From positions 1 through 49,230 of the forward strand of contig JBDRVQ010000010.1 of the NCBI GenBank assembly GCA_039801905.1: 49,230 nucleotides of DNA, read 5' to 3'. Source of the stretch: a candidate division WOR-3 bacterium (GTDB taxonomy: Bacteria > Hydrothermota > Tepidihabitantia > Tepidihabitantales > JBDRVQ01). Within the stretch, counting starts at the first letter, position 1. Each line of letters starts with the position of its first letter. The notes below the pieces were generated by a model. The model was not told where the DNA came from, did not search any database, and saw nothing but the letters and a program-made list of their open reading frames with translations. The translations under genes were made by a program, and so were the position numbers. Positions 1-49,230 of the stretch are shown piece after piece.

Positions 1-2
1 AG

Positions 3-71
3 GCGCTCCCTTACTGCCGCTACTGTATTAAATGCCAGAAGATTTTGGAAGCGAAGCAGGGCGAAAAATAG
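3..71 (+). CDS. C-terminus of DksA/TraR-type zinc-finger protein (partial)
   Basis: Only the last 22 codons are inside the window. They read ALPYCRYCIKCQKILEAK and then stop at TAG. The LPYxRYCIKCQ ending with a CxxC pair is characteristic of the C4 zinc finger of DksA/TraR-family proteins, which bind in the RNA polymerase secondary channel. The other half of the zinc site lies upstream of the window. There is an extra Cys just before RYC. The reading frame overlaps the 5' end of truA by about 40 bases, so the two genes are probably co-transcribed. The family call rests on a short tail and is moderately secure. Confidence 0.6.
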   Translation, partial: ALPYCRYCIKCQKILEAKQGEK

Positions 72-793
72 CCAATCGTTTTAATCTCCTTTTAGAATTA
101 GAGTTTGATGGCGAAGGTTTCTTTGGCTGGCAGAAACAGCCAAAGAGAAGGACCGTCCAAGGAGAATTAGAAAAGGTCTTAGAAATAATCTTTCAAAAAA
201 AGATTAAAACGACCGGTGTTAGCCGATTGGACCGGGGAGTTAGTGCTTTTTCTTTCTTCGTTAACTTCCAATGCCCGAAGGCTTTACCCCTGGCGAGATT
301 AAAGAAGGCATTAAACTCCCTTTTGCCCCGGGATATCTATGTGAAAAGGATTGGAATAAAAGGAGATGATTTTTCTGCGCGCCGGGCAGCGAAGAGTAAA
401 GTCTACGAATATCATATCTTCTTTGGTCGTTCCCCATTAAAAAGAGAGAGAGTCTGGGAGTTAGAATACAAAATTGACGAAGAAAAAATGAGAGAGGCTC
501 TAAGTCTATTCTTAGGAAAAAGGGATTTTGCCCCTTTTGTTAAAAAAGAAGGAAAAGGGATTTGCGAATTGAAAGAGATAGAGGTAAAGAAAAGAGGAAA
601 GGAGTTAATAATAAAAATTGAAGGGGACAGGTTTCTTTATAAGATGGTGCGGAGGATTGTTGGGGCATTAGTTGATTATGCCCGGGGAAAGATTACTAAA
701 GAAGATATTATAAACGCCTTAGAAGGCAAACCCCACCGGCCATTTCTCACCGCCCCTCCTCAAGGATTATTTTTAAGAAAAGTTAAATTTTAA
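32..793 (+). CDS. truA: tRNA pseudouridine synthase A
   Basis: TruA converts uridines 38-40 of the tRNA anticodon arm to pseudouridine in the cytosol. The protein has the N-terminal LELEFDGEGFFGWQKQP block and the SRLDRGVSAF segment, which corresponds to the family's RTDxGVxA motif and contains the catalytic Asp. The second-domain RFLYKMVRRIVGAL motif near residue 210 is also present. Length (253 aa) is normal. The ATG at 32 lies inside the upstream gene and is the only ATG before the conserved core, so the exact start is uncertain; the first 15 residues are not family-like. No terminator is visible directly after the stop. Confidence 0.92.
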   Translation: MPEDFGSEAGRKIANRFNLLLELEFDGEGFFGWQKQPKRRTVQGELEKVLEIIFQKKIKTTGVSRLDRGVSAFSFFVNFQCPKALPLARLKKALNSLLPRDIYVKRIGIKGDDFSARRAAKSKVYEYHIFFGRSPLKRERVWELEYKIDEEKMREALSLFLGKRDFAPFVKKEGKGICELKEIEVKKRGKELIIKIEGDRFLYKMVRRIVGALVDYARGKITKEDIINALEGKPHRPFLTAPPQGLFLRKVKF

Positions 794-830
794 TTTGCCT
801 TTTTACAACAAAATTTGCCTAAATGCAACA
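794..830. promoter_or_regulatory. Tandem 20-bp repeat, possible activator (enhancer) sites
   Basis: TTTGCCT occurs at 794-800 and 814-820, and CAACA at 806-810 and 826-830. This gives two copies of a TTTGCCT-N5-CAACA site exactly 20 bp apart, about two helical turns. The second copy has inner dyad symmetry (TTGC-N6-GCAA). The pair lies about 80-115 bp upstream of the sigma-54-type promoter at 911-928, the usual distance for NtrC-family activator sites. Function is inferred from position and symmetry only. Confidence 0.45.
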
Positions 831-910
831 TTTTATTTTTTAACCTACCCTCTAATTCCCTAACTATTTAATTTTCAATAACTTAAAACTAAGGTAAAGA
901 GCTATTCATT

Positions 911-928
911 TTGGCACAGACTTTGCTT
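911..928 (+). promoter_or_regulatory. Sigma-54 (-24/-12) promoter
   Basis: The sequence TTGGCACAGACTTTGCTT has the GG and GC elements 12 bp apart and matches the YTGGCACR-N4-TTGCW consensus for RpoN promoters almost perfectly. Transcription would start near 938, giving a leader of about 140 nt that includes the pseudoknot at 1009-1065. It is the only well-spaced RpoN site I found in the intergenic regions, and a sigma-54 activator gene lies 5 kb downstream. Confidence 0.7.
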
Positions 929-1008
929 ATTAACCTATGTATGAGAATATTAAAAGCAAAATCGGTTAAAAGAGGAAATGGGAAACTTTCTCTCTCCTAT
1001 AAATTACT

Positions 1009-1067
1009 GGCGGCACCGAGCCAAGGACGAGAAAAAAATACCCCTCTGGTGCCCAAGGGTTATTTTT
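1009..1067 (+). ncRNA. Pseudoknot leader, copy 1 (candidate cis-regulatory RNA)
   Basis: Stem 1 pairs GGCACC (1012-1017) with GGTGCC (1048-1053). Stem 2 pairs ATACCC (1038-1043) with GGGTTAT (1057-1063), with one bulged base. The strands interleave, so this is an H-type pseudoknot. The loop between the two 5' strands starts with GAGCCAAGGACGAGAA, identical to copy 2 at 1594-1650. The second strand of stem 2 ends only about 8 nt before the GGAGGTGA ribosome-binding site (1071-1078) of the next gene, so folding could control access to it. I do not recognise it as a known riboswitch class. Confidence 0.6.
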
Positions 1068-1081
1068 AGCGGAGGTGAAAG

Positions 1082-1561
1082 ATGTTTAAGAAATTATTAG
1101 CAGTAGCATTAATTACAAGTTGTATGTTTGCACAAGGGGTAGAGAAGAAAGATGACACCCGAAATTCGGCGAACCCGAAAACCGAAGAAGAAACCTCTAT
1201 GGGTTTTAAAGCCGGTATAGGAAATGGATTTTGTAATGTAGGGGTTAGTTATAATGACAAAGGGGAGATTTCTGTCTCAGGTGGTTGTGGGGGTATCCAA
1301 GGAACTGTCTACGGAAACCATAATAACGGCAACGTTGGGGGATGTATAGGCGTAGGAGCCGAGATTAGAACTGTTACTGGTGGGGTTGGTGGTTCAGTAT
1401 CAGTTTGTGTAGATAAGGAAGAAGGACTGACTCGGAGAATTACAACAAGTGTTGGGCCTATTGAGTTTACTAATACTCTTCCAGTAAAGATTGAAAATGT
1501 TCAATATAAACCACCGACTAAAGAAACCAAGAGCGATTGGGATTATACAATAAAGAAATAA
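1082..1561 (+). CDS. Exported glycine-rich protein of unknown function
   Basis: The 159-aa product starts with a signal peptide (MFKKLLAVALITSCMFAQG), with cleavage probably near residue 19. A polar Lys/Glu/Asn-rich segment follows. Residues 40-110 are rich in Gly and Val with several Cys (for example GGCGGIQGTVYGNH), consistent with a small beta-rich secreted or outer-surface domain. I do not recognise a family. A strong ribosome-binding site (GGAGGTGA) lies 4 nt before the ATG and is immediately preceded by the pseudoknot leader. It is followed by a second exported-protein gene with the same leader, so the two are probably one sigma-54-dependent operon. Confidence 0.8.
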   Translation: MFKKLLAVALITSCMFAQGVEKKDDTRNSANPKTEEETSMGFKAGIGNGFCNVGVSYNDKGEISVSGGCGGIQGTVYGNHNNGNVGGCIGVGAEIRTVTGGVGGSVSVCVDKEEGLTRRITTSVGPIEFTNTLPVKIENVQYKPPTKETKSDWDYTIKK

Positions 1562-1593
1562 AAATGAGTAAGAAAATACGGAAGGATACAAAA

Positions 1594-1650
1594 TGGCGGC
1601 ACCGAGCCAAGGACGAGAAGAGATACCCTTTTGGTGCGCAGGGTATCAAG
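1594..1650 (+). ncRNA. Pseudoknot leader, copy 2 (candidate cis-regulatory RNA)
   Basis: The first 25 nt are identical to copy 1. Stem 1 is GCACC (1599-1603) with GGTGC (1633-1637). Stem 2 is GATACCC (1622-1628) with GGGTATC (1641-1647), a perfect 7-bp helix. The loop GAGCCAAGGACGAGAA is unchanged from copy 1, while the short joining loops differ (TTTT and CA here, CTCT and CAA in copy 1). It lies in the 100-nt gap between two genes, directly before the AGGAGGG ribosome-binding site at 1652-1658. Conservation of the loop together with drift of the linkers argues for a selected RNA structure. Confidence 0.6.
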
Positions 1651-1663
1651 CAGGAGGGATAAA

Positions 1664-3166
1664 ATGCGTAGATCAATTATAATTACAGCGATACTTTGCC
1701 TTTCAACAGTAGCGTGGGCACAAATTGTATGGGAAGATGGATTCGAATCTTACCCCGTCGGTCAATTTCCAAACCCACCTTGGATACCAAGTGGAAACGG
1801 CAACTCATCCGATTGTTATGTAGACAGTACCGTCAGATATGCTGGTGTTAAGTCCCTGAAACTTTATGGAGTTGTGGGTGCATTTTGGGGTGCGCTTGCT
1901 CATCGCCCATTACAAACATCGGCTCCTTATTTAATTGAATTTATGGTCAGAAATGGTTCGGAGCAAATTCCTCCGCAAGGACACCAAGGCCGTGGAGGTT
2001 TGTCTGTGCGTACCGGACCGGATTGGACATACCCCGGTAGAGATTTTCTTAGTTTTCATAAAAACGACACCATATATGGAATGAGAGGACCTCTCCAAAC
2101 CTATTCCACTTTGACATGGTATAGAGTAAGAGTCAGATATGAAAGACCTAATCCTAACTCTGTCCGCGTAACTTATTGGATAAATGACGCAATGTATGGA
2201 CCATTTGATGACACAGCGTTTTCCTACGAAAATGACCTTAACTATGTCGACCTTACCGTAGGTGCTGGAACTGCTTGGTTTGACGAGGTTAAAATTTTTG
2301 GAGAATCAGTCCAAAGGCAGGATATAGAAGCTTGCTTTACTCAGCAATGGGGAAGTAACTTTGCTCCAATCAATATCTTCGGAAAACCAGTTAATCAGGG
2401 GCAGAGTGTTCAAGCCAGACTTTGGCCAATTGACCCATCAGGGAATCCAGGCTATTTCAGGTATTTTAGAGATTTCTTTCCGGATTCAACCGACTTCTCA
2501 TGGCGCACCCATCCAACTGGTAATCGCTGGGAACTGAACAAGAGTTTCATCTCAAGGATGTATAAAGGAGGATTGGCCGGATGGTGGGCACGGGACACGA
2601 TTTGGGTTTTCGTCCAATTCGCGGGCGCGGAAGGATATCATCCAGGTTGTGCGGGATATGTTAGAGTCCGAGGGGATAGCTGGAGAATTTCGTCAGTGAT
2701 TAGAGCTTGTATAGTAACACGAGGAGGAGGGTTCGGTTGGAGAGTAATTGGTGACACGCTCTTCGAATGGGAAGGTAGAGACGATGTCCCAGCAGCTGCC
2801 TGTCGTGAGGCAAATTGGCGGTTTTTAGTGGAGTTGGTAAGGCGGGAAGAAATGGGAATCAAAGCACCCAGTGAGAGAAGGAGAACGGAAGAAAAGGGTT
2901 CTCTTCACATCAAACCAAATCTTATCAATTCCGATGCGGTTATAGAGTTTACTGTTCCTTATCCTTCTCACATCAACTTGACAATAAGCGATATTTCTGG
3001 GAAAGTAGTCAGAAACCTTTCAGCCGGAGAAAAGATACCAGGTAGATACGGGATAAGTTGGGATGGTAAAGATGAAAGGGGCATCAATTTACCAGCCGGG
3101 ACTTACTTTGTTACCTTGACTATCAATGGGACACTTCAAACTAAAAAAGCGGTAGTTATAAAATAA
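1664..3166 (+). CDS. Exported protein with C-terminal FlgD/T9SS-type sorting domain
   Basis: A signal peptide (MRRSIIITAILCLSTVAWA) is followed by a mature region beginning QIVWEDGFESYPVGQFP, a start often seen in secreted lectin-like or carbohydrate-binding beta-sandwich domains. The last 80 residues include LTISDISGKVVRNL, YGISWDGKDERG and LPAGTYFVTL. This is the immunoglobulin-like FlgD/T9SS type A C-terminal domain used for surface sorting in Bacteroidetes-like and related phyla. The middle region (about 220-400) is unrecognised. The start is the ATG at 1664, behind AGGAGGG and followed by the signal peptide; an upstream TTG in frame lies inside the pseudoknot and is unlikely. Length is 501 aa. 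A terminator follows. Confidence 0.85.
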   Translation: MRRSIIITAILCLSTVAWAQIVWEDGFESYPVGQFPNPPWIPSGNGNSSDCYVDSTVRYAGVKSLKLYGVVGAFWGALAHRPLQTSAPYLIEFMVRNGSEQIPPQGHQGRGGLSVRTGPDWTYPGRDFLSFHKNDTIYGMRGPLQTYSTLTWYRVRVRYERPNPNSVRVTYWINDAMYGPFDDTAFSYENDLNYVDLTVGAGTAWFDEVKIFGESVQRQDIEACFTQQWGSNFAPINIFGKPVNQGQSVQARLWPIDPSGNPGYFRYFRDFFPDSTDFSWRTHPTGNRWELNKSFISRMYKGGLAGWWARDTIWVFVQFAGAEGYHPGCAGYVRVRGDSWRISSVIRACIVTRGGGFGWRVIGDTLFEWEGRDDVPAAACREANWRFLVELVRREEMGIKAPSERRRTEEKGSLHIKPNLINSDAVIEFTVPYPSHINLTISDISGKVVRNLSAGEKIPGRYGISWDGKDERGINLPAGTYFVTLTINGTLQTKKAVVIK

Positions 3167-3190
3167 CATACAGAGTTGGATAGAGGGCGA

Positions 3191-3221
3191 AGTTAGGGCG
3201 GGAGTTCTTCCCGCCTTAACT
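3191..3221 (+). terminator. Stem-loop terminator after the secreted-protein operon
   Basis: AGTTAGGGCGGGA (3191-3203) pairs with TCCCGCCTTAACT (3209-3221) around a 5-nt loop, giving a 13-bp stem with one G-U pair. The following run is TATTCTTAAG, so the U tract is weak. It separates the exported-protein genes from the kinase gene, which has its own promoter. Confidence 0.7.
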
Positions 3222-3234
3222 TATTCTTAAGATA

Positions 3235-3263
3235 TTGACATTTAGGGGTTTTTATGTTTAAAT
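3235..3263 (+). promoter_or_regulatory. Promoter of the sensor kinase gene, leaderless geometry
   Basis: TTGACA (3235-3240) is followed after 17 bp by TTAAAT (3258-3263), preceded by TG as in an extended -10. The ATG at 3270 lies 6 nt after the -10 box, so transcription should begin at or next to the start codon. No ribosome-binding site fits in the gap. Confidence 0.65.
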
Positions 3264-3269
3264 CCAATT

Positions 3270-5669
3270 ATGAGGGAAATTGGTCTTCCGTTAATTATTA
3301 TTCTAATTCCTTTTACATTCGCCTATCCAAAAGATCTACCTTTCCAATTGAAAGAAATTTGGAGGGTAAATTATGGATTAAAACCTTATGATATGAACGG
3401 CGACGGTACCGATGAGTTTCTAAACAAGGACGGTCTTCGTATCAGGCTGATGGATAATAAACTCAAAATCATTTGGGATAGAAATTATCCTCCTTCGGGT
3501 TTTGAAAGTTTTTTGACCGGAGATTTCAACAAAGACGGATTTGATGAAATATTCGCTACTATTCGCAAGGAGTCAATTGATTTTATCACCGTCTATGATG
3601 GATCAAATATTCAATTGACGCCACCTTTTTCTACAATTACTAAGGAAGATAAAAAAAGGAACTACTGGTGGTACAGAGGTGCTCGTCCCTGTGGGCTTGT
3701 TGATGCTAATGAAGACGGTTTATTAGATATAATAGTTAATTTGAGTACATATTGGGGAAAGGGTTGGAGAGGTCTAGCAGTTTTTGATTTAAAAACTGGT
3801 AAAAAACTATGGGAGTATTTAGTTGGTCCGATGGTAGGCGAAACATTTGTTGAAGATTTGAATGGTGACGGAAAACCGGAGATCTTTTTTGAAACGTCAG
3901 CCCTCTCTAACGGAGTATATGCCGACAATACTGATGATTTTCATACTTATGTAATTGTTTTAAATAATAGAGGCAAACTTCTATGGCAAAAAGAAATCGG
4001 CGGTTATTTTTCTCGTACCTTTTTGCGAGTTTCGGATTTGGATTTGGATGGGAATAAAGAAATCGTAGTCGCTTTAAGAACTATCCGACAGGTTGAAGAA
4101 AGTGACTCATTAATGATTTTTGACGGCGCTGATGGAAAAGTTAAGAAATCTATAAAAATGGGTAGTTTTATGGGATTGGAATGTGCTGATTTAAATCAAG
4201 ATGGAAAAGATGAGATTGTTGCTGGCAATCGAGATGGTGAATTAAGAGTCTTTGACCAAAACCTTAGTGTAATTTCTTCTTTTCGTAACCCAGGCGGGAT
4301 AGAATTAAAATCGGTCTTTGATACCGACGGCGATGAAAAACCGGAAATTTTTATTGTTACCGCAGATAGAAGGTTAGTAGTATTGAATGGGCGATTGAAA
4401 GAAATTGCTGAAGCAGAAATACCTATTCCTTTGAATTTTGACGATTACAACACTGAGGTAAGAGTGTCACCTGTAAAGGAAGGGATAAAGAGAAGAATCT
4501 TGTTAGGATACCCTAAAGAAGAAATGCCAGAATTAACACTCTTAGAATTGGTTCCAGCCTTCGTTGCACCTATTCCTATAATTCCTACCGTCCTTCTAAT
4601 CATTTTTGGTATTACAATTATAACACTTGCTTATCTTTATGTCAGCAAGATAATCATTCATAAAATCCAATTTCCAACAACTAATTTGTTGGAAAAGGCA
4701 AAAGAGGGATATATCATTCTGAATAAAAAAGGAAAGGTTTTGTTTGCTAATGAGACCGCTGTGAGGATTTTGGAAATTGAGAATTTGGTGGGAGCAAAGT
4801 TAAGAGAAAAATTAATCCCAGAGATAGCGGAAATAATAGAGAAAGATGAGGGACAAATAACCATTAAAAAACCAGAAGGGGAAATAGTTTTGGCTTTCAA
4901 AAGAAGTGAAAGCAAACAAGGATTTCTAATAAGAATTGAAGATATAACCAAAGCGGAATCCTTAAAAAGAATTGAAGGTTGGGCGCCAGTAGCACAAAAA
5001 TTAGCACACGGTATTAAGAATCCACTCTCAACTATTTTAGGAGCGGTTGAACAGATTGAAATTAAATGCGAAGACGAAAAGATTAAGAAATACCTCGGCT
5101 ATATTAAAGATGAAGTTACAAACTTAAAGAAAATGGCTGATGCCTTTATGCGCTTTACGAAAATAGTACCACCAGTTTTAGTACCCAAAAGTATCAACGA
5201 GGTCATTAAAAAGGTAATAGGAAAATACGAGACAGGACTTGCGGAAAATATTACAATAAAATGCGAACTGGATGGAAAATTACCCCTCATTAATTTTGAC
5301 GAGGAGGGAATCTCTAATGCCCTGAATATAATAATTGAAAATGGAATTGAGGCAGTGATAGCAAAGGGAAAAGTAAATAGAGAGGAAGGAGTTGGTATAT
5401 TGAAGATAAGAACCTTACCAATTGAGAAATTAGAAAAAGGTATTATAAAAGAATATGTGAGGATAGAAATATCAGATACCGGCACCGGAATTCCGGAGCG
5501 ATATTTGGAAAAGGTCTGTGAACCTTATTTCACCTATAACAAACCCTTAGGAACGGGTCTTGGTTTAACCTTGGCAAAAAAGATTATAGAAGACCATAAG
5601 GGTTATATTGAAATTCATAGCAAGGAAGGGGTCGGGACTGAAGTTAATGTCTACTTGCCTCTCGGCTAA
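3270..5669 (+). CDS. Sensor histidine kinase with exported FG-GAP/VCBS-like repeat region
   Basis: This is the input protein of a two-component system. A signal sequence or N-terminal membrane segment is followed by about 400 residues with repeated calcium-loop-like motifs (MNGDGTDEF, FNKDGFDEI, LNGDGKPEI, LNQDGKDEI). These are typical of FG-GAP/VCBS beta-propeller blades, so the sensor region is likely extracytoplasmic. A transmembrane helix lies near residues 430-462. A PAS domain (about 473-563) follows, then the H box (LAHGIKNPLSTILG, His580), the N box (IIIENGIEA) and the G boxes (DTGTGIP, GTGLGL). The cytoplasmic core resembles NtrB/AtoS kinases. It is 5 nt upstream of the NtrC-type regulator and clearly its partner. 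The signal sensed is unknown; a surface ligand is plausible. Confidence 0.9.
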   Translation: MREIGLPLIIILIPFTFAYPKDLPFQLKEIWRVNYGLKPYDMNGDGTDEFLNKDGLRIRLMDNKLKIIWDRNYPPSGFESFLTGDFNKDGFDEIFATIRKESIDFITVYDGSNIQLTPPFSTITKEDKKRNYWWYRGARPCGLVDANEDGLLDIIVNLSTYWGKGWRGLAVFDLKTGKKLWEYLVGPMVGETFVEDLNGDGKPEIFFETSALSNGVYADNTDDFHTYVIVLNNRGKLLWQKEIGGYFSRTFLRVSDLDLDGNKEIVVALRTIRQVEESDSLMIFDGADGKVKKSIKMGSFMGLECADLNQDGKDEIVAGNRDGELRVFDQNLSVISSFRNPGGIELKSVFDTDGDEKPEIFIVTADRRLVVLNGRLKEIAEAEIPIPLNFDDYNTEVRVSPVKEGIKRRILLGYPKEEMPELTLLELVPAFVAPIPIIPTVLLIIFGITIITLAYLYVSKIIIHKIQFPTTNLLEKAKEGYIILNKKGKVLFANETAVRILEIENLVGAKLREKLIPEIAEIIEKDEGQITIKKPEGEIVLAFKRSESKQGFLIRIEDITKAESLKRIEGWAPVAQKLAHGIKNPLSTILGAVEQIEIKCEDEKIKKYLGYIKDEVTNLKKMADAFMRFTKIVPPVLVPKSINEVIKKVIGKYETGLAENITIKCELDGKLPLINFDEEGISNALNIIIENGIEAVIAKGKVNREEGVGILKIRTLPIEKLEKGIIKEYVRIEISDTGTGIPERYLEKVCEPYFTYNKPLGTGLGLTLAKKIIEDHKGYIEIHSKEGVGTEVNVYLPLG

Positions 5670-5674
5670 ATAGA

Positions 5675-7045
5675 ATGAAAGGAAAAATTCTTATTATTGA
5701 TGATAACGAAAGATGGCGAGAGGTACTGGCTGATATTCTTTCCTCGGAAAATTATGAAGTTTTAGAAGCCGGAGAAGGAGAAGAAGGGATAAAAATGGCA
5801 AAAGAGAATGAGATAAATCTTATTCTCCTTGACCTCCGTCTTCCTGACATACCGGAAAACGACGAATTTAAGGTCTTGAAGGAAATAGTAGGGATAAAGC
5901 CTTCTCTTCCGATTGTAATGATTTCCGAATTTGGAACGATTGAAAAGGCAGTTCTTGCTACAAAACTCGGTGCCTACGATTTTATTGAAAAGCCCCCGAA
6001 CCGAGAAAAGATCTTATTGACAGTGAGAAATGCCTTGGAAAAAGAGAAGATGGAGCGGGAGATTACTCTGCTGAAAGAAGAGGTTTTTAAGAGATATCGG
6101 ATGATTGGGGTATCAAAGGAGATGATGAATATTTTTACCCTCATTGAAGATGTGGCTCCAAGGAAGGTAAGTGTGCTCATTACTGGGGAGAGTGGTGTGG
6201 GTAAGGAATTGGTTGCCCGGGCGATTCATAACCGGAGTGAGCGAAAGGATAAGCCATTTGTCAAGATAAACTGTGCGGCAATCCCTGAAGGGTTAATTGA
6301 GAGTGAATTGTTTGGCTATGAGAAGGGGGCTTTTACTGATGCCAAGATGCAAAAGAAAGGGAAATTGGAGTTAGCAGATGGCGGAACCTTATTCTTAGAC
6401 GAAATCGGGGATATGAGTCTATCCACCCAGGCAAAGTTATTAAGGGTCTTAGAAGAGGGAGAATTTGAGAGGCTCGGTTCAATTGACATCTTAAAGGTGG
6501 ATGTGCGGGTGATTGCCGCTACCAATAAAAATTTGGAAAAGGAGATGGCGGGTGGGAAATTTCGGGAGGACCTATTTTATCGGCTGAATGTGATAAGTAT
6601 CTATATCCCACCTTTAAGAGAGAGAAAGGAGGATATTCCCGTGTTAGCGGATTATTTCCTTAGTGTCGCCTGCGAAGAAAACGGTATCCCAAAGAAAACT
6701 CTCACTTCGGATGCGATTGAGTTCTTGAAGAGTCAAACTTGGAAAGGGAACTGTCGGGAGTTGAAAAACTTAATTGAGAGGGCGGCGATTCTTATTCGGA
6801 CGAGTGAAATAAGTTTTAAGGATTTGATAAAGGTTATGGAAACAGGTTATGGACCAAAGGCTTCGGATGTTGAGAAGTCTTTGAGAGAGGCACGGGATGA
6901 ATTTGAAAGAAGATATATCTTAGAATTACTCTCTAAGTATAATGGAAATTTGACCAAAACCGCAGAGGTATTAAAGATTCATCGGGCACATCTTTTCCGG
7001 CTGATGAAGCGATTGGGTATTAACCACACGTCCAATCAGGATTAA
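5675..7045 (+). CDS. Sigma-54-dependent response regulator, NtrC family
   Basis: Domains in order are a receiver domain with acidic pair D9-D10, phosphoacceptor D53 (LILLDLRLP) and the conserved Lys in FIEKP; an AAA+ domain with Walker A GESGVGKE and Walker B GGTLFLDEIGD; and a Fis-type helix-turn-helix at the C-terminus (NLTKTAEVLKIHRAHLFRLM). It should activate RpoN promoters after phosphorylation by the adjacent kinase. The sigma-54 contact loop reads GAFTDA instead of the usual GAFTGA; variants at this position occur in some activators. The most likely target in this window is the RpoN promoter at 911-928. Length of 456 aa is normal. Confidence 0.95.
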   Translation: MKGKILIIDDNERWREVLADILSSENYEVLEAGEGEEGIKMAKENEINLILLDLRLPDIPENDEFKVLKEIVGIKPSLPIVMISEFGTIEKAVLATKLGAYDFIEKPPNREKILLTVRNALEKEKMEREITLLKEEVFKRYRMIGVSKEMMNIFTLIEDVAPRKVSVLITGESGVGKELVARAIHNRSERKDKPFVKINCAAIPEGLIESELFGYEKGAFTDAKMQKKGKLELADGGTLFLDEIGDMSLSTQAKLLRVLEEGEFERLGSIDILKVDVRVIAATNKNLEKEMAGGKFREDLFYRLNVISIYIPPLRERKEDIPVLADYFLSVACEENGIPKKTLTSDAIEFLKSQTWKGNCRELKNLIERAAILIRTSEISFKDLIKVMETGYGPKASDVEKSLREARDEFERRYILELLSKYNGNLTKTAEVLKIHRAHLFRLMKRLGINHTSNQD

Positions 7046-7092
7046 TCCTGAAATTTCGTCTCCCGCCTTTTTGCGAAAATGGGGAAGGAAAA

Positions 7093-7473
7093 CTAAGAGG
7101 ATTCTAAGAACCGCCGGGCGAAGTTTAAGGCATCTTCTAAGTTATTGAATACGTAAGTCTCTTCCTCCTTTCCTAATCTCTTAATCTCAATCCCAATCTC
7201 TCCTCCCTGGGCAAACGCAGAGTCAATTATTCGGTCAATCTCTTCCCAAAGTTCAGGTAGATTATCAGTCGTCTCTTTCCAAGGTTCCAATTCTTCGTCC
7301 GCTCCTTTTACCACTTCCTGTCCGTAGATTTTAGAGAGGAGGGCGATAACCTTCGCCATCACCTTCAATTGCTGTTTCTGGAATTCCTGAGATGTGGAAA
7401 TAATCGGCTGGCGGGTTCGGACAATCCATCCGTTCTCTGCCTTTTCTATCTCAACAATTTTATTACCTGACAT
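7093..7473 (-). CDS. Conserved-looking small cytoplasmic protein, unknown function
   Basis: The product is acidic, about 126 aa, with no signal peptide or membrane segment. It begins MSGNKIVEIEKAENGWIV and ends in a helix (NNLEDALNFARRFL). The beta-strand start (ENGWIVRTRQP) and the later GGEIGIEIKRLGKEEETYVF segment suggest a small alpha/beta fold. I chose the ATG at 7473, with a purine-rich AAGAAGAAG before it; an in-frame GTG at 7506 lacks a ribosome-binding site. It converges with the sigma-54 activator gene. I do not recognise the family. Confidence 0.6.
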   Translation of the reverse strand: MSGNKIVEIEKAENGWIVRTRQPIISTSQEFQKQQLKVMAKVIALLSKIYGQEVVKGADEELEPWKETTDNLPELWEEIDRIIDSAFAQGGEIGIEIKRLGKEEETYVFNNLEDALNFARRFLESS

Positions 7474-7652
7474 CACTTCTTCTTTAATGAGGCAGGGCAG
7501 GCTCACCCGTCGGAAGCGCGGAAGCCTGCGGGGAAGGAGGTTAAATGAGAATGCGGCTTCCGATATTCCCCTTTCCTGCCTCAGTTCTTGTATTATAAGA
7601 GATAAAGTTTTTCTGTCAATATTCCATTTTACTTTTAGTTTTTGGCTCTTTT

Positions 7653-7835
7653 AGAGGAGAGGCGAGGAGGGAAAGGAGGGTGGCAGAGAGGAGGCAGGAG
7701 ATGGGGTGGAAGGAGGGAGAGAAGAGATTGGGATTAAGGGTAGGAGAGGAGGGGAAAAAGGAAGAATAGATGAAGGTGGGGAAGAAAGGAGGAGAGAGAA
7801 AGGATGAGGGATTAGGGGAGAGATTGGGGAAAAAT
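7653..7835 (+). repeat. Polypurine tract, possibly a degenerate 12-nt array
   Basis: About 180 bp are almost entirely A and G on the plus strand, with only scattered T and very few C. Several of the T residues (7681, 7729, 7741, 7777, 7813, 7825) fall on one 12-nt register, the period seen cleanly in the arrays at 21204, 35003 and 47794. The tract is not protein coding in any convincing way. Such homopurine DNA can form triplex structures. Confidence 0.5.
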
Positions 7836-7948
7836 TTGCTCCTTTTTATCCCCTAAGGATGCCGTAGAGGGAACTGACCCCCATCTTTCTTAAAAAATGA
7901 GTTTAAGTTATTGAAAATTAGAGACTTAAACCATTTTCGCCCTTAAAT

Positions 7949-7975
7949 AAAAATTATCTGGTCAGATAATTTTTT
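7949..7975. terminator. Palindromic stem-loop with T run
   Basis: AAATTATCT (7951-7959) and AGATAATTT (7964-7972) form a 9-bp stem around GGTC, followed by more T. A-runs on the other side mean it could terminate transcription in either direction. It borders the transposase remnant. Confidence 0.45.
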
Positions 7976-7978
7976 GTA

Positions 7979-8217
7979 CTGCTTATAGAGATCGTATCCA
8001 CCGCAAAAAGTTGAAAGGCTAAAAGATACTCCTCCGGTCTCATACCATTCAATTTCTTATCCAACCATCCGCCAGAGACGAGACCTCGCTTCGCGTGTAC
8101 GCAAGGAGAAATAAACTCATAGAAGATGGCGATAGGTTTCACTTGGCAAGGTCAAATCATCAACTATAAATTTGGCATCAATTTGCATCGTCTCAAAGGG
8201 TTGTAATAACGATGGCC
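7979..8217 (-). pseudogene. Remnant of an IS481/IS3-like (rve-type) transposase
   Basis: Minus-strand translation around 8140-8215 reads QPFETMQIDAKFIVDD followed by LPSETYRHLL and a stop. This resembles the first catalytic-Asp region of rve-type DDE transposases (PFE-QID-K segment). In another frame about 8000-8130, GWLDKKLNGMRPEEYLLAF resembles the C-terminal LNG-TPEEYL end of such proteins. The central catalytic part is missing and the frames do not join, so this is a decayed, internally deleted copy. No terminal inverted repeats were identified. The family assignment is tentative. Confidence 0.4.
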
Positions 8218-8522
8218 AGTTTTGCGAATGGTTAGTTTCTTTCTTAGGAGTTAACTCCTGAGATTTTTATAAAATCCATATTTTCTATCGCCGGATGGTT
8301 TTATTAATTTGTAAGCGATGGGATTTATCCCTAAGACCCTCTTTCCCTTATAAGTCAGGCGGTTTTTGAGATATTTTCCGGTTTAGAAATAAACTTCTAA
8401 TATCTTTTTTGGGGCGAGAATTTGGTCTATTTTAACCAAGACCTTTTAAGATGGATTTAGCCATAAAAAGATTTTGGTAGTCGACTCTTTTGAAAAGCCT
8501 CTTGGAGGATTCCTACTTATAG
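8218..8522. other. Intergenic region with two palindromes, no gene seen
   Basis: No convincing reading frame. It holds a perfect 14-bp palindrome, AGGAGTTAACTCCT (8246-8259), and TTTTTATAAAATCC (8263-8276), a motif also found at 35176 and, inverted, at 48184. Both may be pieces of the dispersed non-coding element family described in the findings. Confidence 0.4.
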
Positions 8523-8549
8523 TGGTCATGATCACTGTTAACACTTGCA
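8523..8549 (-). repeat. GTTAACAGTGA-type upstream block, copy A
   Basis: On the plus strand the block reads TGGTCATGATCACTGTTAAC and then ACTTGCA. Similarity to the copy at 27550-27618 continues for about 68 bp, through a shared AGGCTTTTCAAAA segment. The TTAAC end is 15 bp upstream of the -35 box at 8558, the same spacing as at 20868 and 27550. It may be an activator site or the end of a small mobile element. Confidence 0.6.
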
Positions 8550-8557
8550 CCCGAGAG

Positions 8558-8585
8558 TTGACTAAAACTTTATTTTTATTAGAAT
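8558..8585 (+). promoter_or_regulatory. Promoter of the Wzi-like gene, leaderless geometry
   Basis: TTGACT (8558-8563), a 16-bp spacer, then TAGAAT (8580-8585). The ATG at 8591 is 5 nt after the -10 box, leaving no room for a ribosome-binding site. Confidence 0.6.
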
Positions 8586-8590
8586 TTTCT

Positions 8591-10000
8591 ATGGTGCTGT
8601 TATTTCTTTGCCACCTCTTTCTTTTTATCCCAATTGAAAGTTGGGTCAACGAACCGATTGAAGAGTTGCGACTCCGGGGTGAGATTTCTCCCAAATTTGC
8701 CCATACGATGCCTTACCTCTCAGACGGGATGATTGGAGATTTAGAAGAGAGAATAGGAACTTTCTCCCCAACCGAAAAGATTTTGGCACAAAGGGTCATC
8801 TCTTACTTAAAGAAGGATTTTTCCGGCAAGGTCTCTTTCCTTTCCGATACCCTCTTCCGCTCTTTCCAATCTTTGGGAATAAGGAAGAATTTTTCCCATT
8901 TTACTTTCTCTTTTGAAGGGGTGGGGAAAATTGGAAAGTCTTTTGAGTACCCCGCCCTTTCTTGGGATAGTATCTATGGGATTGATTACCGGAGAGGCTA
9001 TGGTCTATTAAAAGGAAAATCTTTTACCTTACTTCTTGGTCGGGAGCCAATCCGCTGGGGTCAATCTCTTTTAATCTCCGGTACTGCGCCACCCTTTAAC
9101 CTTCTTTTGGCTAGTGCTGAGTACAAAATTTTGAAGGGTAGTTTTCTCTTTTCTCCTTTGGATCCCTATACCATTGATACAAGCCGATTCTTTTCTGCCC
9201 ACCGCTTAGAATTCTCCCTTTTCGGGAATAAACTCCTTTTTGGTTTAAGTGAGGCGGTGGTCTTTTGCCGGCAAGAACTCCTCCAGGGTGCCGCCTATCT
9301 CAACCCTTTCAGCCTTTATCGCTTAAATGAATATAACTACCATTACGGAAATAAGAGATTGGGTCTCATCCCTTTCAATGATGACCTTTACTGGGATTTT
9401 GATTTTGCTTATTACCTACCTAAAAAATCTCTCTTTGGTGAGATTTTGCTTGACGATTTGAGTTTCATTGATGGCTTCCCCCCGGGTTTTATCAAGGATT
9501 TGACTAATTCCGGACCTTTCGGTTTCTCTTTGGGGATAAGAATCGTAGATTTTCCCTTTCGCCCCTCCTACTCTCTATTCCAATACACGAGGGTAAATTC
9601 TCATACTTATTTCCACTTTGAGAAGAAAAACTACTATCTCTATATGGGTTATCCGATTGGCCATCCGAAAGGACCGGATTTTGATGAGATTTATTATAAA
9701 TTTTTATATCACTTAAACCAAAATTTTGATGGACATCTCTCTCTATTTTACCAGAGGCGCGGAAGGACAAAATTGGCTTTTGGAGCAGAAGTTCCGCCGC
9801 GGAATTGTTTCCTTTGGGTAAAGGAGGGAGAAAAACCAGAGAAGTCCTTCTCCTTCCTTTTGGGTACGCAATTTTTCTCTTTACCTTTTCTCACCCTCCG
9901 AGGGGAATTTGGCTGGGAATGGGTATTTAATTACAAATTAAGGGCAGGAGAGAAGAGAAACTTTCCCCTTCTCCGGATAGAACTTGGCCTTTCTTTCTGA
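8591..10000 (+). CDS. Outer-membrane beta-barrel protein, Wzi-like (capsule assembly family)
   Basis: The product of about 469 aa begins with a signal peptide (MVLLFLCHLFLFIPIES). Residues 20-100 are a helical, charged segment (EELRLRGEISPKF). The rest is rich in alternating aromatic strands and ends in F (LLRIELGLSF), as in outer-membrane barrels. GREPIRWGQSLLISGTAPPF resembles the GR-RWGPG-L-S-NAPPF signature of Wzi-type capsule assembly proteins, which anchor capsular polysaccharide at the outer membrane. I chose the ATG at 8591 because of the signal peptide and the promoter just before it; longer in-frame starts run back through the repeat block. No capsule synthesis genes are adjacent, so the ligand is unknown. 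Confidence 0.7.
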   Translation: MVLLFLCHLFLFIPIESWVNEPIEELRLRGEISPKFAHTMPYLSDGMIGDLEERIGTFSPTEKILAQRVISYLKKDFSGKVSFLSDTLFRSFQSLGIRKNFSHFTFSFEGVGKIGKSFEYPALSWDSIYGIDYRRGYGLLKGKSFTLLLGREPIRWGQSLLISGTAPPFNLLLASAEYKILKGSFLFSPLDPYTIDTSRFFSAHRLEFSLFGNKLLFGLSEAVVFCRQELLQGAAYLNPFSLYRLNEYNYHYGNKRLGLIPFNDDLYWDFDFAYYLPKKSLFGEILLDDLSFIDGFPPGFIKDLTNSGPFGFSLGIRIVDFPFRPSYSLFQYTRVNSHTYFHFEKKNYYLYMGYPIGHPKGPDFDEIYYKFLYHLNQNFDGHLSLFYQRRGRTKLAFGAEVPPRNCFLWVKEGEKPEKSFSFLLGTQFFSLPFLTLRGEFGWEWVFNYKLRAGEKRNFPLLRIELGLSF

Positions 10001-10013
10001 TGGAAAAAGGTTT

Positions 10014-11165
10014 TTAAAATTTCCCTAATTGGTAATCGGTGAGAAGAGATTCGCTAATAATTTTATTAGCCCAAAGATTTCTCTCCCCCAATCTCTTGGC
10101 ATTTTCGGTTAAGTGGAGAGAGAGCTTTTTATCTCTTAAAATCTTTTTTACCATCTCCCCCACCTCTCTCATATCCTTCACCCAAACTGCGGCACCGTTC
10201 TCTTCTAAGAATTGAGCAAATCTTATATCCTGGTAGGCACCCCCAGTCGGGGAGAGTAAGATGATTTTTTTGCCTAAGGCGCAGGCTTCGCTAATTGTTC
10301 CCGAACTGGGCTTGGTGATAATAATGTCGGCAATCGCCATCAACTCAAATATCTCCTCTACCCGCCCGAAAGGGATAAGGGCAAGTTGAGGATAAGTTTT
10401 TGCCAATTTTTGGTAGTCTAAAAATTTTTTCCTATTTTCCCCACAGACCACCATTAAGGATACTGACTCTTCGCTTCTCCCTATTGATTTAATTACCTCT
10501 TCAAAGTTTACCATTTTACCCAAAAGACCAGCCATTAAAAGGAGGCAAGGTTTATCTTCGGGAATTTGCCATTTGCTTCTCAATTCAGGGAGGGCTTTCC
10601 CCTCTATTTTTTTAAAACCTTCCCGCAGCGGGAGACCTGAGAGAATAATCTTTTCTTTAGGGATATCCCATCTTATTAACTCTTCCCTCGCTTTTTCGTT
10701 CGGAACATAGTAGCGGTCCACTTCCTTTTCCACCCAGAGTTGATGAATTAAAAGGTCAATCACCACACTATAAAAAGGACAAGAAAACCATCTCTTAAAG
10801 AAAGGGGCACAGATGTTTAATTCGGGTTGGAAGGAGATGATGAGTGATGGTCGGTTTTTCCGGAGGAGAAAACTTTTGCTGTGGGAAAGCCCAATCGTCA
10901 ACTTTAACGTTTTCCGGTAGAGATGAGAAAAGACCGAGTTGGGTCTGGTTAATCTTTTTCCACCGGCGCGCCAGAGAGAAGGGAAATACAAATCGCAAAA
11001 TCGTCCAAAAGAATCAAAGAGAGCGAGGGTTCGGGAAAAAGAGAAGAGATTGACCACCAGGGGTTGAAATTGGGGGAAATATCTTCCTAAGTATTGAGCC
11101 AAGGCAGAAGCGGGATATTTATGCCCCCCTTTTTTTGAACTATAAATCAACCAAATATCTTTCAC
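10014..11165 (-). CDS. GT28-family glycosyltransferase (MGDG synthase/MurG-like)
   Basis: The enzyme probably transfers a sugar from a nucleotide donor to a lipid acceptor at the inner membrane. The N-terminus SSKKGGHKYPASAL is the acceptor-domain glycine-rich loop of monogalactosyldiacylglycerol-synthase-like proteins. VDRYYVPNEKAREELI and LSGLPLREGF are typical of that group. The donor-binding end has KPSSGTISEACALGKKIIL and a GA/QD segment. Length (383 aa) fits. It starts at a GTG that overlaps the dut stop codon (GTGA), so it is translationally coupled and is the last gene of a tRNA-Val-zinc ribbon-acyltransferase-dut-glycosyltransferase run. The exact glycolipid product cannot be read from sequence. 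Confidence 0.8.
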   Translation of the reverse strand: MKDIWLIYSSKKGGHKYPASALAQYLGRYFPQFQPLVVNLFSFSRTLALFDSFGRFCDLYFPSLWRAGGKRLTRPNSVFSHLYRKTLKLTIGLSHSKSFLLRKNRPSLIISFQPELNICAPFFKRWFSCPFYSVVIDLLIHQLWVEKEVDRYYVPNEKAREELIRWDIPKEKIILSGLPLREGFKKIEGKALPELRSKWQIPEDKPCLLLMAGLLGKMVNFEEVIKSIGRSEESVSLMVVCGENRKKFLDYQKLAKTYPQLALIPFGRVEEIFELMAIADIIITKPSSGTISEACALGKKIILLSPTGGAYQDIRFAQFLEENGAAVWVKDMREVGEMVKKILRDKKLSLHLTENAKRLGERNLWANKIISESLLTDYQLGKF

Positions 11166-11596
11166 TTCCCGGTGGAGCCAAATCCCTTTTTCCCCCTTTT
11201 AGTCAGAGAGAGTCTCTTCACTTCCTGCCATTCAATAGGGAGGACCTGGGAGAAAATAATCTGGGCAATTCTTTCTCCCTTTTTAATTAGAAAATCCTTC
11301 TCACCGATGTTAAAAAGGATAACCTTAATCTCCCCCCGGTAGTCGGGGTCAATCGTGCCCGGACTATTAAGCACTCCGATGCCGGATTTTGCCGCTAAAC
11401 CGGACCGGGGTCGGATTTGCGCTTCCACTCCCGGAGGAAGTTCAATGGCAATTCCCGTACCGACAATACCATAAGATTTTGCCTTAATTATCTTCTCTTC
11501 CGCGGCAAAGATATCTAAACCAACGGCGCCTGGGGTTTTATATTCCGGGAGGGGAACATCAGATAGTCTTTTAATCTTAACCTTCACCCTTTCCAT
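11162..11596 (-). CDS. dut: dUTP diphosphatase (dUTPase)
   Basis: It hydrolyses dUTP to dUMP and pyrophosphate, keeping uracil out of DNA and supplying dTMP synthesis. All five trimeric dUTPase motifs are visible: GAVGLDIFA, RPRSGLAAKSG, GTIDPDYRGEIKV, GERIAQIIF and the C-terminal RGKKGFGSTGK, which closes over the active site. I start at the ATG at 11596; a GTG at 11587 (VKVKIKRL) is equally plausible from family alignments. Either start overlaps the acyltransferase 3' end, showing tight coupling. Length is about 144 aa. Confidence 0.95.
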   Translation of the reverse strand: MERVKVKIKRLSDVPLPEYKTPGAVGLDIFAAEEKIIKAKSYGIVGTGIAIELPPGVEAQIRPRSGLAAKSGIGVLNSPGTIDPDYRGEIKVILFNIGEKDFLIKKGERIAQIIFSQVLPIEWQEVKRLSLTKRGKKGFGSTGK

Positions 11597-12464
11597 CCTG
11601 CCATTCCGCTTCAAAAACGAACCACTGAGTGGGATGTTCTCTTATCCAACCTTCTATCCTTTGGCTAATCAGTTTCGTTAACTCCTCTACGTCCTGTTCA
11701 AAATTTCCAGTCGGATGATAGGTAATTTCCCCTTCCGTAACAAGATGGTAGAAATACCTTTCTTTCTTCTCTTTCCTCCCCGATAGGAAGAAAGGGGAGG
11801 TAGAAAGGAGAACATAGCCCGGAATAATCGGTACCCCATATTTGAGGCTAAAATAGGCAGGACCTTTTGGGAAGACTCTCATCTTACCGAAGAAAGGGAC
11901 TAAAACCCCTTTTTTCGAAAGGCTCCGGTCCGCTAAAAAGACAACTATCCTTCTACTTTTTATGGCAGAGAGCAATTTTCTCGGTTGATTATAGGGAATT
12001 ACCTCCAAACCAAAGCGGGAGCGGTAATAGTTATAAGTGGCAAAAAGTTTTTCTTGGATCGGCTCGACAATTACCGAGAGGGGAAGGCCAATCTTAGCTA
12101 AAAGGATGCCACCCAACTCCCAATTGCCAAAATGGGCGGTGAGTAAGATTACCCCTTTGCCTTTCTTTTCTGCTCGGCGCAAGGTGGTAAGGTCAAAACG
12201 GCAATAGGGTAGAATTTTATTAACTAAGGTTGGGCTCTGAAGAAAATGGGCGATACAGAGTCCAAAGTTTTGAAATAATCGGAAAGATAAACTCTTAGAG
12301 TTTTTCCCGGTGATGTATAAGAGATTTTTTTCAATTCTCCGCCGTTGGTTCTTTAAGAGGAGAAAGGCTAAGGTGGAGAAGAGAAAGGCGAGTGCCTTTA
12401 CTACCCAAGGTGGGGAAAAACTCCCAAAAATGGTAGCGAGGCGCATAAGAAATCTTTTAATCAT
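11577..12464 (-). CDS. LpxL/HtrB-like lipid A or lysophospholipid acyltransferase
   Basis: This membrane-anchored acyltransferase adds a secondary acyl chain to lipid A precursors or a related lipid. The catalytic H-x4-E motif is seen as HFGNWE near residue 110. FLADRSLSKKGVLVPFFGK and GPAYFSLKYGVPIIPGY are typical LABLAT-family blocks. An N-terminal hydrophobic helix (WVVKALAFLFSTLAFLLL) anchors it to the inner membrane. Length of 295 aa matches the family. It lies 12 nt after the zinc-ribbon gene, with AGAAGG before the ATG. Together with the Wzi-like protein it implies an outer membrane containing a lipid A-like glycolipid; substrate assignment is inferred. Confidence 0.85.
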   Translation of the reverse strand: MIKRFLMRLATIFGSFSPPWVVKALAFLFSTLAFLLLKNQRRRIEKNLLYITGKNSKSLSFRLFQNFGLCIAHFLQSPTLVNKILPYCRFDLTTLRRAEKKGKGVILLTAHFGNWELGGILLAKIGLPLSVIVEPIQEKLFATYNYYRSRFGLEVIPYNQPRKLLSAIKSRRIVVFLADRSLSKKGVLVPFFGKMRVFPKGPAYFSLKYGVPIIPGYVLLSTSPFFLSGRKEKKERYFYHLVTEGEITYHPTGNFEQDVEELTKLISQRIEGWIREHPTQWFVFEAEWQDGKGEG

Positions 12465-12476
12465 CGCCTTCTTTGC

Positions 12477-13193
12477 TTAGACCGAATCTCTCCCCTTGAG
12501 ATAAAGGATCCGTCCGCAGTAATCGCAGTAGTAGAGTTTTTCTCTTCTTCCGATTTCTAAGATAATTTGGGGAGGGATGGGATTGAAGCAGGCGGAACAT
12601 CTTTCCTCAATAATCTCTGCTACCGCCACTCCTCCTTTTTTCGTCCTTATCCTTTCATAAATAGCGAGGTAAGTAGCATCCAATTGAGAAATAAAGGAGG
12701 CCCTCTCTTCTTCCTTCTCGGCACGTCTTTTCTTCGCCTCCTCTTCCTCCTTTTTTAAAGAGGCAATTTTTGCCTGGGTCAACTTTTCCAATTCTTGTAA
12801 ATCGCGCTCTAAAACCTTCTCCTCTTTTTCCGCCACCTCCATCCCTTCTAAGATAAGGATTAATTTATCTTCAATTTCTCCTTTTAATTTCTTCTGATTT
12901 TCAATCTCATTAAGAAATGCCTTATACTGCTCATTACTCTTAGCGGAATAGAGTTGTACTGAATATTGTTTTAACTTCTCCTCACATTCTTTTAGGTCAA
13001 TCTCCTTCTCCTTATAAGACTTTTTTAAGTTTAGAATTTCCTTCTTTTTTTCTTCTAACTTCTTAGCCGCTTCTTTTTGGGAAAGGAGTAACCCTTCGAT
13101 CTTTTTGGGAATTTCTTCTTCTTTTTTATTAAGGGTGTCAATTTCACTATCCAGTTGTTGGAGTTGCCATAACTGGGACAGGATGTCAGCCAT
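12477..13193 (-). CDS. Coiled-coil protein with C4 zinc ribbon (DUF164/CdsZ-like)
   Basis: Residues 1-180 form a long charged coiled coil. The C-terminus ERCSACFNPIPPQ and YYCDYCGRILY supplies two CxxC pairs of a zinc ribbon (zf-RING_7). Proteins of this type occur widely in bacteria and have been linked to nucleic-acid or transcription-related roles; the molecular function is not established. The ATG at 13193 lies 6 nt downstream of the tRNA-Val 3' end with no ribosome-binding site between, so the mRNA 5' end is probably produced by tRNA processing. A longer frame runs back into the tRNA and is not used. Confidence 0.85.
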   Translation of the reverse strand: MADILSQLWQLQQLDSEIDTLNKKEEEIPKKIEGLLLSQKEAAKKLEEKKKEILNLKKSYKEKEIDLKECEEKLKQYSVQLYSAKSNEQYKAFLNEIENQKKLKGEIEDKLILILEGMEVAEKEEKVLERDLQELEKLTQAKIASLKKEEEEAKKRRAEKEEERASFISQLDATYLAIYERIRTKKGGVAVAEIIEERCSACFNPIPPQIILEIGRREKLYYCDYCGRILYLKGRDSV

Positions 13194-13199
13194 GGTGAA

Positions 13200-13275
<76 letters not shown>

Positions 13276-13288
13276 GAACATACTTTTA

Positions 13289-13316
13289 ATAATAATAAAT
13301 TTTTTTATCTTGTCAA
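13289..13316 (-). promoter_or_regulatory. Promoter of tRNA-Val (GAC) operon
   Basis: On the minus strand TTGACA (13316-13311) and TATTAT (13294-13289) are separated by 16 bp. The tRNA 5' end is 13 nt after the -10 box. Confidence 0.75.
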
Positions 13317-13360
13317 CCACCGATATCTCTTCTCCCTGCATAATGCTCTGAGAGCCTAAA

Positions 13361-13880
13361 TTGATAAATGTCAAGAAATTAACTATACTTCCAATTCTTT
13401 ATCCGGGAAGGAACCCTTCAAATTTCGTCTCCGAGAATGGCTACCGGGATGTTGTTCGGGAAAAAGATACCGCGGGCAATTCCGAAATTTATTATTACTG
13501 CTTAGATATAAGAAGTCCACCAGTAAATATCAGCCGAACTTTGGGAAAGTCTTATTTCTCCTCAATTGTCGTTGGGATCTCTCCCTATTCCAATGGGATC
13601 CATATTGTCTGGACCGACTCCTCTTTTGGTCCTTCAAGGATTTACTACCGAAGATTTGATGGCGATACCTACCAAATAAGTAGTTTTGCCCAAATGAAGA
13701 CCGCTCCTACCCAACGATTGGCCCTTTTGAAGGCAGGGTCTATGTTTTTTGGCAGTCTTATTCACCAACCGCCCTTTTCCCCTATCGGCTCTATGCCCGC
13801 TACTTAGAAAGGGATAGTTGGTCTCCTATAGTTCTTGACAGTTTTCCTAATCCCCTCTTGCCCCCTTCTGCATATCCCGC
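13361..13880 (+). pseudogene. Broken fragment of a secreted BNR/propeller-like protein gene
   Basis: Translation in the first frame gives NSEIYYYCLDIRSPPVNIS, GIHIVWTDSSFGPSRIYYRR and DGDTYQISSFAQ, a repeat style found in exported BNR/WD-like propeller proteins. At about 13692-13695 the frame shifts by one base: CAAATG would need to be CAAAATG to continue. The next frame then reads NEDRSYPTIGPFEGRVYVFW, RLYARYLERDSWSPIVL and DSFPNPLLPP before similarity ends near 13860-13880. There is no signal peptide and no ending, so both ends are missing. It runs into the convergent gene at 13800-14234. Confidence 0.6.
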
Positions 13881-14234
13881 ATTCGTGGGAGGTACTCTGC
13901 CACTTTTCCCGCATATCTCTTCACTTAAAAAGAGAATAACTTTACCCTCTTCATCAGTGGTAAAGGTTTTAATTTCACCGTTAAATTTTAAGAGGATATT
14001 CTCAGAGGGAATGGGGCTTTTGAGGGTATCTGTAAGTTTAAAGACAAAAGGGATTTGTGCTAATTCCTCATAATCAGAAAAGAGTCCGGTTTTGATTAAT
14101 GCGGTGGCGAACTCTTTTAGTTTAAGTCCTCTTCCCTCTTCCATCTTCGCCTTCTTAAACTCTTTAACTCCTTTTGGCGGGCAAACTAAAAATAGACAGG
14201 AAAAGAGAAAAAGGGAATTGAAAAAGCGAGTCAT
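13800..14234 (-). CDS. Putative lipoprotein with Ig/carboxypeptidase-regulatory-like domain, 3' end probably altered
   Basis: The ATG at 14234 follows AGAGG. The N-terminus MTRFFNSLFLFSCLFLVC is an export signal with candidate lipoprotein Cys at 13 or 18. VFKLTDTLKSPIPSENILL and GEIKTFTTDEEGKVILFL resemble a transthyretin/Ig-like regulatory domain. After residue 105 (SEEICGKSG) the sequence becomes low quality, and it overlaps the broken plus-strand gene. This suggests that a rearrangement fused the two genes tail to tail and replaced the natural C-terminus. Function unknown. Confidence 0.5.
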   Translation of the reverse strand: MTRFFNSLFLFSCLFLVCPPKGVKEFKKAKMEEGRGLKLKEFATALIKTGLFSDYEELAQIPFVFKLTDTLKSPIPSENILLKFNGEIKTFTTDEEGKVILFLSEEICGKSGRVPPTNAGYAEGGKRGLGKLSRTIGDQLSLSK

Positions 14235-14392
14235 ATAACCTCTTAAATACCGTGTCCGATATTTATGGACAATGGATAACCATTTTCAATAGCGGAGGCG
14301 ATAACACGTCCCATTTCCTAAAGAAAAGGAGCAGGAAGTGATAAGAGGTTCGTCGTTTATTCTTCTGAAAGTGTGAAGTATTTTAAGACGTC

Positions 14393-14537
14393 GTGATTTC
14401 TATAATACAAGTTATTTAATATCAATAACTTAATGAGAGGCTATCGGCTTTTAATTCGGGTGATTATCTTTTCAATCCGATTTGCCAGTTCTCTATTCTC
14501 TCCATTTTCTATAGGCATGAAAATTACTGTTGTGAGA
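14393..14537 (-). pseudogene. Duplicated 3' end of dnaA with downstream sequence
   Basis: Positions 14393-14501 match 16642-16750 at 106 of 109 bases. They cover the dnaA stop codon, the last 20 or so codons and the hairpin downstream. Beyond 14501 similarity resumes after a short deletion (AGGCATGA, TGTTGTG) up to about 14537, matching dnaA up to the DHTTVIHACEK region. The fragment cannot encode a protein. Direct repetition means the 2.1-kb segment between the copies is flanked by the dnaA 3' end on both sides. Confidence 0.85.
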
Positions 14538-14571
14538 TATGTAAATAATAGAAAAACCTCCTGCTACTTTT

Positions 14572-15498
14572 TTATTCCTCCCTTAACTTAAAAATTATCA
14601 CTTTCTTCCCACTCGCTACTGCTAATAATTCTTTAGCCGGCGAAAAATCGAAGGAAATGACTCCGTCTGGAAATTCTTTTTCACCGAGAAGGAGCCAACC
14701 GTCTCTGCTCCAGACTCTAATATACCCACTTCCCCAAAAGCAAGGTTCGTCACTAGTAAAGAGAAGATTTCCTTTGGAGGAGAATTTTACAGCACTAATT
14801 ACGGGACCGCGATGGTTTAGGGTTTTTACCTTGGAGAAGTTCTCTAAACTCCATATCTCTATTGATTTTCTCACCCCAATTGCTATGAGTTTTCCATCAG
14901 GGGAAATTGAAGTGGCACCGATGAAATCTTTAAATCCTTTCAAAGTGGTAATTTCTCTAAATGTGATAGGTTCCCAAATTTTTATCAACCGGTCTGAACC
15001 ACCTGTAGCAACAATCCCTTGATTGGAGGAGAGAAAAACTGTACCTCTATGTCTCGTCAGGGTTTTTCTTTCCTTTGATAGTATATTCCAAACTACTACT
15101 TCACCCTTCCCATTTCCCGTTATGAGACAAGAAGTATCTACGAAGAGAACCGCCGTCACTTTATCTTCTGATTTAAGAGTCTTCTCAACTTTCCAATCAA
15201 TAGTGCGCCATAACTTAATTCCACTATCATTTCCTCCGGAGGAGAGAAATTTTCCGTTAGGGGAGAAGGAGAGAGTATTAATTCCCCCTGGGTGTGCCTT
15301 GAGGAGAGCAATCTGATTAAACTTCTCACTTTCCAAAACCTTTATCACTCCATCCTCTCCTCCGGCTACAACATATGAGCCGTCGGGTGTGAAGGAAACA
15401 GCGTTTACCCTTTTAGAGTCTCCTATTAATTCTGTAACTTTAACGAAAATGAGTTTCTCCTTATTTATTATCAAAAAAAAGAGAAGAAGTTTAATCAT
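14572..15498 (-). CDS. WD40-repeat protein, exported or membrane-anchored
   Basis: The 308-aa protein begins with a hydrophobic segment (MIKLLLFFLIINKEKLIFVK) and then shows about seven WD40 units. Examples are AVSFTPDGSYVVAGGEDGVI, TLSFSPNGKFLSSGGNDSGI and IVATGGSDRLIKIWEP, enough for one complete beta-propeller. No catalytic domain is attached. Such propellers usually act as binding scaffolds. It follows the gene at 15508-16140 by 9 nt and so belongs to the same small operon inside the dnaA-repeat-flanked island. Partner unknown. Confidence 0.8.
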   Translation of the reverse strand: MIKLLLFFLIINKEKLIFVKVTELIGDSKRVNAVSFTPDGSYVVAGGEDGVIKVLESEKFNQIALLKAHPGGINTLSFSPNGKFLSSGGNDSGIKLWRTIDWKVEKTLKSEDKVTAVLFVDTSCLITGNGKGEVVVWNILSKERKTLTRHRGTVFLSSNQGIVATGGSDRLIKIWEPITFREITTLKGFKDFIGATSISPDGKLIAIGVRKSIEIWSLENFSKVKTLNHRGPVISAVKFSSKGNLLFTSDEPCFWGSGYIRVWSRDGWLLLGEKEFPDGVISFDFSPAKELLAVASGKKVIIFKLREE

Positions 15499-15507
15499 TA
15501 AAGCCTA

Positions 15508-16140
15508 TTAGTGTTGTCTCTGAAGCCAATCTGGGAAACAAACTGTTACCTCGTGCCACCCGCTATGACCGTGCGACACCTCACAGGAATGACCCCAGCG
15601 CCATCGTCTTTCATCAATGTTTGGTTCTTCACCCGCAACGAACTTATCAACTATGGACCTGCTTATTCCATTTTCGTCGGCAATCTTATAGAGGATTTCG
15701 ATTAACTCCTTTTGAGAGGTTTCTTCTTTCGGATGAGTGAGCAAAAAGGTCGCTCCTTGTAGCAAGATAGAATAAAGATCTTTCGGGCTCCCCTCTTCCA
15801 TCTCTTTCTTAACCGTGGCAAGCGCCTCATTAACTTTTTCTTTCGCCTTCTCAATATCGCCTTCAAAGATTACGAGGTCAAATCCATCTTCTAATTCTTC
15901 CATAACATTGATCCAGATACTCTCTCTATCAGCAAAGCTTGCGTAACCATAGCGCCCATGAAGAAAACATAGGGTACCATAGAGGAAAGATGCAGCCCGG
16001 ATATTACCATTAAATTGTGAAGGGATTGATTCTGGAGGACTCCCGCGCAAAGTACATATTATTGGGGATTGTTGCGCAGGGGCAGTTAGAGTAATGAAGA
16101 TTAAAAATATAAATAAAGTTGCTCTTAGGCTTATCTTCAT
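15508..16140 (-). CDS. Exported protein of unknown function
   Basis: The ATG at 16140 is preceded by GGAGG and followed by a signal peptide (MKISLRATLFIFLIFITLTAPAQQ). The mature protein has a helical middle (residues 75-160) with alternating Lys/Glu and a C-terminus rich in His, Cys and Trp (RRWRWGHSCEVSHGHSGWHE), which could bind a metal. I do not recognise the family. Its ATG overlaps the stop of the upstream lipoprotein gene (ATGA), showing translational coupling. Confidence 0.7.
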   Translation of the reverse strand: MKISLRATLFIFLIFITLTAPAQQSPIICTLRGSPPESIPSQFNGNIRAASFLYGTLCFLHGRYGYASFADRESIWINVMEELEDGFDLVIFEGDIEKAKEKVNEALATVKKEMEEGSPKDLYSILLQGATFLLTHPKEETSQKELIEILYKIADENGISRSIVDKFVAGEEPNIDERRWRWGHSCEVSHGHSGWHEVTVCFPDWLQRQH

Positions 16141-16579
16141 CTTCCCTCCTTTTTTTCTAAGTTTTCTTTCCATTTATTTGGGTCGCCTAACTTAAAAAGT
16201 CTCCTAATCTTTTTATATAGTTTAGGTGGCAAAGTCTTCCTCATCTTTAATAAGAAGCTAATGTCATTTCTTAAAATCCCTCCCCATAATTTTTCTACCT
16301 TCTCGCTCGCTCTTCTGATTTTGATTTCGTCTATCTCTTCCGCCTCCATAAGTTTTGTAAGATTCTCATATTCTCTCTCTTTTTCTCTTGTAAGGCTATC
16401 TTTAACTTTTAGCATAGTTTCAAGATACCACTTGATTCTTGCCGTTTGAGTATCTGACAATCCGTAAAATCTAAGGCTCTCCGCATTCGGCCATTCATGG
16501 ATGAAACCACAAGCGGTTAGTTTAGAAGAGAAAAAGAGGGCCGCTACTAAAATAACAGCGAATGAATGAAGAGTTTCAT
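16137..16579 (-). pseudogene. Lipoprotein gene with a frameshift in the signal peptide
   Basis: GGAGGGCTT precedes an ATG at 16577-16579 encoding MKLFIHSLLF and then TAG. A one-base shift near 16556-16560 continues as VILVAALFFSSKLTACG, a good lipobox with Cys near 16511. It then reads into a helical, charged protein (RIKWYLETMLKVKDSL, RRASEKVEKLWGGIL) of about 107 residues ending at 16137. The long helices resemble CpxP/Spy-like periplasmic proteins, but this is weak. The promoter, ribosome-binding site and lipobox are all intact, so the frameshift may be a sequencing error, a recent mutation or a slippage site. Confidence 0.6.
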
Positions 16580-16610
16580 AAGCCCTCCATTTTTAACTCC
16601 CTAACATATA

Positions 16611-16638
16611 ATAATACAAAATTTTTCCATTTTGTCAA
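16611..16638 (-). promoter_or_regulatory. Promoter of the dnaA-flanked island operon
   Basis: On the minus strand TTGACA (16638-16633), 16 bp, TATTAT (16616-16611). The ribosome-binding site and ATG of the lipoprotein gene follow about 30 nt downstream. The -35 box is 4 bp from the start of the dnaA 3' direct repeat. Confidence 0.7.
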
Positions 16639-16689
16639 AAGGTGATTTTTATAATACAAGTTATTTAATATCAATAACTTAATGAGATG

Positions 16690-18024
16690 CTATCGGCTTT
16701 TAATTCGGGTGATTATCTTTTCAATCCGGTTTGCCAGTTCTCTATTCTCTTTCATCATCTCCTCTATCTTTTCGCAGGCATGAATTACGGTTGTGTGGTC
16801 TTTGCCATTAAAGATGGCACCAATCTCTTTCAATGGTAGGGCTAATAATTTTCGGAATAGATACATCGCTACTTGCCTTGGTAATGCTACTCTTTTTGTC
16901 CGGCTGGAAGAGAATAATTCCTTCTTAGAAATAGAAAATTCATTAATTACCTCCTCAATTATCTCCTCTCCTTGGCACTCCTCTTTTTGGGGTAAAAGGT
17001 CTTTCAAAATCTCCTGGGCAGTTTTTAGGGTTATATTATCCCCGATGATTGACCGATAGGCAATCAGCCGGATCAAAGCCGATTCTAACTCCCGAATATT
17101 TGTTTTTATCCTTTCGGCTATCAGTTGGTAAATTTCCGGGGAGAAGAAGCAATTTTCTTGTTCTGCCTTCTTCTTCAAAATTGCGATCCTTGTCTCAAGG
17201 TCTGGTGGTCCAATATCACAAACCAAGCCTGAGCCAAGTCTTGAAGCCAACCTTTCTTCTAAGGTCGGGATTTCTTTTGGTGGGCGGTCGGAAGTGAATA
17301 CTATCTGCTTCCCCAGGCTTTGAAAATGATTGAAGGTATGGAAGATCTCTTCCTGAAGGCGTTCTTTACCTATAAGGTAATGGATGTCATCAAGAAGGAG
17401 AAGGGATACTTCGCGATATTTGGTTTTAAATGCCATAGCCTTTCCTTCCTGAAGGGATTGAATAAAATCTAAGAAGAAATTTTCACAAGAGGTGATATAA
17501 ATCGCTTCATTGGGATACTCCTTCTTTCGGTAATTGCCAATCGCGTGCAACAGATGGGTCTTTCCTAAGCCAACCCCTCCATAGATAAATAATGGGTTAA
17601 AAGAACCTAAATCCTCCGCCACCCTCTTTGCCGCGGCACAGGCAAAGCGATTTGATTCCCCAACTACGAAATTTTCAAAGGTATATCGTGGATTGAGGAA
17701 GGAGATTTTCTTTTCCGAAGGAAAACTTTCTTTTACTTGGACGAAAGAAACTCCTTTTTCTTCCTTGGTAATTTCGTAATTCTTTGTTTGATATTTGATT
17801 TCACATTCTTTAAGGCCAGAGATTTTGAAAGCCTCCCTTATTAAGTCGGAATGATATTCTTCAAGCCATTCCGAGAAAAATAAATTTGGCACTTCTAAAA
17901 CTACTTTGCCGTCTATTATCTCTTTTAGGGAGATAGGTAGAAACCAGGTATTAAAAACATCCTCAGAAGTATTTCCCTTTATGTACTCAAGAGCTATTTT
18001 CCATATCTCTTTTTTATCAAGCAT
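16690..18024 (-). CDS. dnaA: Chromosomal replication initiator protein DnaA
   Basis: DnaA binds DnaA boxes at oriC and melts the origin. The 444-aa protein has a short N-terminal domain I (ALEYIKGNTSEDVFNTWFLP), then the AAA+ domain with FIYGGVGLGKTHLLHAIGN (Walker A), LLLDDIHYL (Walker B) and the arginine-finger region TLEERLASRLGSGL. Domain IV carries the DnaA-box binding signature GKDHTTVIHACEKI. Domain II is short. The ATG at 18024 directly faces the DnaA-box cluster. After the TAG, an AAGTTATT/AATAACTT hairpin (about 16660-16680) may terminate it. The 3' end is duplicated at 14393-14537. Confidence 0.98.
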   Translation of the reverse strand: MLDKKEIWKIALEYIKGNTSEDVFNTWFLPISLKEIIDGKVVLEVPNLFFSEWLEEYHSDLIREAFKISGLKECEIKYQTKNYEITKEEKGVSFVQVKESFPSEKKISFLNPRYTFENFVVGESNRFACAAAKRVAEDLGSFNPLFIYGGVGLGKTHLLHAIGNYRKKEYPNEAIYITSCENFFLDFIQSLQEGKAMAFKTKYREVSLLLLDDIHYLIGKERLQEEIFHTFNHFQSLGKQIVFTSDRPPKEIPTLEERLASRLGSGLVCDIGPPDLETRIAILKKKAEQENCFFSPEIYQLIAERIKTNIRELESALIRLIAYRSIIGDNITLKTAQEILKDLLPQKEECQGEEIIEEVINEFSISKKELFSSSRTKRVALPRQVAMYLFRKLLALPLKEIGAIFNGKDHTTVIHACEKIEEMMKENRELANRIEKIITRIKSR

Positions 18025-18250
18025 AGTTAAGTAATTTTATCCACAAGATTATCCACATACCAAATAAATTAAGTTTCCAATTTCCAAATACTTATTTCTT
18101 TTTGCCATTTATCCACATTCACTCCTCTTTCTCTTTCCTTGAATATCCTTAGGGATAAATTAAACTACATTTTTTATGGAATGTCAATAGGGATATATTT
18201 CTTTTTGATGGAAGGAAGGGTAAATTTTTTGAATTCTTTTATTTTTTTGG
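18025..18250. other. Probable replication origin region (oriC)
   Basis: Three perfect TTATCCACA DnaA boxes lie on the plus strand at 18037-18045, 18049-18057 and 18109-18117; the first two are spaced 12 bp apart. They lie directly upstream of dnaA and are followed by about 100 bp of AT-rich DNA up to a parS-like site. This arrangement is typical of a bacterial oriC next to dnaA. The dnaA promoter must also be here, but I see no clear -35/-10 pair. Confidence 0.8.
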
Positions 18251-18251
18251 T

Positions 18252-18267
18252 TGTTTCATGTGAAACA
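18252..18267. other. parS-like site 1 (ParB binding)
   Basis: TGTTTCATGTGAAACA differs from the parS consensus TGTTTCACGTGAAACA by one central base. An identical 18-bp sequence (with flanking T and A) occurs at 21645-21662. Its location beside oriC is where parS clusters normally lie. No parA or parB gene is in the window. Confidence 0.75.
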
Positions 18268-18319
18268 AAAAAGAGATGCGTGCTCAGGTTAAGTTTGTTA
18301 AAATAGTCTGATTCTAATT

Positions 18320-19855
<1,536 letters not shown>

Positions 19856-19908
19856 ACCTCATCCTGAGCACGCATCCCAATTTTCCAAGGAGCAACTTAT
19901 ATATAAAA

Positions 19909-19936
19909 ATAATAATAAGAAAATTGAATTTGTCAA
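19909..19936 (-). promoter_or_regulatory. 16S rRNA promoter
   Basis: On the minus strand TTGACA (19936-19931), 16-bp spacer, TATTAT (19914-19909). Transcription would start near 19902, about 47 nt before the mature 5' end, leaving room for the 5' half of the processing stem. Confidence 0.75.
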
Positions 19937-19993
19937 GGGAGAATTTTTATCTATCAAGGAGAGTAATCCATTATTAAAAACCGTGAAAAAACC

Positions 19994-20824
19994 CTAATAT
20001 ACTATTAACTTCTTATTTTTTCTATACCCATCCGTGGCAGGAAGCAAAAAGTATATACCCTTAGGTAATCTCTTTACCAGAAGACAGTCTTCTAAAATCA
20101 TCTTCCCAAAAGCATCGTAAATCCGGAATTTGGCATTCCTTGCTGAAAAATTGAAAATCTTTTCAAAGTTTTTCTCCCTACCTAATAGAAGTTGCTTCCT
20201 AATCTCTTTTCCCTCCTTAATACCTGTTTCTGAAAAACCGAGACGGATATTTGGGCGATTATAACTGGCATAACCGCTTCCCGGAATTCGGGCATCGCTC
20301 ACATTTCTTCTCACCCGAAAATTAGGAGAGGTTGAAGTATAATACCACATTGGAGAATTCCCGTGAGTGCCAACTTGGAACCCTTTAATGATTAATATAA
20401 GAAGGTTACCCTCATTAGAATAGTAAAAGGGAGTTGGGAAAAAAATATAATTCCAGCCAGTGTCTAAATTTGGCCACTCCCCATTCCAAACCAATACCCA
20501 GGGTTCAGGTGGGGAATTCGGTATTAGTCCGTCACTTAGGGTAGTGGCGGTTGTCTCTCTCATATAAATTTTTACGCTTTCTATTGTCAGACCAAAAGTA
20601 GCCCAGGTATGAAATCCCATACCGATGATGTCTCCTGCCCTATCTATTTCTGATTGGAGATATATCCCTTCCCAGATAGAATAGTTAAAATATCGGCAAA
20701 ACGGCCAGTATTCCACTCCGGTTCCGTTGCCAATCTCTATCCATATTTGATTAGCCTTTATCGGTAGAGGGACAATATGGATGCTTACTAAAAAAGCGGT
20801 AGAAAGAATTAACTTTTTAATCAT
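19994..20824 (-). CDS. Exported protein with C-terminal sorting-type domain
   Basis: A signal peptide (MIKKLILSTAFLVSIHIVPLPIKA) precedes a mature protein of about 250 residues with many aromatic residues (WIEIGNGTGVEYWPFCRYFN, FGLTIESVKIYMRET, WNYIFFPTPFYYS). The C-terminus (FSARNAKFRIYDAFGKMILE, LPKGIYFLLP, KKLIVY) matches the FlgD/T9SS type A sorting domain in shortened form. The middle resembles lectin-like beta sandwiches of secreted proteins, but no family is certain. It is transcribed from a promoter with the GTTAAC-type upstream block and has no ribosome-binding site, so it should be a leaderless mRNA. It lies between the separated 16S and 23S genes. Confidence 0.8.
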   Translation of the reverse strand: MIKKLILSTAFLVSIHIVPLPIKANQIWIEIGNGTGVEYWPFCRYFNYSIWEGIYLQSEIDRAGDIIGMGFHTWATFGLTIESVKIYMRETTATTLSDGLIPNSPPEPWVLVWNGEWPNLDTGWNYIFFPTPFYYSNEGNLLILIIKGFQVGTHGNSPMWYYTSTSPNFRVRRNVSDARIPGSGYASYNRPNIRLGFSETGIKEGKEIRKQLLLGREKNFEKIFNFSARNAKFRIYDAFGKMILEDCLLVKRLPKGIYFLLPATDGYRKNKKLIVY

Positions 20825-20830
20825 AATTTA

Positions 20831-20858
20831 AAAATACTGAAAATTAAAAAAATGTCAA
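20831..20858 (-). promoter_or_regulatory. Promoter of the 20824 gene, leaderless geometry
   Basis: On the minus strand TTGACA (20858-20853), 16 bp, TATTTT (20836-20831), then 6 nt (TAAATT) to the ATG at 20824. Confidence 0.65.
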
Positions 20859-20867
20859 CTCTTCAGT

Positions 20868-20895
20868 CCAAACGTTAAAAGTGAGCATGATTACG
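20868..20895 (+). repeat. GTTAACAGTGA-type upstream block, copy B
   Basis: CCAAACGTTAAAAGTGAGCA continues as TGATTACG. One base of the GTTAAC core is changed. GTTAA is 15 bp from the -35 box of the minus-strand promoter at 20831-20858. A CCACTCCAAAGG segment further right (about 20924) matches copy A. Confidence 0.55.
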
Positions 20896-20967
20896 GTAGG
20901 ATTCTAACCGCTGGGACCACTCCAAAGGATTTTTTAAGCAAAAGAGAAGGGATTGGCTAAAAAAGGG

Positions 20968-21022
20968 AAAATTTAGTGTCAGAAATTGGGGGGTATTTCC
21001 GTATTTATTATATAGGGCTATG
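20968..21022 (+). repeat. Dispersed promoter-like block (copy 1) with short possible ORF
   Basis: The block AAATTTAGTGTCAGA...TTGGGGGGTATTTCCG...TATATAGGG is shared with 34956-35007 and, in weaker form, with the reverse strand at about 48000-48045. TATATA (21009-21014) is 5 nt before an ATG at 21020, the same geometry as the leaderless promoters elsewhere. The ATG opens a frame of about 27 codons (MKKLKEVIKVSDWV...) of unknown meaning. Confidence 0.55.
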
Positions 21023-21192
21023 AAGAAGTTAAAAGAAGTTATTAAGGTAAGTGATTGGGTTCTAATCCCAACCCTTAAAATTTTGGAGGTCCTATCGCCA
21101 TAGAGTAATTGAGAGTAAAAGATAATAAAAAGGAGGAAAAAGAGAAGGAGGGGATTACTTTTATAAAAAGGGGTGTAGCATACAGGGGATGG

Positions 21193-21407
21193 CATCGGGG
21201 ATTTAATGGAAGAGATAATAGAAGTTCTAAGAAAAGGCTTAATCTTAGACTTAATCGGAGATTTAATAAAGGGTTTAATTGAGAATTTAATAAATAGTCT
21301 AAAAGAGGGTATAAAGAGAGGGATAAATAGGAGCCTAAATCAGGGTATAATTTAGAGTCTAATTAAGGGTTTAATCAGGAGACTAAATGGGAGCCTAATC
21401 CTAAGAG
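21193..21407 (+). repeat. 12-nt phased TAA array, copy 1
   Basis: TAA occurs at 21204 and then every 12 nt without a slip to 21396, 17 in a row. The bases between vary but keep a purine-rich G/A run before each TAA. In the frame where TAA straddles codons, an ATG at 21206 opens a 50-codon frame reading IGDLIKGLIENLINSLKEGI, a tetrapeptide pattern with a hydrophobic residue every fourth position, up to a TAG. Similar arrays lie at 35003 and 47794. Confidence 0.8.
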
Positions 21408-21645
21408 AAACTTTAAGGCGGGTGCCGCCAAAATCAGCACCCGCCAAAGGAGATAGACCATTGCTCCAATAAAGATGAGATTAAAGAAGGCGAAGTGGAT
21501 AATTGGAGGGAAGGGTTTAAAAATTTTCCAAAATTTGACAAAGTCTCCTTTAATTTTTAGAAACCTTTCCGGGATTATGCCTCTATGGTTATGGACCGGT
21601 GATTTCTGGAAGGTGCTAAAGATTTTATAAGGAAGTTCTCATTTT
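21408..21645. other. Spacer between the array and the second parS-like site
   Basis: A 9-bp GC hairpin, GGCGGGTGC (21417-21425) with GCACCCGCC (21437-21445), may end transcription from either side. On the minus strand about 21446-21600 an open stretch without a start codon reads IIHFAFFNLIFIGAMVYLLW, a possible membrane segment from a decayed gene. Nothing else is recognisable. Confidence 0.35.
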
Positions 21646-21661
21646 TGTTTCATGTGAAACA
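21646..21661. other. parS-like site 2 (ParB binding)
   Basis: TGTTTCATGTGAAACA, identical to the site at 18252-18267 and extended to 18 bp by matching flanking T and A. It is 23 bp upstream of the 23S rRNA -35 box, so bound ParB could also affect rRNA transcription. Confidence 0.7.
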
Positions 21662-21684
21662 ATAAAATAATTTTAAATTCCCCC

Positions 21685-21712
21685 TTGACATTCTTCCCTT
21701 TTTTTGTATTAT
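21685..21712 (+). promoter_or_regulatory. 23S-5S rRNA promoter
   Basis: TTGACA (21685-21690), 16 bp, TATTAT (21707-21712). Start would be near 21719, about 45 nt before the mature 23S 5' end. The -35/-10 pair is identical to that of 16S, which may keep the two unlinked genes balanced. Confidence 0.8.
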
Positions 21713-21763
21713 ATTTATATATAGTACTTGAATTGTTCTTTGGAAAATTTGGAATGGCGGGTA

Positions 21764-24781
<3,018 letters not shown>

Positions 24782-24803
24782 TATCCGCCTTTCCAGTAAG
24801 TTT

Positions 24804-24919
24804 GCCGGTGGCGATACCGGAGGGGAAACACCTCTTCCCATTCCGAATAGAGAAGTTAAGCCCTCCAGGGCCAATGGTACTATGCTGGTAACGGCATGGG
24901 AGAGTAGGTCGTCACCGGC
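24804..24919 (+). rRNA. rrf: 5S ribosomal RNA
   Basis: GCCGGTG at the 5' end pairs with CACCGGC at the 3' end. CCCATTCCGAAT, GAAGTTAAGC and GGGAGAGTAGG are the standard internal segments. It begins 22 nt after 23S and is about 116 nt long. A weak TTCTATT/AATAGAA hairpin follows. Confidence 0.96.
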
Positions 24920-25000
24920 TTGTAATAATTTCTATTAAAAAATAGAATAAGTGTTTTATATTCAAAATCTTATTTTTAATTTAGTTTTTGTTATTTTTTA

Positions 25001-25076
25001 TTGACAAAAGCGTCTTTTTTACTTATTTTACTTGTTATATGAGAGACCCTATTGTGGAGAGAGACCCCCATAGGGT
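25001..25076 (+). promoter_or_regulatory. Promoter and hairpin leader of the pseudopilin gene
   Basis: TTGACA (25001-25006), 17 bp, TATTTT (25024-25029). The leader then carries ACCCTAT (25046-25052) pairing with ATAGGGT (25070-25076), with three further G-C pairs inside. Unlike many promoters here, this one has a long leader and a ribosome-binding site (GGGAGGTG before 25101). Confidence 0.55.
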
Positions 25077-25100
25077 AAATAAAGCACAGGGAGGTGCGCT

Positions 25101-25763
25101 ATGTTAAAACGCAAGGGCTTTACATTAATTGAGCTCTTGGTTGTAATTTTAATCATCGGTATCCTCTTAGCACTTATCATCCCGAACTTCGTCCTCTTCC
25201 AGGAAAGAGCCCGTCGGTCTTCGGTTAAGAATAATATGCACGTCTTCCAGACCTCATTAGAGGCATTCGCTACCGACCATTTCGGCAATTATCCTTCCGC
25301 TGATGAAATTGATGGCGATGAGGCTGCATTTTTTGAGGTTGTTGGTCCTTACTTCCCAGGTGGTGAAATTTTTACCGGTGGAGAAGATATCATTTACGGA
25401 ACTTGCCCAACTAACCCTTACATCGGTCAACCATATATCAGTGAAGACTTAGGGGACGAGTTTGAGGACATTTACTACCCACATGGTGACCTCTATTTTG
25501 ATGATCCAGCAGATAGAAATATCCTCACTCTAAATTCTGGTGCTTATTCTGACTGCCCCTATATTGATGTGGCGGCAGAGGGTGAAGTTGCCGGAACAAT
25601 TGCTTTTGGAACATGGGTTAATGCCACTACCGGGATGGTTGAGCAATATTCCATTGTCGGTTGGGGAAGAATGTATGAAGGTCCACCGATGTACGAGTTA
25701 TCTCCTAACTGCGATGACCCAACTTCCGAAGAGTTCTGGGTTTTCTTCGTCCTCCACAACTAA
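25101..25763 (+). CDS. Type IV pilin/pseudopilin-like protein
   Basis: The class III signal [22 protein letters not shown] has the G-F prepilin peptidase site and Glu at mature position 5. It is followed by the long hydrophobic helix and [20 protein letters not shown], as in GspG-like pseudopilins. The C-terminal globular domain is acidic with six Cys or fewer and Asp-rich loops ([12 protein letters not shown]), which may bind calcium. At 220 aa it is longer than typical GspG. It is monocistronic, with its own promoter and a strong terminator, so it may be a highly expressed major pilin. No assembly genes are nearby. Confidence 0.88.
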
Positions 25764-25780
25764 TACCGACCTAAAAGGGG

Positions 25781-25812
25781 AAGGGGCGGAGGTTTTCTCC
25801 GCCCCTTTTTTT
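25781..25812 (+). terminator. Rho-independent terminator after the pseudopilin gene
   Basis: AAGGGGCGGAG and CTCCGCCCCTT form an 11-bp stem with a TTTT-type loop, followed by seven T. A clear intrinsic terminator. Confidence 0.93.
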
Positions 25813-25828
25813 ATTTAAGAATTCCTTC

Positions 25829-26605
25829 CTATTTGGGAAGATAGGCGATTGTTCTTATTTTTGTCCTTCTCTCAATTTCTTTTGCTTTAGATAAAAGGGT
25901 TCTATCGTCTACCATTTTCACATTCTCTTCGGCTACTGGTCGGTCAACCGAGTAGATTTGAATAAAAGAAGGATTTATCTCTTTGATTAGAGAAATCCAT
26001 ATTTTAAGCGATTTCTCGTTAAAGTTTCTTATCCGGCCATTAAGAAAGACCGTTTGGATAGTAATTTCTATCTCTTTACTAATCTCTTTTAAGGCACTCA
26101 CTATCCCATTCAATTTTACCTCAGACACCGGCCGGTTAATCTCTTGAAAGGTCTCTTCGTCTCCGGCGTCTAACTTAAAGATTGGTAAAGTTATTAACTT
26201 TAATATTTCAATCTTTTTATCACGAATTATTACCGAGGAGTTACTTAAAAGGGCAATCGGTGTTTTTGGACGGTAGCAGTCTCTTAATTTCTTTATTTCC
26301 TTCACCAGAAGGTCAAAATTTGGATAAAGGAGTGGTTCACCATTGCCAGAAAATGTAATATAATGAAACTCAATGTCCGATTTTAGGTACCACTCTAATT
26401 TTTTTAGCACTAAATCAATCGCCGGAAATTGAATATCCTTAGGGTCTAAGGTTTTAATATTTGTCTTCCCATAATGGCAATAGATACAGTCAAAAGAGCA
26501 GACTTTTTGGTTTGTGGGTAAGAGATTTATTCCCAGGGAGAGTCCGAGTCTCTTTGACCGAATCGGTCCGTAGATAACGTCTTTCTGTAAAGGTAAAGGG
26601 CTCAA
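25829..26605 (-). CDS. Radical SAM protein, unknown substrate
   Basis: CSFDCIYC (about residues 36-43) is the CxxxCxxC motif binding the [4Fe-4S] cluster that cleaves S-adenosylmethionine. YITFSGNGEPLLYPN corresponds to the SAM-binding GGE-like motif and is characteristic of a widespread radical SAM group with wyosine-synthase-like (TYW1-related) sequence. The reaction is not known. The start is a TTG at 26605, 7 nt after the stop of the upstream gene, with GGTGAG just ahead. Length of 258 aa is complete for the core barrel. It is probably in the tRNA-Gly transcript. Confidence 0.8.
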   Translation of the reverse strand: MSPLPLQKDVIYGPIRSKRLGLSLGINLLPTNQKVCSFDCIYCHYGKTNIKTLDPKDIQFPAIDLVLKKLEWYLKSDIEFHYITFSGNGEPLLYPNFDLLVKEIKKLRDCYRPKTPIALLSNSSVIIRDKKIEILKLITLPIFKLDAGDEETFQEINRPVSEVKLNGIVSALKEISKEIEITIQTVFLNGRIRNFNEKSLKIWISLIKEINPSFIQIYSVDRPVAEENVKMVDDRTLLSKAKEIERRTKIRTIAYLPK

Positions 26606-26611
26606 TTTAGC

Positions 26612-27424
26612 CTACTCACCAACGAGAATGATTACCCGACACCGCCGGAGTGCTTTAAGACCCAAAGAGGAAGAATGAAGTTTTCGGGCATCGGAATTTG
26701 AGATTACTAAGTTACATCTGTGTTTCCCCGTAACCCTTAAAGCGGGAATAAAAATTGGCGCATTCCCTGCCCTTTCACTTCCATAAGCCAAATTTATTGA
26801 CTTTTGGTACTCCACCATTCCTTTTTCAATAAGTTCTTCCCGCTCCACAAAGGAGGGTCCGTAAACTTCTCTCCCTTCTTCATCTAAAATCCGTAAGAAG
26901 AGGCAAGGTTTTAATTCCAAGTTCCGGGCGTCAATAATTACCCCGGTATATTTAGGTGCGCCGACTTCTTCTAATAAAACTGGTGTTATCCCTTCTGGAA
27001 TTTCCTTTCCCTCAGGCCAAGGTTGTCCGCAGATAGGGCAGGCAATTGGACCTAAGGGGATTCCACCTCCAGTTTTGGGGGCTAATAAAGAAAGAATATT
27101 CCCTTTTATGGGAATTCGGAAGTCAATGATTTTTGTACCGTCCGAGAGCTGACCTCTTTCTGAAGAAGAGGGGATGAGGTTAAGAAAATTAAATCTCCTT
27201 TCAACTTTTGGGTTAGAGATAAGTAAATCTCGCACCGTCTGTTCAGAGTCGTAAAAGCAATCTTTAAGGACCTCTTTGGCTAAAAGTGTTATATCCTTTG
27301 TAGAAATTGGGGTCTCAGTTTTTGTCTCCTGAGAGATTACTATCTCCCATGTGCCGAAGTCAAGGAAAGGATTAGAGGCAAAGGTCAAAAGAAAACATAC
27401 CCAAAACCCAATACTGAATAGCAT
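26612..27424 (-). CDS. Exported protein, LPP20/FlgO-like region at the C-terminus
   Basis: A signal peptide (MLFSIGFWVCFLLTFAS) is followed by about 250 residues. A CPICG motif at about 135 could form part of a metal site. The YTGVIIDARNLELKPCLFLR and ILDEEGREVYGP segments are hallmarks of a group of exported proteins related to LPP20/FlgO-type domains, whose function is poorly known. The final RALRRCRVIILVGE is conserved in that group. The ATG lies 8 nt downstream of the tRNA-Gly 3' end with no good ribosome-binding site, so its mRNA is probably released by tRNA processing. Confidence 0.7.
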   Translation of the reverse strand: MLFSIGFWVCFLLTFASNPFLDFGTWEIVISQETKTETPISTKDITLLAKEVLKDCFYDSEQTVRDLLISNPKVERRFNFLNLIPSSSERGQLSDGTKIIDFRIPIKGNILSLLAPKTGGGIPLGPIACPICGQPWPEGKEIPEGITPVLLEEVGAPKYTGVIIDARNLELKPCLFLRILDEEGREVYGPSFVEREELIEKGMVEYQKSINLAYGSERAGNAPIFIPALRVTGKHRCNLVISNSDARKLHSSSLGLKALRRCRVIILVGE

Positions 27425-27432
27425 CTCTTATG

Positions 27433-27504
27433 AGCGGGAGACGGGACTCGAACCCGCAACCACCTGCTTGGGAAGCAGGGACTCTACCCTTGAGTTACTC
27501 CCGC
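27433..27504 (-). tRNA. tRNA-Gly (CCC)
   Basis: The acceptor stem GCGGGAG pairs with CTCCCGC, with discriminator T. The anticodon stem-loop CCTGC-TTCCCAA-GCAGG gives anticodon CCC. The T arm is GCGGG-TTCGAGT-CCCGT. CCA is not encoded. A protein gene starts 8 nt downstream. Confidence 0.96.
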
Positions 27505-27513
27505 AAAACAAAT

Positions 27514-27541
27514 ATTTTAATCCAATTTTGATATAAGTCAA
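27514..27541 (-). promoter_or_regulatory. Promoter of tRNA-Gly and its downstream genes
   Basis: On the minus strand TTGACT (27541-27536), 16 bp, TAAAAT (27519-27514). The tRNA 5' end is 9 nt after the -10 box. Confidence 0.7.
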
Positions 27542-27549
27542 GGCAGTTT

Positions 27550-27618
27550 TGCAAACGTTAACAGTGAACATAACCACTTTAAGAGCCCGAGGCTACTCTA
27601 AAAGGCTTTTCAAAAAAC
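27550..27618 (+). repeat. GTTAACAGTGA-type upstream block, copy C
   Basis: TGCAAACGTTAACAGTGAAC begins the block, followed by ATAACCACTTTAAG. Further on AAAAGGCTTTTCAAAA matches copy A (8470-8500, reverse). GTTAA is 15 bp from the tRNA-Gly -35 box. The rest of the spacer to ftsY shows no gene. Confidence 0.6.
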
Positions 27619-27736
27619 TCTGGCAAATCTTTAATAGACCCAATCCTCGCCCGAGAAAAGAAAAATACCTCAAAACCGCCCGGACTTATCTTCTCTTTTG
27701 TAATAAGGTCAAGAGGCAAAATTCAAAAATCGGCAC

Positions 27737-27764
27737 TTGCCTTTTCCCTTTCTTTCATTAGGAT
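27737..27764 (+). promoter_or_regulatory. Possible ftsY promoter
   Basis: TTGCCT (27737-27742), 16 bp, TAGGAT (27759-27764), then 7 nt to the ATG. The boxes are weaker than elsewhere and AGGA could alternatively act as a ribosome-binding site. Confidence 0.4.
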
Positions 27765-27771
27765 ATAAAGT

Positions 27772-28626
27772 ATGTTTTTAGCAAAGTTAAAGGCGGGATT
27801 AAAAAAGACAAAGGAGTTATTAAAAAATCTCTTCCAAGAGGAGGACTTTTCCAAATGGGAAGAGGTTCTCTTAGCGGCCGATTGTGGGATAAAAGTTACC
27901 GAAAATCTTCTTTCCAAGGTTAAGGAAAAATCTGGTGACCGCAAGGAAGTGTTAAAGAGAGAGATTATAGAGATCTTAAAAAAAGTGGAAAAAAGACCAC
28001 CCCAATCCCTCTCCCCTCCCTATATCCTAATGGTGGTTGGAGTGAACGGTTCAGGGAAGACAACAACCGTTGGCAAGTTAGCTTACCGGTTTAAGAAGGA
28101 GGGGAAGAAGGTAGTAATTGCGGCAAGCGATACCTATCGTGATGCCGCTGCCCAGCAGTTGATCGTCTGGGCAAAAAAGGCAGGGGTGGAGATTGTCCCT
28201 TCGGAGAAAGGGCAGGATGCTGCATCAATTGCCTTTGATACGATTAGTAAGGCGAAAAGTAAGGGGATTGATATCGTTTTAATTGATACCGCGGGACGGC
28301 TCCATACGAGGAAAGATTTGATGGAAGAGGCAAAGAAGATAAAGCGCGTAGTGGGCAAGGTGAGGGATAAGGCACCGGATGATATCTTTTTGATTTTGGA
28401 TGCCACGGTCGGGCAGAATGGCATTGTTCAGGCGAAAGTCTTTTCCGAAGAACTTGGGGTAACAGGATTAGTGGTGACAAAATTAGACGGGACCGCCAAA
28501 GGAGGGATTGTGTTAGCGTGTGCCCAAGAGTTAGGTCTCCCCATTAAATTTATCGGTTTTGGGGAAGGAATTGAAGATTTAGACGAATTTTCAGCTGAAG
28601 AATTCGCAGAGGCCCTCTTAGAATAA
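27772..28626 (+). CDS. ftsY: Signal recognition particle receptor FtsY
   Basis: FtsY is the membrane-associated GTPase that receives the SRP-ribosome complex during co-translational insertion of membrane proteins. An N domain (helical, 1-75) precedes the G domain with GVNGSGKTTTVGKL (P-loop), ASDTYRDAAAQQL, IDTAGRL, TKLDGTAKGG and the final GFGEGIEDLDEF. The acidic A domain found in E. coli is missing, leaving the short NG-only form (284 aa) seen in many bacteria. It converges with the HEAT-repeat gene, whose stop is 2 nt away. Confidence 0.97.
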   Translation: MFLAKLKAGLKKTKELLKNLFQEEDFSKWEEVLLAADCGIKVTENLLSKVKEKSGDRKEVLKREIIEILKKVEKRPPQSLSPPYILMVVGVNGSGKTTTVGKLAYRFKKEGKKVVIAASDTYRDAAAQQLIVWAKKAGVEIVPSEKGQDAASIAFDTISKAKSKGIDIVLIDTAGRLHTRKDLMEEAKKIKRVVGKVRDKAPDDIFLILDATVGQNGIVQAKVFSEELGVTGLVVTKLDGTAKGGIVLACAQELGLPIKFIGFGEGIEDLDEFSAEEFAEALLE

Positions 28627-28628
28627 TT

Positions 28629-30287
28629 TTACCGCATCTTTTCTCGCCGGTAGGCAATGATCTCCTTAAATTTTTTTATCACCCGGCGGGCGGCTTCCTT
28701 TACGGTATCATCCTCTCGGCTGAAAGGCCAGGGCTTGCTAATTTTTTCTAATATGGGTAAGGTCTCAATCGCTTCTAATTGGCCGAGGGCATTGATTGCT
28801 TCTACCCGCATCTCCACATCCTCATCCTGAAGGGCAGAGATTGCTATCGGCTTTGCCTCCTCCCCTTTAATTTCAATTAGGGCTTTCAAAGCGGAGATTT
28901 TTACTAAAAGATCATCATCTTTAACCCGGGCGGTAAGTTCTCCTATCCCATAGGGACTCCGAATAAGCCTTAACGCTTCACACGCCTTTGCCCGAACCAA
29001 AGGGGAGTGGTCTTTAAGGGCGATAATGAGATGGGGGACTACTTCTTTTTTCCCGATTTTACCCAAACTCTCACAGGCGGCGGCTCGAACCCAAGGGTTC
29101 TCATCGGCCATCTTCTTTGTTAAAGGGGAGAGGGCGTCTTCTTTCCCAATGTTCCCCAATATCTCACAAACTTTCATCCTCACCTTCGGGTCTTGATTAT
29201 TTAATTCTTCTAAGAGAAAAGGGAGAGCATATTCTCCCATCTTTTCTAAACTCCTCTTTGTTTCGTCCGTAAGGAGGGGGTCGGGATGGGAGAGAAGGGA
29301 GATGAGATACCTTACCACCTTTTCCTCTCTCATTTCGGATAAGGCATTTATTAATAAAATCGGAATGTCCCCCTTTTCGGTTTTAAGCACCTGGAGGAGA
29401 TATTCCGCAGTTTTGGGACTTTTAATTTGTCCCAAGATGGAGGAGACGACTGTTTTTAACTCCCCATCTTCTGTTCTCAGCAGGGAGATCAAATCCGTAA
29501 GACCACTCTCCCCGATTTTTACTAAAGTATTAATCGCTTGTACCTTCTCTTTAATCTCTTTACTGGTGAGCGCCTTTTGGAAAGGGGGGAGAGAAAAGGT
29601 GCCGATCATTTTTAAGGCGTCAACCGCGGCATCCCGAACGATGTCCGATTGGTCAAAGAGGGCTAATTCACTTACTTTTTCTATCGCCTCCTTTGTCTTT
29701 AATTTCCCTAAACTTTCACAGGCACTCCTCCTCACCCAGGGGTTAATGTCATCCAATCTCCCTAACAGTGCTTCAATTATTTTCTTTTTTGTCTCCTCAT
29801 CGGCGATTGAGCCCAATTCCCCTAAGACGAGGCTGGCTAAGGAACGTACCCAGAAGTTGATATCGTTGAGGAGAGGGAAGATAAGGGGAATCGCCTTTTT
29901 GCTTTTCATTTTGCCCAAATTCTCAGCGGCCTGGGCTTTCACTACCGGGTCGGGATCTTTGAGGTAATTAAGCAAAACCTCTTCTACTTTTTTTGCTACC
30001 GCTGGTTGCTTCTCGGTGATCTTCTCTAAGATTAAGAGGATGTTTCGGCGGACAGCGCGGTCCGAAGTTTGGAGAGCGGAAGTTAGGGGATTTAGTGCCA
30101 TTTCGCTTAAAGAGATAAGGGCATCGCTTACCGCCTTCCTCACCCGCGTGTCCGAATCGTAAAGACCAGTGATTAAAACTAATGCACATTCCGGGGATTT
30201 TCCGTCTCTTAACTCTTCAATCGCTTTTAACTTTTCCGGATAGGGTTTTTTTCTTAATGTCTCAATCAATTCGCCAAGGGGTCGCAT
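28629..30287 (-). CDS. HEAT-repeat protein
   Basis: About 14 consecutive HEAT/PBS-lyase-type units of 31-40 residues fill the protein, for example DPDPVVKAQAAENLGKMKSK and NPWVRRSACESLGKLKTKEA. This makes a curved alpha solenoid without any catalytic domain. Such proteins act as scaffolds, and some modify phycobilin lyases or bind nucleic acids; no specific role can be read here. I chose the ATG at 30287 (MRPLGELIETL) because a strong promoter ends 5 nt before it. A longer in-frame start at 30320 lies inside the -35 box. Length is 552 aa. Confidence 0.85.
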   Translation of the reverse strand: MRPLGELIETLRKKPYPEKLKAIEELRDGKSPECALVLITGLYDSDTRVRKAVSDALISLSEMALNPLTSALQTSDRAVRRNILLILEKITEKQPAVAKKVEEVLLNYLKDPDPVVKAQAAENLGKMKSKKAIPLIFPLLNDINFWVRSLASLVLGELGSIADEETKKKIIEALLGRLDDINPWVRRSACESLGKLKTKEAIEKVSELALFDQSDIVRDAAVDALKMIGTFSLPPFQKALTSKEIKEKVQAINTLVKIGESGLTDLISLLRTEDGELKTVVSSILGQIKSPKTAEYLLQVLKTEKGDIPILLINALSEMREEKVVRYLISLLSHPDPLLTDETKRSLEKMGEYALPFLLEELNNQDPKVRMKVCEILGNIGKEDALSPLTKKMADENPWVRAAACESLGKIGKKEVVPHLIIALKDHSPLVRAKACEALRLIRSPYGIGELTARVKDDDLLVKISALKALIEIKGEEAKPIAISALQDEDVEMRVEAINALGQLEAIETLPILEKISKPWPFSREDDTVKEAARRVIKKFKEIIAYRREKMR

Positions 30288-30292
30288 AAGTA

Positions 30293-30320
30293 ATTTTAAG
30301 GGAGAAAAAGAAATAGTCAA
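30293..30320 (-). promoter_or_regulatory. Promoter of the HEAT-repeat gene, leaderless geometry
   Basis: On the minus strand TTGACT (30320-30315), 16 bp, TAAAAT (30298-30293), 5 nt to the ATG at 30287. Confidence 0.7.
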
Positions 30321-30344
30321 GAAGTTTGGATAGCGCTAAAAGAG

Positions 30345-32444
30345 TTATTTTAGCAGGGCGTATCGCAAAATGAAACCTAAAAAGACGATGGAAACCATTG
30401 ACATCAACTTGATTAAGATGTTTAATGAGGGACCGGCGGCATCCTTCAATGGGTCGCCAACTGTATCACCCACGACACTCGCCTTATGGACATCCGAACC
30501 CTTACCACCCAAATTCCCCTTCTCAATATACTTTTTCGCATTATCCCAGGCGGCTCCGGAATTGGCCATCATCACCGCACAGGCAAAGCCGGAAGTGAGA
30601 GCCCCACAAAGAAGGCCCACAACCCCCTCCACACTCAAAAAGAAGCCAATTAAGATTGGGGAGATGATGGCTAAAAGAGAAGGTAGAATCATCTCTTTTT
30701 GGGCACCCGCGGTACAGATATAAACCGCTCTTCCATAATCCGCCTTAGCATTTGGGTCACCGGAAAGGAGGCCTTTTATCTCCCGGAATTGCCTCCTCAC
30801 TTCTTCCACAATTAAGCCCGCGGTGCGACCGATTGCCCGCATAATGAAGGAACTGAAAAGGAAGGGAAGCATCGCGCCGATAAAGAGGCCGACAATGATT
30901 CGGGCATCTAAGAGATTTAAGTTGACGATTTTCGTTTTGCCGCTCAAAAGCCAAACTTCATCCCGATAAGCCGCGATTAGGGCTAAGGCGGTCAAAGCGG
31001 CGGAACCAATCGCAAATCCCTTTCCAGTAGCCGCCGTAGTGTTACCTAAGGCATCAAGGGCATCGGTTCTTTCCCGGACATAAGGTTCTAATTTCGCCAT
31101 CTGGGCATTACCACCCGCATTGTCTGCCACCGGTCCGTAGGCATCGCTGGCTAAGGTAATTCCCAAGGTGGAGAGCATTCCAACCGCCGCCAGACCAATG
31201 GTGTAAAGTCCGAGGTTTAAGTTATGAAAACCACCGCCCAGATAAAAACTTAAAACGATTGCTATCCCAACGATGGAAACGGAGAGGAATGTGGAACGCA
31301 TACCCACCGAGAGTCCTTCAATTATCACATTGGCGGTAGAAGTTTTTGCCGCATAGGAAATCCCCCGGGTTGGCGGATAGGCATCAGAGGTAAAATATTC
31401 AGTAGCAAACCCGATTAAAGTTCCCGCCAGAGTACCAATTAAGATCCCCCAATAAATGAAAAGGTATTCTTTACCCAAAATTCCCTGGACCAAAAAGTAA
31501 GAGGCCAAAATGATTAAAATGGCGGTACTATAGATCCCTTTTCGGAGAGCGGAAAGCAAAGCACTCTGGCTCGCCTCCTCTTTTGTGCGAATGAAGAAAC
31601 TACCGATAATAGAAGCGATAGTTCCGATGCTGGCAATCACCATTGGTAAAAAGACGCCCCTCTCTCCGAGACCAGCGCTAACCGAAAGAGCCATTGTGGC
31701 AACAATTGAGCCGACATAAGACTCATACAGATCTGCACCCATACCGGTGATATCTCCCACGTTGTCACCAACATTGTCCGCGATCACTGCTGGATTTCTG
31801 GGATCATCTTCGGGTATACCCGCTTCTACCTTACCCACCAAGTCCGCACCAACATCGGCGGCTTTAGTGAAAATTCCTCCCCCAACCCGGGCAAATAAGG
31901 CTTGGGAAGAAGCGCCGATGCCAAAGCCGAGCATCGTGGAGACTATTTTTTCTATCCGTTCCGCAGTGGGCAGGGCTTTGTAAACAGAGTTTAAGATGAC
32001 ATACCAAAGGAAGAGGTCAAAAAGGGCAAAGCCAACAACGATTAAACCCATCACCATTCCCGAAGAGAAAGCAATCCTCAAACCATCGTTTAGCGATTTC
32101 CGACATCCCTGAGTCGTTCGGGCGGAGGAGCGCACTCCTATTGACATTCCCAAATAGCCGCATAAGCCAGAAAAGAAACCGCCGGTAAGAAAGGCGAAGG
32201 GAACAAAGATGGGTAGGAGATGGTTCAAGGCTAAAAAGATTAAGATGAGAAAGAGGATAACGAAGTAGATACTCACTACCTGGTACTGTCTTTTTAAGTA
32301 AGCCTGCGCCCCTTCCTTTACCGCTGCGGCAATCCTCTTCATCTCCTCTGTCCCCTCGTCTTTTTTTAAGATTCTCAAGGCCAGAATGAGAGCGAAGAGA
32401 AGGGCGGTAAAGGAAGATAAAGGAACAAGGAAAAATAATTTCAT
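30345..32444 (-). CDS. hppA: Membrane-bound ion-pumping pyrophosphatase (probably K+-dependent)
   Basis: This integral membrane enzyme hydrolyses pyrophosphate to pump H+ and/or Na+. The 699-aa protein has about 16 membrane helices and the substrate motifs DVGADLVGKVE, DNVGDNVGDITGMGADLYES and DNAGGNAQMAKL. GNTTAATGKGFAIGSAALTA carries Ala where K+-independent enzymes have Lys, so K+ dependence is likely; K+-dependent members include Na+-pumping forms. The ion cannot be settled from sequence alone. GGGAGGAAG precedes the ATG. It suggests pyrophosphate-based energy saving, common in energy-limited anaerobes. The gene is downstream of a small coiled-coil protein gene on the same strand. Confidence 0.96.
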   Translation of the reverse strand: MKLFFLVPLSSFTALLFALILALRILKKDEGTEEMKRIAAAVKEGAQAYLKRQYQVVSIYFVILFLILIFLALNHLLPIFVPFAFLTGGFFSGLCGYLGMSIGVRSSARTTQGCRKSLNDGLRIAFSSGMVMGLIVVGFALFDLFLWYVILNSVYKALPTAERIEKIVSTMLGFGIGASSQALFARVGGGIFTKAADVGADLVGKVEAGIPEDDPRNPAVIADNVGDNVGDITGMGADLYESYVGSIVATMALSVSAGLGERGVFLPMVIASIGTIASIIGSFFIRTKEEASQSALLSALRKGIYSTAILIILASYFLVQGILGKEYLFIYWGILIGTLAGTLIGFATEYFTSDAYPPTRGISYAAKTSTANVIIEGLSVGMRSTFLSVSIVGIAIVLSFYLGGGFHNLNLGLYTIGLAAVGMLSTLGITLASDAYGPVADNAGGNAQMAKLEPYVRERTDALDALGNTTAATGKGFAIGSAALTALALIAAYRDEVWLLSGKTKIVNLNLLDARIIVGLFIGAMLPFLFSSFIMRAIGRTAGLIVEEVRRQFREIKGLLSGDPNAKADYGRAVYICTAGAQKEMILPSLLAIISPILIGFFLSVEGVVGLLCGALTSGFACAVMMANSGAAWDNAKKYIEKGNLGGKGSDVHKASVVGDTVGDPLKDAAGPSLNILIKLMSMVSIVFLGFILRYALLK

Positions 32445-32509
32445 AATCTTCCTCCCCTTTTCTCAGACGGCAAAGAAAAAAGCAACGCAAAAGATGAAAT
32501 TGCGATCGC

Positions 32510-32806
32510 TTACCTCTTCGCCTTCATATTTTGGTACTCTTTCTCTTTTTCCTTTAACTCTTTTTCCAGGTCTTTAATCTTGCTAACGATTTCCTTAACT
32601 TTTGCATTCTCCCTTATATCCTCCGGAGCGTCAATTAGTTGGTAGACAAGGCCCCCCAATTCGCTAAACTGCTCCTTAATTGAGCGGTTTAAAGAAAGGA
32701 TTTGCATCTTTAGTCGCCCTTTCTTTGTCAAATCTTCGGCTTCTTTCAATGCCTGCTCGGTTGTGTCTTCCAACCAAGATTTTACTCTCTCCCAGAGAGA
32801 TGGCAT
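32510..32806 (-). CDS. Small coiled-coil protein, unknown function
   Basis: The 98-aa product is highly charged and almost wholly helical. RLKMQILSLNRSIKEQFSEL and VKEIVSKIKDLEKELKEKEK are heptad-like. Such short proteins resemble YtxH-like or bacterial envelope helical proteins, but there is no clear family. TAGGAGGC precedes the ATG. It lies 9 nt after the thiamine-binding-type gene and before hppA. Confidence 0.75.
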   Translation of the reverse strand: MPSLWERVKSWLEDTTEQALKEAEDLTKKGRLKMQILSLNRSIKEQFSELGGLVYQLIDAPEDIRENAKVKEIVSKIKDLEKELKEKEKEYQNMKAKR

Positions 32807-32815
32807 TTTAGCCTC

Positions 32816-33103
32816 CTATATTACTTTATTCACTTTCTCTTCCATTGTTTGGAATTTATCCCGGCGGTCGTCAATTTTAATTGTGGTTAAAAGACGCTGG
32901 CAACCCATCGCCACCAACCTCTCGTGAATTTTTAAGACGAGGGAGAAGATCTCTTTTAAGTCACCTTCCACAGCGGTACCCATCGGAGAGACAGAATACT
33001 TTAAGCCGCTCTCTTTAATCACCTTCACTGCTTCCCGAACATATTCACTAACCCCCGGGGTCTTTGTACCGACTGGGACAACGCTTAAATCGACAATTGC
33101 CAT
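32816..33103 (-). CDS. MTH1187/YkoF-like (DUF77) thiamine-binding protein
   Basis: The 95-aa sequence begins AIVDLSVVPVGTKTPGVSEY and contains YSVSPMGTAVEGDLKEIFSL, the hallmarks of the MTH1187/UPF0045 family. Members form ferredoxin-like tetramers and some bind thiamine or related ligands. The physiological role is uncertain. AAGGAGGG is well placed before the ATG. It follows rpmJ by about 20 nt in the ribosomal-protein cluster, a place normally held by rpsM. Confidence 0.85.
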   Translation of the reverse strand: MAIVDLSVVPVGTKTPGVSEYVREAVKVIKESGLKYSVSPMGTAVEGDLKEIFSLVLKIHERLVAMGCQRLLTTIKIDDRRDKFQTMEEKVNKVI

Positions 33104-33124
33104 AGTCCCTCCTTAAAGATAAAT

Positions 33125-33241
33125 TTATCCCTGCCTCTGTTTATGGGTAGGGTCTCTCTTACAGATGACCCGCACTACCCCTTTCCTTTTAACAATTCGG
33201 CAATGGACACATCTCTTCTTTACCGAAGGTTTTACTTTCAT
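33125..33241 (-). CDS. rpmJ: 50S ribosomal protein L36
   Basis: This 38-codon gene encodes [20 protein letters not shown] and then [18 protein letters not shown]. It has the three Cys and one His (C11, C14, C27, H33) of the zinc-binding form of L36. The length is exactly that of the family. GGGAGG precedes the ATG at 33241, and infA lies 11 nt upstream, the usual infA-rpmJ order. Confidence 0.97.
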
Positions 33242-33252
33242 AATTTCCTCCC

Positions 33253-33471
33253 TTATTTATAACGGTAGACAATCCTCCCCCGAGTTAAATCGTAGGGGGA
33301 GAATTCAACTGCTACCCGGTCACCAGGGACAATTTTAATGAAATGGAGGCGCATCTTACCCGAGATGTGAGCCAAGGCGATATGTCCACTATCTAACCTA
33401 ACCCGAAACATTGTGTTGGGCAGCGCTTCAATCACTGTGCCGTCAAGGCGGATCAAATCCTTTTTAGCCAT
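33253..33471 (-). CDS. infA: Translation initiation factor IF-1
   Basis: The 72-aa OB-fold protein ([38 protein letters not shown]) binds the 30S A site during initiation. Its ATG overlaps the end of map by 8 nt. Sequence is canonical apart from FIKI where most members have NYIRI. Confidence 0.97.
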
Positions 33472-34213
33472 CAGTTAAAATCTCCGGTTCGTCCTCGGTC
33501 ACAAGGACGGTATGTTCAAAATGGCAAGAAGGAAGGCGGTCTTTCGTAATAACCGTCCAACCGTTTTTTAAGGTTTCGGTCTCCGGTGAACCCATATTAA
33601 CCATCGGTTCAATCGCTAAGGTCATACCCGATTTTAAGAGAACCCCCTCCCCCTTCTTGCCAAAGTTTGGGATTATGGGCTCTTCGTGGAGTTCAATACC
33701 CACCCCGTGGCCAGTTAGTTCCCGGACAACAGAAAAACCAGCCCTCTCTACCTCCCTTTGAATTGCGGCACTGATATCGCCAACCCTCTTTCCCGCTCGG
33801 GCTTCTTTAATCCCTAAGAGAAGGGCGGAAGCGGTAACTTTAATCAGTTCTTTGACCCGGCCTTCTAACTTCCCTAAGGTGTAAGTCTTTGCCCCATCCG
33901 CAAAATACCCATCCTTTATCACCCCAACATCAACTTTAACTATGTCACCCTCTTTTAGGCGCCGACCATCAGGAATCCCGTGGACAATTTCTTCATTAAG
34001 GGAGATACAGACCGCCGCCGGAAAGCCTTTATATCCCTTAAAGGCAGGAATACCACCCCTCTTCTGGATTAAGAGATCACAGAACTTTTCTAAATCTATT
34101 AGGGAAACCCCAACTCTTATCCTCTCTTCAATCATCCTTAAAACTTCAGCGACGATCTTGCCCGCCTCTCTAATCTTTCTGATTTCTCCACTTGATTTTA
34201 TGTAGATCGGCAT
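33464..34213 (-). CDS. map: Methionine aminopeptidase type I
   Basis: Removes the initiator Met from nascent proteins. Metal ligands sit in [19 protein letters not shown] (two Asp), [15 protein letters not shown] (His), LAIEPMV (Glu) and [15 protein letters not shown] (final Glu). Length (249 aa) is typical of the type Ia enzyme. It overlaps adk by 16 nt and infA by 8 nt, giving a tightly packed adk-map-infA-rpmJ order as in the end of many spc operons. Confidence 0.97.
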
Positions 34214-34845
34214 CCCTCAATAATCTTTCTCATCTCCTCTTGAACTTCCTCTCTCTCTCCGGAAACCCGATAAAGGATTCCCTTCTTTTCATAAAAAGGG
34301 ATTAAATCCTTAGCCTCTTCCTCATAGACCAAAAGCCTCTTCTGGATCGTCTCCTCCTTATCGTCTTCCCTCTGGTAGAGTTCACCGCCGCAGAGGTCGC
34401 ATCTTCCGGGAGACTTTGGTGGTTTAGATTCCAAATTATAGATGGCGGCGCATTGCCGGCATACCCTTCGGGTTGTCAAGCGCCGGATAATTTCCGCTGC
34501 TGATAGTTCCAAAAGAAAGACGAAAGAGATTCTTTTCTCCAAACGGTTAAGAATTTTCTCTAACCCCAATGCCTGATTTAAGGTTCGGGGGAAACCATCA
34601 AAGACAATCCCTTCATTTTTACTCTCCAATAGATATCCCTCAATCACCGCCAAAACCAATTCGTCGGGCACAAGTTTTCCGCTCTCCAAATAGGTCTTTA
34701 TCTTCTCGCCCAAAGGAGTTTTCTTAGCCACTTCGGCGCGAAAGATATCCCCGGTGGCGATATGGGAAAGGGAATAGCGTTTGGCTAAAAGCTCGGCATG
34801 GGTTCCTTTCCCACTTCCGGGCGGTCCTAAAAGGATAATAAGCAT
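34198..34845 (-). CDS. adk: Adenylate kinase, zinc-LID type
   Basis: Interconverts ATP, ADP and AMP. The P-loop GPPGSGKGTHAE is at residues 7-18, followed by the AMP-binding FDGFPRTLNQA. The LID domain has CRQCAAIYN and CDLCGGELYQR, a four-Cys zinc site as in Gram-positive and thermophilic enzymes. Length is 215 aa. The promoter's perfect TATAAT ends 6 nt before the ATG, so the whole cluster starts with a leaderless cistron. The usual secY upstream neighbour is absent. Confidence 0.97.
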   Translation of the reverse strand: MLIILLGPPGSGKGTHAELLAKRYSLSHIATGDIFRAEVAKKTPLGEKIKTYLESGKLVPDELVLAVIEGYLLESKNEGIVFDGFPRTLNQALGLEKILNRLEKRISFVFLLELSAAEIIRRLTTRRVCRQCAAIYNLESKPPKSPGRCDLCGGELYQREDDKEETIQKRLLVYEEEAKDLIPFYEKKGILYRVSGEREEVQEEMRKIIEGCRST

Positions 34846-34851
34846 AAAATC

Positions 34852-34879
34852 ATTATAAAAAGAAATCCCTTCCTGTCAA
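34852..34879 (-). promoter_or_regulatory. adk operon promoter, leaderless geometry
   Basis: On the minus strand TTGACA (34879-34874), 16 bp, TATAAT (34857-34852), then GATTTT and the ATG. This is the cleanest example of the start-codon-at-transcription-start pattern in the window. Confidence 0.8.
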
Positions 34880-34955
34880 TTGAGATTTTCCATTATTTTG
34901 GTGGGAGGTTGGATAAATTAAGCCCTTGAAAAAGAATGGGTTAGATAGAAAGAGA

Positions 34956-35007
34956 GAATTTAGTGTCAGAGTTTTGGGGGTATTTCCGATTTATATATAG
35001 GGTAATG
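34956..35007 (+). repeat. Dispersed promoter-like block, copy 2
   Basis: GAATTTAGTGTCAGA, TTTTGGGGGTATTTCCG and TATATATAGGG match 20968-21022 closely. TATATA (34994-34999) stands 5 nt before an ATG at 35005, which is also the first unit of the 12-nt array. Confidence 0.6.
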
Positions 35008-35146
35008 GAGAATTTAATAAATGGTCTTAAAAAGGGTATAAGCGAAGGTATAATTAGAAGCCTAAATTAGAGTTTAATAGAGGAAATAATGAAGGGTTTA
35101 AACCCAATCCTAATTAGGAGTTTAATCCGGAGCCTAAAAAGGCTTT
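35003..35146 (+). repeat. 12-nt phased TAA array, copy 2
   Basis: Twelve positions from 35003 to 35135 keep the 12-nt register; eleven read TAA and one (35027) reads TTA. The frame from ATG 35005 reads MENLINGLKKGISEGIIRSL and then a TAG; beyond it the tetrad pattern continues (SLIEEIMKGL, LIRSLIRSLK). The start resembles ENLINSLKEGI of the first array. Further right lie GGACTTTTATAAAATCCTTA (35172-35191) and no gene up to the tRNA promoter. Confidence 0.75.
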
Positions 35147-35231
35147 GAAAGAGGGGAGCAAAAATGATAAAGGACTTTTATAAAATCCTTAAAAAGATTT
35201 TGCTAAAGCTTTTTAAGCTAAGGTCTTAGAC

Positions 35232-35260
35232 TGGTCATAATCACTGTTAACGCTTCAGCA
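35232..35260 (-). repeat. GTTAACAGTGA-type upstream block, copy D
   Basis: TGGTCATAATCACTGTTAAC followed by GCTTCAGCA. TTAAC is 11 bp upstream of the tRNA-Val -35 box, four less than in copies A-C. Confidence 0.6.
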
Positions 35261-35262
35261 TA

Positions 35263-35290
35263 TTGACAAAAATAATAACTTTTTTATTAT
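35263..35290 (+). promoter_or_regulatory. Promoter of tRNA-Val (TAC)
   Basis: TTGACA (35263-35268), 16 bp, TATTAT (35285-35290). The tRNA 5' end is 7 nt after the -10 box, so transcription may start at or very close to the mature 5' end. Confidence 0.75.
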
Positions 35291-35297
35291 CCTTTAA

Positions 35298-35371
35298 GGG
35301 CGAATAGCTCAGTTGGCGAGAGCGCCTCCCTTACAAGGAGGAGGTCACCCGTTCAAGTCGGGTTTCGCCCA
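35298..35371 (+). tRNA. tRNA-Val (TAC)
   Basis: The acceptor stem GGGCGAA pairs with TTCGCCC, discriminator A. CCTCC-CTTACAA-GGAGG gives anticodon TAC. The T arm is ACCCG-TTCAAGT-CGGGT. CCA is not encoded. A protein gene starts 7 nt downstream. Confidence 0.96.
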
Positions 35372-35378
35372 TTTTCCA

Positions 35379-35864
35379 ATGCTCCATAAGATTAGAGGAT
35401 GGTTAAGAGGTAAATTAGATGACCCGTACTTGACGAAGAAGGCTTACCCGGAACCGACCGTTTGTCCGACTTGTGGTCTTATTTATCATAAAAAGCACTG
35501 GAAAAGGGATGAGGGGTTAAAAGAGAAGTTAGAAAGGGAGGCAAAAAGGATAAAGTGTCCTTCGTGCCGCAAGATAGAAGACCATTACCCAATGGGGATT
35601 TTAACCATTAGCGGAAGTTTCTTTCTTAGTCACAAAGAGGAGATAAATAATATTATCAAAAATACGGAAAGGAAAGAGATCTTGCGGAATCCATTGGACC
35701 GGATAATGAGTCTAAAAGAAGAGAAGGAGAAGATGATTGTTGAAACAACCTCTGAGAATTTAGCCCTTGCCTTGGGCAAGGCTTTAAGCCGTGCCTACAA
35801 GGGAAAATTAGAAATTCGCTTCTCCGAAGACCAGAAGATGGTGAGGGTCTTCTGGGAGAGGTGA
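35379..35864 (+). CDS. BCAM0308-type zinc-binding protein
   Basis: The 161-aa product has CPTCGLIYHKKHW (about 27-39) and CPSCRKIEDHYPMGILTISG (about 59-78), two CxxC pairs that should bind zinc, followed by FFLSHKEEINNIIKNTE. This matches the BCAM0308 family, related to the Nmd3-like zinc-ribbon group. Function is unknown. The start is the ATG at 35379, 7 nt after the tRNA, without a ribosome-binding site; a longer frame runs back through the tRNA and is not real. It is followed at 19 nt by groES, so tRNA, this gene and groESL may share a transcript. Confidence 0.8.
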   Translation: MLHKIRGWLRGKLDDPYLTKKAYPEPTVCPTCGLIYHKKHWKRDEGLKEKLEREAKRIKCPSCRKIEDHYPMGILTISGSFFLSHKEEINNIIKNTERKEILRNPLDRIMSLKEEKEKMIVETTSENLALALGKALSRAYKGKLEIRFSEDQKMVRVFWER

Positions 35865-35882
35865 AAAGAATAGGAGGAGGAT

Positions 35883-37809
<1,927 letters not shown>

Positions 37810-37822
37810 TCCCTAAGCGGAG

Positions 37823-37860
37823 AAGGGGAGGGGTGATTTCACCCCTCCCCTTTTATTTTA
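37823..37860 (+). terminator. Rho-independent terminator after groEL
   Basis: AAGGGGAGGGGTG pairs with CACCCCTCCCCTT around a short ATTT loop, followed by TTTTATTTTA. Confidence 0.93.
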
Positions 37861-37917
37861 ATTGGTTTGGCTTAATTTTATCTTATCCGCTGAGACCTCA
37901 GCTTCCTGCACCAACCC

Positions 37918-38499
37918 TCAACAACCTTCCTTTTGGGTGCAATAGGCGAGGAGGGTAATTTTAATATATTTTACCTCTTCTCTTTCTATACCCGGCAGAT
38001 TCTCCCTGAGTTCTTTTTTAATGTCTAATGAGAATCTTTGCCAGTCGGCAGGAGATACTTTATAAAGATGGGTGGTAGGGGAGTTCTGCCACTCTTGGAA
38101 GTTAGGGGTTGCAGAATAGAAATAGGTGGCACCAAGTTTTCTCTGGGCGGAATTGAGATACTCAATCACAATGCCGGCCGCTGCCGCGTATTCTTCAATA
38201 TTGGAATCGGCAAAAAATTTTGCCCGAAAAGAAAGAGTGGCAGCGAGGTTAGGAATTTTTATAACTTGGTAGATTTGGGCAGAACCGCAGAGGCTTTTAT
38301 AAACCCGGATATGATACTCTTTATCCACTTTTACCCTTCTTATCTCGTAGTCGCCCGCGTGGTTCTCTACTTTACTTCGCCAACCAAAATTCCAATCCTC
38401 ATTGAATTCCCCATTGACAATTTCTAAAGGAGGAGGGCTCTTGGGTCTCGGATAACAGAAGAGAAAGAGGAGGAAAGAGAAAATAAAAATTTCTCTCAC
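37918..38499 (-). CDS. Putative lipoprotein or exported protein, carbohydrate-binding-like
   Basis: The N-terminus MREIFIFSFLLFLFCYPRP is a short export signal with a Cys at 15 that could be lipidated, although the lipobox is poor. The rest (IVNGEFNEDWNFGWRSKVEN, YHIRVYKSLCGSAQIYQVIK) resembles a beta-sandwich of the kind found in carbohydrate-binding modules: NGEFN...WN...W near the start and a bound-ligand face with aromatic residues. The GTG start at 38499 abuts the stop of the metalloprotease gene, so it is translated from the same mRNA. The protein ends in CTQKEGC. Confidence 0.65.
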   Translation of the reverse strand: MREIFIFSFLLFLFCYPRPKSPPPLEIVNGEFNEDWNFGWRSKVENHAGDYEIRRVKVDKEYHIRVYKSLCGSAQIYQVIKIPNLAATLSFRAKFFADSNIEEYAAAAGIVIEYLNSAQRKLGATYFYSATPNFQEWQNSPTTHLYKVSPADWQRFSLDIKKELRENLPGIEREEVKYIKITLLAYCTQKEGC

Positions 38500-40566
38500 T
38501 TAACGGACAATTAAAACCTTCTTTCTTGCCTTTTTATCCGATAGGGGATTTAAAAAGTAAATGCCGGAGGGAAGTTGGAAGAGGGAGATTTTCTCCCCCT
38601 CATAAACCTTAATCCCTAAGGCGTTATAAACCTCCATCTTCTCCTTATCAAAAATAATCCTTTTTCCCTTTCCCTCGCCGATTCCGGAAGGAGAAACAGA
38701 AAAACTTCCCTCCACCTTGTCGTTAAAAGGGTTTTTATCATCCGCGTAGGCGGTTGAGCATCTGACAGTGAATTGACCAGTATCATTCGCTAGCCAGGTG
38801 GAATCAAAGGTGAGATCAAATTCCCGGCCCGCGGCTAAGTTTACCCGCTTCGTTGTCCGCCAGGAATTGATCCAAAAGTGGCAATCAAATTGGACCGGTA
38901 GGTTACCAAAGTTCTTCACCTTTGCTTTTGGTTGAATCACCCTTCCTTGGGGGACAGTACCCACTGGTTCTAAAATCTCTAAGACGCCAACATCCCGCAC
39001 CAGAACCAATATCCGGCCGGTTCTAAAATTATTGGCAACCCTTTCGTCGCCTTCTAAGGCTAAGGTGCAGATATAGTTTTGATAACCGCGCGCCCTTAAA
39101 GTACAGGGAGAAAATTCTTGTAAGAAAGAGTCGTTTGGGGAGAGGGTGAGCCTTCTTTGGTTGGTATAGAAATCACCAACCCGAAAGATGGCATCAAATG
39201 TTTCACTTTGCCTGCCGTAATTTTTCACCCAGGCTTTAGGGATGAAGAAAGAACCAGTATCCACCGAACCGGGTATACCGACCAGCGAAGCGACACCGAC
39301 ATCCCTTAAAATTCGGCAGTCCACATCGTAATCAAAGATTAAAGCCCCGGAGTGAAATTCCCAATCACAAACCACAGGAATTAAGGCAAAATGGACCCGG
39401 TCACCCCAATTGAAAGAATCCCGCCCAACATTGGTGAGCGAATCAAGTCGCATCTCAAAGATAAAATGATTTCCTGACTTATAGCCAATGACCCAGAGCC
39501 GCCACTTATACCCATCTTCCCCATTAAAGTTTAGGAGCAACTTGCCACCACCATTTTGGAGTTGGATAAAGTCACAACCCCCAGGAGCAAAAGGCGGACG
39601 GGGGTCTTCGGTCCCCCAGGTTGGATACTCGGTGATTGTCCTTAAAAGATAAGAGGTGGGCCAGAGGTTTCCTTCCTTAAAGAAGTGCGTCGTATCCGCA
39701 CGCATCCCGACAAAATAGCGCCAGAGGGCATAATCTTTTAGTGCCTCCCTTAGATTGGAGGAGTAATATTCCCGGAGGACAGAATCAATTGCCGAAAGGG
39801 TATTCTCCCCGGCCACTTCTCCCATCCTTTCCCAGACCCGGCGGGGACAAGTTATATCGTATCTGTCTTCTAAGAACATAAACCAAATTCCTCCGGCGTA
39901 GAGATAGAGATTTTGAACTGAGGTGATGGGATAGTCGGGATTGCCTAAGGGATTGGGAGAGGTGGACAAATAGCCGACATAGTCATTTATCTCTTCGTAA
40001 CAGCAATCTTCCATCCAGACCGCTGTATTCTCATAGATAAAATTCATCTCCCGGGCACTGTAACGAAATTGGGAGGCGTGGCTAAACTCATGGGCACAGG
40101 CAACCTTTAAGAAATTGCCGAGACCTAGACCGTTATCAATACCGATCCAACTTGTGGCTCCATTAGGATAGGGTTCTGAATACCAGGCTTCTGTTACACA
40201 CCAACCGCCGACACCGGAGGGTAGGTCATAGATGTAAACATCGTAACGGTCATCACCACCTTGGCCATAATCCGGTGGTGGTGCCGCCCAACCCATCGTA
40301 TCCATCTGCTTGTGCCAGGAATATTCAAAGTAACTGGCAACCGCCTGGGCATAGGTGGGATCCGAACGGTTTTGACCGTAAAGGGTGTAATGAATGAGAA
40401 AGTGCTCAGTCTCAATAATTGATTCCGGAGAGAGGTCAGGCCTTTGAAGAGGACTTTTAGCTAAAAATCTCTCTAAGGCGAAGAGGGTTCCGCACCAATT
40501 ATCTTTCTTTTGAGCCCAAAGAAGGGAAGAGAAGATAAAAAGCGAAAAGCCGATTATTTTTTTCAT
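38500..40566 (-). CDS. Secreted zinc metalloprotease-like protein with CARDB-like domains and sorting domain
   Basis: A signal peptide (MKKIIGFSLFIFSSLLWAQ) precedes a catalytic region with HEFSH (H159, E160, H163), a true HExxH zinc motif, and a downstream Glu-containing WMEDCCYEE helix. HFLIHYTLYG and DDRYDVYIYDLPSGVGG are characteristic of the MXAN_6640-type putative metalloproteases. Two CARDB-like beta domains follow (DVGVASLVGIPGSVDTG and DVGVLEILEPVGTVPQG). The end (YNALGIKVYEGE, LPSGIYFLNP, KKVLIVR) is a FlgD/T9SS-type sorting domain. It is therefore probably a surface-delivered protease. Activity is inferred from the motif only. Total length is 688 aa. Confidence 0.85.
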   Translation of the reverse strand: MKKIIGFSLFIFSSLLWAQKKDNWCGTLFALERFLAKSPLQRPDLSPESIIETEHFLIHYTLYGQNRSDPTYAQAVASYFEYSWHKQMDTMGWAAPPPDYGQGGDDRYDVYIYDLPSGVGGWCVTEAWYSEPYPNGATSWIGIDNGLGLGNFLKVACAHEFSHASQFRYSAREMNFIYENTAVWMEDCCYEEINDYVGYLSTSPNPLGNPDYPITSVQNLYLYAGGIWFMFLEDRYDITCPRRVWERMGEVAGENTLSAIDSVLREYYSSNLREALKDYALWRYFVGMRADTTHFFKEGNLWPTSYLLRTITEYPTWGTEDPRPPFAPGGCDFIQLQNGGGKLLLNFNGEDGYKWRLWVIGYKSGNHFIFEMRLDSLTNVGRDSFNWGDRVHFALIPVVCDWEFHSGALIFDYDVDCRILRDVGVASLVGIPGSVDTGSFFIPKAWVKNYGRQSETFDAIFRVGDFYTNQRRLTLSPNDSFLQEFSPCTLRARGYQNYICTLALEGDERVANNFRTGRILVLVRDVGVLEILEPVGTVPQGRVIQPKAKVKNFGNLPVQFDCHFWINSWRTTKRVNLAAGREFDLTFDSTWLANDTGQFTVRCSTAYADDKNPFNDKVEGSFSVSPSGIGEGKGKRIIFDKEKMEVYNALGIKVYEGEKISLFQLPSGIYFLNPLSDKKARKKVLIVR

Positions 40567-40571
40567 AAGCG

Positions 40572-40600
40572 ATTTTAAGGGAAGAGCACCCTTTCGTCAA
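40572..40600 (-). promoter_or_regulatory. Promoter of the metalloprotease gene, leaderless geometry
   Basis: On the minus strand TTGACG (40600-40595), 17 bp, TAAAAT (40577-40572), 5 nt to the ATG at 40566. Confidence 0.6.
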
Positions 40601-40624
40601 ACTATCGGTTTTTAGGCTGCTCTT

Positions 40625-42070
40625 TCAGTAATCTCCTACTTCTTTTTTATAAACCGTACAGAGTTTTTCTCCCCAGTTATCAATCGGGGCTAATTTGCCA
40701 AAGAAAAATCTCAATACCGGTGGCTCGTCAATAAACTTTAACCCTTTCACCAAATCCCGATGCTTAAAAAGCCAAGAGATGCGGTCAACCCCGTATTCAA
40801 TATGGGAAATGGTATAAACCCTTCTCGGCAGAGCGATTCTTGTCAGTTCCAAATCCGCCATTATCTCCTTCCCGGTCTCTTTATCCCGGTCGGTGGAGAT
40901 TGTTCCCCTTTCCATCGTTCGGATACCGGAGGCGAGATAGATAGCTGCCGCTAATGCTCCAGCCGGATACTGCTCTTGGGGGATATGGGGCAGAAATAGT
41001 TTGGCATCAAGGTGGCAGGCAAGACCACCGGGTGGGGTGACAACTGGGATATCATTTTCCAAAAGTCTTTGGGCAAAATATTTTACCTGCTCAATGGCGC
41101 AACCGGCCACATCCTCGGCGGTCATCTCCCACATCCCAATCGCCATTGCCTCTACTTCCTTCACCGACATCCCTCCATAGGTTAAAAAGCCTTCGTAGAC
41201 GGGAAGCCAATCGCGCATTGCCAAGTAATACTTTTCGTTATTGGTAGCAATCAAGCCGCCCCGCACGGAGGTATTCTTACGGGCACTCATATAATAGATA
41301 TCGGGGTAGGTGCAAATCTCTTTCACAATCTCCCCCACCGACTTATTCTCATAACCTTTTTCCCTCTGTTTTATCAAATAGGCATTCTCACAGATTAAGG
41401 AGCCATCAAGGACTAAGAGTAGGTTGTGCTCTTGGCAGATCTTTTTCACTTCTTTCAGATTTTCCATTGAGAAAGGTTGACCACCCATCAGATTGGCGGT
41501 TGCCTCCATCCGCACGTAGGCGATCTTATCCCGGCCGTATCTTTTAATCACATCTTGGAGTTTATTTAGGTCAATATTCCCTTTAAAAGGATGGGTACTT
41601 TTTGTATTTAAGGCTTCGTCGTTATAAATCTCTAAGATTGTGCCCCCCAAAAGTTCAATATGGGCGCGGGTGGTAGTGAAATGGTAGTTGGTGGGGACAA
41701 CTTGACCCGGTTTTAAGAAGACTTTATCAATCAAGTGCTCCGCGGCTCTTCCCTGGTGGGTGGGAAAGGCATACCTATAACCCAAAACCGCCCAGACCGC
41801 ATCCAAGAGTTTGTAATAACTGGCACCCCCGGCATAGGCATCATCGGCAACTATCATCCCGGCCAATTGATTGTCGGACATCGCATTCACTCCGGAATCG
41901 GTGAGCATATCTAAGAAGATGTCCTTGGTCCGCAAAAGGAAGGTGTTATAGCCCGCTTCCTCCATCGCCTTTAACCTCCGGTCAACCGATGGCAGTTCTA
42001 ATTTTTGAACAATCCTCACCCGATGGCCTTCAATCGGAATCTCTTTATTATTGGTCAACTTAATGCGCAT
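40625..42070 (-). CDS. tpl: Tyrosine phenol-lyase (beta-eliminating lyase)
   Basis: A PLP enzyme of the tryptophanase/tyrosine phenol-lyase family, which splits the aromatic amino acid into phenol (or indole), pyruvate and ammonia. YMSARKNTSVRGG holds the PLP Lys. SGIRTMERG contains the Arg characteristic of tyrosine phenol-lyases, and LRFFFGKL has Phe where tryptophanases have His (LRHF), so tyrosine is the likelier substrate. HQGRAAEHL and EATANLMGGQPFSMENL are family blocks. Length 481 aa is a little longer than usual. GGGAGGAG precedes the ATG and a TTGACA promoter lies upstream. It would let the cell ferment tyrosine. Confidence 0.8.
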   Translation of the reverse strand: MRIKLTNNKEIPIEGHRVRIVQKLELPSVDRRLKAMEEAGYNTFLLRTKDIFLDMLTDSGVNAMSDNQLAGMIVADDAYAGGASYYKLLDAVWAVLGYRYAFPTHQGRAAEHLIDKVFLKPGQVVPTNYHFTTTRAHIELLGGTILEIYNDEALNTKSTHPFKGNIDLNKLQDVIKRYGRDKIAYVRMEATANLMGGQPFSMENLKEVKKICQEHNLLLVLDGSLICENAYLIKQREKGYENKSVGEIVKEICTYPDIYYMSARKNTSVRGGLIATNNEKYYLAMRDWLPVYEGFLTYGGMSVKEVEAMAIGMWEMTAEDVAGCAIEQVKYFAQRLLENDIPVVTPPGGLACHLDAKLFLPHIPQEQYPAGALAAAIYLASGIRTMERGTISTDRDKETGKEIMADLELTRIALPRRVYTISHIEYGVDRISWLFKHRDLVKGLKFIDEPPVLRFFFGKLAPIDNWGEKLCTVYKKEVGDY

Positions 42071-42125
42071 TATCTCCTCCCTTTAAATAAAAATGAAATA
42101 AGTTCTTTCATTTTTATAAAGAATA

Positions 42126-42153
42126 AATATAAGAAAAAATTGTTAAATGTCAA
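42126..42153 (-). promoter_or_regulatory. Promoter of the tyrosine phenol-lyase gene
   Basis: On the minus strand TTGACA (42153-42148), 16 bp, TATATT (42131-42126). A leader of about 50 nt with a ribosome-binding site follows, so this gene is not leaderless. It is back to back with the accA promoter. Confidence 0.75.
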
Positions 42154-42196
42154 GGTATCACCAAATCCTCTCTGGGATATTTACCTCTCTTATTAG

Positions 42197-42224
42197 TTGA
42201 CATTAAGAAAAAATAGGCTATTTT
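42197..42224 (+). promoter_or_regulatory. accA operon promoter, leaderless geometry
   Basis: TTGACA (42197-42202), 16 bp, TATTTT (42219-42224). The in-frame GTG at 42230 is 5 nt after the -10 box. Confidence 0.7.
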
Positions 42225-42229
42225 ATGAG

Positions 42230-43171
42230 GTGGAAAAGGAATACTTGGATTTTGAGAAACCCCTCCAAGAATTGGAGGAGAAACTTCGGGATCTGTTAGA
42301 TTTGGGGATAGAGGATAAAAGGGTCTTAGAGTTAAAGGAGAATATTATTAAATTGAAACAGAAGATTTATGCTAACTTAACTCCTTGGCAGAGGGTACTT
42401 TTAGCCCGCCACCCTTCTCGCCCTTACACCTTGGATTACATTTTAAGGATTACCGAGGATTTTATTGAATTGGCAGGTGACCGGAGGTATGGTAATGATA
42501 AAGCGATCGTGGCTGGTTTTGGGAAATTGGAAGGGGAAAGGGTTTGTATCTGTGGTCACCAGAAGGGAAGAACAACCAAAGAGAAGTTAGAGAGGAATTT
42601 TGGGATGCCCCACCCCGAAGGTTATCGGAAGGCATTGCGGGTGATGAGACTGGCGGAGAAGTTTAATCTACCAATCATCACCTTTATTGATACCCCGGGC
42701 GCCTTTCCCGGGGTGGGGGCAGAAGAACGCGGGCAAGCCGAAGCGATTGCCCAAAATCTCTTCACCATGGGACAGCTCACCGTCCCCATTATCTGCGTCG
42801 TGATTGGGGAAGGAGGTTCGGGTGGTGCCTTAGCCTTAGGGGTTGGGGATAGAATTTTAGCTTTAGAGAATGCTATCTATTCGGTCATTTCCCCAGAAGG
42901 TTGCGCTTCTATTCTCTGGCGGGATGGGAGTAAGGCAGCAGAGGCAGCAGCGGTCCTAAAGATGACCGCTGCTGAATTACAGAGATTCGGGATTATAGAT
43001 GAGATAATCCCGGAACCATTAGGAGGTGCCCATCAGGATTGGGATGAGGCGGCAAGTTTGGTGAAAGAGGCGATCAAGAGGAACCTCGCCCTCCTGCGGG
43101 GAATACCAGAAGAAAGATTACTGGCGCAACGTCGGGAAAAATTTGCTCGGATGGGGGTCTTTAAGGAATGA
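42230..43171 (+). CDS. accA: Acetyl-CoA carboxylase carboxyltransferase subunit alpha
   Basis: AccA with AccD transfers carboxyl from biotin to acetyl-CoA in fatty acid synthesis. [54 protein letters not shown] and [15 protein letters not shown] are canonical. I place the start at the GTG at 42230 (313 aa). A longer reading would begin with the TTG of the -35 box itself, which cannot be transcribed from this promoter. The stop overlaps era (ATGA). accD and the biotin carboxylase genes are not in the window. Confidence 0.93.
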
Positions 43172-44046
43172 AGGTTGGTTATTGCGGATTGGTTGGAAAA
43201 CCTAATGTGGGAAAGTCAACCCTCCTTAACGCCCTCCTCAAATATAAGTTAGCAATCATCTCTCCCAAACCCCAGACCACCCGCCATCGGATTTTAGGGA
43301 TTTTAAGCGGTGAAGGTTATCAGATCCTCTTCTTAGACTCTCCAGGGATTTTAACCCCCAAATACACCCTCCAAGAGATGATGGTGAAGGAGATTATGGA
43401 AGTGATTACGGATTCTGATGTCATCCTTTTCGTTACCGAAGCCTTCGGTCCCCCAGATGAGATCGAAGAGAAGAATTTGAAGAGATTGCTGGCAGAGAAG
43501 AAGCCGACGCTGATCGTCATTAATAAGGTGGACTTGGTGCCTAAGGATTCGCTTTTACCGATAATTGATAAGTATCAGGAGATGGGTTTTAAAGATATCT
43601 ATCCCATTTCCGCTTTGCAATTGGATGGGATTGAAGAGTTGAAAAAGGGGATTGTTGAGAAATTACCAGAAGGGGAACCTTATTATCCACCGGAGGAGAT
43701 TTCCGACCGTCCCCAACGCTTCTTCGTGGCAGAGATTTTAAGGGAGGCAATTTTTAACCTTTACGGAGAGGAGATCCCTTACGCCACAACCGTGGAGGTG
43801 GAAGAGTTTAAAGAAAGGGAAGGGGGGAAGGATTACATCCGGGCGATAATCTATGTGGAGAAGCCTTCCCAAAAGAAGATTATTATTGGTGAGGGCGGAA
43901 AGGCGATAAAAAGATTAGGGAGTTGGGCAAGAAAAAATATAGAGAATTTTTTAGGTAAAGAAGTCTATTTGGAATTATGGGTCAAAGTGGCGGAAGGTTG
44001 GCGTAAGGATATAAACTTCATCAGAGATAAAATCTATAATCCATAG
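43168..44046 (+). CDS. era: GTPase Era
   Basis: Era is an essential GTPase that helps 16S rRNA maturation and 30S assembly. [15 protein letters not shown] (G1), TTRHR (G2), DSPGI (G3) and NKVDL (G4) are seen. The C-terminal KH domain has [19 protein letters not shown]. Length is 292 aa. ATGA overlap with accA and a one-base overlap with miaA make this a coupled run. Confidence 0.97.
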
Positions 44047-44945
44047 TGAAGGTTTTGACAATTGTCGGACCGACCGCGGTGGGGAAGACCGAGGTCAGTT
44101 TCCTCTTGGCCTTACGGCATAACTTAGAGATCATTTCGGCGGATTCGCGGCAGGTTTATCAATTTTTGGATATCGGAACCGCCAAACCGCCGAAGGAGAT
44201 GCGAGAAAGGGTTAAATTCCATCTCCTTGATATCGTTTCCCCGGATAAGGTTTTGAGTGCTGGTGACTTCGCTCTCCGGGCAAGAGAGGTGATGGATAGA
44301 CTTTCTCAAGAAGGGAGGAGGTTTTTAATCTGCGGGGGGAGCGGCCTCTATATCCGGGCAATTTTTAAGCCCCTGGCCAAGATCCCAAAGATTGACCCAA
44401 AAATTCGGGAGGAGTTGCAGGGAAAGAGTTTGGAACTCCTCTACCAAGAATTAGAGAAAGTTGATCCAACCGCTGCCCAGAGAATCCACCCTCAGGACCG
44501 ACAGAGAATTATTCGCGCCTTAGAGGTCTTCTTTCAGACAAAAAGACCCCTCTCTTTTTTCTGGTCGGGAAAAGAAGGAGAGTGTCCCTACCAACCATTT
44601 TATATTGGCCTTTTCCTGCCTAAGAAGACCCTTTATCGGAGGATAGAGGAACGATTGGCAAGGATGATGCAGGAAGGGTTTTTAGAAGAGGTGCGGAGAC
44701 TTTTAGATTTGGGTTATGATGAGAACCTTTATCCCTTTAATGCCTTCGGTTATAAAGAACTGATGAGATACCTAAAGGGGAAATTAACCTTAGAAGAGGC
44801 GCTGCGGATTATTAAAAAAAAGACAAAGGATTATGCGAAAAGACAGTTGACCTGGTTCAAGAGGGAGAGAATTTACTGGCTTGACAATTCCGACCCGGAG
44901 AGGACGGTTAAAGAGATTGAAGAGCTCTTCCCTTTGGGTGAATGA
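44046..44945 (+). CDS. miaA: tRNA dimethylallyltransferase
   Basis: Transfers a dimethylallyl group to A37 of UNN-reading tRNAs. The P-loop GPTAVGKTEVS, SADSRQVYQFLDIGTAKP, GGSGLYIRAIF and the C-terminal KRQLTWFKRE are diagnostic. The start is a GTG overlapping the era stop. Length (299 aa) is normal. Confidence 0.97.
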   Translation: MKVLTIVGPTAVGKTEVSFLLALRHNLEIISADSRQVYQFLDIGTAKPPKEMRERVKFHLLDIVSPDKVLSAGDFALRAREVMDRLSQEGRRFLICGGSGLYIRAIFKPLAKIPKIDPKIREELQGKSLELLYQELEKVDPTAAQRIHPQDRQRIIRALEVFFQTKRPLSFFWSGKEGECPYQPFYIGLFLPKKTLYRRIEERLARMMQEGFLEEVRRLLDLGYDENLYPFNAFGYKELMRYLKGKLTLEEALRIIKKKTKDYAKRQLTWFKRERIYWLDNSDPERTVKEIEELFPLGE

Positions 44946-45607
44946 ACTTTTTGGGATTTGGTGCGATCTTTGACTACGACGGGGTGATTGTTGATACCGA
45001 GCCCATCTATCTTCTGGCGATGCAGGAGATGGCAAAGAAAAGGGGTAAGGATTTTACCTTAGAGACGAAAAGGGAAGTTATGGGAACCGGTGGTCTATTG
45101 AGTATGAAGATTATGAAGGAGAGGCTCTCCTTAAAGGAAAATCCAGAAGAACTATTAAAAGAAAGAAGTGAGATTTACGGTCGGTTATTGTCAAGATTTG
45201 GCATTGCGCCCCGCCCGGGTCTATTTTTCGCTTTGACCCTTTTTAAGAAGATGGGTTTTGAGAAAGCGATTGCCTCCTCTTCCCAAAGAAAGTGGATTGA
45301 GATGGGATTAAAAAGTTTAGGTATTGAAAATGAGTTTAAAGTGATCGTCTCGGGAGAAGAGGTGAAGGAGGCAAAGCCTGCTCCGGAGATCTTCCTTTTA
45401 GCCAGTTCCCGCTTGGGGATTGATAAGGAGAAGTGCTTGGTCTTAGAAGACACCTTACCCGGGGTAAAGGCGGCAAAGGGGGCAAGGATGAGGTGTATTG
45501 CCATCCCCAATCAATACAATCAAGATGAAGATTTCTCCTTAGCAGACCGCAAAATTAGTAGTTTATTAGAAATCACGGAGGAGATGATAAGAGAGATCTT
45601 CCTCTAA
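44942..45607 (+). CDS. HAD-family hydrolase, phosphoglucomutase/phosphatase-like
   Basis: IFDYDGVIVDTEPIYLLAM is the DxDGV(I)xDTE motif I of beta-phosphoglucomutase-like HAD proteins, with nucleophile Asp and general acid/base Asp. Motif II is IASSSQRKW, motif III is the Lys in EEVKEAKPAPE and motif IV is LEDTLPGVKAAKGA. It could be a sugar-phosphate phosphatase or mutase; the substrate cannot be read from sequence. ATGA overlap with miaA. Length 221 aa. Confidence 0.88.
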   Translation: MNFLGFGAIFDYDGVIVDTEPIYLLAMQEMAKKRGKDFTLETKREVMGTGGLLSMKIMKERLSLKENPEELLKERSEIYGRLLSRFGIAPRPGLFFALTLFKKMGFEKAIASSSQRKWIEMGLKSLGIENEFKVIVSGEEVKEAKPAPEIFLLASSRLGIDKEKCLVLEDTLPGVKAAKGARMRCIAIPNQYNQDEDFSLADRKISSLLEITEEMIREIFL

Positions 45608-45613
45608 AAGGTA

Positions 45614-47740
45614 GTGCGTCCCTTTGCCCGAAGGGTTCTTTTCTTTTTAATTCTCGGTATCATCTTTGGGGAGTATCTCCCCTTTCCTCTCCTTCTCCTC
45701 TCTCTCCTCTTATCCCTCCTCCTTCTTCTCCCCACCCGTTTCTTCTCCCTCTATCTTCTCTTCTCCTCCCTCTTCTCTCTCCATTACCATCTGAAACGAC
45801 CGCTCTTCCCAAAAGAGTTCTACTTTCGGGAAATTTCTTTCATTGGGAAAATAAGAGAAGAGAAAAATGGTTTTTGGGTATTGGAGTTGAATTCAATTTT
45901 TGCCAAGGGTAAAAAGATGAAAGGGGAAGGGAAAGCGAATCTCTTTATGAGAGATAGTATCCCTCTCCAATTGGGCGATCTTCTTTGGGTGAGGGGAAAA
46001 CTCAAACCCTTAAACTATCCCAAGAATCCTCACCTTTTTGACCGAAATAAGTTTTTAAGGCGGCAGGGTTTTATTGGCAACCTCTTTGCCCAAGAGGTGG
46101 AAGTCTTAGCGAAAGGGAAAATTCCATTCTTTCTCCGGTTAATCATCTCTTGCCGGAATTATTGCTCCCGCACCCTCAGTCAGTATCTTAAAGGAGAGGA
46201 AAGAGCACTTCTCTTTGCCCTACTCTTCGGGGAGGGGAAAAAACTCCCTTATAAAGTGAGGGAGTATTTCTCAAGGGCGGGGATTTATCACATATTGGCG
46301 GTTTCCGGTTTGCACATCGGCATTTTCGCTTTCTCCCTCTTTATTCTCCTTTCGGTTTTAAGAATAAAAAATTGGGCAAGGCTTTTTATCATTACTTTTC
46401 TTCTTTTATTCTACCTCGCAATGGCCGGTTTTAGTCCCTCCGCAACTCGGGCAACGATTATCTTCTTACTCCTCCTCTATTCCTCTCTCCCCCAGAGGAA
46501 GACCGATTCTTTTCATTCTCTTGTCCTCGCTGCCATTTTTATCCTTCTCTTCTCTCCAACCTCCCTCTTTCATATCGGCTTCCAACTCTCTTTTATCGTA
46601 ACGGCCTTCATCCTTCTATTTGCCCATCGCCTCTATTCCCTTTTCCGCAGTCACCACCTCCCCTCTCTTATCAAAAAATATATCCTTCTTCCTCTTTCTG
46701 TTTCCTTTTCTTCTTTTCTCGGATCTTTTCCCCTCCTTTGGTTCCACTTCTCCCAAATACCCCTCCTCGGTATTGTTGCCAATCTCATTATCATCCCCTT
46801 AGTCAGTTTCCTATTATCCTCAACCCTTCTCTTTCTTCTCCTCAATTTACTTCATCCCGCTTTGGGGCAATTTCTCTCCCCTACCTTGGCTCTTTCCTCC
46901 CAAATAATTTTAGGATTGGGTAAATTCTTTGGCTCGCAAAAATTTTCTACTCTTAACCTCAGCCCACCTTCCCTCCCCTCTCTTCTTTGGCTTTACCTTT
47001 TACTCCTCCTGCCATTAAAATTTAACGAGAGAAGGATAAGAAGATTATGGTCATTTTTCTTCCTTATCGGTCTCAACCTTTCCCTTTGGTCTTCCCTGGT
47101 AAAAAGGGAAACAGTTCGGATAACATTTCTTGACACCTACCACTCCGAGCCGATCTTGATCGAAGTCCAAGATAAGAAGTTTCTCATCCTCACCGGGAAA
47201 TGGGAAGAAATTTTGGATAACTTTCTTCTCCGGAAAGGGGTAAAAAAATTAGCTATCCTCTTTCTCCCCAAAATTAGGGAAAGAGAGTTAATTTCTTTCT
47301 TAAATAGAGGTGGTGGGTTAGAGATAGAAAAGATAATTGTCCCCAAGAATTTTTCTTTTTCCCTGCCCGGGGTATTAAAAGTAGAGAGGGGATACGAGAT
47401 AATCTATTCGGGAGTAAATTTCCACCTCCTCCCGGAAAGATCTTCCTACAATATCCTTTTTTGGGCTAATGGCCAAAAACTAATTTTCTCTTTTGGGGAA
47501 GAAGGAGGAAATGGGGCTTTCCTTAAAAAGATTGGTGGGGATTTAAGTAGGAAAAAGATTAAAAAGGTGATGGAAAAGAAGGATGCTCAGTATTTTGTCA
47601 TCCAGAAAAGAGGGTTTCATTTGAAAGGAGATTCTTCTTTATTGAATACATCTTCCGGAGCGATTGTGGTGGAGATTGGGAAGGAGACAAAAATCTTTTC
47701 TTCTCAAAGAGGACTACTTCCTTTCCACCGGAGCGAATAA
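45614..47740 (+). CDS. comEC: ComEC/Rec2-type DNA uptake channel protein
   Basis: The polytopic membrane protein would carry single-stranded DNA across the inner membrane in transformation. About ten hydrophobic helices are present. The competence motif AVSGLHIGIFAFSLFILLSV sits in the channel domain, and residues 60-150 form the N-terminal OB-like domain. The C-terminal part begins ITFLDTYHSEPILIEV where typical ComEC reads FLDVGQGD, and no HxHxDH appears, so the metallo-beta-lactamase-like domain looks inactive or lost. The start is a GTG at 45614. Length 708 aa. No other competence genes are in the window apart from a pilin at 25101. Confidence 0.88.
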   Translation: MRPFARRVLFFLILGIIFGEYLPFPLLLLSLLLSLLLLLPTRFFSLYLLFSSLFSLHYHLKRPLFPKEFYFREISFIGKIREEKNGFWVLELNSIFAKGKKMKGEGKANLFMRDSIPLQLGDLLWVRGKLKPLNYPKNPHLFDRNKFLRRQGFIGNLFAQEVEVLAKGKIPFFLRLIISCRNYCSRTLSQYLKGEERALLFALLFGEGKKLPYKVREYFSRAGIYHILAVSGLHIGIFAFSLFILLSVLRIKNWARLFIITFLLLFYLAMAGFSPSATRATIIFLLLLYSSLPQRKTDSFHSLVLAAIFILLFSPTSLFHIGFQLSFIVTAFILLFAHRLYSLFRSHHLPSLIKKYILLPLSVSFSSFLGSFPLLWFHFSQIPLLGIVANLIIIPLVSFLLSSTLLFLLLNLLHPALGQFLSPTLALSSQIILGLGKFFGSQKFSTLNLSPPSLPSLLWLYLLLLLPLKFNERRIRRLWSFFFLIGLNLSLWSSLVKRETVRITFLDTYHSEPILIEVQDKKFLILTGKWEEILDNFLLRKGVKKLAILFLPKIRERELISFLNRGGGLEIEKIIVPKNFSFSLPGVLKVERGYEIIYSGVNFHLLPERSSYNILFWANGQKLIFSFGEEGGNGAFLKKIGGDLSRKKIKKVMEKKDAQYFVIQKRGFHLKGDSSLLNTSSGAIVVEIGKETKIFSSQRGLLPFHRSE

Positions 47741-48370
47741 TCCTTTACCAGGAGAAAAAAATAGGCGGTCAAAGGTTATCTTCATTATTCCAATTATCCC
47801 TTCTTTTAGCCATGCGGTTAGACCCTAATTTAGCCTTCCTTTTAGCCCAATAATTAGACTCCCCTTTAATTTACCCATTAAACACCCTTTTAAACTGCCA
47901 ATTAGGGAGAGAATTGAGCCATCACTTATAGTTTCCCTTAAACTGAATATTAGGATGAAGGTTAAGGTCTAAGTTAGGCCTTTACTTACCTTCCCCATTA
48001 TATCCCCTATACTGCCCCCCATTTTTCAGGCAAAATCTAATAAATTATTGTAAATTAAGGACTTGTAAGAAAAGAGCGGCTAGCAAAAATATGAATGACA
48101 TTAATATTTCAATTTGATGAATTACCAATTTTTAATAAGATTAGATTTTCGCCTTGGAACTCCTTAGAGGTTACGAGGGATAAGGATTTTATAAAAGTCT
48201 TACGACTTAACTCCGAATGTCATTATGCACAGAAGGCGAAGCAATCTCATTTGAGTGAAAAAAGAGACGAGACCCAATCCGTGATTAAGTTTAAGATAGG
48301 CGATATTTGTTTCTATATTCTATTATCCCCTAACTTTCTAAAACTTAAAGAGACCTTTATGGTTGCCGAG
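47741..48370. other. Repeat-bearing intergenic region between comEC and larC
   Basis: No convincing gene. It holds the third 12-nt array (47794-48012), a degenerate reverse copy of the promoter-like block (about 48000-48045), and TAAGGATTTTATAAAAGTC (48181-48199). The last is the exact reverse complement of 19 bases at 35173-35191. A 113-codon plus-strand frame starts at 48095 but overlaps the end of larC on the other strand and looks random. Confidence 0.5.
47794..48012 (-). repeat. 12-nt phased array, copy 3 (reverse orientation)
   Basis: On the plus strand TTA begins at 47794 and recurs every 12 nt to 47998, 18 positions with a single TTG at 47914 and no slip. In the minus-strand frame the tetrad pattern reads SLIGSLKGCLMGKLKGSLII, interrupted by two TAG codons. 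The array starts with an ATG as in the other two copies. Confidence 0.78.
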
Positions 48371-49230
48371 TCAGCTGGAATTTTGACTATAAACCTTCTT
48401 TGTCAAGGGGAAGAGTTTTTCGTAAATTTCTTTTAAGGGGATTTTTTTCTTTTCCGCTATTCTTTTCAAGTCTTCATATTCAAAGGCAAAATTCACTTCC
48501 TTTCCCCGCCACCGGCCAATCTTTAATCTCACTTTGCCGTATTCGGTCTTAATCTCTTTTATCTCCCTCTCCGCCTCATACCTTTCTATTGGATAGACTC
48601 TTACCCCTAAGGTCTTGGTTTGAGAAAAAATCTCATCAATCATCTCATCCCTCTTCTCTTCTTTTGTCATAACGGAAATCTTTATCCCGGGGCGGTTCTT
48701 TTTACAATAGATTGGTGTGAAATAAATATCCAAAGCCCCTTTCTTTAATAATCTCTCCATTAGATAGCCCAAGATCTCGGGTGAGGTGTTGTCAACATTG
48801 GTCTCAATTAGAAAGATTTGCTTCGGTTTCTCTTCCAATTTGCCAACGATTGCCCTTAAAAGATTAGGCTCTTTGAGGTCAAAGGTACCGGTGCCGTAAC
48901 CAATCCTTTCTATTTTCATTAAAGGTAAAGGGCAAAATTTTTTGACTAATGATTTTATAAGTAAAGCGCCGGTTGGGGTGGTAATCTCAAAGTCAATATC
49001 CTTCTCGTAGACCGGTATCCCTTTTAATATTTCTAAGGTGACCGGTGCCTTTATCTTCCCCAAAGGGACAAAAGAGGCATAAATCTCTCTTATTTCTAAG
49101 AGGTTAAGCGCCAAAAGGCAACCGACAATATCTAAGAGGGTATCGTATTCTCCCAATTCGTGGAGGTGAGTCGTCTTTTTTCTGTGTACCTTCGCTTCCG
49201 CTTTTAAAAGGAGGGAGAAAATTTCTTTTG
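48371..49230 (-). CDS. larC: Nickel-pincer cofactor biosynthesis protein LarC (5' end outside window)
   Basis: LarC inserts nickel into the pincer cofactor of lactate racemase and related enzymes. The frame stays open to the window edge, with EIFSLLLKAEAKVH and then HLHELGEYDTLLDIVGC, the conserved HxHE-D-DIVG segment. TPTGALLIKSL and IETNVDNTSPEILGYLMERL are also family hallmarks. The stop is at 48371 and at least the first hundred or so residues lie beyond 49230. It implies a nickel-pincer racemase or epimerase elsewhere in the genome. Confidence 0.93.
   Translation of the reverse strand, partial: KEIFSLLLKAEAKVHRKKTTHLHELGEYDTLLDIVGCLLALNLLEIREIYASFVPLGKIKAPVTLEILKGIPVYEKDIDFEITTPTGALLIKSLVKKFCPLPLMKIERIGYGTGTFDLKEPNLLRAIVGKLEEKPKQIFLIETNVDNTSPEILGYLMERLLKKGALDIYFTPIYCKKNRPGIKISVMTKEEKRDEMIDEIFSQTKTLGVRVYPIERYEAEREIKEIKTEYGKVRLKIGRWRGKEVNFAFEYEDLKRIAEKKKIPLKEIYEKLFPLTKKVYSQNSS

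Follow-up and report, generated by a model that had tools for sequence, protein, structure and literature searches.

The window analysed here, a stretch of 49,230 nt, is contig C10 of a 1.7-Mb genome from a candidate division WOR-3 bacterium. Two genes for secreted proteins stand in tandem on its forward strand, each behind a leader of its own, and are followed by genes for a sensor histidine kinase and an NtrC-type response regulator (Table 1). The two leaders share a 26-nt block (TGGCGGCACCGAGCCAAGGACGAGAA) that is identical at 1008–1033 and 1594–1619. The product of gene 1 has no Pfam family above the cut-off; by eye, it resembles near its C-terminus the product of a motif-led gene from another genome (G117, locus L247).

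Table 1. Features of the leader locus in the window.
Feature	Position	Strand	Details and basis
Sigma-54 promoter TTGGCACAGACTTTGCT of the copy 1 transcript	911–927	+	Predicted; match to YTGGCACN5TTGCW
Copy 1, whole leader	1008–1067	+	
Copy 1, hairpin H1	1008–1023	+	TGGC 1008–1011 / GCCA 1020–1023; loop GGCACCGA 1012–1019
Copy 1, kissing helix	1013–1052	+	GCACC 1013–1017 x GGTGC 1048–1052; G1012-C1053 as a possible sixth pair
Copy 1, linker AGGACGAG	1024–1031	+	Family consensus GACGARAR; conserved in the family alignment
Copy 1, hairpin H2	1034–1067	+	Surrounds the GGTGC loop; double-sided changes in the family; folding prediction
Copy 1, ribosome-binding site (gene 1)	1071–1075	+	GGAGG, read from sequence; ATG 1082
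Gene 1, secreted glycine-rich protein, 159 aa	1082–1561	+	
Copy 2, whole leader	1594–1647	+	
Copy 2, hairpin H1	1594–1609	+	TGGC 1594–1597 / GCCA 1606–1609; basis as copy 1
Copy 2, kissing helix	1599–1637	+	GCACC 1599–1603 x GGTGC 1633–1637
Copy 2, hairpin H2	1622–1647	+	GATACCC 1622–1628 / GGGTATC 1641–1647; sequence, folding, covariation
Copy 2, ribosome-binding site (gene 2)	1653–1659	+	AGGAGGG, read from sequence; ATG 1664
Gene 2, secreted protein, 500 aa, FlgD_Ig/Por-type C-terminal domain	1664–3166	+	Pfam FlgD_ig 7.4e-12
Sensor histidine kinase with FG-GAP repeats (linked regulator)	3270–5669	+	Pfam
Sigma-54-dependent response regulator, NtrC type (linked regulator)	5675–7045	+	Pfam Sigma54_activat 8.3e-74

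A preliminary description of this DNA had reported the two leaders with their identical blocks, two helices in each and a strong ribosome-binding site shortly downstream, all of which the window sequence bears out: in copy 1, stem 1 pairs GGCACC 1012–1017 with GGTGCC 1048–1053 and stem 2 pairs 1038–1043 with 1057–1063, and the corresponding stems of copy 2 are the kissing helix and H2 arms of Table 1. The 16-nt element that it had singled out has no further site in the genome at fewer than two mismatches. Three further copies of the motif are present in the same genome, a single one on contig C12 and a pair on C24. These (L242 5556, L242 8654 and L243 5122) are without the ACGR linker and carry ATGGGAAG or ATGGTAAG instead, possibly forming a subtype; the gene behind L242:8654 is truncated after 39 codons.

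Fold and covariation of the leader family

The description as a pseudoknot captured the interleaving of the two helices but missed a third, H1, so that the topology is not of the plain H-type; it is a kissing complex of two hairpins. H1 (YGGY/RCCR) closes a loop of 7–8 nt, GGCACCG(A), which contains GCACC. The 5' strand of stem 1 lies in this loop, which makes stem 1 a kissing helix formed by the loops of H1 and H2, and the whole fold consists of two hairpins joined by the kissing-loop helix GCACC x GGUGC, spanning ~55 nt. What had been called an invariant 16-nt loop is identical in the two leaders of the window, yet it is not a single loop: its first five bases are the loop end and 3' arm of H1, and its single-stranded part is the linker only, whose consensus GACGARAR is conserved in the family. 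Among relatives of the same order, the first conserved block varies solely as TGGC...GCCA or CGGC...GCCG, that is, as the 4-bp H1; across relatives the outer H1 pair covaries, appearing as UA, CG, AU and GC.

To delineate the family, a first covariance model (R1, comprising H1 and H2) was built from a seed whose loops, linkers and one stem bulge had been hand-trimmed to equal length, serving as a search seed only, and a second (R2) was built from 36 real matches. Both were run over 147 WOR-3 genomes, mostly draft assemblies. R2 returned 42 confident copies (E no worse than 2e-5, set off from the remainder by a clear gap in score), distributed over 26 of the 147 genomes and 12 families, with up to five copies per genome. 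Rather than the mere pair first envisaged, the leaders thus belong to a family that extends across at least 12 WOR-3 families. By the same covariance search, none of the 47 genomes of a first control phylum had a match, and the only match among 297 genomes of a second was a false positive in a CRISPR array. Outside WOR-3, the matches listed include one copy in Patescibacteria (1 of 240 genomes), where the full motif and a Shine-Dalgarno (SD) sequence precede a receiver-domain gene at the start of a contig, and one on a 29-kb phage contig (L264) with RecT-like and ParB-like genes, where a perfect leader copy at 3160–3212 (−) stands before a small ORF. The phage contig had no relative in the phage collection.

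Several matches were set aside. The Bacteroidota match (L277) is a CRISPR spacer beside a repeat that by chance contains GGTGC; this spacer, at about 1500–1540, is similar to the motif in its 5' half (GGCGGCACCGGCCGAAGACGAGA), a likeness that is probably due to chance or possibly reflects an anti-phage spacer. In the Planctomycetota and Clostridia matches (L270, L271) H2 is broken or barely formed. Weak matches such as L088, L089, L091, L092, L095, L097, L098, L100–L102 and L104–L107 resemble coding sequence, being without a GGTGC hairpin or having no ribosome-binding site behind them, and exact 16-mer matches in viral contigs are chance occurrences in coding DNA only.

The two hairpins are supported by extensive covariation. 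H2 shows double-sided changes in all 7 modelled pairs, and over the 42 distinct aligned rows 94.4% of paired cells are complementary, against 76.9 ± 1.0 in shuffles, with 130 cells changed on both sides against 44.5 ± 6.7. The covariation score is 0.483 compared with 0.148 ± 0.014 in shuffles, and it collapses when the partners are slid by one column. Since the alignment had been built around H1 and H2, the arms were also swapped between copies as a further control: H1 is fully paired in 95% of copies but in 22% after swapping, and an H2 of 6 bp or more forms in 92.5% with its own arms but in 23% with the 3' arms of other copies. These matches were selected by a covariance model that itself rewards H1 and H2 pairs; the five relatives that were found first, through a sequence pattern only, form H2 without exception. 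The kissing helix behaves differently from stem 2. Of its cells 99% are paired, and it is nearly invariant: a double change from G-C to A-U (L079), a pair of G-U cells and two cells that disrupt the helix are all the changes there are. With so little variation, the evidence for the kissing pairing is chiefly its invariance, helped by a few compatible changes. The earlier view that the rest of the leader diverges while keeping its helices therefore holds for stem 2, which varies fully and covaries, but not for stem 1. Free energies of the leaders are not unusually low on folding. The leader has a covarying secondary structure across diverged sequences, as is characteristic of cis-regulatory structured RNA.

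Placement, downstream genes and the sigma-54 setting

The 3' end of the model, which is that of H2, usually lies 12–27 nt upstream of the start codon, with a median near 18, while a few copies are 68–93 nt from the chosen start. This fixed place is kept upstream of several unrelated coding genes, a second hallmark of cis-regulatory structured RNA. Some copies sit inside strings of genes: copy 2 of the window begins 33 nt after the stop of gene 1, the intergenic stretch showing no promoter-like site on the forward strand, and L244:7747 and L248:11605 follow the preceding ORF by 26 and 19 nt. Such positions leave little room for a promoter and point to a role at the RNA level, cistron by cistron. 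At the leader, neither sigma-70 promoters nor terminators were found above chance; the 5' arm of H2 paired with the SD no more strongly than shuffled arms did, and none of the alternative folds that would mask the ribosome-binding site stood out.

Most leaders precede genes for exported proteins. Under a simple rule based on hydrophobicity, 26 of 31 downstream ORFs of at least 100 aa open with a signal-peptide-like segment, whereas among background genes the count is 15 of 72 (Fisher p = 2e-9). Several motif-led proteins end in FlgD_ig or Por secretion-tail domains. The association with secreted-protein genes seen in the window is accordingly general but not exclusive, the exceptions being a restriction-modification operon, a peptide with an ABC exporter, the phage gene, the response-regulator receiver and small proteins without known function. 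In the first of these (L248, G035:C10, 6182–12464), two kissing leaders stand ahead of an operon encoding an MjaI-type restriction endonuclease, a DNA methylase, an AAA ATPase and a McrBC component; L083, a third copy, stands before a protein that shares a C-terminal ARKFRRED with this case. In five loci (L251 3170–5071, L253, L252, L127 and L135) the leader is followed by a conserved ORF of 42–44 aa ending AQVGKSGCRGRPE(T/I) and then by an ABC transporter, which from the sequences looks like an exported-peptide cassette. At L251-type loci conserved DNA extends beyond the ORF stop, with a possible CGGGC/GCCCG hairpin.

Many of the leaders are also linked to sigma-54. The predicted promoter ahead of copy 1 is the sole match to its consensus in the window at up to one mismatch (0.25 expected), and such sites precede 10 of the 42 motif copies, compared with 0.4% of random 200-nt stretches. 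In genus g13 (L247, L245, L249) the site lies constantly at −81/−82 from the motif; the leader of this genus carries, in addition, a 5' domain, GATGATGCAC...GTGCTTCATC, which surrounds a GACTC/GAGTC hairpin and begins about at the expected sigma-54 transcription start. Homologues of the kinase and regulator adjoin motif copies in other genera and families, and a sigma-54 activator gene lies within 6 kb at 12 of 27 loci against 1.08 expected in the bearing genomes, these loci being not all independent, with seven genera contributing. The kinase/regulator pair of the window probably governs its own locus. However, families f22 and f23 are without sigma-54 and yet carry the RNA, hence the RNA does not need the sigma-54 circuit.

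Known RNA classes and competing readings

The covariance search and Rfam comparison suggested in the preliminary description yielded many copies before other genes, clear covariation and no Rfam match. Rfam 15 gave none at the motif, whether for the window at the gathering score, for the motif region up to E 10 or for 12 diverse loci up to E 1, and our literature search found nothing on WOR-3 riboswitches or on a leader of kissing-hairpin architecture. The surmise of an undescribed system has therefore stood: the family is new by Rfam and the searchable literature, belonging to a kind already known, the cis-regulatory leader, with an architecture of its own.

SAM-II and preQ1 riboswitches are small translational H-type pseudoknots beside the SD, whereas in the WOR-3 leader a third helix, H1, makes a kissing complex, and its conserved bases and genes are others. 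The c-di-GMP-I/II (GEMM) riboswitches control several diverse surface and secreted genes per genome. The WOR-3 leader shares this gene range but differs in structure. GGDEF matches occur in 98 of the 147 genomes, none of them from the window's order, which holds most copies, and CsrA in one (G097, which is motif-less), being absent from every motif-bearing genome. Since the main bearers lack GGDEF and no bearer has CsrA, the leader is neither a c-di-GMP riboswitch nor a CsrA operator; for the window's order the missing synthase refutes the former, unless another synthase exists. The guanidine-II riboswitch (mini-ykkC, RF01068) consists of two short hairpins before the ribosome-binding site. 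It has two ACGR tetraloops, whereas in the 42 distinct aligned copies of the WOR-3 leader the loops are GGCACCG(A) and N-GGUGC-N, 7–13 nt long and joined by a 5-bp kissing helix, ACGR sits in the linker, and the genes behind are not guanidine exporters; like the other two classes, it leaves no Rfam match at the leader. The likeness lies in the general plan, as the guanidine-II hairpins make an intramolecular kissing-loop contact (PMC9300104) and the WOR-3 leader likewise places two short, kissing hairpins before the ribosome-binding site. Orphan riboswitch candidates from comparative genomics are conserved, covarying leaders before many genes with ligand unknown (PMC2864571, PMC8632094, PMC11109978); the WOR-3 leader is by that measure the same kind of finding, but outside the Rfam families and in an uncultured phylum.

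Two other roles in the messenger deserve weight, although we regard either as unlikely. The near-invariant loops and linker, the small size and the proximity to the SD would all fit an operator role, in which a protein that represses or activates translation binds the kissing complex and linker. No protein is linked to all copies, however: besides the lack of CsrA, the kinase/regulator pair is absent at many loci and sigma-54 from two bearing families, and the phage and restriction-operon copies would require an ever-present factor. These last copies would fit a constitutive translation enhancer or mRNA 5' stabiliser that involves no switching and serves strongly expressed exported proteins, as would the mostly surface and secreted genes behind the leader, its closeness to the SD and the failure to find a competing fold. 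Yet a generic stabiliser would need neither the invariant loop pair nor the conserved linker, and the intercistronic copies are not at a 5' end; this reading has the same low standing as the protein operator.

Far less probable are two further explanations. Linkage to sigma-54 promoters and activators might suggest a DNA site for a sigma-54 activator or other DNA-binding protein, not an RNA; this is highly improbable, given that H2 covaries without conserved sequence, that the motif lies downstream of the promoter in fixed orientation to the start codon and that it is present in families without sigma-54. A variant c-di-GMP or cGAMP riboswitch, suggested by the GEMM-like set of several diverse secreted genes per genome, is more improbable still, given that the order with most of the copies has no GGDEF protein and that Rfam gives no match.

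It is very likely that the kissing-hairpin leader is a new RNA element that controls protein synthesis. We consider it fairly probable that it represents, in particular, a new family of cis-regulatory mRNA leaders of ~55 nt that act on translation initiation and are perhaps ligand-gated. In this fold the H1 loop presents GCACC and the H2 loop GGUGC, the two loops kissing while the GACGARAR linker joins the hairpins, and H2 ends at the upstream edge of the site that a 30S ribosome would occupy. From this position at the edge of the 30S site we infer that the fold most likely alters translation initiation, setting the translation of the following gene cistron by cistron. In many WOR-3 genomes it would constitute a second layer of control on transcripts from sigma-54 promoters, adding a post-transcriptional step to the two-component, sigma-54 circuit that serves exported proteins.

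Least certain is that a small, generally available ligand gates the fold. The occurrence of the RNA in sigma-54-less families, in a restriction-modification operon and on a phage contig suggests that the interacting factor is general, such as a metabolite or the ribosome, and the leader's place before phage and restriction genes likewise suggests a general signal or factor; the gene set behind the leaders points to no particular ligand. That the leaders form a new class of riboswitch, with a 5-bp kissing complex at its core, sensing a widely available signal, coupling it to surface-protein export in WOR-3 and adopted by phages and restriction systems too, is a tentative proposal, which we rate as possible though somewhat doubtful. 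The leaders make up an RNA family that is well supported and distinct in architecture, in a phylum without a cultured model, and the 42 distinct aligned copies together with the covariance model are ready for probing. As a side observation on the same window, its 16S rRNA gene (18321–19851, −) and its 23S and 5S genes (21765–24920, +) lie on opposite strands about 1.9 kb apart, in an unlinked divergent arrangement.
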